Shown: in pieces, positions 1 to 64,000 of the stretch | Position numbering within the stretch: position 1 is the stretch's first letter | How the letters are laid out: every line of letters begins with the position of its first letter | Assembly: GCA_017454675.1 (NCBI GenBank) | Contig: JAFTCN010000046.1 | Coordinates: forward strand, 1 to 64,000 | Origin: Clostridia bacterium | GTDB taxonomy: Bacteria > Bacillota > Clostridia > Oscillospirales > CAG-272 | Direction: 5' to 3' | Length of the DNA stretch: 64,000 nt | The notes under the pieces: generated by a model | Database searches by the model: none | What the model was told of the DNA's origin: nothing | Seen by the model: only the letters and a program-made list of their open reading frames with translations | Made by a program: the position numbers and the translations under genes

Positions 1-125
1 GCCTTGGTTTTCCGAAGGGCGATAAGCGCTGTCCGATCGGGGTATCCCCCTTCTTTAAAATCCGCGTCGGCGCTCAGGTCGCTCCCCAGCGTTGCCCTAT
101 CCTCCGCCGCGGCAAAAGCGCTCAA
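1..125 (-). ncRNA. Possible structured RNA gene, 5' part (6S RNA-like?)
   Basis: Reading the minus strand, a promoter-like pair (TTTTCA, 17 bp, TATAAT preceded by TGG) lies near 130-160. It is followed by GC-rich sequence with no convincing reading frame that runs off the left edge. The RNA-like stretch contains a CCTGAGCGCCG element similar in position and sequence to the 5' bulge side of 6S RNA, and several self-complementary blocks. The assignment is weak because the 3' half is outside the window; it could equally be a long untranslated leader. Confidence 0.3.
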
Positions 126-239
126 ATTATACCACGCATTCCCAATTTTGAAAAGGAGAACCGTATAATTGAATTCTCTTGCTGGGGGACTATTTAATTA
201 TACCAGATAATTTAATGAGAGTGCCGCAGTGAAATATAT

Positions 240-433
240 TTTGTCATTGCCATGAGCAATGAAAGAAAGCTTTATTGCAGAACCGCATTTCAGCGAAAAC
301 AGCTATGGGTTGAAAGGTATCCCTTCCTCTCGCCTACGCCTCACGACGTAAACCTTGGGAGTCGCTTTGGGGTTCGTCAGCAACTACGCCCCATGTGGAC
401 TTTCACCACAGACCGACGGCATGCCCGTCGTAC
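240..433 (-). mobile_element. Group II intron 5' fragment (class C-like), downstream of rpsT terminator
   Basis: On the minus strand an intron-like 5' end, GTACGACGGGC, starts at 433. It is followed by the domain I hallmark GGTGAAAGTCC, a stretch with GAACCCC, and TTTACGTCGTGAGGCG, an element I recognise from bacterial group II introns of the terminator-targeting class. No intron-encoded reverse transcriptase and no domain V are visible before the sequence changes character near 240, so it is a truncated, presumably dead copy. It begins four bases after the T-run of the rpsT terminator, the site preference described for class C introns. Confidence 0.7.
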
Positions 434-435
434 CG

Positions 436-473
436 CGAAAAAAAGGACCCCGAGAACGACTCGCGGTCCTTTT
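436..473 (-). terminator. Intrinsic terminator of rpsT
   Basis: Minus-strand hairpin (AGGACC arms around a GC-rich loop) followed by seven T. The intron fragment begins directly after it. Confidence 0.85.
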
Positions 474-490
474 ATGCGGCATGATCGCCG

Positions 491-757
491 TTATTTCGCC
501 ATGGCGTTCAGAGCCTTTGTGAACTGGCTCTTTTTGTGAGCGGCAGCATTATCGTGGATAATACCGCGGGCAGCGGCCTGGTCGACTCTCTTAACGGCTT
601 CTTTGTAAGCAGCCTCGGCAGCGGCCTTGTCGCCCGATTCAACAGCGGCGTAAAACTTCTTGATGACAGTCTTAAGCTTTGTGTTGGCGACCTTGTTCAC
701 AAGAGTTTTCTTCTTGATGACAAGGATCCGCTTTTTCGCAGACTTGATGTTTGCCAA
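491..757 (-). CDS. rpsT: 30S ribosomal protein S20
   Basis: An 88-residue basic protein beginning MANIKSAKKR, the standard S20 N-terminus, with the usual length and an alanine/lysine-rich helical body. S20 binds 16S rRNA in the body of the small subunit. The start is a TTG codon at 757, eleven bases after GGAGGTGA; no in-frame ATG fits. A UUG start is also used by Escherichia coli rpsT, where it takes part in autoregulation. Whether that applies here is inference. It has its own promoter about 80 bp upstream and its own terminator, so it is transcribed alone. Confidence 0.97.
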   Translation of the reverse strand: MANIKSAKKRILVIKKKTLVNKVANTKLKTVIKKFYAAVESGDKAAAEAAYKEAVKRVDQAAARGIIHDNAAAHKKSQFTKALNAMAK

Positions 758-838
758 TTAACCATTCACCTCCGTCAGAAATAGGGAGAACTTCCGGCGC
801 CTGAGAGGGCACGCACGCTCAAATCCTCACAAATGAAT

Positions 839-867
839 ATAATACCACATTTTTAGCGAAAAATCAA
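839..867 (-). promoter_or_regulatory. Promoter of rpsT
   Basis: Minus strand: TTGATT, 17-bp spacer, TATTAT with an extended TGG just before the -10. Predicted leader of about 75 nt before the TTG start. Confidence 0.75.
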
Positions 868-978
868 TAGTAAAAACGAACTTTTTTCTGTTTTCGCTGA
901 AAAAACCTCAAAACACGGAAGACCGCACGGTGTGCGCCCGGTGAAGACGCTGCATGACCTCCGCCCGTGGAACCGCGG

Positions 979-2754
979 TCAGTTCTTTTTCATAGCCGCG
1001 ACCGCCGCGGGGTCGGGATCGACGTGCGCGGTCCTGTAGTTCCGGTATATGACGTGCCCGGGCTTCGCGCCGCGGGGCTTCGAGACGTACCTCGCTTCGG
1101 TATAGTCGACGTCCGCCGGTCCCTTCGCCACGGAATTTTGCGCCGCCACGGCGCAGGCCTCGGTGAGGTCGGCATCCGACGGTTCCCTCTCCCGCTCTCC
1201 CCTGCGGAGGATCACGTGGGAGCCCGGCATCCCCTTCACATGGAACCAGATGTCGGTCTTCGCCGCAGTTTTCAGCGTCAGTTCGTCGTTCATGAGGTTG
1301 TTCCGGCCGCAAAGGACGGTAAAGCCGCCCGACGTCAGATACTCGGCCGGCTTTGCCGGCGCGGGGAGCGGCGCCTCCTTCCCGCGGGTCTTCAGGTACC
1401 CCCCGCGGACAAGTTCCGACCTGATGCCGGTCACGTCGGCCAGGGTCTCAGCCCTCTCGAGCGAATCCCTCACGGTGAGCAGATATTCCAGTTCCTCCTC
1501 CGCCGCCGCGGTCTGCTTCGTCAGTTCGCGCTTCGCCGTCCTGAGCTTTGCGTATTTTTTGTACAGTCTCTGCGCGTTCGCCGAAGGCGTGAGCCGAGGA
1601 TCGAGCGTTATCCTCTTCTCTGCGAAGCCGCCGTCCTCCCTCTGTTCGCTCCAGTCGGTGAGAGTGACAGACGAATCCCCGCTCTTCAGCCTGTAGAGGT
1701 TGGCGGTGAGGAGGTCGGCGTCGCGTCGGATCTCATCTGCGCCCTCGCATTCGGCGAGCTCGCCGCGCTGGATGTCGAGCTTGCGCGACAGCCTGGCTAT
1801 CGAGTTTTTCAGGACGTGCTGAAGATCCGACGCCGTCGATGAGAGAGCGGACGCCCTGTCGCGTCCGGCGTAGAATCCGTCGAGCATCTCCGACGCCGAC
1901 TCATATCTGCGCAGGTTCTCCGCGCCGTACTGCAGCAGCGGGATGTACGAATACTCCGCGCTCTTTCCGCTCCCGTTTCCCCCGGGCAGCAACGCCGACG
2001 TGAACTCGTATCTGTTCTCCGCTATGCGCGAGAACACCGACGAAAATGCGGCGTAAAGGCGCCCCGCCGGCACTTCGGAGAGCAAAGTCGAGATGTCTCC
2101 CGAGGCCGCGAGGACGATCTCGCGCGCGACGGCCGGGCAGATGCCGAGATAGGCGGAATTTATGAATCTCGCCGCCTGCGTGTCCCCGCCGGCGGCTGCT
2201 GCCGCGGCCGCGAAGCCCTCTTCGGTCTCGCTGAGCGGGTCACGCCTCCCCTCCTGGGCGGGCGGAAGCTCATATGTCATGCCGGGCAGCACCTGGCGCA
2301 GCCTGGAGGTCGAGAAGTCGACCGTGCGCATCGCGCCGAGGATCTTCGGAGTCCCGTCGGTAAGTATGAGATTGCCGTTCCGGCCGGTGATCTCGGCATA
2401 GAGCCTGCGCTCCCTGTCGAATCCCATCTCGTCGCGGCAGGAGAAGACGAATTCGGCGACGCGCTCGAAGCCCGGCTGGCTCACCGAGAGAAAGAGCGCG
2501 CCCTGAAGGTGCTTGCGCAGCAGCATGCAGAACGAAGGCGGAGCCGGCGGATTCTCCCTCCTCGACGAGGTGAAGACTATCCTCGGGTCCTGCGCTCCGC
2601 AGCGGAGCAGGAGCGTGCGGGTGCCGTCCTTCGAGCGGAGGGAGAGCGTTATCTCGTCGTTCCGCGGCTGGTGGATCTTCTCGACTCTCGAGACGCCGGC
2701 GAAAGACGATATCTCGTGAAGTGACGCGGCGAGGAATCCCGAATCAAACGCCAT
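979..2754 (-). CDS. rqcH: RqcH/Rqc2 homolog, NFACT family (fibronectin-binding protein A-like)
   Basis: A 591-residue protein with the NFACT architecture: N-terminal NFACT-N domain (about 1-190, including FCMLLRKHL), a central coiled-coil region (about 270-420, rich in Glu, Arg and Leu), and the C-terminal NFACT-R domain with GRNNLMNDELTLK and WFHVKGMPGSH. Family members bind peptidyl-tRNA-blocked 50S subunits and add alanine tails in bacterial ribosome quality control; older annotations call them fibronectin-binding proteins. I chose the ATG at 2754, which overlaps the upstream HAD gene stop by 11 bp; the longer reading frame from 2799 lies inside that gene. Co-transcription with the HAD gene is likely. 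Confidence 0.93.
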   Translation of the reverse strand: MAFDSGFLAASLHEISSFAGVSRVEKIHQPRNDEITLSLRSKDGTRTLLLRCGAQDPRIVFTSSRRENPPAPPSFCMLLRKHLQGALFLSVSQPGFERVAEFVFSCRDEMGFDRERRLYAEITGRNGNLILTDGTPKILGAMRTVDFSTSRLRQVLPGMTYELPPAQEGRRDPLSETEEGFAAAAAAAGGDTQAARFINSAYLGICPAVAREIVLAASGDISTLLSEVPAGRLYAAFSSVFSRIAENRYEFTSALLPGGNGSGKSAEYSYIPLLQYGAENLRRYESASEMLDGFYAGRDRASALSSTASDLQHVLKNSIARLSRKLDIQRGELAECEGADEIRRDADLLTANLYRLKSGDSSVTLTDWSEQREDGGFAEKRITLDPRLTPSANAQRLYKKYAKLRTAKRELTKQTAAAEEELEYLLTVRDSLERAETLADVTGIRSELVRGGYLKTRGKEAPLPAPAKPAEYLTSGGFTVLCGRNNLMNDELTLKTAAKTDIWFHVKGMPGSHVILRRGEREREPSDADLTEACAVAAQNSVAKGPADVDYTEARYVSKPRGAKPGHVIYRNYRTAHVDPDPAAVAAMKKN

Positions 2755-3574
2755 CTCCGAACATAATGCGGTCGACGTCGTCGAGCGAAGGATATGCAAA
2801 GTCGGGGCGCTCCTTCGGATCGGCCGCCTCGACGTCCCCGGGAGTGGTTTCGCCCGAATAGACGAGTACGGCGGTGATGCCGTGGCGCTTCCCGACGGCG
2901 ATGTCGGTGTAGAGTCGGTCGCCGAAGATGCACATCCGGTCGAGCGGGGTCCCGGTGGCCTCGCCGATCATCTCGACGGTCTCGCGGTAAGGCTTGCCGA
3001 AATAGACCGGTTTTTTCCCGGTCGACGCCGTCACGAAGGCGGCGATGGCCCCGCTGTCGGGGATGAAGCCGGTCTCGGTCGGGCAGTTGAAGTCGGGATG
3101 CGTCGAGAGATACTCGGCGCCGCCCCTGATCAGCCTGCAGGCCATGTCGAGCTTGTGGTAGGTGAGCGTCGTGTCGAAGCTGGTGATGACGATGTCAGCC
3201 TTCTCCTCCTCGCCGGTGAGCATGTTGATGCCCGCGGCCCTGAAATCCTCGACGAGTTCGTCGGTGCCGACGAGATAAACGCTCTTGCCCGGGCGGTGAC
3301 GCCGGAGGAACTCTATCGTCACGTCGCCGGAGGTCATGATCTCGTCCCTCGTCGGCGAGAAGCCGAGGCGGGTGAGCTTTCGCACATAGAAATCGGCGGT
3401 GTGCGAGGCATTGTTCGTGAAAAAGAGAACTTTTCTGCCTGACGCGCGCAGATGGTTTATGAATCTGACCGCGAACGGAAATACGGAGAAACCGAGATAG
3501 ATCGTTCCGTCCATATCGAAGATGTAGAGATCCTTGTCCGAGATCACGGAGGGATCGGGATTGACAAACGGCAT
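2744..3574 (-). CDS. HAD-superfamily class IIA hydrolase (NagD/AraL type sugar phosphatase)
   Basis: A 276-residue protein with all HAD motifs: YIFDMDGT near residues 17-24 (nucleophile Asp20, acid/base Asp22), FFTNN (motif II), GKPYRE (motif III lysine) and CIFGDRLYTD (motif IV acidic pair). The cap between motifs II and III is that of the NagD/AraL class, which dephosphorylates sugar phosphates or nucleotides; the substrate cannot be read from sequence. The start at 3574 has AAAGGTGA seven bases upstream; an ATG at 3592 is in frame but would overlap that Shine-Dalgarno sequence. First gene of a two-gene unit with the NFACT gene. Confidence 0.93.
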   Translation of the reverse strand: MPFVNPDPSVISDKDLYIFDMDGTIYLGFSVFPFAVRFINHLRASGRKVLFFTNNASHTADFYVRKLTRLGFSPTRDEIMTSGDVTIEFLRRHRPGKSVYLVGTDELVEDFRAAGINMLTGEEEKADIVITSFDTTLTYHKLDMACRLIRGGAEYLSTHPDFNCPTETGFIPDSGAIAAFVTASTGKKPVYFGKPYRETVEMIGEATGTPLDRMCIFGDRLYTDIAVGKRHGITAVLVYSGETTPGDVEAADPKERPDFAYPSLDDVDRIMFGDGV

Positions 3575-3690
3575 GTCCTTGTCACCTTTCATCGGATCGG
3601 GCGCCGCCGCGGCGGCATGCCCGTATTATTTGTTTCGCACGGATCCGGTCCGCCGTATTACGGATACGGCTGACCGGCGGCAACTGTATA

Positions 3691-3719
3691 ATTATATCAT
3701 ATTTCCGCCCCGGGTTCAA
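3691..3719 (-). promoter_or_regulatory. Promoter of HAD-NFACT operon
   Basis: Minus strand: TTGAAC, 17 bp, TATAAT with extended TGA. Gives a leader of about 110 nt containing GC-rich inverted repeats. Confidence 0.75.
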
Positions 3720-3779
3720 CCCCGAATCGCCCGTCTGCCGCGCAGTGCGGGCCCTCTTCCGGCCTCCTGTCGAAATAGG

Positions 3780-3808
3780 TTGCATATTTTCGCAAACAAT
3801 GATATAAT
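3780..3808 (+). promoter_or_regulatory. Promoter of pantothenate kinase gene
   Basis: TTGCAT, 17 bp, TATAAT with extended TGA. It is divergent from the HAD promoter about 60 bp away. Confidence 0.75.
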
Positions 3809-3853
3809 GTTATATATTTTTCGTTCAACTGAAAAAAGAAAGAGGTACAGAAC

Positions 3854-4711
3854 ATGTCAGCCATAAAAAGCGGAGGAAACGGCGGCCGGACCGTCATAGG
3901 AATAGACGTCGGAGGGAGCACCACCAAGATCGTCGGCTTCACTTCCGACGGGACACTCGTCTTCCCGATGCTGGTCACGGCGAACGACCCGGTGACGTCG
4001 GCCTACGGCGCATTCGGCAAATTCACTCTGGAGAACAGGATTCCGCTGGACCGGATCGACAGGGTCATGATGACAGGAGTGGGGTCGGCGTTCATAACCG
4101 AGCCTGTCTTCTCGCTTCCCTGCGTCCCGGTATCAGAGTTCGACAGCATCGGTATCGGCGGTCTCTATCTGTCCGGACTCTCCGAGGCGATAGTCGTCAG
4201 CATGGGCACCGGCACCGCGCTCATCCACGCGAAGGAGTCGGAGGGAAAGGTGACTTGCGACTACCTCGGCGGCACCGGCGTCGGCGGCGGTACGATAAAC
4301 GGTCTCTCGCGCAAAATGCTTGACATCGGAAGCGTCAGTCATCTCGAACAGCTCTGCGAGGGCGGCGACCTCTCGAGGGTCGACCTCCGCATCAGCGACA
4401 TCTCGAGACCCGGAATCTTCCCCAACATCAACACCGACCTCACCGCCTCGAACTTCGGAGGGCTCTCCGACCTGGCCAACCGCCACGACATCGCACTCGG
4501 CATCTTCAACATGGTATCCGAGACCGTCGCGATGATCTCGATCTTCGCCGCGCGGAACTTCGGCCTGTGCGACATCGTGCTCACCGGCAACCTCACCACG
4601 ATAAAGCCGATAACCAGGGTCTTCCATTCGCTCGAGCCGGTCTTCGGCGTGCGCTTCCTGATCCCCGAGATGTCGCAGTACGGCACCGTCATCGGAGCAG
4701 CGCTCCAGTGA
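3854..4711 (+). CDS. coaW: Type II pantothenate kinase
   Basis: A 285-residue protein of the ASKHA fold. The phosphate-1 motif IGIDVGGSTTKIVGF lies at about residues 16-30, followed by SMGTGTALIHA (phosphate-2) and GGTGVGGGTINGLSRKML, the glycine-rich block typical of Staphylococcus aureus-type CoaW and eukaryotic PanK. It catalyses ATP-dependent phosphorylation of pantothenate, the first step of coenzyme A synthesis. Type II enzymes of this kind are common in Firmicutes and are usually weakly or not feedback-inhibited. Length fits CoaW (about 267) plus a short N-terminal extension. A monocistronic unit is likely because a strong promoter for the next gene follows. Confidence 0.9.
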   Translation: MSAIKSGGNGGRTVIGIDVGGSTTKIVGFTSDGTLVFPMLVTANDPVTSAYGAFGKFTLENRIPLDRIDRVMMTGVGSAFITEPVFSLPCVPVSEFDSIGIGGLYLSGLSEAIVVSMGTGTALIHAKESEGKVTCDYLGGTGVGGGTINGLSRKMLDIGSVSHLEQLCEGGDLSRVDLRISDISRPGIFPNINTDLTASNFGGLSDLANRHDIALGIFNMVSETVAMISIFAARNFGLCDIVLTGNLTTIKPITRVFHSLEPVFGVRFLIPEMSQYGTVIGAALQ

Positions 4712-4783
4712 GTCGGAGCCCCTGCGCTCTTCCCGCCGGAGAACGGTCCCGCCGCGTCAGCGATATCTTTTTTGCGAAAGCTG

Positions 4784-4812
4784 TTGACAGTCGCCTGACT
4801 GCGTGATATAAT
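4784..4812 (+). promoter_or_regulatory. Promoter of DUF1836 gene
   Basis: Perfect TTGACA, 17 bp, perfect TATAAT with extended TGA. Start codon about 68 bp downstream of the -10. Confidence 0.85.
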
Positions 4813-4879
4813 ATTAATATTGCAACAGGCGGACACAAATCATCCGCATCATTCACAGGAAAGGCGCTGATATTATCTC

Positions 4880-5467
4880 ATGAATCTGCAGATCAACGAA
4901 AAAAAGATACCGGGGACCGTGCTCGACAGAGCCTCGATGGGCAATGTCACGGGGCTCGAATTCCTCGGAAAGATCTTCTACATCTCCGACGGCATAATGC
5001 TGACCCAGATCCGGGAGATCGCCGGCATCGACGGCACCACCCTCCAGAACTGGACGAAGCGGGGCTGGGTGGAGAACCCGAAGTCCAAGAAATACAACAT
5101 CGACCAGCTGGCGCACATACTGATAATCAACATGCTGCGCAGCTGCATGCGTCTCGACAAGATCGCGTTTCTCGTCTCATACATAAACGGACGCGTATAC
5201 GACCGGTCGGACGACATCATCCCCGATTCGCGCCTCTACGACTATATCTGCCGCATCCTCGACCGGCTGATGGAGACCGAGGTCACGGTGGACTCCGCCG
5301 CGACTCTCAAGCAGTGCATCGGCGAAGTCACGGAGGATTACGAAGAAAAGATCGCCGGCGCGAAAAAACGCCTCACCAACGCCCTCGAGATCATAATAAT
5401 AGCCTACTACGCCTCCATAATCAAAGAAAAATCCGATGAAATGATCGATTCGCTCATGAACAGGTGA
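4880..5467 (+). CDS. DUF1836 protein, MerR-like putative DNA-binding regulator
   Basis: A 195-residue protein. The section from about residue 40 to 100 (MTQIREIAGIDGTTLQNWTKRGWV, then LAHILIINMLRSCMRLDKIAFLVSYING) is the DUF1836 signature, a Firmicutes-specific family with a MerR-like winged helix-turn-helix. The C-terminal half is helical and probably mediates oligomerisation. Targets are unknown. The strong promoter and position at the head of a run of tightly packed genes (this, a membrane protein with a 4-bp overlap, a DUF362-ferredoxin protein with a 4-bp overlap, then a CPBP protease) suggest one operon, but nothing shows that it regulates them. Confidence 0.85.
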   Translation: MNLQINEKKIPGTVLDRASMGNVTGLEFLGKIFYISDGIMLTQIREIAGIDGTTLQNWTKRGWVENPKSKKYNIDQLAHILIINMLRSCMRLDKIAFLVSYINGRVYDRSDDIIPDSRLYDYICRILDRLMETEVTVDSAATLKQCIGEVTEDYEEKIAGAKKRLTNALEIIIIAYYASIIKEKSDEMIDSLMNR

Positions 5468-6243
5468 ACCGGTACATCCGAAAGTGTGACAAAATGAACT
5501 ACGCCCGCAACGAAAAGTACTTCGGCCAGAAGCCGTCGTCTCTGCCCACTCTGATCTCGGCGCTGATGATAGGCGTCGGGCTCCTGCTCCTCATACTCTC
5601 CTTCACGAGAGGTTTCCACTACGCCTTCTACGCTCTGGCCTTCCTGCTGACGGTGGGAGGAGTCGTGATCTGGGCAGTATTCTCGAACATAAAGATCAAG
5701 GACTCCGAGATCGACGACGAACTCGTGAAGATCCGCGAGGAATTCGCTTCCGACTTCAATGAGAGATTCGGACAGAAAAACGCCGCGAGGATCAAATTCG
5801 AACAGACCTACGGACCGAAGTCTACCTCCGTCAGAGAGGAAAAATACGAGCCCGTCTTCTTCGACACCTACTGGTTCGAGGGAGAAGGCACTCTCCGCCG
5901 CGACGGCAGCGACGGCAGGGCACGCTCGTCGGTCTACTCCCTGTCCGGCTATGTCCTGAAGAAGGACCGGATCTGCATCGGAAGAAGGCTGTCGTCGCTG
6001 ATAAGCCCCGACAGACCCGGGGAGGACCTCTTCGCCGAATACGGGTATTCAGAACTGACCGGCGCCGTCATCGAACCGGGTGAGAAGGTCGGCCGAACCG
6101 GCACCGCCGTATACGGTCATCTGAAGATCACCGCCGCCGACGGGACCGTCGTATCGCTTCCCGTGATCGCCGACGCCGCAGCCGACGAACACGCATCCAG
6201 GATCCTCAACCGCATAATTTCGGCGGCCAGAAACAGGCAGTGA
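5464..6243 (+). CDS. Two-helix membrane protein of unknown function
   Basis: A 259-residue protein I do not recognise. Two adjacent hydrophobic helices (about residues 27-45 and 52-72) form a membrane hairpin, followed by a soluble domain of about 180 residues rich in charged residues. The soluble domain contains YEPVFFDTYWFEGEG and a regular beta-strand pattern, which could face the cytoplasm. The GTG start at 5464 overlaps the DUF1836 stop (GTGA); an ATG at 5494 is an alternative. Its stop likewise overlaps the GTG of the next gene, so translation of the three is probably coupled. Confidence 0.8.
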   Translation: MNRYIRKCDKMNYARNEKYFGQKPSSLPTLISALMIGVGLLLLILSFTRGFHYAFYALAFLLTVGGVVIWAVFSNIKIKDSEIDDELVKIREEFASDFNERFGQKNAARIKFEQTYGPKSTSVREEKYEPVFFDTYWFEGEGTLRRDGSDGRARSSVYSLSGYVLKKDRICIGRRLSSLISPDRPGEDLFAEYGYSELTGAVIEPGEKVGRTGTAVYGHLKITAADGTVVSLPVIADAAADEHASRILNRIISAARNRQ

Positions 6244-7439
6244 CGCCCGACGTCTGTTCCGCGCTGTGCGGGGACTATACCGCGAGCGCTCTGGAAGCCG
6301 CTCTCGCGCAGGCCGTAACCGGCGTGTCCGGACTCGACTTCGTGAAGCCGGGTATGAAGATAGGCATAAAGGCAAATCTCGTTTCGGCCATGGCTCCAGA
6401 ACGCGCGGGGACCGTCCATCCGATGCTCGTCCTCGTGCTCTCGAAGATGCTCTTCGAGGCCGGCGCGGGCGAGGTCGTGATTGGCGACAGTCCCGGAGGC
6501 CTTTTCAATTCCGCATGGCTGAATTCGGTATACCGCACGACAGGTATGCAGATCTGCACCGGAACCGGAGCGGTCCTCAACGAAAACTTTGAGATAGCGT
6601 CGAGGAGATTCGACGGAGGTGCCGTCCTGCGGGAGTTCACCGGCTCGTGCTGGCTCGACGAAGTCGACGCGATCGTGAACGTGAGCAAGCTCAAGACGCA
6701 CGGCATGATGGGCATGTCGGCGGCCGTCAAGAACATGTTCGGCGCGATCCCCGGCACGCTCAAGGCCGAATACCATTCCCGCTTCCGGAACCACTCGGAC
6801 TTCGCCGACATGCTCGTCGACCTCAACGAATACTCCCGCCCCTCCCTCTGCGTCTGCGACGCCGTGGTCGGGATGGAGGGCAACGGACCGACGGCAGGCA
6901 CTCCGCGCCCGATAGGCGCCGTTCTGGCGTCGCGCTCGCCCTATATGCTCGACGTCTGCGCCGCGGAGATCATCGGTCTCGGGCCTTCCGACGTGCCGAC
7001 ACTGGCCGCCGCCGGGCGGCGGGGATTTGCCGCTGCCCCTTCGGTCAGAGAGGCTCCGGCCGACGGAAAGCCCCACCCCGTGCTGGCGGGTGACCTTCCG
7101 CGGATCGGGGACTACGGTATCATAACGGAGCGAAAGAACGTTGATTTCGGCAACTTCGGGAGCGGGCCCGTGTCGGGCCTCCTTTACAGGATCGCCGGAC
7201 GCCTTACGCTGTCGAAGCCGCACGTAACGAAGTCCGAATGCGTCGGCTGCGGGAAATGCGCGAAGGTCTGCCCGGAGAAAACCGTGCGCATCTCGGGCGG
7301 GAAAGCCGTGATAAACAGGAAAAACTGCATCAGATGCTTCTGCTGCCAGGAATTCTGCCCGGTCGGCGCCATGAAGGTGAAGCGCAGCTTCGTCGGGCGG
7401 ATCCTCGTTCACGAGCGAAAACACAAAAGAAAAAAATGA
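6240..7439 (+). CDS. DUF362 protein with C-terminal 2[4Fe-4S] ferredoxin domain
   Basis: A 399-residue protein. Residues about 1-300 match DUF362 (GMKIGIKANLVSAMAPERAG, then VSKLKTHGMMGMSAAVKNMFG, the family's lysine/histidine core). The C-terminus carries two Cys clusters, CVGCGKCAKVC near 334-344 and CIRCFCCQEFC near 363-373, typical of two [4Fe-4S] clusters. The family is widespread in anaerobes and presumed redox-active, but no general reaction is established. The GTG start overlaps the previous stop. The last residues are very basic (ERKHKRKK). Confidence 0.88.
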   Translation: MTPDVCSALCGDYTASALEAALAQAVTGVSGLDFVKPGMKIGIKANLVSAMAPERAGTVHPMLVLVLSKMLFEAGAGEVVIGDSPGGLFNSAWLNSVYRTTGMQICTGTGAVLNENFEIASRRFDGGAVLREFTGSCWLDEVDAIVNVSKLKTHGMMGMSAAVKNMFGAIPGTLKAEYHSRFRNHSDFADMLVDLNEYSRPSLCVCDAVVGMEGNGPTAGTPRPIGAVLASRSPYMLDVCAAEIIGLGPSDVPTLAAAGRRGFAAAPSVREAPADGKPHPVLAGDLPRIGDYGIITERKNVDFGNFGSGPVSGLLYRIAGRLTLSKPHVTKSECVGCGKCAKVCPEKTVRISGGKAVINRKNCIRCFCCQEFCPVGAMKVKRSFVGRILVHERKHKRKK

Positions 7440-7467
7440 CTGTCAACGAACAGGAGAACTGAAAAAC

Positions 7468-8706
7468 ATGGAAGAATCAGCAAATATGGCAGTACTGACG
7501 CGAAAGGCGTACAACCGGTCCGGATTCGCCTCGTGCCTGCTTTATCTCGCGATGAGCGTGGTATCGTCACTCGTGATGGTCGCGTTAATCGTTCCCTTCG
7601 TCCTGGTCTCGTTCATGAAAGACCCGCCGGTCGCGATCTTCGACGCTCTGCGCAGCGGCGACATCGGGGGATATATTTCCGGAATACTCGAATATGTAAA
7701 TTCGCTGATGGGGAGCGGATCGGCCGGGCTCGTGATTATGCTGGCCGTCGTGCTCGGGACCGCACTCGGAATGGCGGCGGGCATCCCGTTCTTCCGCCTC
7801 ATGCTGAGGAAAGTGCCGGCGTCACCGATCGAAAAGAGATATCCCGGAGCGGGACACATCGCCTACTACGCGGTCACCGCGCTCGGCTGCTGGGCCATCG
7901 GCGCTCTTTTCGGCAACATCCCGTCGTTCATCGGTCTCCGCGGAGCGACCGACGGCTTCCTCGAGTCGTTCTCCGACCACATGCTCCCCTATTACATCTA
8001 CGCGATCATCGGAGCTCCCTTCTTCGAGGAGCTGATCTTCCGGAAGTTCCTGCTCGACCGGATCCACGGCTACGGCGAGCTGCCCGCGGCGGTGGTCTCG
8101 GGCATACTCTTCGGACTGATACACGGGAACAGCGCCCAGTTCTTCCTCGCCTTCTGTTGCGGGTTCATGTTCGCAGTCATCTATATGAAGACCGGCCGCA
8201 TCATTATAACGATGCTGCTGCACGCGACGATCAACTCTATCGCCACGGTGCCCGACATCGTGCTCCTCTTCACGAAGAACGGCGGCGGTGAGTCTTCGTT
8301 CTCGCCGACGGTCTTCATTCTGGCCGTGATGGCGGTCCTTGCCGTCGCGGCGGCGCTCGTCAACCTGATCGGCAGGAAAAAGATCCGCGAATCGGGCGCG
8401 CTGGCCCTGACTCTGCCGGAGTCCCGGGAGGCCGCCGCCGGCGTGTTCAGAAATCCCGGAATGCTGATCTTCATCATCCTTATGTCGGCGCAGATACTGC
8501 TGATGGACTTTTTCTCGCTCTTTCTCAATCTGGACAGGAAAGCGCTCGCTCTGGTCTGCCTGATCCCAGCCGCCGCCTTCGCCGTCTTTCTGGCTTTCGT
8601 CATGAAGTCGACGTCGCAAAAGTGGCGCGCTCCGGCCGCAACGGCGGACACGGAACCCGTACAGGACGCGGACGCGAGCCCCGAAGAGAGACAAAACGGG
8701 CTCTGA
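7468..8706 (+). CDS. CPBP-family intramembrane metalloprotease (CAAX/Abi)
   Basis: A 412-residue polytopic membrane protein. The CPBP motifs are present in order: EELIFRKFLL (EExxxR, near residue 187), GLIHGN (FxxxH-type, near 217) and HATINS (near 252). These coordinate zinc in the membrane in Rce1-like glutamic/metallo proteases. About eight to nine hydrophobic segments are visible, including two after the protease core (residues 285-300 and 325-375), an addition to the minimal family core. Roles elsewhere include prenyl-protein processing and bacteriocin self-immunity; no bacteriocin gene is next to it here. It ends at a strong terminator. Confidence 0.88.
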   Translation: MEESANMAVLTRKAYNRSGFASCLLYLAMSVVSSLVMVALIVPFVLVSFMKDPPVAIFDALRSGDIGGYISGILEYVNSLMGSGSAGLVIMLAVVLGTALGMAAGIPFFRLMLRKVPASPIEKRYPGAGHIAYYAVTALGCWAIGALFGNIPSFIGLRGATDGFLESFSDHMLPYYIYAIIGAPFFEELIFRKFLLDRIHGYGELPAAVVSGILFGLIHGNSAQFFLAFCCGFMFAVIYMKTGRIIITMLLHATINSIATVPDIVLLFTKNGGGESSFSPTVFILAVMAVLAVAAALVNLIGRKKIRESGALALTLPESREAAAGVFRNPGMLIFIILMSAQILLMDFFSLFLNLDRKALALVCLIPAAAFAVFLAFVMKSTSQKWRAPAATADTEPVQDADASPEERQNGL

Positions 8707-8739
8707 ACCTGAAAAATATCATTAGAATTCGAATTTTAG

Positions 8740-8773
8740 ACCGCCGAAACTATTGCAGTTCCGGCGGTTTTTT
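8740..8773 (+). terminator. Intrinsic terminator after CPBP gene
   Basis: CCGCCG/CGGCGG arms extended by AACT/AGTT, then six T. The -35 element of the pot promoter lies inside its loop and 3' arm. Confidence 0.85.
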
Positions 8774-8781
8774 GATATAAT
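8753..8781 (+). promoter_or_regulatory. Promoter of pot operon, embedded in the upstream terminator
   Basis: TTGCAG at 8753-8758, 17 bp, TATAAT at 8776-8781 with extended TGA. The spacer contains the terminator's 3' arm and T-run. Confidence 0.8.
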
Positions 8782-8787
8782 ATTCGA

Positions 8788-8920
8788 CGGTAACTGCGGT
8801 ACGTAAGTGCACCCGGCTTTTTCGCCGTCCCGACCGATGAAGGCGGGACGGTTTTGCGCTTTTTTCCGGTGTGCGTCATAGGCCCCGTTCCGGAATATTT
8901 TTATGTAAGGAAATGGCGGA
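8788..8920 (+). promoter_or_regulatory. pot operon leader with terminator-like hairpin (candidate attenuator)
   Basis: The roughly 130-nt untranslated leader contains an 8-bp GC-rich hairpin, CCGTCCCG at 8825-8832 with CGGGACGG at 8844-8851. It is followed by TTTT and, five bases later, TTTTTT ending at 8865, all before the potA ribosome binding site. This is the layout of a transcription attenuator. No known riboswitch class was recognised; a polyamine-responsive control is only a guess from the operon's function. Confidence 0.45.
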
Positions 8921-10045
8921 ATGAACAACGAAAAGCTTATTGAGCTGCGCTCGATCTCCAAGTCATACGACGGCGAGCAGGTGCTCAGATCGATCAACCT
9001 CGACATCCACCGGAAGGAGTTCATCACCCTTCTCGGTCCATCCGGCTGCGGAAAAACGACAACGCTGCGGATCATCGCCGGATTCGTCACCCCCGACGAG
9101 GGAGACGTCATCTTCGACGGGAAAAGGATCAACGATCTTCCTCCCCACCGGCGCAACGTCAACACCGTATTCCAGCGCTACGCTCTCTTCCCGCACCTCA
9201 ACGTTTACGAAAACATCGCATTCGGACTGCGTCTTTCCAAGACTCCGGACGAAGAGATCAAGACCCGCGTTACCGAGATGCTGACGCTCGTCAACCTCCG
9301 CGGCTTCGAAAAGCGGGACGTCTCGAGCCTGTCCGGAGGACAGCAGCAGCGCGTCGCCATCGCACGTGCTCTGATAAACCGCCCCGAGGTACTTCTCCTC
9401 GACGAGCCTCTAGGAGCTCTCGACCTCAAACTCCGCAAGGACATGCAGGTCGAACTGCGCCGCATGCAGCAGCAGACCGGCATCACCTTCATTTACGTGA
9501 CCCACGACCAGGAGGAGGCGCTTTCGATGTCTGACACCGTCGTCGTGATGGCGAACGGCGAGATCCAGCAGATAGGCACCCCCGAAAAGATTTACAACGA
9601 GCCGGAGAACGCCTTCGTCGCCGACTTCATCGGCGAGAGCAATATTCTGAACGGCACGATGATAAAGGACTACACCGTCTCGTTCGCCGGCCAGACCTTT
9701 ACCTGCGAGGACGCGGGCTTCGAGCCCAACGAGCCCGTCGACGTGGTCGTCAGACCCGAGGATATCGACATAGTCCCGGTGGACAAAGCCATGCTCACAG
9801 GCGAAGTCACAGCCGTCACGTTCAAGGGCGATTACTACGAGATCATAGCTGACATCGACAACTTCAAATGGATGATCGAGACCACCGACGCCTTCCGGGC
9901 GGGCGACACCATCGGCATATCCATCGACCCCTACGAGATCCAGGTCATGAAGAAGTCGGAATTCTCCGGGATGTTCGGCGACTATTCCACCTTCAGCGAC
10001 GAGATGGATCATCTTTCCGATCCCGACGGGGAGGCGTCCGAATGA
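8921..10045 (+). CDS. potA: Spermidine/putrescine ABC transporter ATP-binding protein
   Basis: A 374-residue ABC ATPase. Walker [10 protein letters not shown] near residue 40, signature [15 protein letters not shown] near 140, Walker [12 protein letters not shown] and switch VTHDQEEA follow, then a C-terminal TOBE-type domain (about 290-355). Length and the directly linked PotB/PotC/PotD-like partners identify it as PotA of the polyamine importer, working on the cytoplasmic face. First gene of the operon; its TGA overlaps the potB ATG. Confidence 0.95.
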
Positions 10046-10878
10046 CCGGCAGGACCCGCGACGCAAGACCGGTAGCGGCGGCTCCGCATATGGTATGGGC
10101 AGTACTGTTCATCATCGCGCCGCTGATCTTCGTCGCCGTATACTCCTTCAGAGGGGCGGACGGCGGGTTCTCCTTTGAAAACTTTGCCGCTCTCGGCGAT
10201 TACACCGACGCCTTCGTGCGCTCGGCGAGCTACTCGCTGATCGCGACCGTCATCTGCCTCGTCATAGGATATCCTCTCGCCTACGCCATCTCCCTGTGCT
10301 CCCCCCGCACCCAGCGCGTTCTCATAATGATGGTCATGCTCCCCATGTGGATCAACTTCCTCATCAGGACCTACGCCATAATGAAACTTCTGGAGGACAC
10401 GGGTTTCATCAACGGGACTCTCCAGAAGATCTTCGGCGAGGACTTCGAGCTCCATATGATCAACACTCCGGGAGCCGTAATATTCGGTATGGTCTACGAC
10501 TATCTGCCATACATGGTGCTCCCGATCTACACCGTTCTCTCGAAGATCGACCCGAAGCTGGGCGAGGCCGCAGCCGACCTGGGCTGCTCCAAGGTCCAGA
10601 CCCTCTTCAGGGTCACTCTTCCCCTCTCGGTATCCGGAGTGGTGTCAGGAATAACCATGGTCTTCGTCCCGTCCATCAGTACCTTCTACATTTCCCAGAA
10701 GCTGGGCGGAGGTCAGTATCTGCTGATAGGCGACGCCATTGAGACCGCCTTCGCAAGCACCTCCACCTACAGCGTCGGCGCCGCCATGTCGCTCGTTCTG
10801 ATGGTGATCGTCCTTATCTCGACCTTCATCATGAACCGCTTTGACAAGGATTCGTCGAAGGGAGGCGTGGTGATATGA
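10042..10878 (+). CDS. potB: Spermidine/putrescine ABC transporter permease
   Basis: A 278-residue permease with six predicted membrane helices and the cytoplasmic EAA loop ([21 protein letters not shown]) that docks onto the ATPase. The start at 10042 overlaps the potA stop by 4 bp (ATGA); a longer in-frame extension into potA is not credible. The stop in turn overlaps the next ATG by 4 bp, indicating translational coupling of the operon. Confidence 0.95.
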
Positions 10879-12971
10879 AAAAGACCTCCTCCCGGGCCAC
10901 TGTCCTTTCTAAGTCCTACTCGTTTCTGATCTACCTACTTCTCTATCTCCCGATCTTCATCATGATCCTCTTCTCGTTCAACGAATCGAAGAGCATGACG
11001 AATTTCACCGGTTTCTCCCTCAGATGGTACCGTGAGCTTTTCTCCAGCGGAAAAGCCTTCGAAGCCCTCAAATACTCGCTGATAATCGCGCTGCTCTCGG
11101 CGGTGATCTCGACGGTTATAGGCACCCTTGCCGCCTACGGCATACACTATATGCGCTCCAAAGCCCTGCGCAGCACGGTGACTTCGGTGACCAACGTACC
11201 GATGATGAACCCGGATATCGTGACCGGTATATCGATGCTGCTCCTTTTCGCCTTCGTTCAGGTGATCCTCGGCATGCAGCACTCCCTCCTCGGTTTCGGG
11301 ACACTGCTTATCGCGCATATAACCTTCAACCTTCCCTACGTCATCCTCTCGGTGCTGCCGAAGCTCCGTCAGATGGATCCGAGCCTGTCGGAAGCCGCCC
11401 GGGACCTGGGATGCACTCCGGTCCAGTCGTTCATTAAGGTGGAACTCCCATTCATCCTTCCCGGCATCCTTTCGGGCGCGGTGATGGCGTTCACACTCTC
11501 CCTTGACGATTTCGTAATATCCAACTTCACTATCGGCAACAGCTTCCAGACCCTTCCGATCCTCATCTACTCGATGACGAAGCGCGAGGTCACCCCCGAT
11601 ATGAACGCGATATGCTCGATCGTATTCGTCGTCATCTTCGTCCTTCTTCTGCTCTCCAACCTCACCGGAGGAGACGGCAGCGGCAGGACCGCCTTCGCAG
11701 AAAAGATCCGCCGGCACAAAAAGCAGATAATGATCGGCGTGTCGGCACTGCTCACCTGCGTGACCGTCGGTATCGTCTTCCTTTTCCTTTTCGTACCGCC
11801 TCCGGTGGAAAAGACCCTCAACGTATACAACTGGGGAGAATACATCTCCGACGGTTCGGACGGTTCCCTCGACACGATCGAAGCCTTCGAAGACTGGTAC
11901 CTTGAGACCTACGGGGAAAAGGTGAAGGTCAACTACACCACATATCCCTCAAACGAAGACCTTTACAACAAGCTCTCCAGCGGAGCCGCCGAATACGACG
12001 TCATCTTCCCCTCCGACTATATGGTCGCCAAACTCCGTGACGAGGGAATGCTGGAGCCCCTCGATTTCTCGCTGATCGACAACTATCAGTATATCCTGGA
12101 CGATTTCAAGGGTCTCTTCTACGATCCCGGCGAGCAGTATTCGGTCCCGTACACATACGGTGTCATCGGACTGATATACAACTCCGCCAAGGTCCCCGAC
12201 GGACTCGTCGACGGCTGGGGAGCCATGCGCAGCGAAGAACTTCGCGGCAAGATCCTTCAGGTCAACAACCCGCGAGACGCCTTCGGCATAGCAATGTACG
12301 ATCTCGACATCGACGTCAACACGACCGACCGCGCCGAATGGGACCGCGCCTACGACTATCTCGCAAAGCAGAAGTCCCTCGTTCAGTCCTACGTCATGGA
12401 CGAGGTATATAACAAGATGGAGAGCGGTGAGGCGTACGTCGCCGCCTATTACGCCGGAGACTTCCTCTTCATGTATGAAAACAACGAGGATCTGGCCTTC
12501 TGCCAGCCCGAGTCGACCAACTTCTTCATCGACGCGATATGCATCCCGAAGAATCCGGCGCGGGACGAGGACACCTACCGCATCGCCAACATCTTCATCA
12601 ATTATCTGCTCTCCGAGGAGCCCGCCGTAGCCGATGCCGAAATGATCTGCTACGCGTCCCCCAACTCACTCGTCATCAATAACGGGGAGTATATCGAATA
12701 TATGAGCGAGATCCACGAGGACGCGATGGACATCCTTTATCCGGAAGATCTGGATTTCAAGGCGGAGTACGACAAGTACTGCTACCGCCTGCTCGATCCC
12801 GAGACCAACCGGTATATGAACAACCTCTGGTCAAGACTCAAGATCGAATCCGGAGAGGGAGAGGATTTCGACCCGACGAATATAATAGCTCTGTCGATGC
12901 TCGCGGTTATCATCGCGGCTGCCGTGTTCTTCGCAGTGCGCCGCAAGCGCAGGGAAAAATACTATTCGTGA
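10875..12971 (+). CDS. potCD: Fused polyamine permease and substrate-binding protein (PotC-PotD)
   Basis: A 698-residue fusion. Residues 1 to about 265 are a PotC-like permease with six helices and the EAA loop (SEAARDLGCTPVQSFIKVELP). A further helix at about 280-305 leads out of the membrane. Residues about 312-660 are a PotD-like binding domain starting LNVYNWGEYI, with the family's FPSDYMV and GVIGLIYN blocks. A second membrane helix (about 671-690) ends in a basic tail. The binding domain is therefore tethered at both ends, and no free lipoprotein PotD is encoded in the operon. PotC-PotD fusions are known in some Firmicutes; the extra C-terminal anchor is less usual. Polyamine specificity is inferred from family. 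Confidence 0.93.
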   Translation: MKKTSSRATVLSKSYSFLIYLLLYLPIFIMILFSFNESKSMTNFTGFSLRWYRELFSSGKAFEALKYSLIIALLSAVISTVIGTLAAYGIHYMRSKALRSTVTSVTNVPMMNPDIVTGISMLLLFAFVQVILGMQHSLLGFGTLLIAHITFNLPYVILSVLPKLRQMDPSLSEAARDLGCTPVQSFIKVELPFILPGILSGAVMAFTLSLDDFVISNFTIGNSFQTLPILIYSMTKREVTPDMNAICSIVFVVIFVLLLLSNLTGGDGSGRTAFAEKIRRHKKQIMIGVSALLTCVTVGIVFLFLFVPPPVEKTLNVYNWGEYISDGSDGSLDTIEAFEDWYLETYGEKVKVNYTTYPSNEDLYNKLSSGAAEYDVIFPSDYMVAKLRDEGMLEPLDFSLIDNYQYILDDFKGLFYDPGEQYSVPYTYGVIGLIYNSAKVPDGLVDGWGAMRSEELRGKILQVNNPRDAFGIAMYDLDIDVNTTDRAEWDRAYDYLAKQKSLVQSYVMDEVYNKMESGEAYVAAYYAGDFLFMYENNEDLAFCQPESTNFFIDAICIPKNPARDEDTYRIANIFINYLLSEEPAVADAEMICYASPNSLVINNGEYIEYMSEIHEDAMDILYPEDLDFKAEYDKYCYRLLDPETNRYMNNLWSRLKIESGEGEDFDPTNIIALSMLAVIIAAAVFFAVRRKRREKYYS

Positions 12972-13064
12972 CCTTCTTTTTTCCCTTCCCATTCTCCTGC
13001 CGCGGCAGTGCGGCGAAAGCAAATCAAGGCGCGTAAAGGCGGAAAACCTTCGCGCCTGACGCCT

Positions 13065-13125
13065 GAAAGCCGTTCTGTTCACTCCGGTCCGAGCAGAACG
13101 GCTTTCGGATACCGGCGGTTTTTTA
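13065..13125 (+). terminator. Hairpin and T-run after potCD
   Basis: Perfect 13-bp arms GAAAGCCGTTCTG (13065-13077) and CAGAACGGCTTTC (13094-13106), then a T-run after a 12-base gap. The gap makes termination less certain than the hairpin itself. Confidence 0.65.
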
Positions 13126-13160
13126 AATAACGAAGTCTTATTCAAAAAAGGAGCAGTCAG

Positions 13161-13505
13161 ATGCCTTACATCAACACGACCACTTCGGTAAAGGTACCGG
13201 AGGAAAAAGAAAAAAGGATCGCCGCCGCTCTCGGACGCGCGATCGAGAACTTTCCCGGAAAGACCGAGCGGTGGCTTATGCTGAATTTCACCGACGGTTC
13301 TCACATGTATTTTGCCGGTGACGCGTCGGCGCCCTCCGCCATGGTAGAGGTGAAGATCTTCGGCACGGCTCCCGATTCCGCCTTCGACGGGATGACCCGG
13401 GACGTCTGCGACATCTTCAGCCGCGAACTCGGCATACCCGCCGACCGGATCTACGTTCAGTACGATGAATGCTCCCGCTGGGGCTGGAACGGCGGAAATT
13501 TCTGA
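13161..13505 (+). CDS. MIF/tautomerase-superfamily protein
   Basis: A 114-residue protein of the macrophage migration inhibitory factor fold. The catalytic Pro2 is present (MPYINTTTS), the length is right, and the C-terminus has the MIF block RIYVQYDECSRWGWNGGNF. Such proteins form trimers and show keto-enol tautomerase activity; the bacterial substrate is unknown. A Shine-Dalgarno (AAGGAG) lies eight bases upstream. No operon partner is obvious except the short frame that follows after two bases. Confidence 0.88.
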   Translation: MPYINTTTSVKVPEEKEKRIAAALGRAIENFPGKTERWLMLNFTDGSHMYFAGDASAPSAMVEVKIFGTAPDSAFDGMTRDVCDIFSRELGIPADRIYVQYDECSRWGWNGGNF

Positions 13506-13507
13506 AA

Positions 13508-13702
13508 GTGACTCCGGACAGACCGATCATCGAAAAACTGTGTCCCGACGCGCCTGTAAGCCGGGAGCCGGGGGCTTTCCCGGCCCTCGGGTATCACGCC
13601 ACGGCCGCGTACCCCGACGGCAGCTTCATAACCGTATATTTTCAGCGGTGGGGTAAGGACAAAAAAACGTCTCTTGTGAGAACGCTCTGGAGATTCAAAT
13701 AA
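13508..13702 (+). CDS. Small hypothetical protein
   Basis: A 64-codon frame starting with GTG two bases after the MIF stop. The product has a plausible globular composition (YHATAAYPDGSFITVYFQRW). I recognise no family. The ribosome binding site is poor, and an ATG at 13469 inside the MIF gene is an alternative start. It may be co-translated with the MIF gene or may be non-coding. Confidence 0.4.
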   Translation: MTPDRPIIEKLCPDAPVSREPGAFPALGYHATAAYPDGSFITVYFQRWGKDKKTSLVRTLWRFK

Positions 13703-13744
13703 TCTCGGTACGAGTCAATGCTGAAAAAAAAGCCCTGAATTTCA

Positions 13745-14344
13745 ATGAACGAAAAAGAAAAACCGCAGCGGAGGAAAATCATACTCCTGTTCCTTCTTTC
13801 AGCCCTCTGCCTTGTCACATTCAGATACTTCTTTTCAATATTCCTGTCCACGGTCCGTATGAGCTGTTACGGCATCTCCCTTGCCGGAGACTCCACGGAT
13901 AATGGATTCAGAACGGAGAGGATCGTACCCGCTATTCTCCGCGTCCTCCCCGCCGCCCTTCCCTGGCTGGGTTCCGTCGCTTTTGCCTTTATTGCCTTTT
14001 TGGGCGGAACGTCCGGCAGACTCGGAAGAAAAGGGACGGCGGTATGCTGCACCGCAGTATCCGTTTCCGCTCTGCTTTCCGCGGCGGCTTTCCTTTTATC
14101 GGATTCGTTGTTCAACGTTTACACGCTTCCCTGTTTTATGGAGGCGAAAAAATACAGCCCTTTCGGCATGTTCGGGAAGGATGGTATCGATCTTTCATTT
14201 CTGACCGGGACCGCCGGATTTCTGACCGTAAGATACATCTTTCTGGGTGCGGAACTGCTTTTATCGCTGATACTCATGATCGATCTTTTCGTGAATCCGC
14301 ACAAAGGACGCAGGGAGGCGAATGCAGATGGGCAGGATGAGTGA
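13745..14344 (+). CDS. Membrane protein of unknown function, four helices
   Basis: A 199-residue protein not recognised. Four hydrophobic segments (about residues 13-33, 62-86, 98-117 and 160-185) flank a larger extracytoplasmic loop after helix 1. Its 3' end overlaps the start of the SGNH lipoprotein by 23 bp in another frame, which suggests co-translation and perhaps a shared role at the cell surface. Confidence 0.72.
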   Translation: MNEKEKPQRRKIILLFLLSALCLVTFRYFFSIFLSTVRMSCYGISLAGDSTDNGFRTERIVPAILRVLPAALPWLGSVAFAFIAFLGGTSGRLGRKGTAVCCTAVSVSALLSAAAFLLSDSLFNVYTLPCFMEAKKYSPFGMFGKDGIDLSFLTGTAGFLTVRYIFLGAELLLSLILMIDLFVNPHKGRREANADGQDE

Positions 14345-15632
14345 CTCTTTCCGCAGGACGGTTTCCGCGGCGCTTTTTCTCACGCTTCTTCAACTGTGCT
14401 CCTGCGCCGCCCGGTACCCGGCGCCCGCGCCGGAGATCAAGACAGGACTTACGCAAAAGCAGGAAGAGGTCCCGACGGAGGCAGCTACTGACGCCCGGTC
14501 CGCTGACGTGGAAACGACGGCGGAAGAAACAGAGGCCCCCAAAGACAATACGGTCGATCTTGCGGCGGCTCCCTTCCGTATCGTATCCGCCGCCGGTGAA
14601 TCGAGCGCCCGGCTTTCATCGGTCATTTCGGCGTTCGTCACCCGACTGGGATCGGTCGAAGGGCTTAAATACACGGTCGTCTCCGACGCTGGCGGCGATC
14701 CCCGGGACGGAGCCGCAGAGATCGTCATAGGGAACGCGGACCGGCCGGGATGCGCGGAATTATATTCTTCACTCGGTCCGCTGGACTGGGTCGCTGCCGT
14801 CAGATCGGGAAGGATCTATCTTATCGGAGGCACACCGGATGCGACCGCCGGGGCGGTCTACCGGCTTTTGTCGGATTATATCGCCAAGAATAAGACGGCG
14901 ATACCCGCCGGCGAGCTTTTCCGCTTCACGTCGGACGAAAGAATGCCCGAGATACCCGAAGCTCCCGCATATTCAGGAACGGCTCTGCCAGGTCTGACCG
15001 TTTACGCTCTGGGCGACAGTTATTTCGCCGGCGAGGGACTGGACCCGAAAAAAGACGTCTGGCCGGCTCTTATCGCGTCGGAGCAGGGGCAGACCTTTGA
15101 AAACTACGGAGCGGGCGGCAGCACCGTTTCAGATTATATCACGACGAACAACCCGATGTGCCGCCGGATATCAGCCATGAAAAACGGTTCTCCCGATATC
15201 GTCCTCTTCGAAGGCGGAGCCAACGACTGGAACCACTGCGTTCCCGTCGGAGAACCAGGCAGCGTCGACACGAAAACCTTCCGCGGAGCCGTCGCTTCCT
15301 GTATCGGGCAGCTCCACGAAAAATACCCGGATGCCTTTATAGTCTGCATAACCAACTGGGATTACGGAAAAAAGAACGCCGCAGGAGCGGAGTCGACCGC
15401 CTATGCCGATGCCTTCTGCGAGACAGCGTCGGGATTTCCTTACGCCATGGCGATTAACGCATCCGATACCTCTCTCGTCCCCGCCTTCGTCTCCAACGCG
15501 GTTTTCAGAGCAAAGTACTGCATATCGGCGCAGGACTCAAGCCACCTCAACAAAGAGGGGATGAAACTCGTCGCCCCGTTTTTTATAAAGCTTATAGACG
15601 ACGGATACGAAGAGTTCCTTAAATCGCGGTAA
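14322..15632 (+). CDS. Exported SGNH/GDSL hydrolase, probable lipoprotein
   Basis: A 436-residue protein. A signal peptide with a lipobox-like LCSC puts the lipidated Cys at residue 28. After a Thr/Glu/Ala-rich linker comes a domain of about 110 residues (75-200) containing AAEIVIGNADRPG and SGRIYLIGGT, related to a repeat in the lipoprotein at 27858. The catalytic domain starts at TVYALGDSYF (Ser233 of block I), with GANDWN (block III Asn) and DSSHLN (Asp405, His408 of block V), a complete Ser-Asp-His set. Family members remove acyl groups from lipids or polysaccharides. GGGAGG precedes the start. Confidence 0.88.
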   Translation: MQMGRMSDSFRRTVSAALFLTLLQLCSCAARYPAPAPEIKTGLTQKQEEVPTEAATDARSADVETTAEETEAPKDNTVDLAAAPFRIVSAAGESSARLSSVISAFVTRLGSVEGLKYTVVSDAGGDPRDGAAEIVIGNADRPGCAELYSSLGPLDWVAAVRSGRIYLIGGTPDATAGAVYRLLSDYIAKNKTAIPAGELFRFTSDERMPEIPEAPAYSGTALPGLTVYALGDSYFAGEGLDPKKDVWPALIASEQGQTFENYGAGGSTVSDYITTNNPMCRRISAMKNGSPDIVLFEGGANDWNHCVPVGEPGSVDTKTFRGAVASCIGQLHEKYPDAFIVCITNWDYGKKNAAGAESTAYADAFCETASGFPYAMAINASDTSLVPAFVSNAVFRAKYCISAQDSSHLNKEGMKLVAPFFIKLIDDGYEEFLKSR

Positions 15633-15633
15633 C

Positions 15634-15803
15634 CTGGCGAAAACGAACTCCGCCGGGGCGGGATACTTCGGGAATTGAAGTAACCCACGTCCGCCTCACG
15701 ACGGACATAAGTTTTGCACGCAAATCCGCCTTCGGCTAACAGTTCCTACTGCCAAGTCTGTAGCGGACTTTCACCGCCAAGTAATCGCGCATGCCGGGCG
15801 CAC
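15634..15803 (-). mobile_element. Group II intron 5' fragment downstream of the P-type ATPase terminator
   Basis: Minus strand: 5' end GTGCGCCCGGCATG at 15803, then GGCGGTGAAAGTCCGC, CAGTAGGAACTG, GCCGAAGGC and GTCGTGAGGCGGAC, all domain I features of terminator-associated bacterial group II introns. It differs from the copies at 433 and 34193 (GTACGACGGG), so a second intron lineage is represented. Only about 170 bp remain, ending at the stop of the convergent SGNH gene; no reverse transcriptase or domain V is seen. Confidence 0.75.
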
Positions 15804-15804
15804 C

Positions 15805-15850
15805 AAAAAAAACGGCAGAGGCTGTACTAAACGGCCCCTGCTGTTTTTAT
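15805..15850 (-). terminator. Intrinsic terminator of zinc efflux operon
   Basis: Minus strand: a ten-base-pair stem (CAGCAGGGGCC with GCCTCTGCCG, one mismatch) followed by eight T. The intron fragment begins one base after the T-run. Confidence 0.8.
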
Positions 15851-15958
15851 TTGATAATGTATTATTATGTCCCGCCGCGCCTGCTCCCCGGCAATAACGG
15901 ATCCGCTGCTTATCCCGCGGATGATGTCTGCTGTCTTTACGGTGACATCCTCCCCGGG

Positions 15959-17866
15959 TCAAACCGTCTTCCTTACGGCCAGCAGTCTCATCGAGTTGAG
16001 TATGCACAGCACGGCGACGCCGACGTCGGCGAATACCGCCGTCCACATGTTCGACAGTCCGAACGCCGTGAGTATCAGCACGGCGGTCTTGACGGCCAGC
16101 GCGAAGACGATGTTCTGCTTCGAGATGCGCACCGTCTTCTTCGCGATCCTCATGACGGCCGGTATGCGCCGCAGGTCGTCGTCCATGATCACTATATCCG
16201 CCGCCTCGATCGCCGCGTCGGAGCCCATCGAGCCCATCGCGATGCCGACATCGGCCCTGGTGAGGACGGGGGCGTCGTTTATGCCGTCGCCGACGAAGAC
16301 CAGCCGCCTTCCTTCTCCTCCGAGCTCGGCCAGCATCGATTCCACCTTCGTCACCTTGTCCTGCGGCAGCAGTCCGGAGTGCACCCTGTCGACGCCCAGT
16401 TCCAGTGCAACGGCGTCGCCGACTCCCTTCCTGTCGCCGGTCAGCATGACGGTGCTCTTTACGCCCTCGCGCTTCATGGCAGCGATGGCGGATGCGGCCT
16501 CGGGCTTGACTTCGTCCCTGATGAGCAGGGTGCCGAGGAACCTGCCGTCCTCCGCGACGTAGCATACCGTCGCGGCGCCGCCCGCGGCTTCTTCGAACGT
16601 TGCGACACCTTCGCGCCTCATGAGCTCCGCGCTTCCGACGGCCACCCGGTGGCCGTCGACGGTCGACGCAAGTCCCAGTCCCGGTATGTTCTCGGTCCCG
16701 CTTACTCTGCCGAGATCAGGCGCCCCTGTGCCGCCGGCCTCCGCCAGCGCCTGCATGATCGAGCGGGCTATCGGATGCGTCGACATCCCCTCGGCCAGTG
16801 CGGCCTTGCTGAGCAGTTCGCCCGCCGAAGTTCCTTCCGCCGGTATGACCTCGGTGACCCTGAAGTTGCCCTTTGTCAGCGTGCCTGTCTTGTCGGACAC
16901 CACGGTGTCGACGTCAGCCATGAGCTCGAGAAAGTTCGACCCCTTCACAAGGACTCCGGCGCGGCTCGCGGCTCCGATCCCTCCGAAGAAGGCTAGCGGG
17001 ACCGAAATGACGAGCGCGCAGGGGCAGGATATGACAAGGAATGCGCAGGCGCGGTATATCCATCCCCGCCAGTCACCGAGAAAGATCGGGGGGATCAGCG
17101 CCAAAAACAGCGCCGCCGTGACCACGACGGGTGTATAGTATCTCGCGAATCTCGTGATGAACCGCTCGGTCTTCGATTTCTTCTCCGCGGCGGTCTCGAC
17201 GAGCTCGAGTATCTTCGATACCGTCGAGTCACTGAAGGCCTTCGTCGCCTTCACTGTCAGCGATCCGTCTCCGTTGATGCAGCCCGACACGACGGCGTCG
17301 CCCGGTCCCGCGGCACGCGGGACAGACTCGCCGGTCAGAGCGGCCGTAGCGATGAGGCTCTCGCCCGTAAGGACCTCGGCGTCGACCGGGATCTTCTCGC
17401 CCGGGCGTATGAGCAGGATGTCGCCGACCGATACGTCGTCAGGATCGACGGTCTCGACGGTCCCGTCGGGGAGCACGAGATTCGCGAACTCGGGCACGAT
17501 GTCCATGAGGTCCCTGATCGACCTGCGCGACCGGCCGACCGCGTAGTCCTGGAACCACTCGCCGACCTGGTAGAAAAGCATGACGGCCACCGCCTCGGAG
17601 TTCTCTCCGGTCGCCACGGCTCCGACGGTCGCAATGACCATAAGGAACGATTCGTCGAAGACCTGTCTGTTCTTTATTCCGAGGAACGCCTTGCGTATGA
17701 CAGGCAGACCGCATATAAGATACGGCGCGAGGTAGCACAAAAGGCTGAGCCACCTGTTCCCGAATATGAACGGGAGCGCCCCAGTGTGCTCGAGTATCAG
17801 CAGCGTTAAGAATACCGCCGCAGCGGACAGTATCCTGATCAGTCCCTTTTTCTGCTTTTCGCCCAT
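15959..17866 (-). CDS. Heavy-metal P1B-type ATPase (Zn/Cd/Pb efflux)
   Basis: A 635-residue P-type ATPase without an N-terminal metal-binding domain. Visible motifs are the transmembrane SCPCALVIS (CPC metal site), SDKTGTLTKGN (phosphorylated Asp), STHPIARS (HP motif of P1B pumps) and GDGINDAPVL (hinge). The arrangement fits the CadA/ZntA group, which pumps Zn(II), Cd(II) or Pb(II) out at the cost of ATP. The missing HMA domain is supplied by the small gene immediately upstream. An SmtB-type repressor heads the operon, supporting zinc-group specificity over copper. Confidence 0.93.
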   Translation of the reverse strand: MGEKQKKGLIRILSAAAVFLTLLILEHTGALPFIFGNRWLSLLCYLAPYLICGLPVIRKAFLGIKNRQVFDESFLMVIATVGAVATGENSEAVAVMLFYQVGEWFQDYAVGRSRRSIRDLMDIVPEFANLVLPDGTVETVDPDDVSVGDILLIRPGEKIPVDAEVLTGESLIATAALTGESVPRAAGPGDAVVSGCINGDGSLTVKATKAFSDSTVSKILELVETAAEKKSKTERFITRFARYYTPVVVTAALFLALIPPIFLGDWRGWIYRACAFLVISCPCALVISVPLAFFGGIGAASRAGVLVKGSNFLELMADVDTVVSDKTGTLTKGNFRVTEVIPAEGTSAGELLSKAALAEGMSTHPIARSIMQALAEAGGTGAPDLGRVSGTENIPGLGLASTVDGHRVAVGSAELMRREGVATFEEAAGGAATVCYVAEDGRFLGTLLIRDEVKPEAASAIAAMKREGVKSTVMLTGDRKGVGDAVALELGVDRVHSGLLPQDKVTKVESMLAELGGEGRRLVFVGDGINDAPVLTRADVGIAMGSMGSDAAIEAADIVIMDDDLRRIPAVMRIAKKTVRISKQNIVFALAVKTAVLILTAFGLSNMWTAVFADVGVAVLCILNSMRLLAVRKTV

Positions 17867-17912
17867 CTCTCTGAAGATCCCTTCGGTAAACTGTGAACCG
17901 CGCCCGCGCTCA

Positions 17913-18128
17913 TCAGAGCTCGACGGAAAAGTCGGGTTCTATCTTTTTGCCGGCGGCTATGGCCTTTTTCAGGACTTCGCCGAACACTTCGTCGTCGGCT
18001 TCGAGAGTGAATCTCTGCATGATGAAGTTGACCTTTACGTCCTTCACCCCGTCGATCTTTGAGATCGCGTCCTCGACTTTGGCGGCGCAGTTCGCGCAGT
18101 CGATCTCGCATTTGAATTTCTTTTTCAT
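17913..18128 (-). CDS. HMA-domain metallochaperone
   Basis: A 71-residue ferredoxin-fold heavy-metal-associated protein. The metal loop is DCANCAAK (CxxC preceded by Asp), the Asp at that position being common in zinc/cadmium-type domains, whereas copper chaperones usually have MxCxxC. It lies 46 bp upstream of the ATPase gene and in the same direction, so it most likely delivers metal to that pump. In many relatives this domain is the pump's N-terminus, so the two genes look like a split version. Confidence 0.9.
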   Translation of the reverse strand: MKKKFKCEIDCANCAAKVEDAISKIDGVKDVKVNFIMQRFTLEADDEVFGEVLKKAIAAGKKIEPDFSVEL

Positions 18129-18190
18129 CTTCCGGTCTCCTTCTCTTTTTTATCCGTTGAAGGTCACCCGTACCTGTGAACTGCACGGGG

Positions 18191-18523
18191 TCATTCTTCG
18201 ATATGCTCCTTGCCCATCGCGATGATGGTCTTGACGTGATCGTCGGCAAGGAAGTATATGATCTGCTTTCCCGCACGCCGCGAGCCTATCAGCTTCGACG
18301 ACTTCAGCAGCTTCAGCTGGTGGGAAACAGCCGACTGGTTCATCTCGAGATCAGCGCAGATCTCGGTGACGTTCTTCTCGCCGTTTATCAGATCGTACAG
18401 GATTTTTATGCGGGTGGAATCCCCGAACACCTTGAAGAGTTCGGCAAGGTCGCAGAGTTCGTCCTCCGCCACGTTGGATATCAGGTGGCTGATCGCCTTT
18501 CCGTCGTAGATTTTCTGACTCAT
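18191..18523 (-). CDS. ArsR/SmtB-family zinc-responsive repressor
   Basis: A 110-residue winged-helix repressor. The recognition region NVTEICADLEMNQSAVSHQLKLLKSS is standard. The last helix carries DDHVKTIIAMGKEHIEE, which spells Asp-x-His-x10-His-x2-Glu, the alpha-5 metal site of SmtB (Asp104, His106, His117, Glu120). The alpha-3 thiolate pair of ArsR/CadC is incomplete (ICADL). I therefore infer Zn(II)-induced release from DNA. I used the ATG at 18523; an upstream ATG at 18559 would coincide with the predicted transcription start. Confidence 0.9.
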   Translation of the reverse strand: MSQKIYDGKAISHLISNVAEDELCDLAELFKVFGDSTRIKILYDLINGEKNVTEICADLEMNQSAVSHQLKLLKSSKLIGSRRAGKQIIYFLADDHVKTIIAMGKEHIEE

Positions 18524-18555
18524 TTTTTCTACCGTCCGATGCTTGATTTCTGAAC

Positions 18556-18592
18556 ACATGAATATTTTATCATATGTTCATCAGTTTGTCAA
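18556..18592 (-). promoter_or_regulatory. Promoter and SmtB-type operator of zinc efflux operon
   Basis: Minus strand: TTGACA at 18587-18592, 17 bp, TAAAAT at 18564-18569. An imperfect palindrome, ATGAACATAT with ATATTCAT, spans the spacer and -10, matching the AT-rich operators bound by SmtB/CzrA-type repressors. Repression by blocking RNA polymerase is inferred. Confidence 0.75.
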
Positions 18593-18603
18593 TACCTTTT
18601 CCG

Positions 18604-18652
18604 AAAAAAAGATCTGCCGCGGTATACCGTAAAACGGTGTAACGCGGCAGAC
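18604..18652 (-). terminator. Intrinsic terminator of small membrane protein gene
   Basis: Minus strand: long hairpin with outer arms TCTGCCGCG and CGCGGCAGA and inner complementarity ACCGT/ACGGT, then TTTTTTT. Confidence 0.8.
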
Positions 18653-18713
18653 GCGGGGATGCCGGGCACTCAGGCGCGTGCGCGCCTCGGGCGCCGGATC
18701 TTCATCGGCCTGA

Positions 18714-18956
18714 TTATTTGACCACTCCGAAGAATTTGAGGAAGCAGAGCACGATGCCGACGGTGGAATAGATCCCCATGAGAGAACCTATGACACTGAA
18801 GATGGGCCCCACGATCTTGATCCCGCTGAGCAGTGACATCAGCCATCCGACCACAGCGCAGATGACTACGAATATCACGAGCTGGATGATGAAGGAGCCG
18901 ATCTTTCCCTTTTCGATCTTGAAGGGAGTCGGCCAGACTGATCTGAGGAAATTCAT
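18714..18956 (-). CDS. Small membrane protein
   Basis: An 80-residue protein with a short amphipathic N-terminus (FLRSVWPTPFKIEKGKIG) and two hydrophobic helices with little between them (residues about 22-42 and 48-78). Similar small proteins are common in Clostridia, but I know no assigned function. It has its own terminator and a GGAGCAAT ribosome binding site, so it is a real single gene. Confidence 0.75.
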   Translation of the reverse strand: MNFLRSVWPTPFKIEKGKIGSFIIQLVIFVVICAVVGWLMSLLSGIKIVGPIFSVIGSLMGIYSTVGIVLCFLKFFGVVK

Positions 18957-19021
18957 TGTATTGCTCCTTTCGGTATTTTTTTATTTCGGCAGACTTGCTG
19001 CAAAAATCAGATTAATGCCGG

Positions 19022-19849
19022 TCATTCGCACCCGATCCCCGTGCCGAGAAATCTCATCGCGTTGCCGAAGGCTACCGCCTTCCGCTCTCCGTCGGTAAGA
19101 TCGAGGGCTTCGAAGAGTATCTTTTCGGTGTCGGCGTTCTTCACCGGGTAGTCGGTCCCGAACATGCAGCGCCAGGGACCCAGCATGTGTATCAGCTCTG
19201 ACGCGTATCCGCTGCTTATCGCCCACAGGCTGCTCGAAGTGTCGAACCAGATGTCGGGAGCTTCGGTCAGCAGGTGGGCGTCCTCCCACGCGGAATACCC
19301 GCCGAGGTGCGCGGCACCGACGCGCAGGTCCGGGAACCTTTCTATCACGCGCAGCAGTTTCACCGCCTCGGAGAACCTGTACTGCGGCCGGTCGTCGCCC
19401 ATGTGGAAATATACGGGGAGCCGTGCCTTCTCGCAGAGGCGGTAGAGCGGGAGGAAGCGTTCGTCGTCGATGTCCGCCCCCTGGATGTCGGGATGGAGCT
19501 TGAAACCGCAAAGCCCCAGCGAGACCGCGTGCGCGACGACCTCCTCGGGGTCGGTGCAGTCCTGATGGTAGCCTGCGAAGGCATATGACAGCAGTCCCCT
19601 GCCGCGCATATACGCGACCGACGCCGCGGCGCCCTCATTGACCTTTGCCACCTGATGAGCGTTCGTCGCGACCGAGAGGAAAAGCGCACCGCTCACTCCG
19701 TTTTCGATGCATACGCGGGATAGGTCGTCGACGGTCCCCTTTCCCGGCACCGGGAAATCGTAGAATCTGCCGAGGCTCTCGCAGGCGGCGGACGCTATCT
19801 TTTCGGGATAGACGTGCGTGTGCACGTCGAAGAATTTAAGCGCTGACAT
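19022..19849 (-). CDS. Amidohydrolase family protein (TIM-barrel metal-dependent hydrolase)
   Basis: A 275-residue protein of the amidohydrolase-2 group. The sequence shows FFDVHTHVYP (HxH metal ligands near residue 10), GFKLHPDIQG, HMGDDRP (third His), GAAHLGGYS (fourth His) and FGTDYPV (catalytic Asp). This fits decarboxylase/hydrolase relatives of the ACMSD type; the substrate is unknown. It is divergent from the HIT gene and appears monocistronic. Confidence 0.87.
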   Translation of the reverse strand: MSALKFFDVHTHVYPEKIASAACESLGRFYDFPVPGKGTVDDLSRVCIENGVSGALFLSVATNAHQVAKVNEGAAASVAYMRGRGLLSYAFAGYHQDCTDPEEVVAHAVSLGLCGFKLHPDIQGADIDDERFLPLYRLCEKARLPVYFHMGDDRPQYRFSEAVKLLRVIERFPDLRVGAAHLGGYSAWEDAHLLTEAPDIWFDTSSSLWAISSGYASELIHMLGPWRCMFGTDYPVKNADTEKILFEALDLTDGERKAVAFGNAMRFLGTGIGCE

Positions 19850-19850
19850 A

Positions 19851-19878
19851 TTGATTTTACCGATCTGTGTGTGATATA
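19851..19878 (+). promoter_or_regulatory. Promoter of HIT gene
   Basis: TTGATT, 16 bp, TATAAT with extended TGA, 32 bp before the start codon. Confidence 0.7.
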
Positions 19879-19910
19879 ATATATTCTACTATCATTTGGA
19901 GGTGACAGAA

Positions 19911-20249
19911 ATGGACTGCCTGTTCTGCAAGATAATCGCCGGTGAGATCCCGTCGTCAAAAGTTTACGAAAACGACAGGGTGTTCGTCTTCAGGGACATT
20001 AATCCCCAGGCTCCGGTGCATATGCTGGCTGTGCCGAAGGAGCACATAGGATCCGCCGACGAGGTGACCGCCGAAAACAGCGCGGCCGTCGCGGCGATAT
20101 TCGAGGCGATCCCGAAGGTCGCGGCAGCCGAAGGTCTGACCGGAGGATACCGGATCGTCAGCAACTGCGGACCCGACGCCTGTCAGTCGGTGAAGCACCT
20201 GCATTTCCACATCCTCGGCGGCAAACAGCTCAGCGAGAAGATGGACTGA
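19911..20249 (+). CDS. HIT-family nucleotide hydrolase (HinT type)
   Basis: A 112-residue histidine-triad protein: DCLFCKIIAGEIPS with the zinc-binding Cys pair, DINPQAPVHMLAVPKEH, and the triad HLHFHILGG near the C-terminus. HinT-type enzymes hydrolyse nucleoside phosphoramidates such as adenylated amines. GGAGGTGA sits seven bases before the ATG at 19911, which I prefer to the in-frame ATG at 19896. The stop codon lies in a GACT tetranucleotide repeat. Confidence 0.95.
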   Translation: MDCLFCKIIAGEIPSSKVYENDRVFVFRDINPQAPVHMLAVPKEHIGSADEVTAENSAAVAAIFEAIPKVAAAEGLTGGYRIVSNCGPDACQSVKHLHFHILGGKQLSEKMD

Positions 20250-20263
20250 CTGACTGACTGACT
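20244..20263. repeat. Tetranucleotide repeat (GACT)5 at the HIT stop codon
   Basis: Five perfect GACT units. The repeat supplies TGA in all three forward frames, so slippage would not extend the HIT protein. Confidence 0.9.
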
Positions 20264-20295
20264 CCGGACGTTCTCCGGCGCTCATCCGCCGGAGA

Positions 20296-21633
20296 TCAGC
20301 CTTCCGGCAGGAATTCGTAATAGATCGCCTTTACCGCCTTCTCGAAATCGGCCTCTTCGACTCCCAGGATGATATTGAGCTCGTCGGAGCCCTGGTCTAT
20401 CATCTTGATGTTGACTCCGGCGTCGGAGACCGACCCGAAGACCCTGGCGGCGGTTCCCTTGGCCCTGACCATACCGCGTCCGACGACCGCGATAAGGGCG
20501 AGACCGTCCTCGACGGTCAGTGTGTCGGGGTGTATCATATGCCCGAGAGACGCGAGGACACGCTCGCGCTTCTTCTCGAACTCGGGAGTCGACAGCACGA
20601 CGCTCATCGTGTCGATGCCCGACGGCAGATGCTCGAATGACAGCCCGTACTCCTCGAACACCTCGAGGACCCTCCGGCCGAATCCTATCTCCGAGTTCAT
20701 CATGTCGTGACCGATCGTCACGACCGAGAAGCCCTTCTTGCCGGCGATGCCGGTGATCACGCGTCCGCTGTCGTAGTCGGGAGCGTCCGCGACGATCATC
20801 GTTCCCGGATCCTCCGGGCGCATGGTGTTCTTTATGTTGATGGGTATACCGGCGTTGCGCACCGGGAAGATCGAATCCTGATGCAGCACCGAAGCTCCCA
20901 TGTACGAGAGTTCGCGGAGCTCGCGGTAGGTGATCCGCCCGATCACGCGCGGATTGTCGACGATCCTGGGGTCGGCGACCATGAAGCCCGAAACGTCGGT
21001 CCAGTTCTCGTAGAGGGTCGAGCCGGAGGCCAGCGCGACGATCGATCCGGTGACGTCGGAGCCGCCGCGCGAGAAGGTCTTGACCGTCCCGTTCGGCATG
21101 ATCCCGTAAAAGCCCGGTATCACCACTCCTTTTTCCCCGTGTCTCTTCAGTTCGGCAGTGAGCTCCTGCACGGTGCGTTCGCTGTCGAGAGCGCCGTTCT
21201 CCCCGAAGAAGATCACATTCTCGGCATCGACGAAATCGAACCCCAGGAATTTCGCGAGTATGATCCCGCTGAGATACTCCCCTCGGCTGGCGGCGTAGTC
21301 GCGCCCGGCGCGGTGCAGTATCGCGTGCTTTATGTATTCGAGCTCGCCGGAGATGTCGTAGGCGAGTCCGAGACCTTCGATGATCTGACGGTAGCGGCCG
21401 CAGATCACCTCATATACGCTGTCGAATGCCTCGTCGGGCGCGTGTTCGCGCGAGAGCCTGTAGCATTCGTACAGCATGTCGGTGATCTTTACGTCGTCGC
21501 GGCTGCGCTTTCCCGGCGCCGACGGAACGACGAAAAGCCTCGAAGGATCCGACTTTATGATATCGCCTACCATCCTGAAGTGTGCGGCGTCGCAGAGCGA
21601 CGACCCGCCGAATTTTACGGTTTTGATTTCCAT
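20296..21633 (-). CDS. lysC: Aspartate kinase
   Basis: A 445-residue monofunctional aspartokinase: KTVKFGGSSL at the N-terminus, FSRGGSDVTGSIVA (substrate-binding block) and two C-terminal ACT domains (about 310-445). The enzyme makes aspartyl phosphate, the entry to lysine, threonine, methionine and diaminopimelate synthesis, and the ACT domains normally sense lysine and/or threonine. I chose the ATG at 21633 (MEIKTVKFGG); the longer frame from 21678 adds unrelated residues. I found no lysine riboswitch in the 66-bp divergent gap to the next gene. Confidence 0.95.
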   Translation of the reverse strand: MEIKTVKFGGSSLCDAAHFRMVGDIIKSDPSRLFVVPSAPGKRSRDDVKITDMLYECYRLSREHAPDEAFDSVYEVICGRYRQIIEGLGLAYDISGELEYIKHAILHRAGRDYAASRGEYLSGIILAKFLGFDFVDAENVIFFGENGALDSERTVQELTAELKRHGEKGVVIPGFYGIMPNGTVKTFSRGGSDVTGSIVALASGSTLYENWTDVSGFMVADPRIVDNPRVIGRITYRELRELSYMGASVLHQDSIFPVRNAGIPINIKNTMRPEDPGTMIVADAPDYDSGRVITGIAGKKGFSVVTIGHDMMNSEIGFGRRVLEVFEEYGLSFEHLPSGIDTMSVVLSTPEFEKKRERVLASLGHMIHPDTLTVEDGLALIAVVGRGMVRAKGTAARVFGSVSDAGVNIKMIDQGSDELNIILGVEEADFEKAVKAIYYEFLPEG

Positions 21634-21698
21634 GATCCGCTTATTCAGCCTTTCTGTACCGGTACAAAAATAAAACAACGAATTTATAAGGACCGAAA

Positions 21699-22628
21699 AT
21701 GAGTCACAAAAAGCTACTGGGAGTAAGACTGCCGCCGGCAGTCGCGCTCATACTGTTATTTACTGCCGTCCTGACGCTCTGCCTCCCGTCGTGCGGGGAG
21801 GACGGAGAGCCGGCCCGGGGCAGCGCCGGAGCGACCGAAGACATAACGTCATCCGAACCTGACGGGACGGATCCTGCCGATACCGCTGCCGCGCAGACGA
21901 CTGCTTTGCCCCCGGAGACCGGAACGTCTCCCGAAACCCAGGAAGAAAAGAAGGTATCATTCAAAATGAAGATCGCGTCTTACAACATCCAGCACGCGGC
22001 GAAGGGCATCGACGCCGTGGCAAAGATACTAAAGCAGGTCGACGCAGACATCGTCGGAATACAGGAAGTCGACTATCTCAACACCAGATCGGGAGGAGCC
22101 GATCAGCCGAAGCTCATCGCCGAAGCCGCCGGATATCCGGATTACCGCTTCACGCGGGCGATAGACTACCGCGGAGGCCAGTACGGAACGATGATACTGT
22201 CGAAATATCCGATCGTCAGCTTCACGGTGAAGGGACTCGCCTCCGGCACCGAGGAGAGCAGGTCGATAGGCCACGCCGTGCTCGACGTCGACGGTACCGA
22301 GGTGCATTTCTTCAACACCCATCTGTCCTACGAGTCGCTGAGCCTCCGCACGGGGCAGTTCGAGGCGATCTCGAGGATGCTGAGCGACTGCCGCCACTAT
22401 GTTCTGACGGCGGATTTCAACACGCAGGACTTCTCCGAATTCGGAGTCCTCTCCGCTCCGCTCATGATTAACCGTAATAACAGCCGGCACGTGACTTTCC
22501 CCGGCGGCTCATCGGCGATCGACAATATCATCCTGTCAGACTGCTTCACCGAGGTCTCGGCCGGAACGATCGTGAGCGACGCGTCCGATCACTATATCCT
22601 CTTTGCCGAGACCGCGTTCGAAAACTGA
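21699..22628 (+). CDS. Exported endonuclease/exonuclease/phosphatase-fold lipoprotein
   Basis: A 309-residue protein. The signal peptide ends in CLPSC (lipidated Cys32), followed by an acidic, Thr/Pro-rich linker to about residue 85. The EEP domain shows KIASYNIQHA, GIQEVDY (catalytic Glu), YGTMILSKYPI, FFNTHLSYES (His), LTADFNT (Asp/Asn) and ASDHYILFAE (the terminal Asp-His pair), so all usual catalytic positions are filled. Substrates in this superfamily range from DNA to phospholipids and inositol phosphates; surface location favours a phosphodiester scavenging role. Confidence 0.88.
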   Translation: MSHKKLLGVRLPPAVALILLFTAVLTLCLPSCGEDGEPARGSAGATEDITSSEPDGTDPADTAAAQTTALPPETGTSPETQEEKKVSFKMKIASYNIQHAAKGIDAVAKILKQVDADIVGIQEVDYLNTRSGGADQPKLIAEAAGYPDYRFTRAIDYRGGQYGTMILSKYPIVSFTVKGLASGTEESRSIGHAVLDVDGTEVHFFNTHLSYESLSLRTGQFEAISRMLSDCRHYVLTADFNTQDFSEFGVLSAPLMINRNNSRHVTFPGGSSAIDNIILSDCFTEVSAGTIVSDASDHYILFAETAFEN

Positions 22629-22642
22629 CGGCAGGGGGAGGG

Positions 22643-23251
22643 TCAGAACTCGCGCCTGCCCTCGAACGCGCGCTGGAGCGTGTATTCGTCGGCAAATTCG
22701 AGCTCTCCTCCGACGGGGATCCCGTTTGCTATCCTCGTGACCTTCACTCCGAGGGGACGGAGCAGCCTCGCGATGTACATCGCGGTGGCTTCGCCCTCGG
22801 CCGTGGGGTTCGTCGCGATGATTATCTCCTTCACTTCACCGTCGGTCCCGACCCGCTCGACGAGCTCGCGAAGCCGTATGCCGTCGGGAGTGATCCCCTG
22901 CATCGGAGATATGAGGCCGTGAAGCACATGATAAAGTCCGTGATATTCGCGGACTTTTTCTATTGCCAGAAGCGACTTCGTGTCCTGCACCACGCAGATC
23001 ACGCTGCGGTCGCGCGTCGTATCTGAACACACGGGGCAGATCTCCTCGTCGGTCAGGTTCTGACAGACGGGGCAGCGGTGTATGTTGCGCTTGGCGTCGA
23101 GTATCGCCGAAGCGAAGCGCGAGGCCTCCTCGTCGCTCAGGTCGAGCACGGCGAAAGCCAGTCTCTGAGCCGTTCTGCGGCCCACTCCTCCGAGTTTGCC
23201 GAACTCGTCGGCAAGTACGTCGAGCGACCTGATCCCGTCCGCGGAGGGCAT
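22643..23251 (-). CDS. recR: Recombination protein RecR
   Basis: A 202-residue protein of the usual length. It has the N-terminal helix-hairpin-helix (LGGVGRRTAQRLAF), a four-Cys zinc finger (CPVCQNLTDEEICPVC) and a Toprim domain (VVQDTKSLLAIE, IIATNPTAEGEATAMYI). RecR works with RecO/RecF to load RecA at gaps. Its ATG overlaps the last base of the ybaB stop (TGATG), in the conserved order dnaX-ybaB-recR. Confidence 0.97.
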   Translation of the reverse strand: MPSADGIRSLDVLADEFGKLGGVGRRTAQRLAFAVLDLSDEEASRFASAILDAKRNIHRCPVCQNLTDEEICPVCSDTTRDRSVICVVQDTKSLLAIEKVREYHGLYHVLHGLISPMQGITPDGIRLRELVERVGTDGEVKEIIIATNPTAEGEATAMYIARLLRPLGVKVTRIANGIPVGGELEFADEYTLQRAFEGRREF

Positions 23252-23601
23252 CAGAGCGCCCCCTCGGGTATGCCGAACTTCTGTGCGAGCGCGGACATCT
23301 CGGCCGCGGCGTCGGCCTCTGCCCTCGAGATCCCCTCGTTGACGGCCGCTGCTATGATGTCGGCCAGTGTCTCGGGGTCGTCGGGATCGATGACATCGGG
23401 AGAAATGACTATCTCCTCCACCCTGCGGCTCCCCTTCATCTTCAGTTTGACGGCTCCGCCGCCCGCGGATACTTCGTATTCTCTCTCTTCGAGTTCGGCG
23501 GCGAGCGCCTCCCTCTCCTCCTGGAACTGCTGGACCTGACGCATCATCGCGTTCATGTTCTGAGGGCCGCCGCCCATGCCTTTCGGAAGTCTGGCTTTCA
23601 T
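23251..23601 (-). CDS. ybaB: YbaB/EbfC nucleoid-associated protein
   Basis: A 116-residue protein beginning MKARLPKGMGGGPQNMNAMM, the familiar family start, followed by a helical and beta core (VSAGGGAVKLKMKGSRRVEEIVISPDVI). It binds DNA as a tweezer-like dimer, and its gene sits between dnaX and recR in most bacteria. An in-frame ATG at 23652 would add 17 lysine-rich residues; the family alignment favours 23601. Confidence 0.93.
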   Translation of the reverse strand: MKARLPKGMGGGPQNMNAMMRQVQQFQEEREALAAELEEREYEVSAGGGAVKLKMKGSRRVEEIVISPDVIDPDDPETLADIIAAAVNEGISRAEADAAAEMSALAQKFGIPEGAL

Positions 23602-23769
23602 ATCTTCTGATGTATCCTTTCGGTTTTTTTTCTTTCCATTTGTCTGTTTCATCCCCGTACTCTGTCCGGCCTGTCGGTCCGGCTGCCTGCGGGCGGGACC
23701 GGCATCACCGCCGCCGGGAATCCGCGGCGTGTTCGGAATTATGACGGGGACAGGTACGTGGACGCGGGG

Positions 23770-25452
23770 TCAGTTCTTCGACAGCATGTCGAGTTCGGGT
23801 ATGCCGCCTCCGGAGGCGGGCATCTGCTGCGCCTGTTTTTCGAAGACTACGCTGCCGGGAGCCAGTCTCTGCCCCGACACCGACGACAGCGCCGCAAGCA
23901 GGTTGCCGGCCGTCTCGGGGGCCTCGGCGAGCTTGCGCGTGACGTCGCTCCTGTATTTTATGACCACTTTCCGCTCGCTTCCGCTTCCCGACCAGAATGC
24001 CGACGCGGTGCGGAGCAGCGACGCGACACCGGGATTCGTGTTTCCCAGCGTCTCGAGGACCTCCTGCCAGCCCGAGAAGGGCTCGACTGTCCTTGCGGGA
24101 GCCTGTGCGGGCTCCGGTCCGGTCACGGAGGCTGCTTCCGGCGACGCCGCGGCGCGGTCTCCTTTTTCATCACTTACGGACGCCGCGACGGCCCCGCCGG
24201 CGGGACGTCCGGAAACAGCGGCGGATACGGCTGCCACGGGTCCGTTCCTCCCCGCAGCGGGAACGCCGTCGCCCGCAGCAGTCATGTCCGCGGCGAACTG
24301 CCCCGACGCGAGTTTCGATTCTATCGCCGCGATCCGGGACTGGAGCGCCGCGGGAGAGGCCGACAGACGTTCGTCGGACAGCCTCACGAGAGCCAGTTCG
24401 GCCACCGTGCGGGGGCTCGCTCCGGGGCGCTGCATCGAAGCGTAGGCGTCGTCGAGCACCGAGCAGTGGTATATCAGTTTTTCCCTTGTGAACATCGCGG
24501 CGTCGGCCGACAGGTCGGCGGTCTCGGCATCTGTCAGGTCGAGATAGGACGCGGCCCCGCCGGCTCCGACCGTCTTCAGTACCAGCATGTCCCTGTAATA
24601 TCCGGTGAGCTCCTGCCAGAAAACACCTATGTCCCCGGCGGACGAATAGATCCCTGAAACGATGTCGAACAGTTTCGCGCAGTCGGCCGCGGCGACCGCC
24701 CTGACACATTCTGAGAGCCTTTCCCTGCCGCCTATCCCGACGGCCTCGTATACACGCTCCGCGGTGACTCTTCCGCCCGCGGCGCAGAGCTCGAACAGGC
24801 TTATGGCGTCGCGCATGCCTCCCTGGGCGAATCGCGCGATGATCAGCGCGGCGTCGTCGTCGAGGCCTATGTTCTCCTCTTTCGCGATGAACTTGAGCCG
24901 CGACGTCAGGACCTGCGTGCCGATGCGCCGGAAATCGAAGCGCTGGCAGCGCGAAATGACGGTCGCGGGGAGCTTCTGCAGCTCGGTCGTAGCGAGTATG
25001 AATATGACGTGCGCCGGCGGCTCCTCGAGCGTCTTGAGCAGCGCGTTGAAGGCCGAGACCGACAGCATGTGTACTTCGTCGATTATATATACACGGTATT
25101 TGAGGATGCCGGGTGTATAGATGACCTCGTCGAGGATGGTGCGGATGTCGTCGACCCTGTTGTTCGACGCCGCGTCCATCTCAAGGACGTCGGATGCGCT
25201 CCCGTCGGCGATCGAACGGCAGGCCGCGCACTCGCAGCACGGGTTGCCGTTCTGCGGATTTTCGCAGTTCACTGCCTTCGCCAGGATCTTGGCGCAGGTC
25301 GTCTTCCCGGTACCGCGCGAGCCGCAGAAGAGATATGCGTGGCTGATGAGGCCGTTTGCAGTCTCGTAGCGCAGAATATCTGTCACATGCTCCTGCCCGC
25401 AAACCTCGTCGAATCTGCGCGGACGCCATTTTCTGTAAAGAGCCTGATGCAT
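23770..25452 (-). CDS. dnaX: DNA polymerase III subunit gamma/tau
   Basis: A 560-residue clamp-loader ATPase: Walker A GSRGTGKTTCAKILAKA near residue 45, a four-Cys zinc module (CENPQNGNPCCECAAC), Walker B IIDEVHML, the SRC motif (VISRCQRFDF), and domain III to about residue 360. A low-complexity Ala/Pro/Ser region (about 375-465) leads to a tau-like C-terminal domain. I saw no obvious A-run frameshift site. Upstream lies the SRP RNA gene, the same order as in Bacillus subtilis. Confidence 0.97.
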   Translation of the reverse strand: MHQALYRKWRPRRFDEVCGQEHVTDILRYETANGLISHAYLFCGSRGTGKTTCAKILAKAVNCENPQNGNPCCECAACRSIADGSASDVLEMDAASNNRVDDIRTILDEVIYTPGILKYRVYIIDEVHMLSVSAFNALLKTLEEPPAHVIFILATTELQKLPATVISRCQRFDFRRIGTQVLTSRLKFIAKEENIGLDDDAALIIARFAQGGMRDAISLFELCAAGGRVTAERVYEAVGIGGRERLSECVRAVAAADCAKLFDIVSGIYSSAGDIGVFWQELTGYYRDMLVLKTVGAGGAASYLDLTDAETADLSADAAMFTREKLIYHCSVLDDAYASMQRPGASPRTVAELALVRLSDERLSASPAALQSRIAAIESKLASGQFAADMTAAGDGVPAAGRNGPVAAVSAAVSGRPAGGAVAASVSDEKGDRAAASPEAASVTGPEPAQAPARTVEPFSGWQEVLETLGNTNPGVASLLRTASAFWSGSGSERKVVIKYRSDVTRKLAEAPETAGNLLAALSSVSGQRLAPGSVVFEKQAQQMPASGGGIPELDMLSKN

Positions 25453-25560
25453 GACATCCTCTCTGCGGAACGCCCGTCGCGGGCTCCGCAGCCCGTCCTT
25501 TCAAAAAAAATACAGCTGCAAAATAAGACCATACACCCCGAAGTCGAATATTACCGCCGC

Positions 25561-25796
25561 GCGCATATACTGTCGTCTGCTCCGGACAGGCAACCCCGCG
25601 GCACACCGGACTTACCGCTTAATGCTGCTTGGTTCCCCACCTGACATGATTCACAGCGTCCGATTGCGCGAGACCCGTCCTTCAACACAGACAGGCAGGC
25701 TGCAGACCGCGTCGACTCCACCCTCGTTCGGGGAATCCACCCCCGCTACAGCGGATCTCGGGTACAAGGCACCGCTAACTCCCCGGCTGGTATGGC
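25561..25796 (-). ncRNA. ffs: Signal recognition particle RNA, large bacterial type with Alu domain
   Basis: Minus strand, about 236 nt. The 5' Alu part reads GGGGAGTTAGCGGTGCC, then TGTACCC and ATCCGCTGTAGCGGGG, as in Firmicutes scRNA. The apical S domain has GTCAGGTGGGGAACCAAGCAGCATTAAG, a variant of the Ffh-binding loop. Long complementary arms (GGTCTGC with GCAGAC) close the stem. Its place upstream of dnaX matches scr in Bacillus subtilis. The 3' end is estimated from pairing. Confidence 0.92.
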
Positions 25797-25832
25797 CTTA
25801 TTTTACAGCTGTCTGTAAACTAAGTGTATTAT

Positions 25833-25861
25833 ATTATATCAAAAAAATGCTTTCTCTGCAA
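25833..25861 (-). promoter_or_regulatory. Promoter of SRP RNA gene
   Basis: Minus strand: TTGCAG, 17 bp, TATAAT with extended TGA, as in the pot promoter. It is about 35 bp upstream of the mature 5' end, implying a short processed leader. Confidence 0.8.
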
Positions 25862-25925
25862 CTGTTTTTTGCAAATCGGCCGGTTTTTTGATAAAAACCG
25901 CGCCCGGTACGGGGAAGTGAACAGA

Positions 25926-26118
25926 TCACTCGATGTATACTATCAATTGAACCTGAGGCTCGTCTATACCTTTATCAGGCACCTCCCTGCCTATGTCTAT
26001 CATGTTCTTTGCTGCTTCATCTTTCCAGGTCAGATCATACTCCAACTGCGGAGTCACAAATCGCCCAGCCAGTAACTTGCTTCGTCGCGATTGATCGTAT
26101 GACCGTTTTTCAGAACAG
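25926..26118 (-). pseudogene. Decayed gene remnant with a frameshift
   Basis: Minus strand: two coding-like pieces in different frames meet near GGCGATTTGTGAC. The upstream piece reads VLKNGHTINRDEASYWLGD; the downstream piece reads FVTPQLEYDLTWKDEAAKN and ends at a TGA at 25926-25928. Joined, they would make about 60 residues of natural-looking C-terminus. I recognise no family. GC content is lower than that of the neighbours, suggesting a foreign relic. Confidence 0.45.
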
Positions 26119-26120
26119 GG

Positions 26121-26372
26121 TCAAAGCGTGAGGCTGAGACCGTCGTACGCGACGTTTATCCCGTCTTTTTTGCAGATCTCAACGGTCTCCTCGTAGGGCT
26201 TGTGCAGTGACGGCGCAAGATGGGTTAACAGCTTCATGCGAACGACGGTAACATTCTCAAACTCGGGGAGAACGGCATCCTCACGCACCCAGAGTGTGAC
26301 GGGATGATCCTTCGCGATCGACTGCACCGTCGCTCCGCAGAATACCAATTCACTGTTTGCCAGGCTCTTCAC
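26121..26372 (-). pseudogene. Short gene or fragment resembling a metallo-beta-lactamase-fold tail
   Basis: An 83-codon frame with a GTG start at 26372 and TATAAT-like sequence just upstream. The C-terminal half (RMKLLTHLAPSLHKPYEE, then INVAYDGLSLTL) looks like the last strand-helix part of RNase Z-like metallo-beta-lactamase proteins. The N-terminal metal-binding motifs are absent, so it is either a truncated remnant or a small protein of other function. The decayed segment at 25926 follows in the same direction. Confidence 0.45.
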
Positions 26373-26467
26373 GCAATACTATAATACTATTATAACATTT
26401 TCCGTCTCGTATTTCAATAAATCCCGGGATAACAAATCAGATTATGCCCGACCGGAGGAATAACCGA

Positions 26468-26496
26468 TTTACAACACCGGCCTGTTGTGGTATAAT
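26468..26496 (+). promoter_or_regulatory. Promoter of Gfo/Idh gene
   Basis: TTTACA, 17 bp, TATAAT with extended TGG, about 50 bp before the start codon. Confidence 0.78.
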
Positions 26497-26546
26497 AATG
26501 GCTGTCCGCCGGTGGCGGAAAGATACTGAAAGGTCAGAATGAAGAA

Positions 26547-27818
26547 ATGAAAGACAGGATTTCCCTGGGGATTATCGGTCTCGGACGGAGAGGCCACGGC
26601 ATGCTGAAGAAGTGCTTTGCCGAGATGAAGGACGTTGAGATCACCTGGATCTGCGATCCCGTCGACACGAAGGTCGCGAGGACCCTGAAGACTCTTGAGG
26701 ATATGGGAAAGCCTCTGCCCCGTGCGACGGCCGACTACCGCGAGATGCTTGAGGACAAAGGCCTCGACGCCGTCGCCGTGATGACCGGCTGGAACAGCCA
26801 CATCATATGCTCGCTCGACTCTCTCCGCGCGGGAAAATACACCGCAGTCGAGGTAGGCACCGCCTACGACATATCCGAATGCTACGATCTCGTGGCTGCC
26901 TCCGAGGCGAGCGGCGCGCCGCTCCTGATGCTTGAGAACTGCTGCTACGGCCGCCGCGAGATGGCCGCGCTCAGGATGGTGAAGGAAGGGCTCTTCGGTG
27001 AGATCGTCCACTGCTCGGGCGGATACCATCACTATCTCCCCGCCGAGGACCTGCTCCACCGCAACACCGAGGGCCACATAGACGACCACTACCGCGTCAC
27101 TGAATACGTATACCGCAACTGCGAGCAGTATCCGACCCACGAGTTCGGACCGATCTCGAAGATCCTGGGCATAAACCGCGGCAACCGGATCCTCACCCTC
27201 TCCTCCTTCGCCTCGAAGGCGAGAGGACTTGAGAGATACATAGCCGAAAAGGTCCCCGAGGACGACTACGTCTACAAGCACGTCCGGATCATGCAGGGCG
27301 ACATCGTCGACACGATCCTCACCTGCGCCGGCGGCGAAACGGTGCGGCTGACCCTCGACACCACTCTTCCCCGCCCGTTCTACACCAGGGCATTCACAGT
27401 CCGCGGAACGAAGGGGATGATCGAAGAGACCTCTTCGAAAAACGCTTACATCTATTTCGAAGGCATGCCCGGGAACGAAGTCCCGAACGAGAAGGAACTG
27501 CTTGAACAGTACGATCACCCACTCCACGCCGAATATATAAAGATGACGGCGAGAGGCGGCCACGGCGGTATGGACTGGCTTGTCTGCCGTGCATTCGTCG
27601 AGGCGGTGAAGAACGGGACCGGCACCCCGATCGACGCCTACGACACCGCCGCCTGGATGGCGATCGGTCCGCTTTCCGAAGCGTCGATCGCGCAGGGCGG
27701 CGCACCGGTCGCCTTTCCCGATTTCACCCGCGGAAAGTGGTTCCGCCGCGAGCCGGCCGTCAGGGGCAAATACTGCCTTGACGAGATCGTCGAGGACCCC
27801 TCCGTCCCGATCATGTGA
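26547..27818 (+). CDS. Gfo/Idh/MocA-family oxidoreductase
   Basis: A 423-residue protein with an N-terminal Rossmann fold (LGIIGLGRRGHGML, residues about 6-19; a GxGxxG-type loop), AVEVGTAYD where many family members have the EKP motif, and a C-terminal alpha/beta substrate domain. Enzymes of this family use NAD(P) on sugars or inositols; related proteins with this layout act as glycosidases. The missing classical EKP lysine is notable and leaves the reaction open. It starts a plus-strand series with the EEP lipoprotein and FAD oxidoreductase. Confidence 0.85.
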   Translation: MKDRISLGIIGLGRRGHGMLKKCFAEMKDVEITWICDPVDTKVARTLKTLEDMGKPLPRATADYREMLEDKGLDAVAVMTGWNSHIICSLDSLRAGKYTAVEVGTAYDISECYDLVAASEASGAPLLMLENCCYGRREMAALRMVKEGLFGEIVHCSGGYHHYLPAEDLLHRNTEGHIDDHYRVTEYVYRNCEQYPTHEFGPISKILGINRGNRILTLSSFASKARGLERYIAEKVPEDDYVYKHVRIMQGDIVDTILTCAGGETVRLTLDTTLPRPFYTRAFTVRGTKGMIEETSSKNAYIYFEGMPGNEVPNEKELLEQYDHPLHAEYIKMTARGGHGGMDWLVCRAFVEAVKNGTGTPIDAYDTAAWMAIGPLSEASIAQGGAPVAFPDFTRGKWFRREPAVRGKYCLDEIVEDPSVPIM

Positions 27819-27857
27819 CGTCCGCGGCGGAGGACGCCATCCCGGTGTAACACGCTT

Positions 27858-29690
27858 ATGTCGCAAATAATGAAAAAAAGAATATCAAAATGGCTTCCTG
27901 CCGCGATGCTCGCGCTCCATCTGCTGCTTTCCTCCCTGCTCCCGGGCTGCGGAGGAGGCGGAGCGGCGGTGTCGACGGCGTCGGATGCCACACTCTCCTC
28001 CGCTCCGGAAGAAGTTCCGGACGGACCGGCCGAGCGCGTCTTATATGAAAACGGAGAGTTTCTCTTTTCCTTCGTCAGGACGGCCGACGCCTCCGACGAG
28101 GCTGTCGGTAAGATCTCTGCCGTATTCAAGTCGCTGAGAGATCTCGGCGAAGGCAAACTCTCATATACCGACGATTATCTCTACCACGGCGCGCAGCCCG
28201 ATCCCGACCGGCCCGAGATCCTGATCGGTCCGACGAACCGACCCGAGACGGCCGAGGTCCTGGCGGATCTCCTCGCGAAGGACTGGTTCGTGGGTTTCGT
28301 GGGAAACAAGCTCGTGGTGACCGGCCGCACCGAACAGGCGACGCTTGAGGCGCTGAGCGCCTTTTCTGATATCGTGAAGCAGATGAAAAAATCCGACAGG
28401 GTGCTCTTTGCCGGACTTGACGAGCCGGTCGTCAAACGGTATGTCTATCCCGGACAGTCCGCGACGGTCGCCGGAAACCCGCTTGACGGGTACAGGATAG
28501 TCGTCTCGAACAAGAAGGACGAGGGTGCGGCGGACGCCGGTGCCTGGCTCGCGAAAGGGACGGGTGAGAGCACCGGCCGCATCCCGCCTGTGGTAAAGAC
28601 CGACGACGGCCCGGGCCGCGCGATCTATGTCGGCTCGGTCGGCGAAAGAGGTAAAGAGCTCGCCGCCGCACTCACGGGCAGCGAGTGGTCGCTGAGGGTC
28701 GAAAGCGGAAACATCTATATAAACGGAAACAATTCCTGGGCGGTGAAGGCCGCCTGCGTAAAGCTGCTGGGCGACTATTTTGACAGGGGCGCAGATATTC
28801 CCGAGGGGACGGCGCTGAAAGGAGAATCGATGGGAATCCGGATCAGCGAAAGGACGCCGGGTTCGAATCTGCGCCTTATGACGAACAACGTATGGAACTG
28901 CGACAGCAACAAGGAGGCTTGGATCGCCATCGGCGAGAACTGCTCGGCCGAGGTCAGATCGGTCGGATTCGCCAGAGTCTACACCGCCTACATGCCCGAC
29001 GTGATCAACACTCAGGAGATGACGGCGAAGATGCTGTCGTCGATCCTTTACAACATGGAAAAGTTCGGTGTGAAATACTCCTCGCTGGCGATAAACGATC
29101 CGGTAGCCGATTTCACCGCCCTGATCTACAACCCCGAGACGGTGACGCTCGAAAAATCCGGGCATCACGTCTTCGGCTATGCCTCTGACGCGCGCTCGAA
29201 GGGCTACACCTGGGGATATTTCAGGCATAACGCGACCGGGAAGCACTTCATCTCGCTCTCGACGCACCTCTGGTGGAAGAGCGAATCTGCCGAAGAGGGA
29301 AGCAATGCCAGCAGGGAGCGGCAGGCCGCCGAGATAGTCGCGCTGACGAAGGAGCTTGAGAAGACGTACGGATGTCCCGTCTTCATACAGGGCGACCTGA
29401 ACACCCAGACGACGTCGAAGGCCTTCGCCGTACTCACCGAAGGCGGATTCCTCAACTGCCAGAAGATCGCGACGGTATCGACCGACGACAAACGCGGCTA
29501 CCACTCCTGTTCGCCTTCGGGTTTCTCGCTGACTCTCTCAAGCGGGACATACACCGAAAGCGGCATCGACCACATGCTCGTCCGCGGCCTCGGCACCTCC
29601 AGGGTGATGACCTTCGAGCATATCCTGCCCGACTTCTACTACACTCTTTCCGACCACTTTCCGGTATACATCGACGTCGAACTGAACTGA
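27858..29690 (+). CDS. Large exported EEP-fold lipoprotein with duplicated N-terminal domain
   Basis: A 610-residue protein. The signal peptide ends in LLPGC. Two related segments of about 110-120 residues follow (about 60-180 and 195-310), each with an R/G-rich I(L/Y)(I/V)G block followed by a glycine-turn strand (VGNKLVVTGRT; ESGNIYINGNN). The catalytic EEP domain (about 330-610) has RLMTNNVWN, NTQEM (catalytic Glu), LSTHLWWKS, IQGDLNTQ, GIDHMLV and LSDHFPVYID. It is probably a surface phosphodiesterase or nuclease. ATG 27870 is an alternative start. The gene ends 17 bp before the FAD oxidoreductase. Confidence 0.85.
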   Translation: MSQIMKKRISKWLPAAMLALHLLLSSLLPGCGGGGAAVSTASDATLSSAPEEVPDGPAERVLYENGEFLFSFVRTADASDEAVGKISAVFKSLRDLGEGKLSYTDDYLYHGAQPDPDRPEILIGPTNRPETAEVLADLLAKDWFVGFVGNKLVVTGRTEQATLEALSAFSDIVKQMKKSDRVLFAGLDEPVVKRYVYPGQSATVAGNPLDGYRIVVSNKKDEGAADAGAWLAKGTGESTGRIPPVVKTDDGPGRAIYVGSVGERGKELAAALTGSEWSLRVESGNIYINGNNSWAVKAACVKLLGDYFDRGADIPEGTALKGESMGIRISERTPGSNLRLMTNNVWNCDSNKEAWIAIGENCSAEVRSVGFARVYTAYMPDVINTQEMTAKMLSSILYNMEKFGVKYSSLAINDPVADFTALIYNPETVTLEKSGHHVFGYASDARSKGYTWGYFRHNATGKHFISLSTHLWWKSESAEEGSNASRERQAAEIVALTKELEKTYGCPVFIQGDLNTQTTSKAFAVLTEGGFLNCQKIATVSTDDKRGYHSCSPSGFSLTLSSGTYTESGIDHMLVRGLGTSRVMTFEHILPDFYYTLSDHFPVYIDVELN

Positions 29691-29707
29691 AAAAGGAGAA
29701 ACAGGAT

Positions 29708-30925
29708 TTGCAGCGGTTCATAGAAGAAGAACTCAGGACCCCCGTTACGCTGTCGTGCGGCACAGCGGTCGCCGGAGGTGGCATCGCGGGAATTTCCGCG
29801 GCGCTCGCCGCGGCAAGGCACGGCGCCGACGTCCTGCTCATCGAGCGGGAATTCGCCCCGGGCGGACTTGCCACACTGGGGCTCATAACCTGCTATCTGC
29901 CGATCTGCGACGGCTGCGGCCACCAGATCATCTACGGTATCGGCGAGGAGCTGCTCCGTCTGTCGGTACGGCACGGCGCCGAGAGGAAGCCGCCCGAGGC
30001 GTGGTTTTGCGGCGGCACGAAGGAAGAGAAAACGAAGCACCGGTTCAAGACCTATTTCAACGCCTCCCTCTTCATGCTCGAGTCCGAAAAACTGCTGAAG
30101 GACGCCGGAGTGAAGATACTCTACGGGACTTCGGTATGCGCGGCGGAGACGTCGGGAGGGAGGATCACGCACCTCATATGCGAGAACAAGTCTGGCCGCT
30201 TCGCGGTGGCCGTCCGCAGCGTCATCGACGCGACGGGCGACGCCGACATCGCGAAATTCTCGGGCGCCGGGACCGAGCTGTTCGGCCAGGGCAACATACT
30301 TGCCGGCTGGTACTACCGCTTCTCGCGGGGCGAGCGCAAGTGCGTCATGGTCGGAGCCGCCGACATCCCCGAAGAGGATAAACCGTTCCGTAGAGGCCCC
30401 GAGCTTCTCTTCCCCGAACGCTTCGCCGGCATCGACGGTACCGAGCTCTCGCGCATGACCGAGCTCTCGCACGCAGCGACATACGCCGACTGGGAGAAGA
30501 AACTGACCGACGACCCCGATTCGGTCCCCGAGGCTATAACCTCGATACCGCAGGTCAGGATGACCCGGCGCATAGCCGGCCGGGCGCTGCTCGACACATC
30601 CGACGAGCGGCGCTCCTTCTCCGATTCGGTAGGGCTGACCGGACACTGGCGCAAGCGGGGGCCGGTATATGAGATACCCTTCGGCGCGCTCTGCCCCGAG
30701 GGCGTGTCGAACCTGCTCGCCGCCGGAAGAGACATAAGCACCTCCGACGCGATGTGGGACGTCACACGCGTTATACCGGCCTGCGCCGTCACCGGAGAGG
30801 CGGCGGGCACCGCAGCGGCGCTCTTCGACGACTTCAGGCTCGACGGACGGCAGGTAAAGGAACTGCAGAGCGCACTGCATTACGCGGGAGTGCGCACCTC
30901 GCTCTCCGAGATCGACTTCGACTGA
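29708..30925 (+). CDS. FAD-dependent oxidoreductase
   Basis: A 405-residue protein. The dinucleotide-binding motif AVAGGGIAGISAALAAARHGADVLLIER lies near residues 20-48, followed by FAPGGLATLGLITCYLPICDG. The middle carries DATGDADIAKFSGA and the C-terminus NLLAAGRDISTSDAMWD, both typical of the FAD-dependent group found with sugar catabolic genes in Clostridia and Bacteroidetes. No substrate can be assigned. I place the start at the TTG at 29708, nine bases after AAGGAG; upstream sequence in frame belongs to the preceding gene. Confidence 0.85.
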   Translation: MQRFIEEELRTPVTLSCGTAVAGGGIAGISAALAAARHGADVLLIEREFAPGGLATLGLITCYLPICDGCGHQIIYGIGEELLRLSVRHGAERKPPEAWFCGGTKEEKTKHRFKTYFNASLFMLESEKLLKDAGVKILYGTSVCAAETSGGRITHLICENKSGRFAVAVRSVIDATGDADIAKFSGAGTELFGQGNILAGWYYRFSRGERKCVMVGAADIPEEDKPFRRGPELLFPERFAGIDGTELSRMTELSHAATYADWEKKLTDDPDSVPEAITSIPQVRMTRRIAGRALLDTSDERRSFSDSVGLTGHWRKRGPVYEIPFGALCPEGVSNLLAAGRDISTSDAMWDVTRVIPACAVTGEAAGTAAALFDDFRLDGRQVKELQSALHYAGVRTSLSEIDFD

Positions 30926-30946
30926 CGCAATGAAAGGTACTGTTCG

Positions 30947-32779
30947 ATGGCAAAAAAGGATAACGGCACCCCGCGTGATGGCTCGCATGGCAGCCGTCTC
31001 ACCGAGACATCGGCCGCGAAGATAGGCGAAAAAAAGCTGATCTCCAGGTTCATACACTACTACAGGCCGCACAGGGTCATGCTGACCTTCGACATGCTGG
31101 CTTCGATCATGATCTCCGTCATCGGAATGGTGTATCCCGTGATCACGAATCTCATGCTCAAGGACCTCATACCGAACCGGAAGTTCCGTATGGTGATAAT
31201 AGCGGGGCTGTCGGTCCTGGCGCTTTACGTCCTGAGACTCTTCCTCCGGTATTTCGTCCAGTATTACGGACATATGATCGGCACGAGGATGCAGGCGCAG
31301 ATGAGGCGCGACCTCTTCTCCCACCTGCAGCGGCTTCCCTTCTCGTTCTACGATGACAATGAGACCGGCAAGATCATGACGAGACTGACGTCCGACCTCT
31401 TCGACGTCTCCGAGCTGGCGCACCACGGGCCGGAGAACCTGCTCATCAGCACGACGATGTTCATCCTCGCCTTCATCTACCTGTCGACGATCAACATCTG
31501 GCTCACCCTCATCATCTTCGCCTGCGTGCCGATCCTCATAGCGGTCTCGGTCCACTACAGACGCAGGATGCGCGAGGCCTTCACCGAACGCCGCGCCGGC
31601 AACGCCGTGATCAACGCCTCGCTCGAGAGCAGCATCTCCGGCATCCGCGTGACCAAGGCTTTCACCAACACACAGCGCGAGATCGAGAAGTTCGAGAAAG
31701 GCAACGGGATGTTCGTCGAGGCATGCCGCAAGTCATACAGCGCGATGGCCAAGTTCCACTCGAGCTCGAGCTTCATCACCGACGTTTTCAACGTCGTGAT
31801 ACTCATCGCGGGCGGCATCTTCCTCTACAACGGAAAGATAGACTTTGCCGACTATTCGTCGTTCATCGTTTCGGTCAACCTGTTCATTTCTCCTATCAAC
31901 ACGCTCATCTCGTTCATGGAGCAGTACCAGAACGGCGTGACCGGCTTCTCGAGGTTCGTCGAGCTGATGGACATGCCGGAGGAGAAGGACGCCCCGGGGG
32001 CGGTCGATCCCGGCAGACTCGACGGCAGTATATCCATTGAGAATATTAATTTCACGTATGAAAGATCCGATGAGATAATCCACGGGATCACGCTCTCGGT
32101 GAACAGGGGCGAGACGCTGGCGCTGGTCGGGCCTTCCGGCGGCGGCAAAACGACGCTCTGCCATCTCATACCCCGGTTTTATCCGCTGAACGGCGGAAGG
32201 ATCACGATCGACGGCATCGACACGGCATCGATGACCTCGCTCTCGCTGCGCCGCAACATAGGCATAGTTCAGCAGGACGTCTTCCTGTTCAACGGGACGA
32301 TCTACGACAATATCCTCTACGGACGTCCCGACGCGACGCCGGAAGAGGTCTACGAAGCCGCCGCGCGGGCCAACATCTCCGAATGGGTCGGCACGCTCGA
32401 GAACGGATTCGACACCGAGATCGGCGAGCGCGGAGTGAAGCTGTCGGGCGGGCAGAAACAGCGGCTCAGCATCGCGCGGGTCTTTCTCAAGAACCCGCCC
32501 GTGCTGATCCTCGACGAGGCGACCTCCGCACTCGACAACACGACCGAGATCATGATCCAGCGCTCGCTCGACGAACTCACCCGCGGCCGTACGACGATTG
32601 TCGTGGCGCACAGGCTCTCCACCGTCCGCCGCGCCACGAAGATAGCGGTGATCTCGGAAGGCAGAGTAGCCGAGCTCGGCACTCACGAGGAACTCATGGA
32701 GCGCGAAGGCGGCATCTACTCAAGGCTCTACCGTCTTCAGTTCAGGGACGGAGACACCGCCGGACTGCCCGAATCGTGA
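30947..32779 (+). CDS. ABC exporter, fused permease and ATPase (MsbA-like)
   Basis: A 610-residue half-transporter. Six helices span about residues 45-320, followed by a nucleotide-binding domain with Walker A GPSGGGKTT, the Q-loop, signature LSGGQKQRLSIARVFL, Walker B VLILDEATSAL and the H-loop AHRLSTV. The family exports lipids, drugs or peptides as dimers. The protein alone does not reveal the substrate. It follows the FAD oxidoreductase after 21 bp. Its 3' end is seven bases from the group II intron end, so its own terminator may have been displaced. Confidence 0.92.
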   Translation: MAKKDNGTPRDGSHGSRLTETSAAKIGEKKLISRFIHYYRPHRVMLTFDMLASIMISVIGMVYPVITNLMLKDLIPNRKFRMVIIAGLSVLALYVLRLFLRYFVQYYGHMIGTRMQAQMRRDLFSHLQRLPFSFYDDNETGKIMTRLTSDLFDVSELAHHGPENLLISTTMFILAFIYLSTINIWLTLIIFACVPILIAVSVHYRRRMREAFTERRAGNAVINASLESSISGIRVTKAFTNTQREIEKFEKGNGMFVEACRKSYSAMAKFHSSSSFITDVFNVVILIAGGIFLYNGKIDFADYSSFIVSVNLFISPINTLISFMEQYQNGVTGFSRFVELMDMPEEKDAPGAVDPGRLDGSISIENINFTYERSDEIIHGITLSVNRGETLALVGPSGGGKTTLCHLIPRFYPLNGGRITIDGIDTASMTSLSLRRNIGIVQQDVFLFNGTIYDNILYGRPDATPEEVYEAAARANISEWVGTLENGFDTEIGERGVKLSGGQKQRLSIARVFLKNPPVLILDEATSALDNTTEIMIQRSLDELTRGRTTIVVAHRLSTVRRATKIAVISEGRVAELGTHEELMEREGGIYSRLYRLQFRDGDTAGLPES

Positions 32780-32785
32780 ACATGA

Positions 32786-32864
32786 ATCGGGTAGGAGGTC
32801 ACCCATTAGTTGAGTGACCGACCTCCCACACCACCGTGCGTACCGTTCGGTACACGGCGGTTCA
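32786..32864 (-). mobile_element. Group II intron 3' end: domains V and VI
   Basis: Minus strand: a 34-nt-type domain V hairpin at 32830-32861, with nine lower pairs (ACCGCCGTG/CACGGTGGT), a two-base CG bulge on the 3' side, four upper pairs and a GAAC loop. Domain VI follows (GGTCACTC/GGGTGACC around AACTAAT), and the 3' end CCTACCCGAT lies at about 32786. It has the same orientation as the 5' intron tip at 34193, so both probably belong to one insertion whose middle is gone. Confidence 0.8.
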
Positions 32865-33103
32865 ATCAACAATGCAAAGGTATTAATTCTGGGTTTAGAA
32901 CCGTAAATGGCTCTCATGATGATGCAATGGCTTTTGTCAAATCACAAACGGGTCCTTTAAAAGAGTATGCGCCGGGGAAATATGTAGGTTATAATTCACG
33001 AGGAATCGAATTTAGGATTTTTCCTAAGCCGTTAGATAATTATTCATCCATAAGAATTTCTGGTGTCCCAGGACTGAAAGGAATCAAATTTTTATGGCCA
33101 TAA
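32864..33103 (+). pseudogene. C-terminal fragment of a polymorphic toxin
   Basis: An 80-codon stretch with no start of its own; in frame it runs back into intron sequence. The readable part contains GFRTVNGSHDDAMAFVKSQ, LKEYAPGKYVG and RISGVPGLKGIKFLW. This pattern resembles small C-terminal toxin modules of Rhs/CDI-type polymorphic toxins (possibly a nuclease fold). AT-rich codon use differs sharply from all neighbours. The delivery part is absent, so this is an orphan toxin tip. The likely immunity gene overlaps its end by 10 bp. Confidence 0.55.
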
Positions 33104-33639
33104 TTAAGATAATCAAAAATAATATGTTTTTTAAAAAACAAATATCTAAAGTTTTATTAAGCACGAAGATAGTATCACTAAAGGATTTGAAATATCCAAA
33201 GGAATACAAAAAGACAATCCTCTATCCCACCAATGATTTGTTGCTTTTTGAAAAACAATTTTTATCCTTAATTAAACTGTTAGATAGAAATGCACCTTTG
33301 TTTTTAATGCAAGCAGGAGAAAATGACGATTTTCGAGATTCAAGAAACCAAATATTCATAATAAGTTCTCCATTTTCTTTTAATGATTATATGAGAATTG
33401 AAGGACTTTATTCAATGACTATGCATTTTTCTTCACCTTGTAAATGGATCCTTTTGATTGATGAATCTTTAGAGGGCGGAATCGGAGTATTGATAGGGGA
33501 AAAAGAAATAATAGAACAGTTTGAAAATACATATGGAAGAACAAGTGAAGATCGAAAAAAGCTGGAGCTTTTTTTTGAAAAGGATGCGAAACGCAACAAA
33601 TCAATATTAGAGTATAAAAAGCTTCTCTTTGGAGAATAA
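33094..33639 (+). CDS. Putative immunity protein
   Basis: A 181-residue, Lys/Ile/Phe-rich protein (start at 33094 or 33124) that I do not recognise as a named family. Its position directly behind, and overlapping, a toxin-tip fragment is the classical arrangement of toxin-immunity pairs. Its content includes PFSFNDYMRIEGLYSMTMHF and KWILLIDESLEGG. Base composition is about 30 percent GC against about 60 percent in flanking genes, a clear sign of transfer. It may still protect against toxins from other strains. Confidence 0.6.
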   Translation: MAIIKIIKNNMFFKKQISKVLLSTKIVSLKDLKYPKEYKKTILYPTNDLLLFEKQFLSLIKLLDRNAPLFLMQAGENDDFRDSRNQIFIISSPFSFNDYMRIEGLYSMTMHFSSPCKWILLIDESLEGGIGVLIGEKEIIEQFENTYGRTSEDRKKLELFFEKDAKRNKSILEYKKLLFGE

Positions 33640-33641
33640 GA

Positions 33642-33998
33642 TCACGGATATTTCTGCAAATATATCTGTCCTACAAACAGCGGTGGGACATAGAAGATTG
33701 TTTTGATTGTCTAAAAAACTCTGTCGTTCCCTCGGCTTCATACGCACATAGCGACGAATTCTTCCGCGGATGGTGCTTTCTCAATCATGTGAGTTTGTTA
33801 TATTTCTACGGTTTGCTGAATAAACTCAGAACGGCCAAACTTGACGAGAAATACTCTCCCGAAGACGTTTTGAAGCTGACTAAGAACATCTACAAAGTGA
33901 ACGAACATGGGTCGGATACGAACAGAATCTCTCATATCCAGCGTAAGACTTCCGAGCTGCTATCGTCGCTTGGCGTCGACCTATTACGTAATTTTTGA
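33642..33998 (+). pseudogene. IS1634/IS4-like transposase, C-terminal fragment
   Basis: In-frame residues read YLSYKQRWDIEDCFDCLKN, then FFRGWCFLNHVSLLYFYG and DTNRISHIQRKTSELL, ending at TGA 33998. The WDIE-F-LK block is the C-terminal YREK-like region with the last catalytic Glu of DDE transposases of the IS1634/IS4 type. The N-terminal 70 percent is missing and no inverted repeats were found, so it is inactive. Confidence 0.8.
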
Positions 33999-34173
33999 GG
34001 TTTTAGTGTCTCAAATGCTTTGGTTGAGCAGGTTCAAAAACAAATTGTAGAAAAGACGGGGATATCAATCATTCATTAAGTACCAAATGTAACTACAGCA
34101 TTACGCCCTTTTGCGCCCAACCATTATTGGTATATTGATGACGTGTTTATCGTTCATGAAACAACAGACGGAA
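33999..34173 (+). pseudogene. Decayed reading frame in the accessory insert
   Basis: One frame reads NALVEQVQKQIVEKTGISIIH, a TAA, then VPNVTTALRPFAPNHYWYID and DDVFIVHETTDGKRA, ending at the intron 5' tip. Protein-like composition on both sides of one stop suggests a broken gene end. I recognise no family; another toxin or immunity relic is possible. Confidence 0.4.
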
Positions 34174-34174
34174 A

Positions 34175-34193
34175 GCGCGCATGCCCGTCGTAC
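34175..34193 (-). mobile_element. Group II intron 5' tip
   Basis: Minus strand: GTACGACGGGCATGC, identical over 15 bases to the intron 5' end at 433, starting directly after a terminator. The next bases no longer resemble domain I, so nearly the whole ribozyme was lost to the insert at 32864-34173. Confidence 0.72.
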
Positions 34194-34196
34194 CAA

Positions 34197-34228
34197 AAAG
34201 CGCCGCCCGCGAACGGGCGGCGCTTTTT
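34197..34228 (-). terminator. Intrinsic terminator of YodL-DUF3846 gene
   Basis: Ten-base-pair GC stem (GCGCCGCCCG/CGGGCGGCGC) with a tetraloop. A-run and T-run on the two sides could make it work in both directions. Confidence 0.88.
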
Positions 34229-34960
34229 TTATCCGGCGGAATCCGCATCGGGAGCGGGAAATACGTGGAGCCTGCCGCCGATGTGCAGAAAGATCTCGGG
34301 AGACGCGAACATCTCCGAATACTTCTTTATCATCTCATCGTCGAGCGAGCAGAAGTCTTCGTCGGTCAGACCGACGACAAGGAAGCTTCCCGCGATTATG
34401 TCGCAGATGCCTCCGGTCTCGTCGCGGAGGGCTCTGTTGAGCTCGAGGCCGTCAAGCTTGCCCTCCTCGTTCACCACGAGCGCTACGGGGTCATCGAAGG
34501 GATACACGCACTCGATATATCCGTCGACCTCGTGCTGAAGCGATTCGAGCCCGCGCTCGATCTCCCGGACTTCGGGAGCCTTTCCGGGCTCTACGCGAAG
34601 GACTCGCATCCTGCCGCCGCCGTCTTCCGGCCCGGCAAGTGACGGATCGAATTCGACTTTTTTGAAGCCGATGCTGTCGCAGTAGTAATACTCGTCCGGC
34701 GCACCATCCTCCGTGCTCTCTATACCGACGATATCCGACACCGACATCGTCCTGCCTTCGTAGTCCTCGGGAAGGTCCCCGTTGAAGATCTCGTAGACGT
34801 CCTCGAGATCGTCGGCTGCGAGCGTTCCCTCCCAGATGAAATCGTATATCGAACTGTCGACGTTTTTGCCGCGTCCGCGCCTCTCCAGCGAAGAGAGGCC
34901 GGAAAAGGCGGCCCCGGCGGCGTCACGGCCGAGGTTGACCTGATAGATCCTTATCTTCAT
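34229..34960 (-). CDS. YodL-like and DUF3846 domain protein
   Basis: A 243-residue protein. The N-terminal part (KIRIYQVNLGRDA, then SSIYDFIWEGTLAADDLEDVYEIFN) resembles the YodL domain. The C-terminal part (MRVLRVEPGKAPEVREI, then YPFDDPVALVVNEEGK, LNRALRDETGGICDIIAGSF) is DUF3846. Both domains usually occur in proteins of conjugative plasmids and integrative elements of Firmicutes, and their function is unknown. Base composition is like the chromosome, so it is old or well adapted. It has its own promoter and terminator. The start is set by the ATG of MKIRIYQ; the longer frame to 35023 seems unlikely. Confidence 0.8.
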   Translation of the reverse strand: MKIRIYQVNLGRDAAGAAFSGLSSLERRGRGKNVDSSIYDFIWEGTLAADDLEDVYEIFNGDLPEDYEGRTMSVSDIVGIESTEDGAPDEYYYCDSIGFKKVEFDPSLAGPEDGGGRMRVLRVEPGKAPEVREIERGLESLQHEVDGYIECVYPFDDPVALVVNEEGKLDGLELNRALRDETGGICDIIAGSFLVVGLTDEDFCSLDDEMIKKYSEMFASPEIFLHIGGRLHVFPAPDADSAG

Positions 34961-35076
34961 TTGGCAAATAGACTGTTTCCTTTCTGAATGCATTGCGTTA
35001 CGGACAAAGCCGTGGGCTGCCATGCCTCCGCCGGGCGGAGTTCATTCCGGAATGATCCTGCCTGTCTGTTTACCAA

Positions 35077-35105
35077 ATTATAACACTTTGTTCATATTTT
35101 GTCAA
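35077..35105 (-). promoter_or_regulatory. Promoter of YodL-DUF3846 gene
   Basis: Minus strand: TTGACA, 17 bp, TATAAT with extended TGT; both hexamers are perfect. Confidence 0.85.
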
Positions 35106-35145
35106 CAGTTTATTCTTGATTTGTGCAAGAAAAACCAATTTTAAT

Positions 35146-35172
35146 CCCGGTGGCCGATATACGGCCACCGGG
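35146..35172 (-). terminator. Terminator of nusA-infB operon
   Basis: Eleven-base-pair stem CCCGGTGGCCG/CGGCCACCGGG eight bases after infB. The T-rich tail is interrupted (ATTAAAATTGGTTTTTC). Confidence 0.7.
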
Positions 35173-35179
35173 ATAGCTG

Positions 35180-38089
35180 TCACTGCTGTTCTTCTATCTT
35201 CTCCATGACGAAGGCTTCGAGGATATCGCCGACCTTGAGGTCGCCGAACTTCTCGAGTCCGATGCCGCACTCGAATCCCTGTGCGACCTCCCTCACGTCG
35301 TCCTTGAACCTGCGGAGCGACGATACCTTGTCCTCGAAGATCACCACACTGTCGCGGATGACCCTGATGAGGGCGCTCCTCGTGAGCTTGCCGTCCTGTA
35401 CGTACGAGCCGGCGATGAAGCCGACGTTAGGCACGTGGATGACCTGTCTGACCTCGGCATGTCCGATGATGCTCTCCCTGAACTTGGGAGCCAGCATTCC
35501 CTTCATGGCGGCCTCGACCTCCTCGATGCACTCGTAGATGATCCTGTATGTGCGGATCTCGACGTTCTGCCTCTCGGCCGATTCGGTCGCGCTTCTGTCG
35601 GGCCTGATGTTGAAGCCTATGATTATCGCGTTCGAGGCTGCGGCGAACATGACGTCGCTCTCGGTGATGCCGCCGGCCGCGGCGTGGATGACGTGTACCT
35701 TGACCTCGTCGTTGGAGAGTTTCTCGAGCGACTGCTTCACGGCCTCGGCGGAGCCTCCGACGTCCGCCTTGACGATGATGTTGAAGTCCTTCGCACCCTC
35801 TTTGATCTGCGCGAAGAGCTCGCCGAGGCTGGCTCGGCTGTTGGCCTTGAATGTGTCCTCCTTGGCCTTCGAGCGGCGCTGTTCGGCGAGTTCCCTCGCC
35901 ATCCTCTCGTCTTCGACCGCGTTGAGTTCGTCGCCGGCCGTCGGGACGTCGTCGAGACCGACTATCTCCACCGGCATCGACGGAGGAGCTATCCTCACCG
36001 GCTTGCCGCTGTAGTCCGTCATTGCCCTGACTCTGCCGACGCAGGTGCCGGCGATCACGATGTCGCCCGGCCGGAGCGTACCGTTCTGCACGAGGACGGT
36101 CGCGACGGGTCCGCGTCCGCGGTCGAGCCTCGACTCGATTATGATGCCCTTTGCCCGTCTGTCGGGATTTGCCCTGTAGTCCTTGACTTCGGCGATGAGC
36201 AGGATGCTCTCGAGGAGGTCGTCGATGCCCGTCTTCTTCAGCGCGGACACGGGGACGCACATGACGTCGCCGCCCCACTCCTCGGGCACCAGATCGTATT
36301 TCGTGAGTTCCTGCTTTATTCCCTCGGGATTGGCTCCCGGCTTGTCCATCTTGTTGATCGCGACGATGATCTCGACTCCCGCGGCCTTGGCGTGGTTTAT
36401 GGCCTCGACCGTCTGCGGCATGATGCCGTCGTCGGCCGCCACGACGAGTATCGCGATATCGGTCGCCTTGGCGCCCCTGGCGCGCATGGCCGTGAAGGCC
36501 TCGTGTCCCGGGGTGTCGAGGAAGGTGATGTCCTTCCCGTTTATCCTGACGCGGTAGGCGCCTATGTGCTGCGTAATGCCTCCGGCCTCGCCCGACGTGA
36601 CGTGGGTGTTGCGGATGGCGTCGAGCAGCGAGGTCTTGCCGTGGTCGACGTGTCCCATGACGACGACGACGGGAGCGCGCGGGAGGAGATTCTCCTCGCT
36701 GTCCTCTTTTTCGTCCTCGAAGAGGCGGTCCTCTATGCTGACGACCACCTCTTTCGTGACCTCAGCACCGAGCTCGTCGGCGATGAGGTAGGCGGTGTCG
36801 AAATCTATCGTCTGGTTGACTGTCACCATCATCCCCATCATCATGAGGCGCTTGACGACCTCGCCTGCGGTGACTTTGATCCGCTGCGCGAATTCGCCGA
36901 CGGTGATCTCGTCGGGAATGACGGCCTTGACCGGCTGCTTCTTGACCGGCTGGGGAGGAGTCTGCTGCTTCGAGCGCTGGTCTCTCTTTCCGCCTCCGGC
37001 TCCCTGGCGTCCCGAGGGCTGTCCGCCTCCCTGGTACCTTCCGCCCTGTGAGCTCCTGCTCTTCTGGGCGGCCTGTCTTCTGGCGGAATCGGGGAGAGGA
37101 GTCGTCCTGCCGCCCGAGCGCTGTCCGCCCTGGCTGTCCTGGCCGGCCGATCTGCCCTTGCCCTGGTCGCCTCTCTTCTGGGCAGAGTCCTGTCCTTCGC
37201 CGGCGGAGGTCTTCTTTATCTTGCCCTTCTGAGTTCCGCCGCGCGTATCGCGGCTGCCGATCTGGTCGCTTACGAAGCTGTCGAGCTTCTCATCGTACTT
37301 GGAGAGATCGACGTTCGACGTGCCGCGCGTGTCGACAACTCTGGTGTTCGACGCCGGTGTTTCGACTCTGACCTGTTCGTCGGTGCCGCCCGTCTTCTCC
37401 CTGATTACTATGCCGCTGCGTCCGCCGCGGTTCTTTTCCTTCTCTTTTTCCTTTTCCTTTTCCCTGCGGTCGTTCTTCTTCGATCCGTCGCGGGACATCG
37501 CGCTCGCCGCGCTGGTGCGGGACTCGAAGCGCTCTGTGGCAGAGCGGCTGACGCCCTGCTTCTCGCGCTGCCGGTCACGGTCCTGCCTGTCCGCTGCCCG
37601 GCCGTTCACGCCTTCCGCTCCGGAGGCCTGTCCGGCTCCGGCGGATGCGTCCGGGGCGGCGGGCTTTCTGCCTTCGTCCTTTCCTTCCGCTTCGCCCGCG
37701 GCGGTCCCGTCCTTTTCCTTCCTGTCCGCGGCATCCCCGCTTCCGGATACGTTCTTATCTGCCGCGGACGGCGCCGCCTCTTTTCCGGTGTCGGCAGCCG
37801 GCCCGGTCTTTTCGCCTTTGTCCTCTTCGGCAGCGCTGCTGTGCGGAGTCTCGGGCTTTGCCGCCTTGGCTGACGGGATATAGGTTATGCCGTCGATATA
37901 GTCGTCGATGTTCACGACCTGATACGCCCGCGTGAGTTTCTCCCACATGATGTCGAGCGCATCGGTATCCATGACCGACCCCGTTTTCACGTTGATGCCG
38001 GTCCCTGCGAACAGATCGGTTATATCTTTGGTCTTCAGACCGAGATCTTTGGCCAACAGTGTAGGTTTGAACTGTGAATTTACTGCCAT
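35180..38089 (-). CDS. infB: Translation initiation factor IF-2
   Basis: A 969-residue GTPase. The short N-terminal IF2-N domain (about 1-70) is followed by some 300 residues of charged, Gly/Arg/Gln-rich low-complexity sequence (about 75-390), a second IF2-N-like segment ([21 protein letters not shown]), and the conserved G domain with [20 protein letters not shown] and NKMD, then domains II-IV. It places initiator tRNA on the 30S subunit. The long linker is variable in the family, so the length is not alarming. Last gene of the rimP-nusA operon. Confidence 0.97.
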
Positions 38090-38189
38090 ACTTTAATTAC
38101 CGAGCCTTTCAAATTGTCTCTCAAAAATGATTCCTTAATATGCGGATAAAACGTCTGTGCTTTTTCCCTGCACCCCGCGGGTACGTATA

Positions 38190-38540
38190 TCAGAGCTCGT
38201 GAAGCGGCTTTTCCGCGGCGGAAAACGCCGCAGACACGGCGCGTGCGAGGTTTTCGTCGGTGACCGCCACCGCGGCTGCGCCTTCCCTTTTCCCGACGGC
38301 CGTACCGAGCTTCTCCCTGTCGGCATCCGACATGATCAGCGTCACTCCGTAGAACGCGCACCTGTCACGCAGGCGCTTCGCCGTGTTTTCGGAATTGCCC
38401 GAGGCGGACACGACGAGCTTTGCCCTTCCTTCCTTCAGCGCGTCGCAGACGGCCGGCGTGCCGCAGACGGTCTTCCCCGCCCTGGCGGCAAGTCCCAGCG
38501 TCGACAGCGCCCTTCCGTTCTTCTCAGCCAAGGCGCTCAC
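38190..38540 (-). CDS. ylxQ: L7Ae-family RNA-binding protein (YlxQ-like)
   Basis: A 116-residue L7Ae/L30e-fold protein (LGLAARAGKTVCGTPAVCDAL and KLVVSASGNSENTAKRL) located between ylxR and infB exactly as in many Firmicutes. Family members bind kink-turn RNA; the cellular target of YlxQ is not settled. It overlaps the ylxR end by 17 bp. Confidence 0.9.
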   Translation of the reverse strand: MSALAEKNGRALSTLGLAARAGKTVCGTPAVCDALKEGRAKLVVSASGNSENTAKRLRDRCAFYGVTLIMSDADREKLGTAVGKREGAAAVAVTDENLARAVSAAFSAAEKPLHEL

Positions 38541-38826
38541 CCACGGCCGCTGCCAGCATCGCGGCTTCGTCCTCTCCCGGCGCCGAGCCGTCGCTCTTCG
38601 CGATCCTGCGGTACTTCAGCGCCTTTTTCAGGCAGGCCGGGTCGGCGCATATGTATGTGCCGCGGCACTGGGCCTTCATGCTCCTGTCGACGGCCAGTCT
38701 GCCGTCGGGGCATGTGACTATCCGTATGAGCGCTGTCTTGGGGAAGCGGCCTCCGCATCCGGCGCACCTGCGTTCGGGAACGCGCCGCTCCTTCTTCACG
38801 CCCGATGATCCAGCTGCCTCTGCCAT
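38524..38826 (-). CDS. ylxR: YlxR/RnpM, RNase P modulator family
   Basis: A 100-residue protein of the DUF448 family. It carries RRCAGCGGRFPK (the family's RxCxGC block), LIRIVTCPDG, GTYICADPACLKKALK and basic residues for RNA binding. Recent work links this family to RNase P regulation. The start at 38826 lies four bases after the nusA stop; the longer frame from 38877 would lie inside nusA. Confidence 0.9.
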   Translation of the reverse strand: MAEAAGSSGVKKERRVPERRCAGCGGRFPKTALIRIVTCPDGRLAVDRSMKAQCRGTYICADPACLKKALKYRRIAKSDGSAPGEDEAAMLAAAVGERLG

Positions 38827-38830
38827 GACG

Positions 38831-39880
38831 TCATTCGGTCTTGATGTCGATCTTGCAGCCCGTGAGCTTCGCGGCAAGCCGAGCGTTCTGTCCCGAGAGC
38901 CCGATGGCCAGCGAGAGCTGGTCGGGCGAGACGATCACGCGCGAGACCTTCTCGTCGAGCATCTCGACGTCGATGACCTCGGCGGGAGCGAGCGCGGACT
39001 TGATGTATTCGGCCTTGTCGTCGCTGTATCTTACGATATCGACCTTCTCGCCGGCGAGGTTGTCGAGGATATTTCCGATGCGCATTCCGTGAGGACCGAC
39101 GCAGGTGCCGACCGGATCGATCGACTCATCCTCGGTATACACCGAGACCTTGCTCCTCGAGCCTGCCTCTCTCGCCACGTTCCTCACGACGACCGTGCCG
39201 TTGGCGACCTCGGGGACCTCGAGTCTGAAGAGGCCTCTTATGAATCCGGGGGCGGTGCGCGATATCTTTATATCCGCCATACCGCCGCGGCGGGTGATCT
39301 CGCTGAAATATATCTTGACCTTCATGCCTACGTCGAGATATTCGCCGGGGATCTGATCGGCTTCGGCGAGCTTCAGCCTGCCGTTGTCGGTGTCGACCTC
39401 GACGTCTCCCGTGTCGTCCCAGACTCTGGTGACGGTGGCGGTGATGATCTCCTCGCGCTTGTTCTCGAACTCTCTTCTCGAGTTCTCCTTCTGAGCCTCT
39501 CTGATCGCCTGGATGATGACGGACTTCGCCGCTCCGGCCGAGAGCCTGCGCAGGTTCTTGGTCTTGATCTCGATCTCGAGGACCTTCCCCGCGGTCATGC
39601 GCTTGTTGTATTCCCTGGCGTCAGCGACCGATATCTGCGTAACGGGGTCGGTGACGGTCTCGACGACATCCTTTCTGAGATAGCACTTTATATCTTTTTT
39701 TGCCTCGTCGACGGCCACCCTGATCACGGCCTCGCTCGGCTGTCCCTCATTGTCTCTGCCGTTGTATTCCTTCTGGCAGGCCTTTATCAGGGCCTCCTTG
39801 GTCTTTTCGAGCATGTATTCCTGGGGAATGCCGTACTCCTTTTCGAGATCAGCCAGAGAGGAGAAAAATTCTGAGTTCAT
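38831..39880 (-). CDS. nusA: Transcription termination/antitermination protein NusA
   Basis: A 349-residue protein with the N-terminal RNA polymerase-binding domain (LEKEYGIPQEYMLEKTKEAL), an S1 domain (about 135-200) and two KH domains (VGPHGMRIGNILDNLAGEKV and the C-terminal IGLSGQNARLAAKLTGCKI). It lacks the acidic repeats found in proteobacteria, as usual in Firmicutes. Operon order is rimP-nusA-ylxR-ylxQ-infB. Confidence 0.96.
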   Translation of the reverse strand: MNSEFFSSLADLEKEYGIPQEYMLEKTKEALIKACQKEYNGRDNEGQPSEAVIRVAVDEAKKDIKCYLRKDVVETVTDPVTQISVADAREYNKRMTAGKVLEIEIKTKNLRRLSAGAAKSVIIQAIREAQKENSRREFENKREEIITATVTRVWDDTGDVEVDTDNGRLKLAEADQIPGEYLDVGMKVKIYFSEITRRGGMADIKISRTAPGFIRGLFRLEVPEVANGTVVVRNVAREAGSRSKVSVYTEDESIDPVGTCVGPHGMRIGNILDNLAGEKVDIVRYSDDKAEYIKSALAPAEVIDVEMLDEKVSRVIVSPDQLSLAIGLSGQNARLAAKLTGCKIDIKTE

Positions 39881-39969
39881 TTTAATTCAGGTCCTTCCTT
39901 TGAATGTCCTTTTCTTATATATCCGGGTGTTCGGGATGGTGTTTCGTTCGGACGGGTCGTGTCCCGGCG

Positions 39970-40557
39970 TCATATGCCGGGGTCGGCGTCGAAGTCGTAC
40001 ACGAGATTTGCCGACGATATCAGGGTGAACGGGAGCATCAGCCTGCCGTCACGCGTTTCGAGCACGACCGAGTCCGATGCCTCGTCGTAGCCCTCTATCA
40101 CGCCGGTGTACTTCTTCCTTCCGGCTGCCTTCCCCTTTTTTGAGCCGCCCTTCTTCCCTTTGCTTTCCGCTTCCGCCTCCGTTTTCTCTTCCTCCGGCGG
40201 ATCCTCCTCAAGCGGCTTGAAGAGCTTTATCTCGGCCTCGCAGCCTGCGCAGGCGTCGAAATGCAATGGCATCGTGAGCTTACGCTCGATGCCGGGTGAG
40301 GAGATCTCGAGGGTGTATCCGCCTCCTCCGACGGGATCGGTCTCGTCGAGCAGCCTGTCGGCTTCGCGGTGCACTGCCTCGCAGTCGGCGATCCCTATGC
40401 CGCCCTCTTTTTCGGTATCTATCGTTATCCTGAGGATCCTGTCAGGGCCCTCTTTCACGAACTCGATGTCCCATATGCAGCAGCCCGCCGCCTCGGCGGC
40501 CGGGGCAACGACCGGCAGCGCCTTCGCGGGAATGCCGGTGTATTCCTTTTTCATCAT
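39970..40557 (-). CDS. rimP: Ribosome maturation factor RimP, with charged insertion
   Basis: A 195-residue protein with the RimP N-terminal domain (CCIWDIEFVKEGPDRILRI, then YTLEISSPGIERKL) and the C-terminal SH3-like domain. RimP acts in late 30S assembly. Firmicutes RimP is usually about 150 residues. Here about 30 extra residues, very rich in Glu, Lys and Gly, interrupt the C-terminal domain near residues 117-146. The insertion is in frame and its codons look normal. It begins the nusA-infB operon. Confidence 0.93.
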   Translation of the reverse strand: MMKKEYTGIPAKALPVVAPAAEAAGCCIWDIEFVKEGPDRILRITIDTEKEGGIGIADCEAVHREADRLLDETDPVGGGGYTLEISSPGIERKLTMPLHFDACAGCEAEIKLFKPLEEDPPEEEKTEAEAESKGKKGGSKKGKAAGRKKYTGVIEGYDEASDSVVLETRDGRLMLPFTLISSANLVYDFDADPGI

Positions 40558-40701
40558 GCGGGTACCATCCCTTCCCGTTCCGCACGCGCGGAGCTCCGAA
40601 AAAAATCATTAATAAAGAGTGGACTCACGCCCACTCGCCTCGTTTCTCATCCTCGCCTTCACGCACACGCACAGCACACTTCACAAACACTTAACGTATA
40701 C

Positions 40702-40730
40702 ATTATACCACGAAATCACGCCGATTGCAA
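40702..40730 (-). promoter_or_regulatory. Promoter of rimP-nusA-infB operon
   Basis: Minus strand: TTGCAA, 17 bp, TATAAT with extended TGG; leader of about 145 nt. The 40558-41034 gap holds only this and the divergent gdpP promoter as far as I can see. Confidence 0.8.
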
Positions 40731-40873
40731 TAGCCACGCGGCCTTTTTATCGACTGTTTCGGCGTTTTTTTTGATTTTTTCCGGTGCAGGGCGCATTTTC
40801 CCCGCCGCGGCGGAGCTATTGCGAAAAAAGGCCGAAAAGCAGGTGAATATTTCGGGGAAACGTCAAAAAACCG

Positions 40874-40902
40874 TTTACAAGGATTTTCTTTTATGATATA
40901 AT
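40874..40902 (+). promoter_or_regulatory. Promoter of gdpP-rplI-dnaB genes
   Basis: TTTACA, 17 bp, TATAAT with extended TGA, about 130 bp before gdpP. Confidence 0.8.
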
Positions 40903-41034
40903 AATCCCTATGCTAAACTGCGAAATGCGGCCTTTTGCCTGTCACCGGGCGGCCGCGGCGGCGGGATCCGCCGGATGCGTTCTGCCGCTGCGGGCGGGAC
41001 GCGGCGCGGGAAGAGATAAGGAGGACGTTCCGGA

Positions 41035-43080
41035 ATGAACGGCAGAACCACGCACGATAAGCGAAATTCGGTCTATACGGTCGCGGCCGCGCTGGCGGGA
41101 CTGTTCTTCACTGTGCTCACGGCCTCGGCGGTACTGCTGACCGAAGGAGTGTACAGATATCTCGCGGCGGCTGCCGGAGTGCTCCTCTGCGCGGCGGCCG
41201 AACTCGCGATATTCATACTCAGGCAGCGGGAGGCGAAGAGCCCCGCGGCGATGGCCTCCGCACCCGACTTCGACAACATGCTGGCGGACGTCTTCAGAAG
41301 GCTCGACTCGCCCGTCGCGGTGACCACGGTCGACGGCAAGATCATCTGGGGCAACGACGCGCTCGTTGCCCTGTGCGGAGCAGCCGGCACCGGCGGGAAG
41401 CTGACCGGCTCTGACCTTTCGTCGGTCACCGGCAGGGACGCATCCGAGACGATCTCGGGCAGTTCGAACGGGCCCGTCGTGATAGGAGAACGCTTCTTCA
41501 ACTGCACGCCATACCTTATGCAGAGCGGCGAGCGCGACGCCTGGCTCACCGTCTTCACCGAATGCACCGATCTCATCGAGGCCGGACGGAAGATAGACAG
41601 AGAGGCCCCGGTGGTGGGATACGCCGTCCTCGACAACCTCGAGGAACTCGCGCAGTACGTCAAGGTCTCCGCGAGAGAGGCGACTAACATGACCGAGAAG
41701 GTGCTCCGCGAATGGGTCGCCGGCATCGACGGCTTCATGATAGAATACAGCAGAGACAAGTACTTCTTCGCCTTCCCGCGAGTCCGGCTCGCGGAATGCG
41801 TCGATTCCAGTTTTGACATCCTGTCCAAAGTCCGGCAGATAGGGCTCGGCGACAGCAGCATGTCGGTCACCCTCTCGATGGGCCTGTCGGTATGCGGCGC
41901 AACGATCCGCGAACGCGAGCGCGACGCCGCGGCGGCGCTCGAGACCGCCCTTCAGAAGGGCGGCGACCAGGCCGTGCTTCGCACCGGCGAGCAGACGCTG
42001 CAGTTCGGAGGAAGGACAAAGACCGACCTCAACCGGACCAAGATAAAGTCCAGGGTCACCGCCAACACCCTCATCCCGATGCTCATCGGCGCGAGGAACG
42101 TGCTCCTCATGGGACACCGGAACCCCGACTTCGACTGCATCGGAGCCTGCATCGGCCTCTCGAAGCTCTCGCGGGCGTACAATCAGGACGTGAAGATCAT
42201 ATCCGACCTGAACAACGCGAACTTCAGGGTCTGCACCGCCGCGCTGATAGCCGAGCAGCCCGAGTACGCCGACATATTCGTCGACCGCGAGGCCGCGCGC
42301 GACATGATCTACTCGGACACGCTGCTGATCATCGCCGACGTCAACAACCTCAAGATCGTCGAGGCCCCCGAGATAGTGAACAGCATCCAGAACTACATCA
42401 TCATAGACCACCACAGAAAGACGGCGGAATTCGAGCGCGAGCCGGCGCTGACCTACATCGAGCCCGGGACCTCGTCGTGCTGCGAGCTGGTGGCAGAGAT
42501 GCTCGAGACGGTATCGGTGGGCGTCAGCGTCCTTGACGATTCAGCGAGGCTCACGAAACACGAGGCGACCGTCATGCTCTCGGGCATGATGCTCGACACG
42601 CGCAACGTCACCCGCTCGACCAACGGCGAGACGTTCGCCGCTGCAGTATATCTGCGCGAGCTCGGAGCCAGCTCCGAGACCGCCGGAAGCTTCTTCTACA
42701 ACGATTTTTCGGGATTCGTCACCGAGACGAAGCTCGAATCGTCGGTGCGCATCTACCGCGGCCGCGTCGCGATGACGGTCAGCGACATCGACGGCGGCTC
42801 CGAGATCACCGCGGAGGACAGGATATCTCTCGCCAGGGCGGCGGACACGCTGCTGACTGTGAGGGACGTCGACGCCGCGATAGCCATGCTGGTGTGCGGC
42901 GGCACGGTCGTGGTGTCGGCCAGGTCGAACGGCAGCATTAACGTACAGCAGATCCTCGAGAAGATTGGCGGAGGCGGACATTTCGACGCCGCCGGAGCCC
43001 AGATCGAGGACTCCACGGTGAGAGACGTGATACAGCAGCTAAAGCAGGCCGTCGACGAATACCTCGACGGCGGAAACTGA
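41035..43080 (+). CDS. gdpP: Cyclic-di-AMP phosphodiesterase GdpP
   Basis: A 681-residue protein with two N-terminal membrane helices (about 14-60), a PAS-like domain (about 85-180), a degenerate GGDEF domain (about 190-310) and DHH-DHHA1 catalytic domains. LMGHRNPDFDCIGA near residue 360, ADVNNL, IIDHHRK and the C-terminal GGGGHFDAAGAQ provide the metal ligands. The enzyme hydrolyses c-di-AMP to pApA, controlling potassium and wall homeostasis. The gene order gdpP-rplI-dnaB is the same as yybT-rplI-dnaC in Bacillus. Confidence 0.95.
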   Translation: MNGRTTHDKRNSVYTVAAALAGLFFTVLTASAVLLTEGVYRYLAAAAGVLLCAAAELAIFILRQREAKSPAAMASAPDFDNMLADVFRRLDSPVAVTTVDGKIIWGNDALVALCGAAGTGGKLTGSDLSSVTGRDASETISGSSNGPVVIGERFFNCTPYLMQSGERDAWLTVFTECTDLIEAGRKIDREAPVVGYAVLDNLEELAQYVKVSAREATNMTEKVLREWVAGIDGFMIEYSRDKYFFAFPRVRLAECVDSSFDILSKVRQIGLGDSSMSVTLSMGLSVCGATIRERERDAAAALETALQKGGDQAVLRTGEQTLQFGGRTKTDLNRTKIKSRVTANTLIPMLIGARNVLLMGHRNPDFDCIGACIGLSKLSRAYNQDVKIISDLNNANFRVCTAALIAEQPEYADIFVDREAARDMIYSDTLLIIADVNNLKIVEAPEIVNSIQNYIIIDHHRKTAEFEREPALTYIEPGTSSCCELVAEMLETVSVGVSVLDDSARLTKHEATVMLSGMMLDTRNVTRSTNGETFAAAVYLRELGASSETAGSFFYNDFSGFVTETKLESSVRIYRGRVAMTVSDIDGGSEITAEDRISLARAADTLLTVRDVDAAIAMLVCGGTVVVSARSNGSINVQQILEKIGGGGHFDAAGAQIEDSTVRDVIQQLKQAVDEYLDGGN

Positions 43081-43155
43081 CCTCTTTCTCCTCCCCTTTC
43101 CCGGGGCCGGAAGAGGCGGCTCAACAAAGAACGACATCCAAGGAGACCTATAAAA

Positions 43156-43602
43156 ATGAAAGTACTGCTGAAGGAAGACGTGAAGTCCCAGGGCAAAAAG
43201 GGCGAGATCATAAACGTATCCGACGGATACGCCCGCAACTACCTCATCCCGAAGGGACTCGCCGTCGCGGCCGACGCCGCGGCGATAAACGAGGCGAAGA
43301 ACCGCGAGGCGTCGAGGCTGCACAGGATCGAGACCGAGATCCGCGAGGCAAAGGAGACGGCCGCCGCCCTCGAGGGAGTCGTCGTCAAGATCGAGGCCCC
43401 CGGCAGCGCCGACGACAGGCTCTACGGCTCGGTCACGGCAAAGGACATCTCGGAGGCCCTGCTCGCGCAGCACGGCATCAGCGTGGACAGACGCAAGCTC
43501 CAGCTGAACGAACAGATAAGGAGCTGCGGCAGCTATACCGTCGACGCCAAACTGTATTCCGACATCACCGGAAAGATCAATCTCATAGTCTGCAGAAAAT
43601 AA
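43156..43602 (+). CDS. rplI: 50S ribosomal protein L9
   Basis: A 148-residue protein of the usual length: [19 protein letters not shown], the [13 protein letters not shown] block, a long connecting helix and a C-terminal domain. L9 bridges domains of 23S rRNA. AAGGAG lies ten bases upstream. Confidence 0.97.
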
Positions 43603-43608
43603 GGCGCC

Positions 43609-45021
43609 ATGGCAGTAACCGACAGCATGACAGAGGGCATAAGAAGGCTGCCGTTCTCATATCAGGCGGAACAGGCCCTGCTCGGCTCGCTGCTGATCGA
43701 CCCGCGTGAGATCGAAAAGACCGCCGACAGGCTGAAGCCCGAGGATTTCTATATATCGGAGCACCGCTCGATCTACTCGGCGATGAAATATCTCGCCGGG
43801 TCCGGGCGCAGCATCGACACCGTCACACTCATCGACACGCTCGAGAAGGACAGGGTGTACGAAGACAGAGCCGGGGCAGAGGACTATCTCTCCACACTCG
43901 CGCAGTGCGTCCCGAACGCGCTCAACCTCGGAGACTACATACGCATCGTTCTCGAGAAGAGCGTCATGCGCCAGCTCATCGAACTCTGCGGGACCGTTTC
44001 CGACAGAGCCTTCTCCGATCAGGAAAGGGCCGACGAGCTCGTCGAATACGCCGCCGCCGGGATCTCTGCCATCGAGACCGGCCGCGACAGACGGGGGTTC
44101 ACCGACCTCAACTCGCTTCTCAATACCGTATACGAAAAGCTCGAGCAGCTCTGCATGGACCCCGGCAGCTTCGAGGGCATAAAGACAGGCTACTCGGCGC
44201 TCGACCGCATGCTGTCCGGCATCGGCTCGAACGACCTCGTGCTCATCGGAGCGCGGCCCAGCATGGGCAAAACGAGCCTTGCGCTCAATATTGCCGTGAA
44301 CTACGCGATGATGAGCCGCCGCAAGGTCGCCATATTCTCTCTCGAGATGTCCGACGAGCAGCTCGCCTCCAGGATACTCTCGAGCACGGCAATGGTCACC
44401 AGCACCGACATGCGCACAGGGAACCTGACACAGCGCGACTGGGCCAAGCTCTCCGAGGCGGTATCCTCGCTCTCCGAGACGCGGATACTCATCGACGACT
44501 CATCGAACATCAAGGTCTCCGAGATGAAGGCCAAGCTCCGCCGCGAGGGCGACATCGGCCTCGTGGTCATAGACTATCTGCAGCTCATGCAGGGCGAAAA
44601 GCACACCGACAACCGTGTGCTCGAGATAGGCGACATCACCAGGAGCATGAAGCTCATGGCGAAGGAACTCAACGTCCCGGTCATATGCTGCGCCCAGCTC
44701 TCGAGGAGCGTCGAGAAGAACAACACCTCGAACAAACGCCCGATGCTCTCCGACCTGCGAGACTCCGGCTCGATCGAGCAGGACGCCGACACCGTCATAT
44801 TCATCTACCGCGACGAATACTACCGCCGCAACGGGACCGCGAAGGAATCAGCCGAGAGTGAGACACCGGTCGCCGAACTGATCGTAGCCAAGAACAGGCA
44901 CGGCTCGACTGGCACCGTCGAGGTCAACTGGATGGGCAAGTATACCAAGTTCTACTCGATAGAGGAAAGACTCTCCGACAGCGACGCCCCGCCCGAATAC
45001 GGCGGAGGGAGCCAGAATTGA
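43609..45021 (+). CDS. dnaB: Replicative DNA helicase
   Basis: A 470-residue hexameric helicase with the N-terminal DnaB collar domain (FSYQAEQALLGSLLIDP) and a RecA-like core. Walker A is GARPSMGKTSLAL near residue 210, Walker B VVIDYLQLM, followed by SRSVE and RPMLSDLRDSGSIEQDAD. It unwinds DNA at the replication fork. No intein is present. The stop overlaps the tilS start (TTGA). Confidence 0.97.
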   Translation: MAVTDSMTEGIRRLPFSYQAEQALLGSLLIDPREIEKTADRLKPEDFYISEHRSIYSAMKYLAGSGRSIDTVTLIDTLEKDRVYEDRAGAEDYLSTLAQCVPNALNLGDYIRIVLEKSVMRQLIELCGTVSDRAFSDQERADELVEYAAAGISAIETGRDRRGFTDLNSLLNTVYEKLEQLCMDPGSFEGIKTGYSALDRMLSGIGSNDLVLIGARPSMGKTSLALNIAVNYAMMSRRKVAIFSLEMSDEQLASRILSSTAMVTSTDMRTGNLTQRDWAKLSEAVSSLSETRILIDDSSNIKVSEMKAKLRREGDIGLVVIDYLQLMQGEKHTDNRVLEIGDITRSMKLMAKELNVPVICCAQLSRSVEKNNTSNKRPMLSDLRDSGSIEQDADTVIFIYRDEYYRRNGTAKESAESETPVAELIVAKNRHGSTGTVEVNWMGKYTKFYSIEERLSDSDAPPEYGGGSQN

Positions 45022-46085
45022 GCGCCCGCGCGTCTTCAGCCAAGGACTTTCCCGAAGGCTACCGGCCGCCGGATTCGTTTCCCGGAGCGGAGACGGCCCG
45101 GGAAGGGATCCTGCTCGGCCTTTCGGGCGGGCCCGACTCGATGTGCCTGCTCGACCTGCTGCTTGCCGGCGGATATCCCGTGACCGCCGTGCACGTGAAC
45201 CACATGATACGCGGGGCCGAGGCAGACCGCGACGAGGAATTCTGCCGCATCACGGCCGCGGAGCGCGGCATCCCCTTCCTCTCCTTCCGGAGAGACGTCC
45301 CCGCCGGCGTGAAGCCGGGCGGCAAGGGGCTCGAGGAGGCCGCGAGGGACGCGAGATACGCCTGTTTTGCAGAAGCCGCGGAAAAGACCGGGATCCGGGT
45401 CATCGCGACCGCCCACAACTCGGACGACAACGCCGAGACAGTGCTGTTCAACCTCGTAAGAGGCTGCTCTGCGAGGGGCGCGTGCGGTATACCGCCGTCG
45501 AGGCCCTTCCCCGAAGCCGGAGACGGCGCTGTGATAGTCCGCCCGATACTCGGGGTCTCCAAGAGCGAGGTCCTCGCGTACTGCGCCGGAAAAGGCGTAA
45601 AATACGTCACCGACAGCACTAATTCGGATATTTCCTATTCCAGGAACCTCATAAGGCTCACCGTCATGCCGCGCCTGCGGGAGATCAATCCATCCTTCGG
45701 GAGGGCTCTCCTCGGCTTCTGCGCGTCGCTGAGGGAGGACGCGGACAGCCTCGACTCCGAAGCCGGAAACTTCGTATCGTCGGGGGGATGCGCCACTCCC
45801 GGAGCCGCCGCTTCGCTTTCGGCTCCGGTGCTCTCGAGGGCGATCCTCTTCTCCGCGCGCGCTGCCGGAGCCTCTCCCGAGAGGAGGCACGTTCAGGAGC
45901 TGGCGGACGCGGTGCGTGAGAACAGGAGCTGCGCCGTGACGCTTCCCGGAAGCGTAAGGGGAGAAGTCACCCGCGACGGAAGGATCCTGTTCCGCCGCGA
46001 CGGAAGGATCAGGAAACAAAAAACTACACACGACAAAGAACCCGAAAGGCAGGACGAACCCGAAAATGTACAGCATGAGAGATGA
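45018..46085 (+). CDS. tilS: tRNA(Ile)-lysidine synthase, short form
   Basis: A 355-residue N-type PP-loop ATPase: LGLSGGPDSMCLLDLL near residues 31-46, AVHVNHMIRG and TAHNSDDNAETVL. It converts C34 of the tRNA-Ile CAU anticodon to lysidine. The C-terminal region after the catalytic core (about 225-355) is shorter than in Bacillus (about 470 residues); it lacks most of the usual C-terminal domain, as in minimal TilS forms. The start is TTG overlapping the dnaB stop. It overlaps hpt by 20 bp. Confidence 0.92.
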   Translation: MSARASSAKDFPEGYRPPDSFPGAETAREGILLGLSGGPDSMCLLDLLLAGGYPVTAVHVNHMIRGAEADRDEEFCRITAAERGIPFLSFRRDVPAGVKPGGKGLEEAARDARYACFAEAAEKTGIRVIATAHNSDDNAETVLFNLVRGCSARGACGIPPSRPFPEAGDGAVIVRPILGVSKSEVLAYCAGKGVKYVTDSTNSDISYSRNLIRLTVMPRLREINPSFGRALLGFCASLREDADSLDSEAGNFVSSGGCATPGAAASLSAPVLSRAILFSARAAGASPERRHVQELADAVRENRSCAVTLPGSVRGEVTRDGRILFRRDGRIRKQKTTHDKEPERQDEPENVQHER

Positions 46086-46620
46086 TATCGAACGGATCCT
46101 CGTATCAGAGAAGGAGATCGAAGAGACGGTGACACGTATCGCTGCCGAGATAGACCGCGACTACGGCGACAGCGAGCGCTCGCTTCTGCTTCTCGCGATA
46201 CTAAAAGGCTCGGTGGTCTTCATGGGAGACCTCATGAAGAAGATTCGCCGGCCGGTCGAGATCGACTTCATGCGCGTATCCTCCTACTCCGGGACCGAAA
46301 CGCGGGGCAAGGTCGACATTCTCCTCGACCTCCACCGAGATGACCTCGGCAGGGTCGACATACTAATCGTCGAGGACATAGTCGACAGCGGAAAGACCCT
46401 CGCCTACCTCTCGAACTACCTTAAATTCAAGGGCGCGCACAGCGTGAAGTGCGCCACGATGCTCAACAAGCCGTCGAGACGGAAAGTGGACTTCGAGCCC
46501 GACTACTCCGGTCTCGTCATCCCGGACTATTTCGTCGTCGGGTACGGCCTCGATTACAACGAAAAATACCGGACGCTTCCCTTCATAGGGATCCTGAAGC
46601 CGGAGATATATACCGACTGA
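46066..46620 (+). CDS. hpt: Hypoxanthine phosphoribosyltransferase
   Basis: A 184-residue type I PRTase with LKGSVVFMGDL (PPi loop), VSSYSGTETRGKV (flexible loop), VEDIVDSGKTL (PRPP motif) and PDYFVVGYGLDYNEKYR (purine-binding end). It salvages hypoxanthine and guanine. An ATG at 46075 is possible. The order tilS-hpt-ftsH is typical of Firmicutes. Confidence 0.95.
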   Translation: MYSMRDDIERILVSEKEIEETVTRIAAEIDRDYGDSERSLLLLAILKGSVVFMGDLMKKIRRPVEIDFMRVSSYSGTETRGKVDILLDLHRDDLGRVDILIVEDIVDSGKTLAYLSNYLKFKGAHSVKCATMLNKPSRRKVDFEPDYSGLVIPDYFVVGYGLDYNEKYRTLPFIGILKPEIYTD

Positions 46621-46667
46621 GGGCGAAAGCCCCTGCCGGAATGCAGAACTGAAAGGCTTCTTTTAAC

Positions 46668-48851
46668 ATGAACAAACGCTCTCACAGCAACCTGAAGGCG
46701 CTGATCGCGTACGTGGTGATAATCGGACTCATAATATTCGTTGTCTCACGTATGTTCAGCTCCGGCCAGAAGGATTCGCTCAAATACAGCGACGTCGTCA
46801 CACTCTTTAAGGAGGAGAAGGTCGAATCGTTCGAGATCGACGACGACAACGTCCTGACGATGAAGCTTAAGGACCAGACCGCCAAGGTCGCTTACGAGCT
46901 CAAGGACGTCGACTACTTCAGGGAGGACCTGGGCGAACTGATCGAACAGCAGTACGCAGACGGGATCATAAAGGATTACGAGTATGAGCCCTATCACCCC
47001 ATCCCCTGGTGGGTGTCGGTCCTGCCGTACGTGCTCATCGGCATCATATTCATCGTGCTTTACGTCGTGCTCCTCAACCAGGCCACCGGCCGGGGCGGCA
47101 AGATCAACAGCTTCGGCAAGGCCCGGGTCAAGACGGGACAGGACACCAAGGAGAAGGTCACATTCGACGATGTGGCCGGAGCCGAGGAGGAAAAGGAGGA
47201 ACTGCGGGAGATCGTGGACTTCCTCAAGGACCCGAAGAAATACGCCGCGCTCGGCGCCAGGATCCCGCACGGCGTGCTGCTGATGGGCCCTCCGGGAACG
47301 GGTAAGACGCTCCTCGCGAAGGCCGTCGCCGGAGAGGCTGACGTGCCGTTCCTCTCCATATCGGGTTCCGACTTCGTCGAAATGTACGTCGGCGTCGGCG
47401 CCTCCAGAGTGAGAGACCTCTTCGAGACCGCCCGAAAGGCTCCGGCATCGATCGTCTTCATCGACGAGATAGACGCCGTCGGACGCCACCGCGGGGCAGG
47501 ACTCGGCGGAGGACACGACGAAAGAGAGCAGACGCTCAACCAGCTGCTCGTCGAGATGGACGGTTTCGGCGCACATGACGGCATCATCGTCATGGCGGCT
47601 ACGAACCGCCCCGACATACTCGACCCCGCCCTTCTCCGTCCCGGACGCTTCGACAGGCAGATAACGGTCAACTACCCCGACATCACAGGCCGCGAGGCGA
47701 TACTCAAGGTCCACGCGAGAAACAAGAAATTCGAGGATTCGGTCGATTTCTCGGTCATAGCCAAAACGACGGCCGGCTTTACCGGCGCCGATCTCGCCAA
47801 CCTGCTCAACGAGGCGGCTCTGCTCGCGGTCAGGCGCGGCAAGACGCTCATCGGCATGGACGACATCGAGGACGCCTTCATGAAGGTCCTCGCCGGCCCG
47901 CAGAAGAAGTCCACGAGGCTCAGCGAGAAGGAAAAGCGCAACACCGCCTATCACGAGGCCGGCCACGCGATCGTCGAGCACTTCCTGCCGACCTGCGACC
48001 CGGTCCATTCGATATCGATCATACCCGCCGGACAGACGCTCGGCGTAACGATCTCGATCCCCACTCAGGACAAGTTCAGCGTATACCGTGAAGAACTTAA
48101 CGAACGGATAGCCGGACTGCTCGGCGGACGCGTCGCCGAGATGCTGACGTTCGGAGACTTCTCGGGCGGCGCGTCGAACGACATCAAACGGGCCACCGAG
48201 ATCGCACACCAGATGGTCACCACGCTCGGCATGTCCGATCTGCTCGGGCCGATCAGATACGGATCGAGCCACGGCGACGACATCTTCCTCGGCCGCGATT
48301 TCTCGACCACCCAGGACTACTCCGACGAGACCGCCGCCAAGATCGACGCCGAGGTGCACAGGATAATCACCTCCGCCTTCGACGTCGCGAAGAACATACT
48401 CACCGAGCACGCCGACAAGCTGAAGTTCGTAGCCGAATATCTCGTCGGTCACGAGATGATGGACAGGGAGCAGTTCGAATTCGCGATGAACAGCGACGCT
48501 CCGACCGTCGCCGACCTCGAGAAGATCGCCGAGGAGAAGAAGAACCGCAGCCGCGACGCCAACCGCGAGGAAGCCGAGAGGCTAGAGCGCATCGAGCGAC
48601 GCCGCCGCGAGGAGGAGGCGAAGCGCATGGCCGCCTTCGCCCCCGAAGGGGCGGAGCACGGGGACGGCTCCGATACATCCGAAGGACAGCCTGAAGGGCA
48701 GCCCGAAGAGACTGAGGATCCCGCCGGTAACGCGGGTGAGTCAGGCGGCGGAAACGGAGAAGGCAGAGCCGCGGACGCTCCCGGCGAAGATGAGCCGGCT
48801 GACGGTACGGGCGGAGACCCGGACGGCGGCAGCGACGGCGAAAAGCACTGA
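46668..48851 (+). CDS. ftsH: ATP-dependent zinc metalloprotease FtsH
   Basis: A 727-residue membrane AAA protease: two helices (about 11-28 and 110-132) around an extracytoplasmic domain, Walker A GPPGTGKT near 208, Walker [12 protein letters not shown], the SRH region, and the zinc site HEAGH near 428. The last 100 residues form a Glu/Arg-rich coiled coil and a Gly/Glu/Asp/Pro-rich acidic tail, longer than usual and probably disordered. It degrades membrane and regulatory proteins. Confidence 0.96.
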
Positions 48852-48949
48852 TACCGGCCCCGGACGGCGGGAAGACATCCCGGCAGACGGCGCACCGGCA
48901 ACAAAAATGCACTTTTCGGGCCCGCATGTCAAAAAACCGATGTTTCCTA

Positions 48950-48978
48950 TTGACAACGGTGCCCGGGTGATGTATAAT
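48950..48978 (+). promoter_or_regulatory. Promoter of rpsU
   Basis: TTGACA, 17 bp, TATAAT, both perfect. This is the one clear promoter in the window without a spaced TGn extension. Confidence 0.85.
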
Positions 48979-49029
48979 ATACCAATGTATGATAATGTGC
49001 TTCGCGGCACTTCGAGGGGAGGGAAAAAA

Positions 49030-49206
49030 ATGGCAGAAGTCAAGGTCAGAGAAGGCGAATCGCTGGACAGCGCTCTCCGTCGCTTCAAGAGATCCTGCGC
49101 CCGCTCCGCGGTGCTGGCAGAGCTCCGCAAAAGAGAGCACTACGAGAAACCCAGCGTAAAGCGCAAGAAGAAATCCGAAGCCGCCAGAAAGCGTAAATAC
49201 AAATAA
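49030..49206 (+). CDS. rpsU: 30S ribosomal protein S21
   Basis: A 58-residue protein: [21 protein letters not shown], then [20 protein letters not shown], the full S21 pattern. GGGAGGG lies seven bases before the ATG at 49030. S21 sits near the anti-Shine-Dalgarno of 16S rRNA. Single gene with its own promoter and terminator. Confidence 0.96.
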
Positions 49207-49263
49207 TCCACAGAGGATCTAATTTCAGACACGGGACATGAGGCTCTCATCCCGCGAAATGAA

Positions 49264-49300
49264 GCCGGCGCCGGAAGTCGTTCTTTCCGGCGCCGGTCTT
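49264..49300 (+). terminator. Terminator of rpsU
   Basis: Perfect CCGGCGCCGG arms with AA/TT extension, then TCTTTT. Nothing else is visible between it and about 49400. Confidence 0.8.
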
Positions 49301-49599
49301 TTGGGAGAAGATGTTTTCTCAAATCGCACTTCCCCTCTCATTCTTTCGCCCGGACTCCCTCTTTCCCCGATATCCCCTCACCGCCCGCGCCGGCGGCAGT
49401 GAGAAAGATACTCACCGGCACGGACATGGAAAAGAAAACAAAAAAGACCGCACGCAAAAGAAGGGGCGCCGCCTCCTCTTCCGCTTCCCGCAAGGCCCCG
49501 GCTGCCACTCGCCGGGCGTCCGCCGGGTCGGCCTCCGCGGCCGGTACCGCGCACGGTACCGGAACCGAAACCATATTAACCAGCAAGGATAAAAAAGAA

Positions 49600-50172
49600 A
49601 TGGAAAACAAATTCATCGTCGAAACCTCAGCAAGACACATCCACCTCACCGCCGAAGCCGTCGAGATCCTCTACGGCAAGGGAGCGGAACTCATTGTCAA
49701 GAAGATGCTCAGCCAGCCCGGCCAGTTCGCCTGCGCGAACGAGAAGATCCTTCTCACCGGCCCCAAGGGCAGCCTCGCGGTATCTGTGCTCGGGCCGATC
49801 CGTTCCGCCAACCAGGTTGAGCTCTCGTTCACCGACGCCAGAGCGCTGGGGATCGCTCCTCCGGTCCGCGAGAGCGGTGACGTTGCCGGTACCCCCGGCA
49901 TCAAACTCACCGGCCCCGCCGGAGAGCTCGAGATCGCCGAGGGCTGCATCATCGCCAAGCGCCACATCCACATGACCCCCGCTGACGCCGAAGCGTTCGG
50001 AGTCGTCGACAAACAGATCGTCAGCGTAAAGCTCGAGACCCCGCGTCCCCTCATCTTCGGTGACGTAGTAGTCCGCGTGAGCCCGAAGTTCGCTCTCGCG
50101 ATGCACATCGACACCGACGAATGCAACGCCGCAGCGGCCTTCGGGACCGTATACGGCGAGATAGTAAAGTAA
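49600..50172 (+). CDS. pduL: Phosphate propanoyl/acetyltransferase, PduL family
   Basis: A 190-residue PduL-type phosphotransacylase. Two metal-binding His blocks, SARHIHLT and KRHIHMTPADA, belong to its two beta-barrel halves, and CIIAKRHIHM precedes the second. It interconverts acyl-CoA and acyl phosphate, feeding acetate kinase. No microcompartment shell genes are nearby, so a housekeeping role in place of Pta is likely. The frame is open upstream to 49426 or 49399, which would add 58-67 Lys/Arg/Ala/Ser-rich residues; I chose MENKFIVET at 49600, but the longer form cannot be excluded. Confidence 0.9.
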   Translation: MENKFIVETSARHIHLTAEAVEILYGKGAELIVKKMLSQPGQFACANEKILLTGPKGSLAVSVLGPIRSANQVELSFTDARALGIAPPVRESGDVAGTPGIKLTGPAGELEIAEGCIIAKRHIHMTPADAEAFGVVDKQIVSVKLETPRPLIFGDVVVRVSPKFALAMHIDTDECNAAAAFGTVYGEIVK

Positions 50173-50216
50173 AAACAGCCGTCTTCCGGAAGGCGTTAAA
50201 AAAGGAGAAAGAACAA

Positions 50217-51221
50217 ATGAAAAGGACACTGTACAGCGTAATTATCGCTCTTATCGCCGTGTTTTCATCAGTCGCGCTGACGCTCTCAGCCTCGGCCGCG
50301 CTTGTTCCGACCGACTATTCAGCCTTCGGTCAGCAGACGATCGATGTCCCGTCGGGCGGACCCGCCGCAGTTCCGGACGGAAAGATCGACAGCGGAGAAT
50401 ACGCCGCGGTACTCACTTTCGACGACACCACCCCCGGCATCTCAAAGAGCGCCGGCACCTTCACTGCCTATCCGACCTCGGTAAGAGTCGGGATCACGCT
50501 CGACAGCGAGTTCCTCTGGCTCGGCATCGAAGTAAGCGAGCCCAATTACAAATACAGGATCAAATCAACGAACACAGCCGGATCCTATATGGCTTTTTCG
50601 ATGGGATTCAACATGGGAGGCAAATTCTATCAGTGCATGGACCGCAACACGCTGACTCTGTCGGTCTGCGATGACGGTTCTCTCTTCAAGGCCAATTCCG
50701 TACTTGTCTACGACGAGGCCGGCAAGTTCACAACGACTTACCACGCCGATGTCTACAAGGAAGCCGTCGCAGTCCGCGACGACACCGCCGGCAAGACGGT
50801 ATACGAAGTCAAGCTCGACAGGAAGCTCCTCGCCGGCTACAACTCAGCCGAAGACATTGGCGAAGTGTGCTATCTGCACTTCATCAACATGACATACGAC
50901 GCATCCGGAGCAAAGGCTGAGTACAGATACCGCTGCATCCTCTCGGATGACGCCAAGGCCCAGATCACGGCCCAGGACGGCTGGGTGGCCTCTTTCGCCC
51001 CCGAACTGCTGAGATTCTCCGCCGCGTCCGAAGTCACGACAGCCTCCGAAGTCACGACAGCCGCCGCGGTCACGACAGCTCCCGAATCCACTTCGGCTTC
51101 CGGCCAGAACACTGAGCCCAGCGGAAACACCGGCGACAGAACCTTCATCTGGATCGCTGCGGCATTCGCCGCGGCAACCGTTGCCGTCGCGGTCATCGTA
51201 ACAAAGCGCAGATATCAGTAA
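50217..51221 (+). CDS. Membrane-anchored surface protein with a CBM9/DOMON-like domain
   Basis: A 334-residue protein. The signal peptide (to about residue 27, LSASAA) is followed by a domain of about 230 residues starting with DGKIDSGEYAAVLTFDD, the opening of family 9 carbohydrate-binding-like domains. A Thr-rich spacer with three SEVTTA-like repeats precedes a C-terminal helix (IWIAAAFAAATVAVAVIV) and a basic tail that anchor it to the membrane. No LPxTG motif is present. AGGAG lies nine bases upstream of the start. It is probably a sugar- or heme-binding surface protein; the ligand is unknown. Confidence 0.8.
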   Translation: MKRTLYSVIIALIAVFSSVALTLSASAALVPTDYSAFGQQTIDVPSGGPAAVPDGKIDSGEYAAVLTFDDTTPGISKSAGTFTAYPTSVRVGITLDSEFLWLGIEVSEPNYKYRIKSTNTAGSYMAFSMGFNMGGKFYQCMDRNTLTLSVCDDGSLFKANSVLVYDEAGKFTTTYHADVYKEAVAVRDDTAGKTVYEVKLDRKLLAGYNSAEDIGEVCYLHFINMTYDASGAKAEYRYRCILSDDAKAQITAQDGWVASFAPELLRFSAASEVTTASEVTTAAAVTTAPESTSASGQNTEPSGNTGDRTFIWIAAAFAAATVAVAVIVTKRRYQ

Positions 51222-51259
51222 TCGGTAATCGCAGGGTTACCGTACACCTGCATGTGACA

Positions 51260-51290
51260 GGGGCAGCCGATGAGATCGGCTGCCCCTGCT
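51260..51290 (+). terminator. Terminator of surface protein gene
   Basis: Twelve-base-pair stem GGGGCAGCCGAT/ATCGGCTGCCCC with a three-base loop, weak T tail (TGCTGTTTT). Confidence 0.8.
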
Positions 51291-51349
51291 GTTTTCCTGT
51301 GTCTGTGAGCCCTGTCACGGGCGGGGTGCCTGTGAGAAACGGCTTTTCA

Positions 51350-52807
51350 CTATTCCTGCTTTTCGAACCTCTGAAGGTCGATAGTGTACCCTTCGGGTAT
51401 CCTCGCGCGTTCCTCGTCCGCCCTGGCGAAATGGTCCATGCGCGCGACGCCGAAGCGGTGGAGCTTCTTTCCCTTCCCCGGCTTCTCCGCGCCGGGAGCC
51501 TTCGGCGGGCTCACAGTGACGTCTGAGGCGACGTGGGCGTCGAGCAGCTCCTTCATCCGGGCGATCCTCGGGACCGACGGGTCGTATCTGTCGAAGCGCT
51601 CGGGTGTTCCGTCGAAATAGGCGTATCTGTCCGTCGCGGCGTTGAAAATGAGTTTGTCGCAGTCGCCCGCGATCATCCACGTGCCGGTCTTTCCCCAGCC
51701 GTACTGCGAATAAACGAACTCACGGCCGCCGCTGCCGTCAAGGATGCTCCTGCCGTCAAAGAGCGACGGATCGTACGGTACTCCTGCCCAGTCGAGCAGC
51801 GTGGGGGCGAGATCGACGAGAGATACGGCGTCGCTGCGTCTGCAGCCCTCCCTTCCCGGGATCTTTACCATGAGCGGGATACGGCTCGCGCAGCTCATCA
51901 TCGTGCGCTTGCCCATGTTGTAGTAGTCGCCGAGACACTCGCCGTGGTCGGAGGTGAAGACGATCAGGGTGTCGTCGTACATCCCCTTCCTCTTCAGCGC
52001 ATCTAAGATCCTTCCCGCGTGGTAATCGACGAACGACAGGCAGGCGTAGTAGAAATTCTTCAGCCGCAAAAGGTCGAGCCGCGACAGGTCGAGCGCCTCG
52101 CCCGAGAGGTTCGGGTCGAGGAGGTATTTGAGCTGCGGCGTCTCGGGCGGAACGAAGGGGCCGGGCAGGTCGTCGCGACGGAAAAGCTTGTTCCACGGCG
52201 CCGGCGGGCAGAAGGGCGGATGGGGATGGATGAACGAGGACATGAGGAAGACGGGCTTCGACGGGTCGCACCGCTCGATGTACTCGACCGTCCTGTCGCC
52301 TACCCAGGCGGTCGGGTGGTACTCGGCCGGCAGCTGCGATACCTGAGGGACGTAATACATCTCGCTGCGGTGCCCGTTGTAGTCGAAGACGTTCCGGTAG
52401 GGCGACGACATGATGAAATTCGTGTAGTCGTCACCGGGGTTCGACATCTCCTCCTGCGTTTTTCTGTGCGCGAATCCGAGCGTACCGTAGCTGTCCCAGA
52501 CATAGTGCATCTTGCCCACCTGATACGAGTCATATCCCGCTTCGGTGAGCATGGAGTAGAATCCCTTTCCGTTCCAGGCCTTCGCCTTGTTGTTCGTGGC
52601 GTTGCCGGTGTTGACGCAGTATCTGCCCGACATCATGCAAAGCCTCGCGGGCACGCAGACGGGAGACGGGGTGACCGCCCTCTCGAAGACCGCCGACCCG
52701 GCAGCCAGTCCGTCGAGCGCGGGGGTCTGCGCGTATTCGCAGCCGTATGCGCCGAGCGCGTCGGCGCGGCACTGGTCCGTCATTATGATGAGTATGTGTT
52801 TAGGCAT
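51350..52807 (-). CDS. Sulfatase (Cys-type, formylglycine-dependent)
   Basis: A 485-residue protein of the alkaline phosphatase superfamily: HILIIMTDQCRADALG at the N-terminus with metal ligands, SPVCVPARLCMMSGR where Cys51 of C-x-P-x-R is the residue converted to formylglycine, and FTSDHGECLGDYYNMGKR as the second metal/His block. It removes sulfate esters, probably from glycans. There is no signal peptide, so it acts inside the cell or lacks a recognised export signal. A maturase must be encoded elsewhere. Start at 52807 with AGGGGG upstream. It follows the GH39-like gene after 44 bp. Confidence 0.92.
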   Translation of the reverse strand: MPKHILIIMTDQCRADALGAYGCEYAQTPALDGLAAGSAVFERAVTPSPVCVPARLCMMSGRYCVNTGNATNNKAKAWNGKGFYSMLTEAGYDSYQVGKMHYVWDSYGTLGFAHRKTQEEMSNPGDDYTNFIMSSPYRNVFDYNGHRSEMYYVPQVSQLPAEYHPTAWVGDRTVEYIERCDPSKPVFLMSSFIHPHPPFCPPAPWNKLFRRDDLPGPFVPPETPQLKYLLDPNLSGEALDLSRLDLLRLKNFYYACLSFVDYHAGRILDALKRKGMYDDTLIVFTSDHGECLGDYYNMGKRTMMSCASRIPLMVKIPGREGCRRSDAVSLVDLAPTLLDWAGVPYDPSLFDGRSILDGSGGREFVYSQYGWGKTGTWMIAGDCDKLIFNAATDRYAYFDGTPERFDRYDPSVPRIARMKELLDAHVASDVTVSPPKAPGAEKPGKGKKLHRFGVARMDHFARADEERARIPEGYTIDLQRFEKQE

Positions 52808-52851
52808 GCTGTGCCCCCTTTTTCGCATCTTAAGCGGTGAATTTCGCGCGG

Positions 52852-54264
52852 TCAGCGGATGAATCTCCCGAACTCCAGCATTCTCGGGCGGTCTGACAGC
52901 GGCAGATTGTGAAGGATGTATCCGCCCGGCAGCTGCTCTGCAACCGATTCGGGAATCGGATATACCGATCCGTCGACAAGATCGACGAACCTCGCGTCCG
53001 ACGGATCTCCCATGCCCGACACGATGAACGTCGCGGTGCCGCAAAAGCTCTCAGAGATCATATCGGCAGCGTACCAGAAAACGTAGGCCGCGCCTCCGTC
53101 CGGGCGCTCGAATCCGTGCGAGACGAGCTGGAAACCTCCGACGTCGTGCCCGAAGACGAGCCCGGACGCCGCCGGCCTCGAGATCACCGGAAGATCGGCC
53201 GGTTTGAAATCGCCCTCGAATACAGAGGCCAGCACCTGAAGCGTCCGGTAAGACGGCTTCGGCCTGTATTCGCCTACGGCTCTGCCGTTTTCGTCGAACC
53301 CGGCGCCGAGAACGCCGAAATATCCGTAGTCGAGATAGCTGCCGACGTCTCCGTTGACGCCGTTCAAGGCCTCAATCATATCCATGGTAGAGAAATACGA
53401 CGCAAACTCGACGCCGCACGCGAGGTCGGTGACGAGGTGCCTCGCCATATATTTGCACTGTGAATCCTCGGTCCAGGCCCCGGTACGGAGCGCTCCGTGC
53501 CCGCCTCCGCGGGACTGCGCTCCCGACTCGCCCTGGATCAGCGGCAGGCCGGGCTTCGTCCTTCGCAGCAGCGCGGCGATCGCCCTCGGGGTGTCCTCCA
53601 TAACCTTGTCGTTCGGCGTGTAGCAGTGGTAGGAGAAAGCGTCGGCGGCATCGAGCATTCCGGCCGCGACTGCCTCCGACAGGAAGCACAGGTTCGCGCG
53701 GCAGACGGCTCCGCAGACGGTCTTCGCTCCGGGGTCGCCCGCTTTTACCGCCGCTGCGGTGGCGACGGCGAACTTCCCGTACTCGCGGCCGTCGGGTCCG
53801 TATTTCCAGCTGCTCTTCCCGTCCGGCTCGTTCCAGATCTCGTAATATGTTATGCGCCCCCTGAAGTGCTCCGCCGTCGCGCGGCAGTAAGCCGCCCAGG
53901 CGGCCTTTTCCTCATCGGTGCAGATCGGAGGGATGCCGACGGCTCCGAAGACCTCCTTCGCAGCCTCGCTGTAGAGAGGATTGCCGTAGCACAGGCAGAG
54001 CCAGGGCTCCATCCCTTCCGCGATGAGACGGTCGACTATCGAGTCGAGCCATGAAAAATCGTATACTCCGCGCTCGCGCTCGGTCTTCATCCATCCCGAC
54101 TGCAGCCTTACGTGCTTGACTCCGATCCTCGACAGCGGCAGATAGGCCTTTTCGGGGTCGAAAACGTCTCTGTCCAGTTTTTCGAAACCTATTCCGAGCC
54201 GCGACCTTTCTATCTCCGACGCGCACTTTGCCGGGACCTCCCCGGTCTTATTGAATCTGTACAT
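52852..54264 (-). CDS. Glycoside hydrolase, clan GH-A (GH39-like)
   Basis: A 470-residue TIM-barrel hydrolase. The acid/base Glu146 lies in YYEIWNEPDG, and a good candidate nucleophile is Glu246 in PLIQGESGAQ. GH39 members are beta-xylosidases or alpha-L-iduronidases. The neighbouring sulfatase makes a sulfated glycan or glycosaminoglycan-like substrate attractive, but that is inference. A beta-sandwich tail (about 370-470) ends the protein. No signal peptide is seen, so the substrate would be an imported oligosaccharide. Confidence 0.85.
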   Translation of the reverse strand: MYRFNKTGEVPAKCASEIERSRLGIGFEKLDRDVFDPEKAYLPLSRIGVKHVRLQSGWMKTERERGVYDFSWLDSIVDRLIAEGMEPWLCLCYGNPLYSEAAKEVFGAVGIPPICTDEEKAAWAAYCRATAEHFRGRITYYEIWNEPDGKSSWKYGPDGREYGKFAVATAAAVKAGDPGAKTVCGAVCRANLCFLSEAVAAGMLDAADAFSYHCYTPNDKVMEDTPRAIAALLRRTKPGLPLIQGESGAQSRGGGHGALRTGAWTEDSQCKYMARHLVTDLACGVEFASYFSTMDMIEALNGVNGDVGSYLDYGYFGVLGAGFDENGRAVGEYRPKPSYRTLQVLASVFEGDFKPADLPVISRPAASGLVFGHDVGGFQLVSHGFERPDGGAAYVFWYAADMISESFCGTATFIVSGMGDPSDARFVDLVDGSVYPIPESVAEQLPGGYILHNLPLSDRPRMLEFGRFIR

Positions 54265-54318
54265 ATTCTTCTCCCTTCTCCTCTCCCATCACGCATCTCA
54301 CGTCCGGTCTTCCGGTTA

Positions 54319-54347
54319 ATTATACCATATTTTTTCCGGGTTGTAAA
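54319..54347 (-). promoter_or_regulatory. Promoter of GH39-sulfatase genes
   Basis: Minus strand: TTTACA, 17 bp, TATAAT with extended TGG. Confidence 0.78.
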
Positions 54348-54389
54348 CGAATTTCTGACGCGCGCGCGCGATCCGCTATGTTATAATTA

Positions 54390-54418
54390 TTGACATTGTA
54401 AACCGGATGTGATAGAAT
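54390..54418 (+). promoter_or_regulatory. Promoter of TIM-barrel gene at 54482
   Basis: TTGACA, 17 bp, TAGAAT with extended TGA, divergent from the GH39 promoter. Confidence 0.75.
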
Positions 54419-54481
54419 ATTAAGGAATATAATCGGATAACCGTGAGCGGTACATGCGCTCGAAAGGACGGCATCAAAAGA

Positions 54482-55270
54482 ATGTCAGCAAAACTCGGAA
54501 TCAATCTCAACTGCTACGGACCCCTTCCGGTCGACGAACAGATCGGACTCATGAAAAGGAACGGCTTCGAAGCCTGTTTCACCGGCTCCGAGAACCGCGA
54601 TCTCGACAGCATCATCCCCGCTCTCCGGGCCGCCGGGATCTCGTGCGACAACTTCCACGCACCGTTCGACAAGATCAACGCCATCTGGAAGGACAGCGAG
54701 ACCGGTGAAGAGATGTGCGCAAGGCTCCTCCGCTCTGTCGAAGCCTGCGCAAGATACGAAGTCCCCGCACTCGTGGTGCATCTTTCGTCGGGCCTGACTC
54801 CTCCGCACGTAAATGACATCGGCTGCGAGAGATGGCATAAGATCATGGATCTCGCCGACGGGCTGGGCGTAGCCGTCTGCTACGAGAACCAGCGGATGCT
54901 CTCGAACCTGGCCTTCGCCTTCGAGGAGTTTCCGGCCGCCCGCTTCTGCTGGGACTGCGGACACGAGTTCTGCTTCACCCCCGGACGTCACTATATGCCT
55001 CTCTTCGGCGATAAGCTCTCGGCCCTGCACATCCACGACAACCACCGCGTCTTCAACGGAGACGACCATATGATCCCGGGGGACGCCGATATCGATTTCG
55101 GATACGTCGCCGCGATGATAGCCGGGTCGGGCTACGAAGGCACGCTCATGCTCGAACTCATCAGAAAAAAGACTGATTTCTACGATGACTGGACGGCAGA
55201 GCGCTACTACGCTCACGCCGCCGAGGCGGCGGGAAAGCTCTCCGCCGCGATCGCTGCGGCCTCCCTGTGA
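54482..55270 (+). CDS. Sugar phosphate isomerase/epimerase-like TIM barrel
   Basis: A 262-residue AP-endonuclease-2-like barrel. Metal-site blocks are visible in order: FHAPFDKIN, VVHLSSG, CYENQRM, FCWDCGHEF, LHIHDNHRV and MLELIRKK. Such enzymes isomerise or epimerise free or phosphorylated sugars and inositols. Start alternatives are the ATG at 54482 and a GTG at 54443; neither has an ideal ribosome binding site. It is followed by the solute-binding lipoprotein and may serve the same substrate. Confidence 0.85.
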   Translation: MSAKLGINLNCYGPLPVDEQIGLMKRNGFEACFTGSENRDLDSIIPALRAAGISCDNFHAPFDKINAIWKDSETGEEMCARLLRSVEACARYEVPALVVHLSSGLTPPHVNDIGCERWHKIMDLADGLGVAVCYENQRMLSNLAFAFEEFPAARFCWDCGHEFCFTPGRHYMPLFGDKLSALHIHDNHRVFNGDDHMIPGDADIDFGYVAAMIAGSGYEGTLMLELIRKKTDFYDDWTAERYYAHAAEAAGKLSAAIAAASL

Positions 55271-55368
55271 GCGCCGGCGCAGGTTTCCGCGGACACTCCG
55301 GCGGACCGGTTTATCTCATACACGATAAAAAACACTCAAAGACCACTCAAAGATAAAAGGAGCAAATC

Positions 55369-56850
55369 ATGAAAAAAGCACTGAGTCTCATTCTGGCTTT
55401 GATGCTGCTTGCGGCAGCCTTCGCCGGCTGCGCGGAAGGGACCGGCGGCGAAGACACCGCCACAGACGTCCCCACCGCGCAGGTCTCCGACACCGAAGCA
55501 GGCACATCAGATCTGTACGATTTGAACGGATACCTGAAGGACAGCATACCCGAGGGAAAGTTCAACTACAACGACGAGGAATTCAACGTTCTCTACTGGT
55601 CTGACCGCGAACACGAGGAATTCGTGGCCGAAGCGATGACAGGCGACGCCGTCAACGACGCCATCTTCACCCGCAATCTCAACACCGAGACGCGCATGGG
55701 CGTGAAGCTGGTCTTCACCGGCACGCCCGGAAACGCCTCAAACAACGCGAACTTCACCGCCAAGGTCGACGCCGCCATCCAGTCGGGCATGCACGAATAC
55801 GACATGATCGGCGTATATTCGATCACCGCCGGCAACCTGGCCGTCAAGGGCTTCCTGTCCGAACTCGGCGGACACGATTATCCCGATCTCGACAAACCCT
55901 GGTGGCCCGCCTCGCTGATCAACGACGCGACGATCCACGGCAAGCTCTTCTTCGCGTCGGGCGATATCTCCGCCAACGTCATCTACATGATGTACGTGAC
56001 CTTCTTCAACAAGCAGATGATCGACAACCGCAATCTCGAGAGCCCCTACGATCTCGTCAAGAACGGCAAGTGGACGATCGACAAGATGTTCGAGATGTGC
56101 CAGGGCATCTACGAGGATACCGACAACTCCGGGAATCCCACACTCGGCGACACCTACGGACAGTACGCCTATACCCTCCACCTTGATCCCTTCCTCATCG
56201 GTTCCGGCATCACCTGCATCGACGCCTCGGGCGACGAGCTCGCCATAAACGAGGAATTCTACGGCGAGAAGGCCGGCGACATCGCAAAGAAGATCTCCGA
56301 CTTCTTCCACTCGAACGACAAGGCTTATCTTATCACGGTCAACGACAAGGTGCACCAGTACTTCGGAAGCGACAGGAGCCTCTTCTGGAACGACCGCTGC
56401 CGCAACAGCGCCACCTTCAAGAACAACGAGATCTCGTTCGGCGTCGTGCCCAACCCGATGTTCAACGAAGACCAGGACGCTTTCTACACCTGCATCGGCA
56501 ACCCGTTCTCGATCTACTGCATCCCGAGCGACGCCCCCGACGTGGACATGTCGACCGCCGTCATGGAGTGCTACGCATCCGAGACCTACCGCAACGTCTC
56601 GCCCGCCCTTTATGAGATCACCCTAAAGTACCGCTACACCGATGACGCCACATCCTCCGAGATGTTCGACATCATCCGCTCGAGCGTCGTATTCGACCTC
56701 GGCCGCATCTTCTCGTCCAACCTCGGCAACCCCTACACCATGTTCGAAAACTCCGTGAAGGAGGGTTCGAACTGGTCGACCGTCGCCGCCAGCAACGCGA
56801 AGCGCGTATGGCCTGCCAATCTGAAAGACATCAACGGCGCGTTCGAATGA
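55369..56850 (+). CDS. Extracellular solute-binding lipoprotein, family 1-like
   Basis: A 493-residue lipoprotein: signal peptide with AAAFAGC (lipidated Cys21), a Thr/Asp-rich linker, then a sugar-type binding fold (FNVLYWSDREHEEF, VDAAIQSGMHEYDMI, WWPASLINDATI). The family imports oligosaccharides through ABC permeases, but no permease or ATPase lies nearby, so it is an orphan that must pair with a distant transporter or act as a receptor. AAAGGAG lies eight bases upstream. Confidence 0.88.
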   Translation: MKKALSLILALMLLAAAFAGCAEGTGGEDTATDVPTAQVSDTEAGTSDLYDLNGYLKDSIPEGKFNYNDEEFNVLYWSDREHEEFVAEAMTGDAVNDAIFTRNLNTETRMGVKLVFTGTPGNASNNANFTAKVDAAIQSGMHEYDMIGVYSITAGNLAVKGFLSELGGHDYPDLDKPWWPASLINDATIHGKLFFASGDISANVIYMMYVTFFNKQMIDNRNLESPYDLVKNGKWTIDKMFEMCQGIYEDTDNSGNPTLGDTYGQYAYTLHLDPFLIGSGITCIDASGDELAINEEFYGEKAGDIAKKISDFFHSNDKAYLITVNDKVHQYFGSDRSLFWNDRCRNSATFKNNEISFGVVPNPMFNEDQDAFYTCIGNPFSIYCIPSDAPDVDMSTAVMECYASETYRNVSPALYEITLKYRYTDDATSSEMFDIIRSSVVFDLGRIFSSNLGNPYTMFENSVKEGSNWSTVAASNAKRVWPANLKDINGAFE

Positions 56851-56915
56851 GAACGGCCTGACCCCGCCCGCCGGAGGCTCCGACGCCCGAGGGCCGGAGA
56901 CAACGGTTTTCATAC

Positions 56916-58475
56916 ATGGATAAAACGATACTGATATCGCTTCTGAAAAAGACGCGCGAGGCCGTATTCTCGGTGCTGCCGGTCTCGGCCGCCGCACTTG
57001 CGGTCTCGCTCGTCCCGGGCGCCGGCATCGACGTCCGTACAGCGGTGATCTTCTGCGTGTGCACGCTGCTCATGATCGTCGGCATCGCCGTCTTCAACCT
57101 CGGAGCCGACATGTCGATGATGCCGATGGGCGAGCGCGTCGGATCCGGTCTTACGAAGACCGGAAAGATCCCGCTCCTGTTCGGAGCCTGCTTCGTGCTC
57201 GGTCTGCTCATCACGGTGGCAGAACCGGATCTGTCGGTGCTCGCGTCGCAGACCTCGTCGGTCATAAACGGCAGGGTCCTGGTGTTCGCCGTCGGAGCCG
57301 GCGTGGCTTTCTGCCTCACCGTCGGCGCCAACGTTATAACCGGCAGACAGAACCTCATTCGCCTGCTGCTCTTCTTCTACATGGCGGTCTTTTCCTTCTG
57401 CGCGGTGCTCGCGGAGAACGGAAGATCGACCCTTCTTCCTCTCGTGTTCGATTCGGGAGGAGTCACGACGGGACCGGTCAGCGTCCCCTTCCTTATGGCG
57501 CTGGGCGTCGGGATCGCGTCCGCCGCGGGCGGCGACAGCCGGCGCGACAACAGCTTCGGACTGATCTCGCTGTGCTCTGTCGGTCCGCTCTTCGCACTCG
57601 CCGCGCTCTTCATCTTCTCTGACGGCTCGCCGGCGTATTCCCTGCCCCCGTACTCGGTCGCCGAAGGCCCCGGGACATTCTTCTCGGAACTCGGTTCGGT
57701 ATCGCTCGATCTCCTCGTGTCGATAGGCCTCATAATCGCCTTCTTCACGGCGCTTCAGCTAACCGTTCTGAGGCTCCACAGGGCTGAACTGCTCCGCATG
57801 GGCATAGGGATAGTCTACACCTTTGCCGGCCTCGCCGTCTTCCTCACTGCCGTGAACGTCGGATATATGCCCGTGGGCTTTAAGATAGGCGGCCTGCTGG
57901 CGGGGCTTCCCCGCCCGGCTATCGCCGCGGCGGGCGTGATGCTCGGCGCCATGACGGTGCTGGCCGAACCGGCGGTGCACGTCCTGACGAAACAGGTCGA
58001 GGACGTCACCGGAGGGCTCGTCTCGCGGCGAGCGGTAAGGATAGGTCTTGCCGCCGGCGTGGGCATCTCGATAGCCCTCTCGTTCATCCGTATCATATAC
58101 GGTTTCTCGGTACTCTGGTACCTTATTCCCGGATATATCCTCTCTTTTGCCCTTTCGTTCTTCGTGCCGGGAATCTACAGCGCGATAGCCTTCGATTCGG
58201 GCGGAGTCGCGAGCGGACCTCTTACTTCGAGCTTCATACTGCCCGTCGCCATCGGTCTGTGCGCCGCGCTGCGCGGCGAGAGCGAAGTACTGCGCTGCGC
58301 CTTCGGCACCGTGGCCGTCGTCGCCATGACGCCGCTCATCACGGTGCAGACTCTCGGCTTCCGCTCTGTCGTCTCTGCCGCGGTGCGCCGGAGGATCGTC
58401 ATGCGCCGCATACTCGGTTCCGACGACGAGCAGATAATCTATTTCGGGCAGCGTAAAAAAGAAAATGAAGAATAA
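56916..58475 (+). CDS. DUF1538 membrane protein, two tandem domains
   Basis: A 519-residue protein with about twelve helices arranged as two homologous halves. Each half has an AEP motif (VAEPDLSVLASQ; LAEPAVHVLTKQ) and a FDSGG(V)-TGP-like block (FDSGGVTTGPVSVPF; FDSGGVASGPLTSSF). These conserved polar motifs in both halves suggest an inverted-repeat-like transporter or channel. The family has no firmly assigned substrate. It is followed, with an 11-bp overlap, by two P-II-like genes, a layout that recalls AmtB-GlnK. Confidence 0.88.
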   Translation: MDKTILISLLKKTREAVFSVLPVSAAALAVSLVPGAGIDVRTAVIFCVCTLLMIVGIAVFNLGADMSMMPMGERVGSGLTKTGKIPLLFGACFVLGLLITVAEPDLSVLASQTSSVINGRVLVFAVGAGVAFCLTVGANVITGRQNLIRLLLFFYMAVFSFCAVLAENGRSTLLPLVFDSGGVTTGPVSVPFLMALGVGIASAAGGDSRRDNSFGLISLCSVGPLFALAALFIFSDGSPAYSLPPYSVAEGPGTFFSELGSVSLDLLVSIGLIIAFFTALQLTVLRLHRAELLRMGIGIVYTFAGLAVFLTAVNVGYMPVGFKIGGLLAGLPRPAIAAAGVMLGAMTVLAEPAVHVLTKQVEDVTGGLVSRRAVRIGLAAGVGISIALSFIRIIYGFSVLWYLIPGYILSFALSFFVPGIYSAIAFDSGGVASGPLTSSFILPVAIGLCAALRGESEVLRCAFGTVAVVAMTPLITVQTLGFRSVVSAAVRRRIVMRRILGSDDEQIIYFGQRKKENEE

Positions 58476-58893
58476 AGAAAAAGAGACGACGGCGGAACAG
58501 AAGAACGTGCTCCGGTCGGGACGTCTCGAAGTCCTCGTGACGATCGTCGGAAGGCACAAGGCGGATTCCTATCTCGACCTCATACGCACCTACGAGTCGA
58601 ACATGCAGATCTCGGTCCCCGCCTTCGGGACCGCCGGGACCGCCGGCAGCGACATCGCGACGATGCTGGGCATCGAAGACAACGACAGGACCGTCATATT
58701 CAGCGTGATCCGCGAGGATCAGTCGCCCGACATCCTCTCGGAGATCGGAAAGAGGTTCAGGCGGGTCCGCGAAGGCAAAGGCATCGCATTCACCCTGCCT
58801 ATGTCGAGCATAATCGGAGTCGCGCTCTTCGGATTCCTCAGCAACGGAAGGCCGGGGAGCGGAGGACGCGGAACGTCCGGAACGGAGGACTGA
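58465..58893 (+). CDS. P-II-like signalling protein, longer paralog
   Basis: A 142-residue protein with a P-II/GlnB-like ferredoxin fold from residue about 20 (RLEVLVTIVGRHKADSYLDLI) to REGKGIAFTLPMSSIIGVAL. It has an N-terminal extension of about 18 charged residues and a Gly/Ser-rich C-terminal tail. The canonical uridylylation Tyr51 T-loop is not seen; the loop region reads VPAFGTAGTAGSDIATMLG. It probably binds a nucleotide and controls the DUF1538 protein. It overlaps that gene by 11 bp. Confidence 0.78.
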   Translation: MKNKEKETTAEQKNVLRSGRLEVLVTIVGRHKADSYLDLIRTYESNMQISVPAFGTAGTAGSDIATMLGIEDNDRTVIFSVIREDQSPDILSEIGKRFRRVREGKGIAFTLPMSSIIGVALFGFLSNGRPGSGGRGTSGTED

Positions 58894-58896
58894 GAT

Positions 58897-59208
58897 ATGG
58901 CTGCAATGAGCTACGAAATGATAATGTGCATAGTGAACTCCGGCTGCGCGGCGGACGTGATGGTCGCCGCGAGAGACGCGGGAGTCAGGGGAGGAACGGT
59001 CATACGCGGACACGGCACAGCCGCGAAGGAAGCCGAAGAATTCTTCCGCATCACCGTCCAGCCCGAAAAAGAGATAGTGATAATGCTGGTGCCGTCGGAG
59101 ATCAAGGACAGCGTCCTGCATGCGCTATACAGGTCCGTCGGTCTCGATACGCGGGGACAGGGGATCGCCTTCTCGATCCCGGTGAACGACGCGGTGGGAC
59201 TCTCCTAG
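58897..59208 (+). CDS. P-II-like signalling protein, shorter paralog
   Basis: A 103-residue P-II-like protein (EMIMCIVNSGCAADVMVAARDAG, then GGTVIRGHGT and GQGIAFSIPVNDAVGLS). The GHGT loop and the G-x-GIAFSIPV end are shared with P-II proteins found beside DUF1538. It starts four bases after the longer paralog. The pair may form a heterotrimer or two separate sensors. Confidence 0.8.
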   Translation: MAAMSYEMIMCIVNSGCAADVMVAARDAGVRGGTVIRGHGTAAKEAEEFFRITVQPEKEIVIMLVPSEIKDSVLHALYRSVGLDTRGQGIAFSIPVNDAVGLS

Positions 59209-59387
59209 CGCCCCTCCCCGCCGCCCGCGCCGCTTGAGCGGCAGTCCGCACTCACACAAGACGGACAGTGAACTTCAGAAAGCAAACAATGCCATACGGG
59301 ACGCCCCTCCCGGAAGGCGGAAATACCGATAAACACACCGCTGACGGCGCTCTTGCGCCGGCGCTGAGAAAAGAAAGGAACAACACC

Positions 59388-59636
59388 ATGACGGCAGCCG
59401 AAATCAAAGCAAAAGTCGAAGAACTCGTTAAAAAGATAACCGGGAGCAAGAACCTCCTCGCCGGATTCAGGTCCGATCCCCTCGGGACCGTTAAGAAACT
59501 GCTCGGAAAGGGCGTCCCCGCCGACGCCACCGAAAAGATCACCGAGGCCGTGAAAGCCAGGATCGGATTCGAAGACGTCAAGGACGACGCCGAGGGAGTC
59601 ATCTCGAAGATCACCGGCCTCTTCGGAAAAAAGTGA
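59388..59636 (+). CDS. Small helical protein, Clostridia-type
   Basis: An 82-residue protein beginning MTAAEIKAKVEELVKKITG, with LAGFRSDPLGTVKKLLGKGVP and ending ITGLFGKK. Similar short proteins with a DPxxTVKxLLG motif are frequent in Clostridia and lack a known function. The motif recalls the leader part of Nif11/nitrile-hydratase-like precursor peptides, but no modification enzyme is nearby and there is no obvious core peptide. AAAGGA lies eight bases upstream of the ATG. It starts a tightly packed pair with the next TIM-barrel gene (3-bp gap). Confidence 0.7.
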   Translation: MTAAEIKAKVEELVKKITGSKNLLAGFRSDPLGTVKKLLGKGVPADATEKITEAVKARIGFEDVKDDAEGVISKITGLFGKK

Positions 59637-59639
59637 CCA

Positions 59640-60488
59640 ATGCCTGCCTTCAGACTCTGCGGCTTCGCGGATGAAGCCGACAGCCTGCTCGACGGAAAGA
59701 TAAGCGCCCTCCGCGGAAACGGGATGGACCTTATCGAGCTCCGGGGCATCGACGGCAAAAACGTCGCCGCTCTCACTCAGAAAGAGGCAAAAGAGACCGC
59801 GCAACGGCTGCGCGACGCCGGCATCGGCGTGTGGTCGGTAGGTTCGCCGATAGGCAAGGTCGACATCTCTTCGCCGGCCGACGACGAGACCGACCGCTTC
59901 ATGCGGATACTCGACACCGCCGTCATCTGCGGCGCCGGGAACATCCGGCTCTTCTCTTTCTACGGGACCGGCGGCGACAGCCGTTACCTCGACGAAGTGG
60001 TACGCCGCCTCCGCACGATGCTGGAGCGCTCCGCCGGAAGCGGAGTCACCCTCTGCCACGAAAACGAAAAAGGCATATACGGCGATACCGCTGACAGATG
60101 CGCCGCGATACACGAAGCCCTGCCCGGACTGCGCGGGGTATTCGACCCCGCGAACTACGTCCAGTGCGGCGAGGACATCCTCAGCGCCTGGAAAAAGCTC
60201 TCGGGATACGTCAAATACGCCCATATCAAGGACGCTCTGTCAGACGGCAGGGTCGTTCCTCCCGGAGACGGCGTCGGGCACCTGCCCGAGCTGCTCCCAC
60301 TCTTTGCCGGAGCCGGAGTCGGCGTACTCACCCTTGAGCCGCATCTGCGCGTCTTCAAGGGACTGTCGTCGCTCGAGGGCGGGAAGCGGCCGCCAGTCGG
60401 CAGCGACGCCGTACCGCAGTTCGCGAGCGGCAGAGAAGCCTTCGACTTCGCGGCGACAAAGCTCCGCGGGCTCATATCCGCAATCTGA
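59640..60488 (+). CDS. Sugar phosphate isomerase/epimerase-like TIM barrel
   Basis: A 282-residue barrel of the AP-endonuclease-2 group: LCGFADEADSLLDGKI, MDLIELRGIDGKNV, TLCHENEKGIYG (metal Glu), GVFDPANYVQCG (Asp), YAHIKDAL (His) and LTLEPHL (final Glu). The FADEA start is shared by a Clostridia subgroup found with sugar oxidoreductases. It starts three bases after the small helical protein. Substrate unknown. Confidence 0.87.
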   Translation: MPAFRLCGFADEADSLLDGKISALRGNGMDLIELRGIDGKNVAALTQKEAKETAQRLRDAGIGVWSVGSPIGKVDISSPADDETDRFMRILDTAVICGAGNIRLFSFYGTGGDSRYLDEVVRRLRTMLERSAGSGVTLCHENEKGIYGDTADRCAAIHEALPGLRGVFDPANYVQCGEDILSAWKKLSGYVKYAHIKDALSDGRVVPPGDGVGHLPELLPLFAGAGVGVLTLEPHLRVFKGLSSLEGGKRPPVGSDAVPQFASGREAFDFAATKLRGLISAI

Positions 60489-60669
60489 GCCGGCGTCCGG
60501 ACCTCCCAGTCAGGTCCGCGGGCGGAAACCGGAAGCTTCGGCGCGGCTTCTCCTCCGCGCCGGTACCCTCCCGTACACTCCACTTTCCTCCCGTCAAATC
60601 CGCTTTCCGGGGAAGACGCCGGAAGGGCGGAAAGACAAACAAAATAATTAAAAGAAGCAGGGTCCTAGA
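60489..60669. other. Intergenic stretch without visible feature
   Basis: GC-rich sequence between two isomerase genes. I see no convincing promoter, terminator or coding frame; the AAGAAGC near 60653 is only a weak ribosome binding site for the next gene. Confidence 0.6.
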
Positions 60670-61449
60670 ATGATCATCGGAGCACAGTTATATACGGTCA
60701 GAAACTTCTGCCAGACCCCTGAGGGCCTCCGGTCGAGCCTGCGGCGCTGCGCCGAAATGGGATACCGCGCGGTGCAGCTGTCGGGCGTATGCGAGTACGA
60801 TCCGGCGGAGATGTCGGACATGCTCGCCGAATTCGGCCTCGAGGCGCCGCTCACGCACACCCCGTTTTCACGCATCACAGGACAGACCGATGCCGTGATA
60901 TCCGAACACAGGGTCTTCGGAGCGAGATACATAGGTCTCGGCTCGATGCCGGATCTCAAAAAGAGCGGCTGCGACGTCGGGCTTCTCGACCGCAACCTCG
61001 CGCTGCTCGCGCCCGCGGTCGAAAAGATCCGCGAGGCAGGAATGGTATTCATGTACCACAACCACAATATGGAGTTCGCGAGGACGGAGAGCGGCGAGCT
61101 GCTGCTCGAACATATCGCGAAAGCACTTCCCGCCGACTGCACCGGCATCACGCTCGACTGTTACTGGGTGACCGCCGGAGGCGGAGACCCGGCGTACTGG
61201 CTGCGCCGGCTGTCGGGAAGAGTCGACTGTATACATCTCAAGGACATGGTCTACAGCGGCGAGGACAGCGCCGTCAGGATGGCTCCCGTCGGACGCGGGA
61301 ACCTCAACCACAGGGCGATCGTCGATGCCGCGAAGGACGCCGGTGTTCGATACGCGTTCGTCGAACAGGATCACTGCTACGGCGAGGATCCCTTCGACTG
61401 CCTGAAGGAGAGCCTGGACAGTCTCCGCGCTCTGGGCTGCGCCGACTGA
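60670..61449 (+). CDS. Sugar phosphate isomerase/epimerase-like TIM barrel (IolE-like)
   Basis: A 259-residue barrel: MIIGAQLYTVRNFCQTPEGL, GYRAVQLSGV, FMYHNHNMEFAR (metal block), LDCYWVTAGGGDPAYWLRRL, CIHLKDMVYSG and FVEQDHCYG (final Glu). These blocks resemble IolE/xylose isomerase-like proteins that often form operons with Gfo/Idh dehydrogenases, as here: the next gene follows after 41 bp. The two probably act in sequence on an oxidised sugar or inositol. Confidence 0.88.
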   Translation: MIIGAQLYTVRNFCQTPEGLRSSLRRCAEMGYRAVQLSGVCEYDPAEMSDMLAEFGLEAPLTHTPFSRITGQTDAVISEHRVFGARYIGLGSMPDLKKSGCDVGLLDRNLALLAPAVEKIREAGMVFMYHNHNMEFARTESGELLLEHIAKALPADCTGITLDCYWVTAGGGDPAYWLRRLSGRVDCIHLKDMVYSGEDSAVRMAPVGRGNLNHRAIVDAAKDAGVRYAFVEQDHCYGEDPFDCLKESLDSLRALGCAD

Positions 61450-61490
61450 CCCCTCTCCGGCAGAAAGTCATACGAAAAGAGGAAACAGCT

Positions 61491-62684
61491 ATGGAAAAAG
61501 TTCGCGTCGGGATAATCGGTGTGGGCAACATGGGCTCTACCCACTTCAAGTCTGTCATCGGAGGCAAGGTCCCCGGCCTCGAGGTCACAGCGATCGCAGA
61601 CCGCAGGCCGTCGAGGCTCGAATGGGCGGCGTCGTATTTTGCCGAGGCAAAAGAAAACGGCAAGACGTCGAACGGTGGATACAAAGCCTTCTCCGAGGGC
61701 AGCGATCTCATCGCGTCCGGTTCATGCGACGCGGTACTGATCTGCATACCTCATTATTTCCACCCGCCGATGGCAGTCGAAGCCTTCCGCCACGGCCTGC
61801 ACGTGATGTGCGAGAAGCCAGCCGGAGTCTACACTCTCCAGGTCCGCGAAATGATGGCGGAGGCCGACAGGCACCCCGAACTCGTCTTCGGGATGATGTT
61901 CAACCAGCGCACGAACCACGTATACCGCAAGATGCGCGAGATCATCCGCTCGGGCGAACTCGGAAACATCCGCCGGACCAGCTGGATCATCACGACCTGG
62001 TACAGATCGCAGTTTTACTACGATTCGGGCGACTGGCGCGCGACCTGGAGCGGCGAGGGCGGCGGAGTGCTGCTCAACCAGTGCCCGCACCAGCTCGACC
62101 TCTGGCAGTGGATCTGCGGAATGCCCGTCCTCATCGACGCCCATATGAAATACGGCAAATGGCACGACATCGAAGTCGAGGACGACGTCACCGCTTACTG
62201 CGAATACGCGAACGGCGCGACGGGCACCTTCATCACCTCTACCGGAGACGCCCCCGGAACCAACCGTTTCGAAGTCGTCTGCGACGGCGGAACGCTCGTC
62301 TGCGACTCCAAGACCCTTACTCTGGCCAAACTCGACGTTCCGCTCGATAAATTCGACGGAAGGGCTGCCGGCTCGGCCTTCGCGCATCCGAACAGCACTC
62401 TGTCGGAGGTCGAGACCGACGGCGAGAACCCGCAGCACAACGGCGTGCTCCGGGCCTTTGCCGACGCGATACTTCACGGCGGAAAGCTCGTCGCCGACGG
62501 CCGCGAGGGAATATTCGGCCTGACCGTATCGAACGCCATGCATCTTTCGGCATGGCTCGGACACGAAGTGGAGATCCCGTTCGACGAGACGCTCTTCCGC
62601 GACGAACTGATGAAGCGCGCGGCGTCCTCGAGACGCAAGGGGACCGTCACCGAGGTCACCTCCAACACAGAAGGAACCTACTGA
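61491..62684 (+). CDS. Gfo/Idh/MocA-family oxidoreductase
   Basis: A 397-residue enzyme with VRVGIIGVGNMGSTH (NAD(P) loop, residues about 4-18), MCEKPAGVY (the catalytic-site EKP lysine) and GEGGGVLLNQCPHQLDLWQW with the conserved Asp-x-x-His-like region. The intact EKP contrasts with the family member at 26547. It probably oxidises or reduces the product of the IolE-like enzyme upstream. GAGG precedes the ATG at 61491 by nine bases. Confidence 0.92.
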   Translation: MEKVRVGIIGVGNMGSTHFKSVIGGKVPGLEVTAIADRRPSRLEWAASYFAEAKENGKTSNGGYKAFSEGSDLIASGSCDAVLICIPHYFHPPMAVEAFRHGLHVMCEKPAGVYTLQVREMMAEADRHPELVFGMMFNQRTNHVYRKMREIIRSGELGNIRRTSWIITTWYRSQFYYDSGDWRATWSGEGGGVLLNQCPHQLDLWQWICGMPVLIDAHMKYGKWHDIEVEDDVTAYCEYANGATGTFITSTGDAPGTNRFEVVCDGGTLVCDSKTLTLAKLDVPLDKFDGRAAGSAFAHPNSTLSEVETDGENPQHNGVLRAFADAILHGGKLVADGREGIFGLTVSNAMHLSAWLGHEVEIPFDETLFRDELMKRAASSRRKGTVTEVTSNTEGTY

Positions 62685-62766
62685 ACAACAGGGTGATCCC
62701 GGCCGCCCGCGGCGCCGGCCGATACTCACCGACCCACCGGCATTTTGTCAAAGGTAATCGAATGAA

Positions 62767-64000
62767 ATGGCAGAACACACCCCGAAAAGAGGCGCAGGCG
62801 ACGGCGAAAAGTTCCCCGAGATCGATGAATTCATAAGGCACGACGAGATCTCACGGTACGAAGAACTCGGCAGCGCTGCCGAATTCGGCGATTCGGGCAG
62901 CGAGTTTCACAACTACTCCGAATTCTCCGAAACATCGGCCGATCCGGATTCCGGCAGGGACAGTACGCTTTCGCGTCTGCTCAGCCTCGCACGCGAAAAG
63001 CAGCGACGTCGCAACAGAATAGTGTCGCTCTTCGCGGCGGCGGCAGGGATCGCGGTCACGACCGTCGCGGTGATCTTAACGTCGGTGCTGGTCGACATAA
63101 AGGACTTCAGCGACGACGGCGGCAGGTTTTCGGTATCATTCAGCATCAGCGCGCCCGAAGACATCGGTTTTTACGCGGTGCTGAACGAAGAGGACGGAGA
63201 CTATTCCGAATCCCGCGTGATCGACAGATCCGCGCCTTCGGTGAGCTTCCCTTCCCCTTCCCTCCGGAAGAACACGGTCTACGACCTGACCGTCTTCCGC
63301 GACGACAGCGGCGAGCCGGTCCTCGTGAAGAATTTTCTGATCCTTGAGGACACCGCGCCTCCGGGCCCCGCCCCGGAAACACAGCCCGCGGGACAGGACA
63401 CGACGGGCGATCCGGGCGGCAGTTCGACGGTGACCCCGGGGACCGGGGAACCTCCCGATGTCACCGGCGTTCCCGCCGACAGCACGGAAAATCCGGAAGA
63501 CACCACGGCCGTTCCCGACGATACAACCGAAACTCCGGAAGACACCACGGCCGTTCCCGACGATACAACAGAAACTCCGGAAGACACCACGGCCGTTCCA
63601 GACGATACAACCGAAACTCCGGAGGATTCCACGGCCGTTCCCGACGATACCACGGAGCCACCTCCCGAGACGACCGCGGCTCCCGTCCCCGCGACGGTGA
63701 CCGAATCTTCGGATCCGAGGCTGCTCTATAATATCATCGGCGTCTTCCTTTCGGCGGACAACCCCGGAGGGCACATCCTTGATATCTCGGTATCGCCCGC
63801 CGCGACCGTCTCGCCGGTCACACTTGGGAACGGAGACACATCGGTCACGCTGACCGGCCTCACCGAGAGCACGTCATATACCGTCACGGTGACGGACTCC
63901 GATACCGGTACCGTCGTCTTTACAAAGACGTATACGACTCCCGCCGGCCCCTCGGCCACCGGATCGGTAACTCTCTCTTCGGCGGACTGCTTCAGCATTC
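62767..64000 (+). CDS. Single-pass surface protein with Pro/Thr repeats (partial, runs off window)
   Basis: An open frame of at least 411 codons with no stop before the edge. The cytoplasmic part (about 1-80, acidic, ending REKQRRRNR) precedes one membrane helix (about 82-103, LFAAAAGIAVTTVAVILTSV). The extracytoplasmic part has a first beta-rich domain (about 110-200, FYAVLNEEDGDYSESRVID), a Pro/Asp/Thr-rich repeat stalk (about 205-305) and a fibronectin-III-like domain (VTLTGLTESTSYTVTV). The layout resembles membrane-bound surface or sensor proteins such as RsgI-type anti-sigma factors, but no anti-sigma domain was recognised. Confidence 0.8.
   Translation, partial: MAEHTPKRGAGDGEKFPEIDEFIRHDEISRYEELGSAAEFGDSGSEFHNYSEFSETSADPDSGRDSTLSRLLSLAREKQRRRNRIVSLFAAAAGIAVTTVAVILTSVLVDIKDFSDDGGRFSVSFSISAPEDIGFYAVLNEEDGDYSESRVIDRSAPSVSFPSPSLRKNTVYDLTVFRDDSGEPVLVKNFLILEDTAPPGPAPETQPAGQDTTGDPGGSSTVTPGTGEPPDVTGVPADSTENPEDTTAVPDDTTETPEDTTAVPDDTTETPEDTTAVPDDTTETPEDSTAVPDDTTEPPPETTAAPVPATVTESSDPRLLYNIIGVFLSADNPGGHILDISVSPAATVSPVTLGNGDTSVTLTGLTESTSYTVTVTDSDTGTVVFTKTYTTPAGPSATGSVTLSSADCFSI
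63493..63660 (+). repeat. Four 42-bp tandem repeats coding for a Pro/Asp/Thr stalk
   Basis: Units at 63493, 63535, 63577 and 63619, each encoding PEDTTAVPDDTTET with the last slightly altered (PEDSTAVPDDTTEP). Near-identity at DNA level (only a few changes) indicates recent expansion. Confidence 0.92.

Follow-up and report, generated by a model that had tools for sequence, protein, structure and literature searches.

A DUF1538 membrane protein encoded with two P-II-like proteins in a Clostridia bacterium, a candidate antiporter under a putative two-domain P-II sensor split into two proteins

The window analyzed here is a 64,000-nucleotide stretch of DNA from a Clostridia bacterium. The list of its open reading frames confirmed a DUF1538 gene, an overlapping P-II-like gene and an adjoining second one at the coordinates given in the initial annotation. 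The first two genes overlap by 11 bases, and three bases separate the end of the second from the start of the third. The products of the second and third genes are referred to as P1 and P2. The features of the triad are:

56916–58475, + strand: gene for a DUF1538 (UmpAB-type) membrane protein of 519 aa, two homologous halves in one chain (PF07556 twice; AF2 model)
58465–58893, + strand: gene for P1, 142 aa, divergent P-II-like protein with an N-terminal extension and a conserved C-terminal tail, VALFGFLSN (hhalign to the P2 family; AF2 model)
58884–58889, + strand: Shine-Dalgarno-like GGAGGA ahead of P2 (sequence)
58897–59208, + strand: gene for P2, 103 aa, the more conserved P-II protein, with a short T-loop (Pfam P-II; profile reaches P-II structures)

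The neighborhood of the triad (window 54443–61449) contains three genes for xylose-isomerase-like TIM-barrel proteins (PF01261) and a 493-aa ORF with a lipoprotein-like start and no Pfam match; no gene in this interval was obviously tied to ion balance. A bacterial large SRP RNA lies at 25529–25795 on the minus strand of the window (Rfam RF01854, 167.8 bits).

PF07556 matched the DUF1538 protein in two stretches (E 1.5e-106, 354.9 bits against a cut-off of 22.6), bearing out the two similar halves described initially. In the AF2 model (pLDDT 85.6, pTM 0.88), each half has two helix breaks, both of which coincide with invariant acidic motifs (AEP and FDSGG) in the alignment. These motifs and the C-terminal tail are located as follows:

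57219–57233, + strand: AEPDL, residues 102–106, helix break in half 1; E103, P104 and D105 invariant (alignment of 50 sequences, DSSP of the model)
57447–57476, + strand: FDSGGVTTGP, residues 178–187, helix break in half 1; D179 invariant (alignment, model)
57963–57974, + strand: AEPA, residues 350–353, half-2 equivalent of AEPDL; E351 invariant (alignment, model)
58191–58220, + strand: FDSGGVASGP, residues 426–435, half-2 equivalent of FDSGGVTTGP; D427 invariant (alignment, model)
58377–58472, + strand: C-terminal tail, basic then acidic (...RRILGSDDEQIIYF...), predicted to be cytoplasmic and flexible (AF2 model, charge pattern)

Positive charge alternates along the protein. Since the homologous loops of the two halves are mostly opposite in charge bias, the model and the charge pattern together suggest 14 segments, arranged as two inverted seven-segment halves with both termini on the cytosolic side; we placed the segment borders ourselves from the DSSP string. 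The twelve helices counted initially are therefore probably too few, and seven transmembrane segments each have been reported for UmpA and UmpB (PMC5484666). The tail (RRIL..DDEQIIYF) is conserved: of 111 DUF1538 proteins of the fused type, 88 have the DDEQII core. We infer that the tail is a candidate docking peptide.

DUF1538 had been introduced as a family without a firmly assigned substrate. This description is outdated: in one study, the Halomonas UmpAB proteins, encoded by a DUF1538 gene pair, were assayed as a Na+(Li+,K+)/H+ antiporter, which can swap K+ for H+ and conferred salt and alkali tolerance on E. coli KNabc (PMC5484666). DUF1538 is also among the key families that predict growth pH (PMC13255231). 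By sequence, the window protein is a member of the same Pfam family as UmpAB, and we do not claim it as an UmpA or UmpB equivalog. Its NCBIfam scores were far below the cut-offs, at 119.2 bits for UmpB (cut-off 500) and 116.6 bits for UmpA (cut-off 490), and because these were missed so widely, its substrate may differ from that of UmpAB; the same substrate is nevertheless plausible from the family relationship. We consider it rather unlikely that DUF1538 of these gut Clostridia carries something other than Na+ or K+, with the P-II pair still acting as its regulator. Besides the missed cut-offs, such a reading is favored by a PDB search that returned no significant fold relative despite the confident model, and by the single assayed DUF1538 family member that we found in the literature. 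It fits less well with the acidic motifs, which recur in both halves at helix breaks as expected for a cation path, and with the alternative partner of the P-II family, which likewise comes from an ion-transporter family (see below).

Of the two small proteins, P2 groups with P-II in profile searches. Its Pfam P-II score of 24.9 bits was 0.1 bit below the cut-off of 25 (E 2.7e-5), all 31 aligned relatives matched at E<=0.1 (best 4.8e-10), and the family profile reached P-II structures in the PDB (best 9p1x, E 2e-7). P1 alone had no match to Pfam P-II, and 19 of 32 relatives had a weak one. Profile-profile comparison with hhalign aligned the P1 and P2 families end to end (99.2%, E 9.5e-20). The core blocks of the AF2 model of P1 mostly had pLDDT values of 86–94, and Foldseek matched this model to PstA, CPII, GlnK1 and SbtB with modest TM-scores of 0.4–0.7. 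An unrelated origin of P1 was thereby ruled out. At the level of sequence profiles, its homology to P2 and its membership of the P-II superfamily are unambiguous, and a P-II fold (ferredoxin-like double beta-alpha-beta) is predicted.

Residues were mapped onto E. coli GlnB for P1 (n = 32) and P2-type sequences (n = 31). I7, G24, G27, T29, G35 and G89 were found in 31/31 P2-type domains and G87 in 24/31, with Gln39 in a single one. The Lys90 position, a canonical ATP phosphate contact, was occupied by I, L, V or M in all aligned sequences, the Arg101 position was Gly in all, and Arg103 was retained in two of the 31 P2-type sequences. Because the adenine-side residues and glycine loops are kept while these phosphate contacts are gone, a non-canonical mode of adenine nucleotide binding is still possible for P2. 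P1 retains G87 and G89 of the B-loop and a Lys or Arg at position 58; T29 was present in 5/32 sequences, G35 aligned in 1/32 and Arg103 in none. Hence, P1 looks like a degenerate partner that has lost most of the nucleotide pocket. The initial annotation had noticed that the longer protein, P1, has no canonical T-loop tyrosine; we found Tyr51 in 0/32 P1 sequences, and the observation extends to P2, with F or L in 29/31 P2-type sequences and Tyr in 2/31. As Tyr51 and the phosphate contacts were looked for and not found, P1 and P2 are, on sequence criteria, P-II superfamily proteins outside the canonical nitrogen group (GlnB/GlnK).

The pairing of these genes proved to be highly conserved. Relatives of DUF1538 (50–98% identical) were examined at 80 GTDB loci. 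They were followed by a P1 homolog in 80/80 and, where the contig continues, by a P2 homolog in 77/77; the next most common neighbor family was present in 14/80. In a survey of 399 genomes across the phylum, in which the P-II family was counted at a best E<=1e-20 to the P2 family, DUF1538 occurred in 139 genomes, about a third, covering dozens of family-level groups. The P-II family was present in 137 of these 139 genomes vs 1 of the 260 genomes without DUF1538 (Fisher p ~1e-104, a value that ignores shared ancestry). One of the two exceptions (G361) was a contig end. The other (G114) carried a stop-ridden DUF1538 remnant (C1:2161174-2161630, six in-frame stops in one of two matches), and this pseudogene in a genome with no P-II of the family left is an apparent case of joint decay. 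A third candidate exception (L098) was dismissed, its P-II lying 0.9 kb downstream. Outside the phylum, the survey touched DUF1538 in three alphaproteobacterial plasmid records. Each of the nine plasmid records that encode DUF1538 carried P-II as well, with the order DUF1538-DUF1538-P-II (UmpA-UmpB-P-II) in Methylocystis and Chelativorans (Alphaproteobacteria) and DUF1538 with a two-domain P-II in Clostridia. The initial annotation had left it to such a survey to tell whether the genes are random neighbors; they are not, and both surveys, together with the low count of the next neighbor, rule out a chance neighborhood. The gene pair is on display in public annotation, and we found no paper describing it in the open-licence literature. 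A viral-contig scan with UmpB returned nothing. Five unannotated phage records that encode DUF1538 (MT837261, MT835770, MT835548, MT839021, OR847559) are probably bacterial fragments labeled as phage.

Gene architecture was compared at 30 loci sampled over the phylum, 29 of which were readable (the remaining one being the contig end of G361, without P-II). DUF1538 was either split (UmpA + UmpB) or fused, and P-II was encoded as a single gene, as two adjacent genes or as one fused two-domain gene; wherever P-II was a single gene, DUF1538 was split, and the transporter came first in 29/29 loci. In a domain tree built on few columns and only partly resolved, P1 grouped with the N-domains of the tandem proteins (SH-aLRT 96) and P2 with the C-domains (99). 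Based on this clustering, the first and second P-II domains are distinct paralogs, of which the first evolves faster. The tree and the fused two-domain forms therefore identify the arrangement at 56916–59208 as a two-domain sensor divided between two genes. A functional link with DUF1538 and the two-part sensor suggested initially have both gained strong support from the pairing, the fused forms and the separate clades.

The same P-II family was also found beside other membrane proteins. It adjoins a CitMHS/ArsB-type (MamN-like) transporter in five genomes (G373, G402, G423, G484 and G513; loci L179, L180, L181, L192 and L193), possibly another undescribed P-II-transporter pair. At one further locus (L182:420-3550), a single P-II of the family lies ~270 bases behind an 837-aa ORF, the first 460 residues of which are a transhydrogenase beta subunit (PntB). 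Given the nature of these partners, the distribution supports a putative role of the family in regulating ion-coupled membrane proteins. The same alternative partners could also be expected if P1 and P2 had no gating role, with the membrane protein acting as a sensor that sequesters P-II proteins directed at another target, or with the genes being merely co-expressed; AmtB is described as sequestering GlnK in work cited in PMC10710835. We regard this as quite improbable, since the near-exclusive pairing and the loss of P-II where DUF1538 has decayed are more in keeping with a dedicated than with a global regulator.

As to the signal, the genome encodes elsewhere a single chain that combines an ammonium transporter with a canonical P-II domain, whose T-loop has YYRG (G000 contig C39, L185; the locus ends inside the gene). 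The presence of this separate fusion rules out P1 and P2 as the nitrogen P-II of the genome, and nitrogen sensing is probably handled by the other gene. A different possibility is that DUF1538 is under the same kind of P-II control, with the pair responding, via a PstA-like site, to c-di-AMP, the Gram-positive messenger of potassium balance. A diadenylate cyclase is encoded in the genome, and PstA was both the top Foldseek match of the P1 model (E 2e-4) and the sole protein whose PDB sequences the P1 profile reached (E 1.3, not significant). The K+/H+ exchange by UmpAB would also fit. However, the lead of PstA over other P-II structures was narrow, and the DUF1538/P-II system extends to Alphaproteobacteria, in which c-di-AMP is not generally known. 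Moreover, no riboswitch naming a signal, c-di-AMP included, was found upstream of the operon in the window or in 30 related loci; the one c-di-AMP riboswitch (L125) lies downstream of the operon, ahead of an asparagine synthase gene. We therefore judge c-di-AMP an improbable effector.

Taken together, it is likely, in our assessment, that the three genes form one unit, in which a two-domain P-II sensor, here divided into P1 and P2, acts from the cytosolic side to control the activity of a monovalent cation/proton antiporter of the UmpAB/DUF1538 type. In such a unit, P2 would be the domain that binds a small-molecule effector, probably an adenine nucleotide. The degenerate P1, of the same family origin, would join P2 to close a mixed or stacked ring and keep that ring attached to the transporter, and effector binding would shift the short loops so that the antiporter is locked or released, as in GlnK/AmtB and SbtB/SbtA. 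We infer physical contact, inhibition rather than activation, the identity of the ligand and the stoichiometry, while a GlnK-AmtB- or SbtB-SbtA-like way of working is proposed by analogy. Weighing against this reading are the low NCBIfam scores of the DUF1538 protein, the phosphate contacts missing from P2 and the largely lost pocket of P1; gene adjacency, too, is no proof of contact, and the known transporters under P-II control are said to be trimers (PMC10710835).

Switching nitrogen and carbon uptake is the classic role of P-II proteins. According to a 2023 review, the transporters under their control are Amt, Nrt, Urt and SbtA, and their use appears to be limited to trimers (PMC10710835). 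We put forward more tentatively, at somewhat less than an even chance, that a cation/proton antiporter of two inverted halves is gated by a dedicated P-II sensor of two domains, one binding the ligand and the other degenerate; no earlier case of P-II control over pH, Na+ and K+ balance would then precede it. If so, a P-II family almost exclusively linked to one antiporter family in 139/399 genomes, roughly a third of a large phylum, would widen P-II signaling to the balance of ions and pH, and, if DUF1538 is not trimeric, this would be the first case beyond three-fold P-II/transporter matching. Fused tandem P-II proteins and single-chain DUF1538 offer simple constructs for testing.

Among known systems, NifI1 and NifI2 are likewise a pair of distinct P-II paralogs with neighboring genes, but their target is nitrogenase and not a transporter. 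The c-di-AMP receptor PstA/DarA shares the P-II fold and a short T-loop and is the closest Foldseek match of P1, whereas its sequence relation to P1 is not significant and PstA is a stand-alone protein. The UmpAB antiporter belongs to the same Pfam family and has the same two homologous halves; in the window protein these are fused and score below the NCBIfam cut-offs, and no P-II was reported alongside Halomonas umpAB, where the cloned fragment held four ORFs only, none of them P-II (PMC5484666). The parallel to the ammonium channel-GlnK layout drawn in the initial annotation stands in part. As in GlnK-AmtB, a P-II gene, for a cytosolic and here putative regulator, is paired with a membrane transporter gene (PMC3831643, PMC10710835), and this pairing is conserved; the parallel does not extend to the window transporter, which is unrelated to AmtB, or to the non-canonical P-II proteins, which are two paralogs with a short T-loop without tyrosine and lack Lys90, Arg101 and Arg103. 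Compared with SbtB-SbtA, which combines one SbtB with a trimeric SbtA, the window has two P-II proteins and a DUF1538 without a significant PDB fold match, yet in both cases the P-II is non-canonical, and SbtB binds, in an AMP-dependent manner, a secondary transporter that is coupled to Na+ and consists of two inverted repeats (PMC8352866, PMC10710835).
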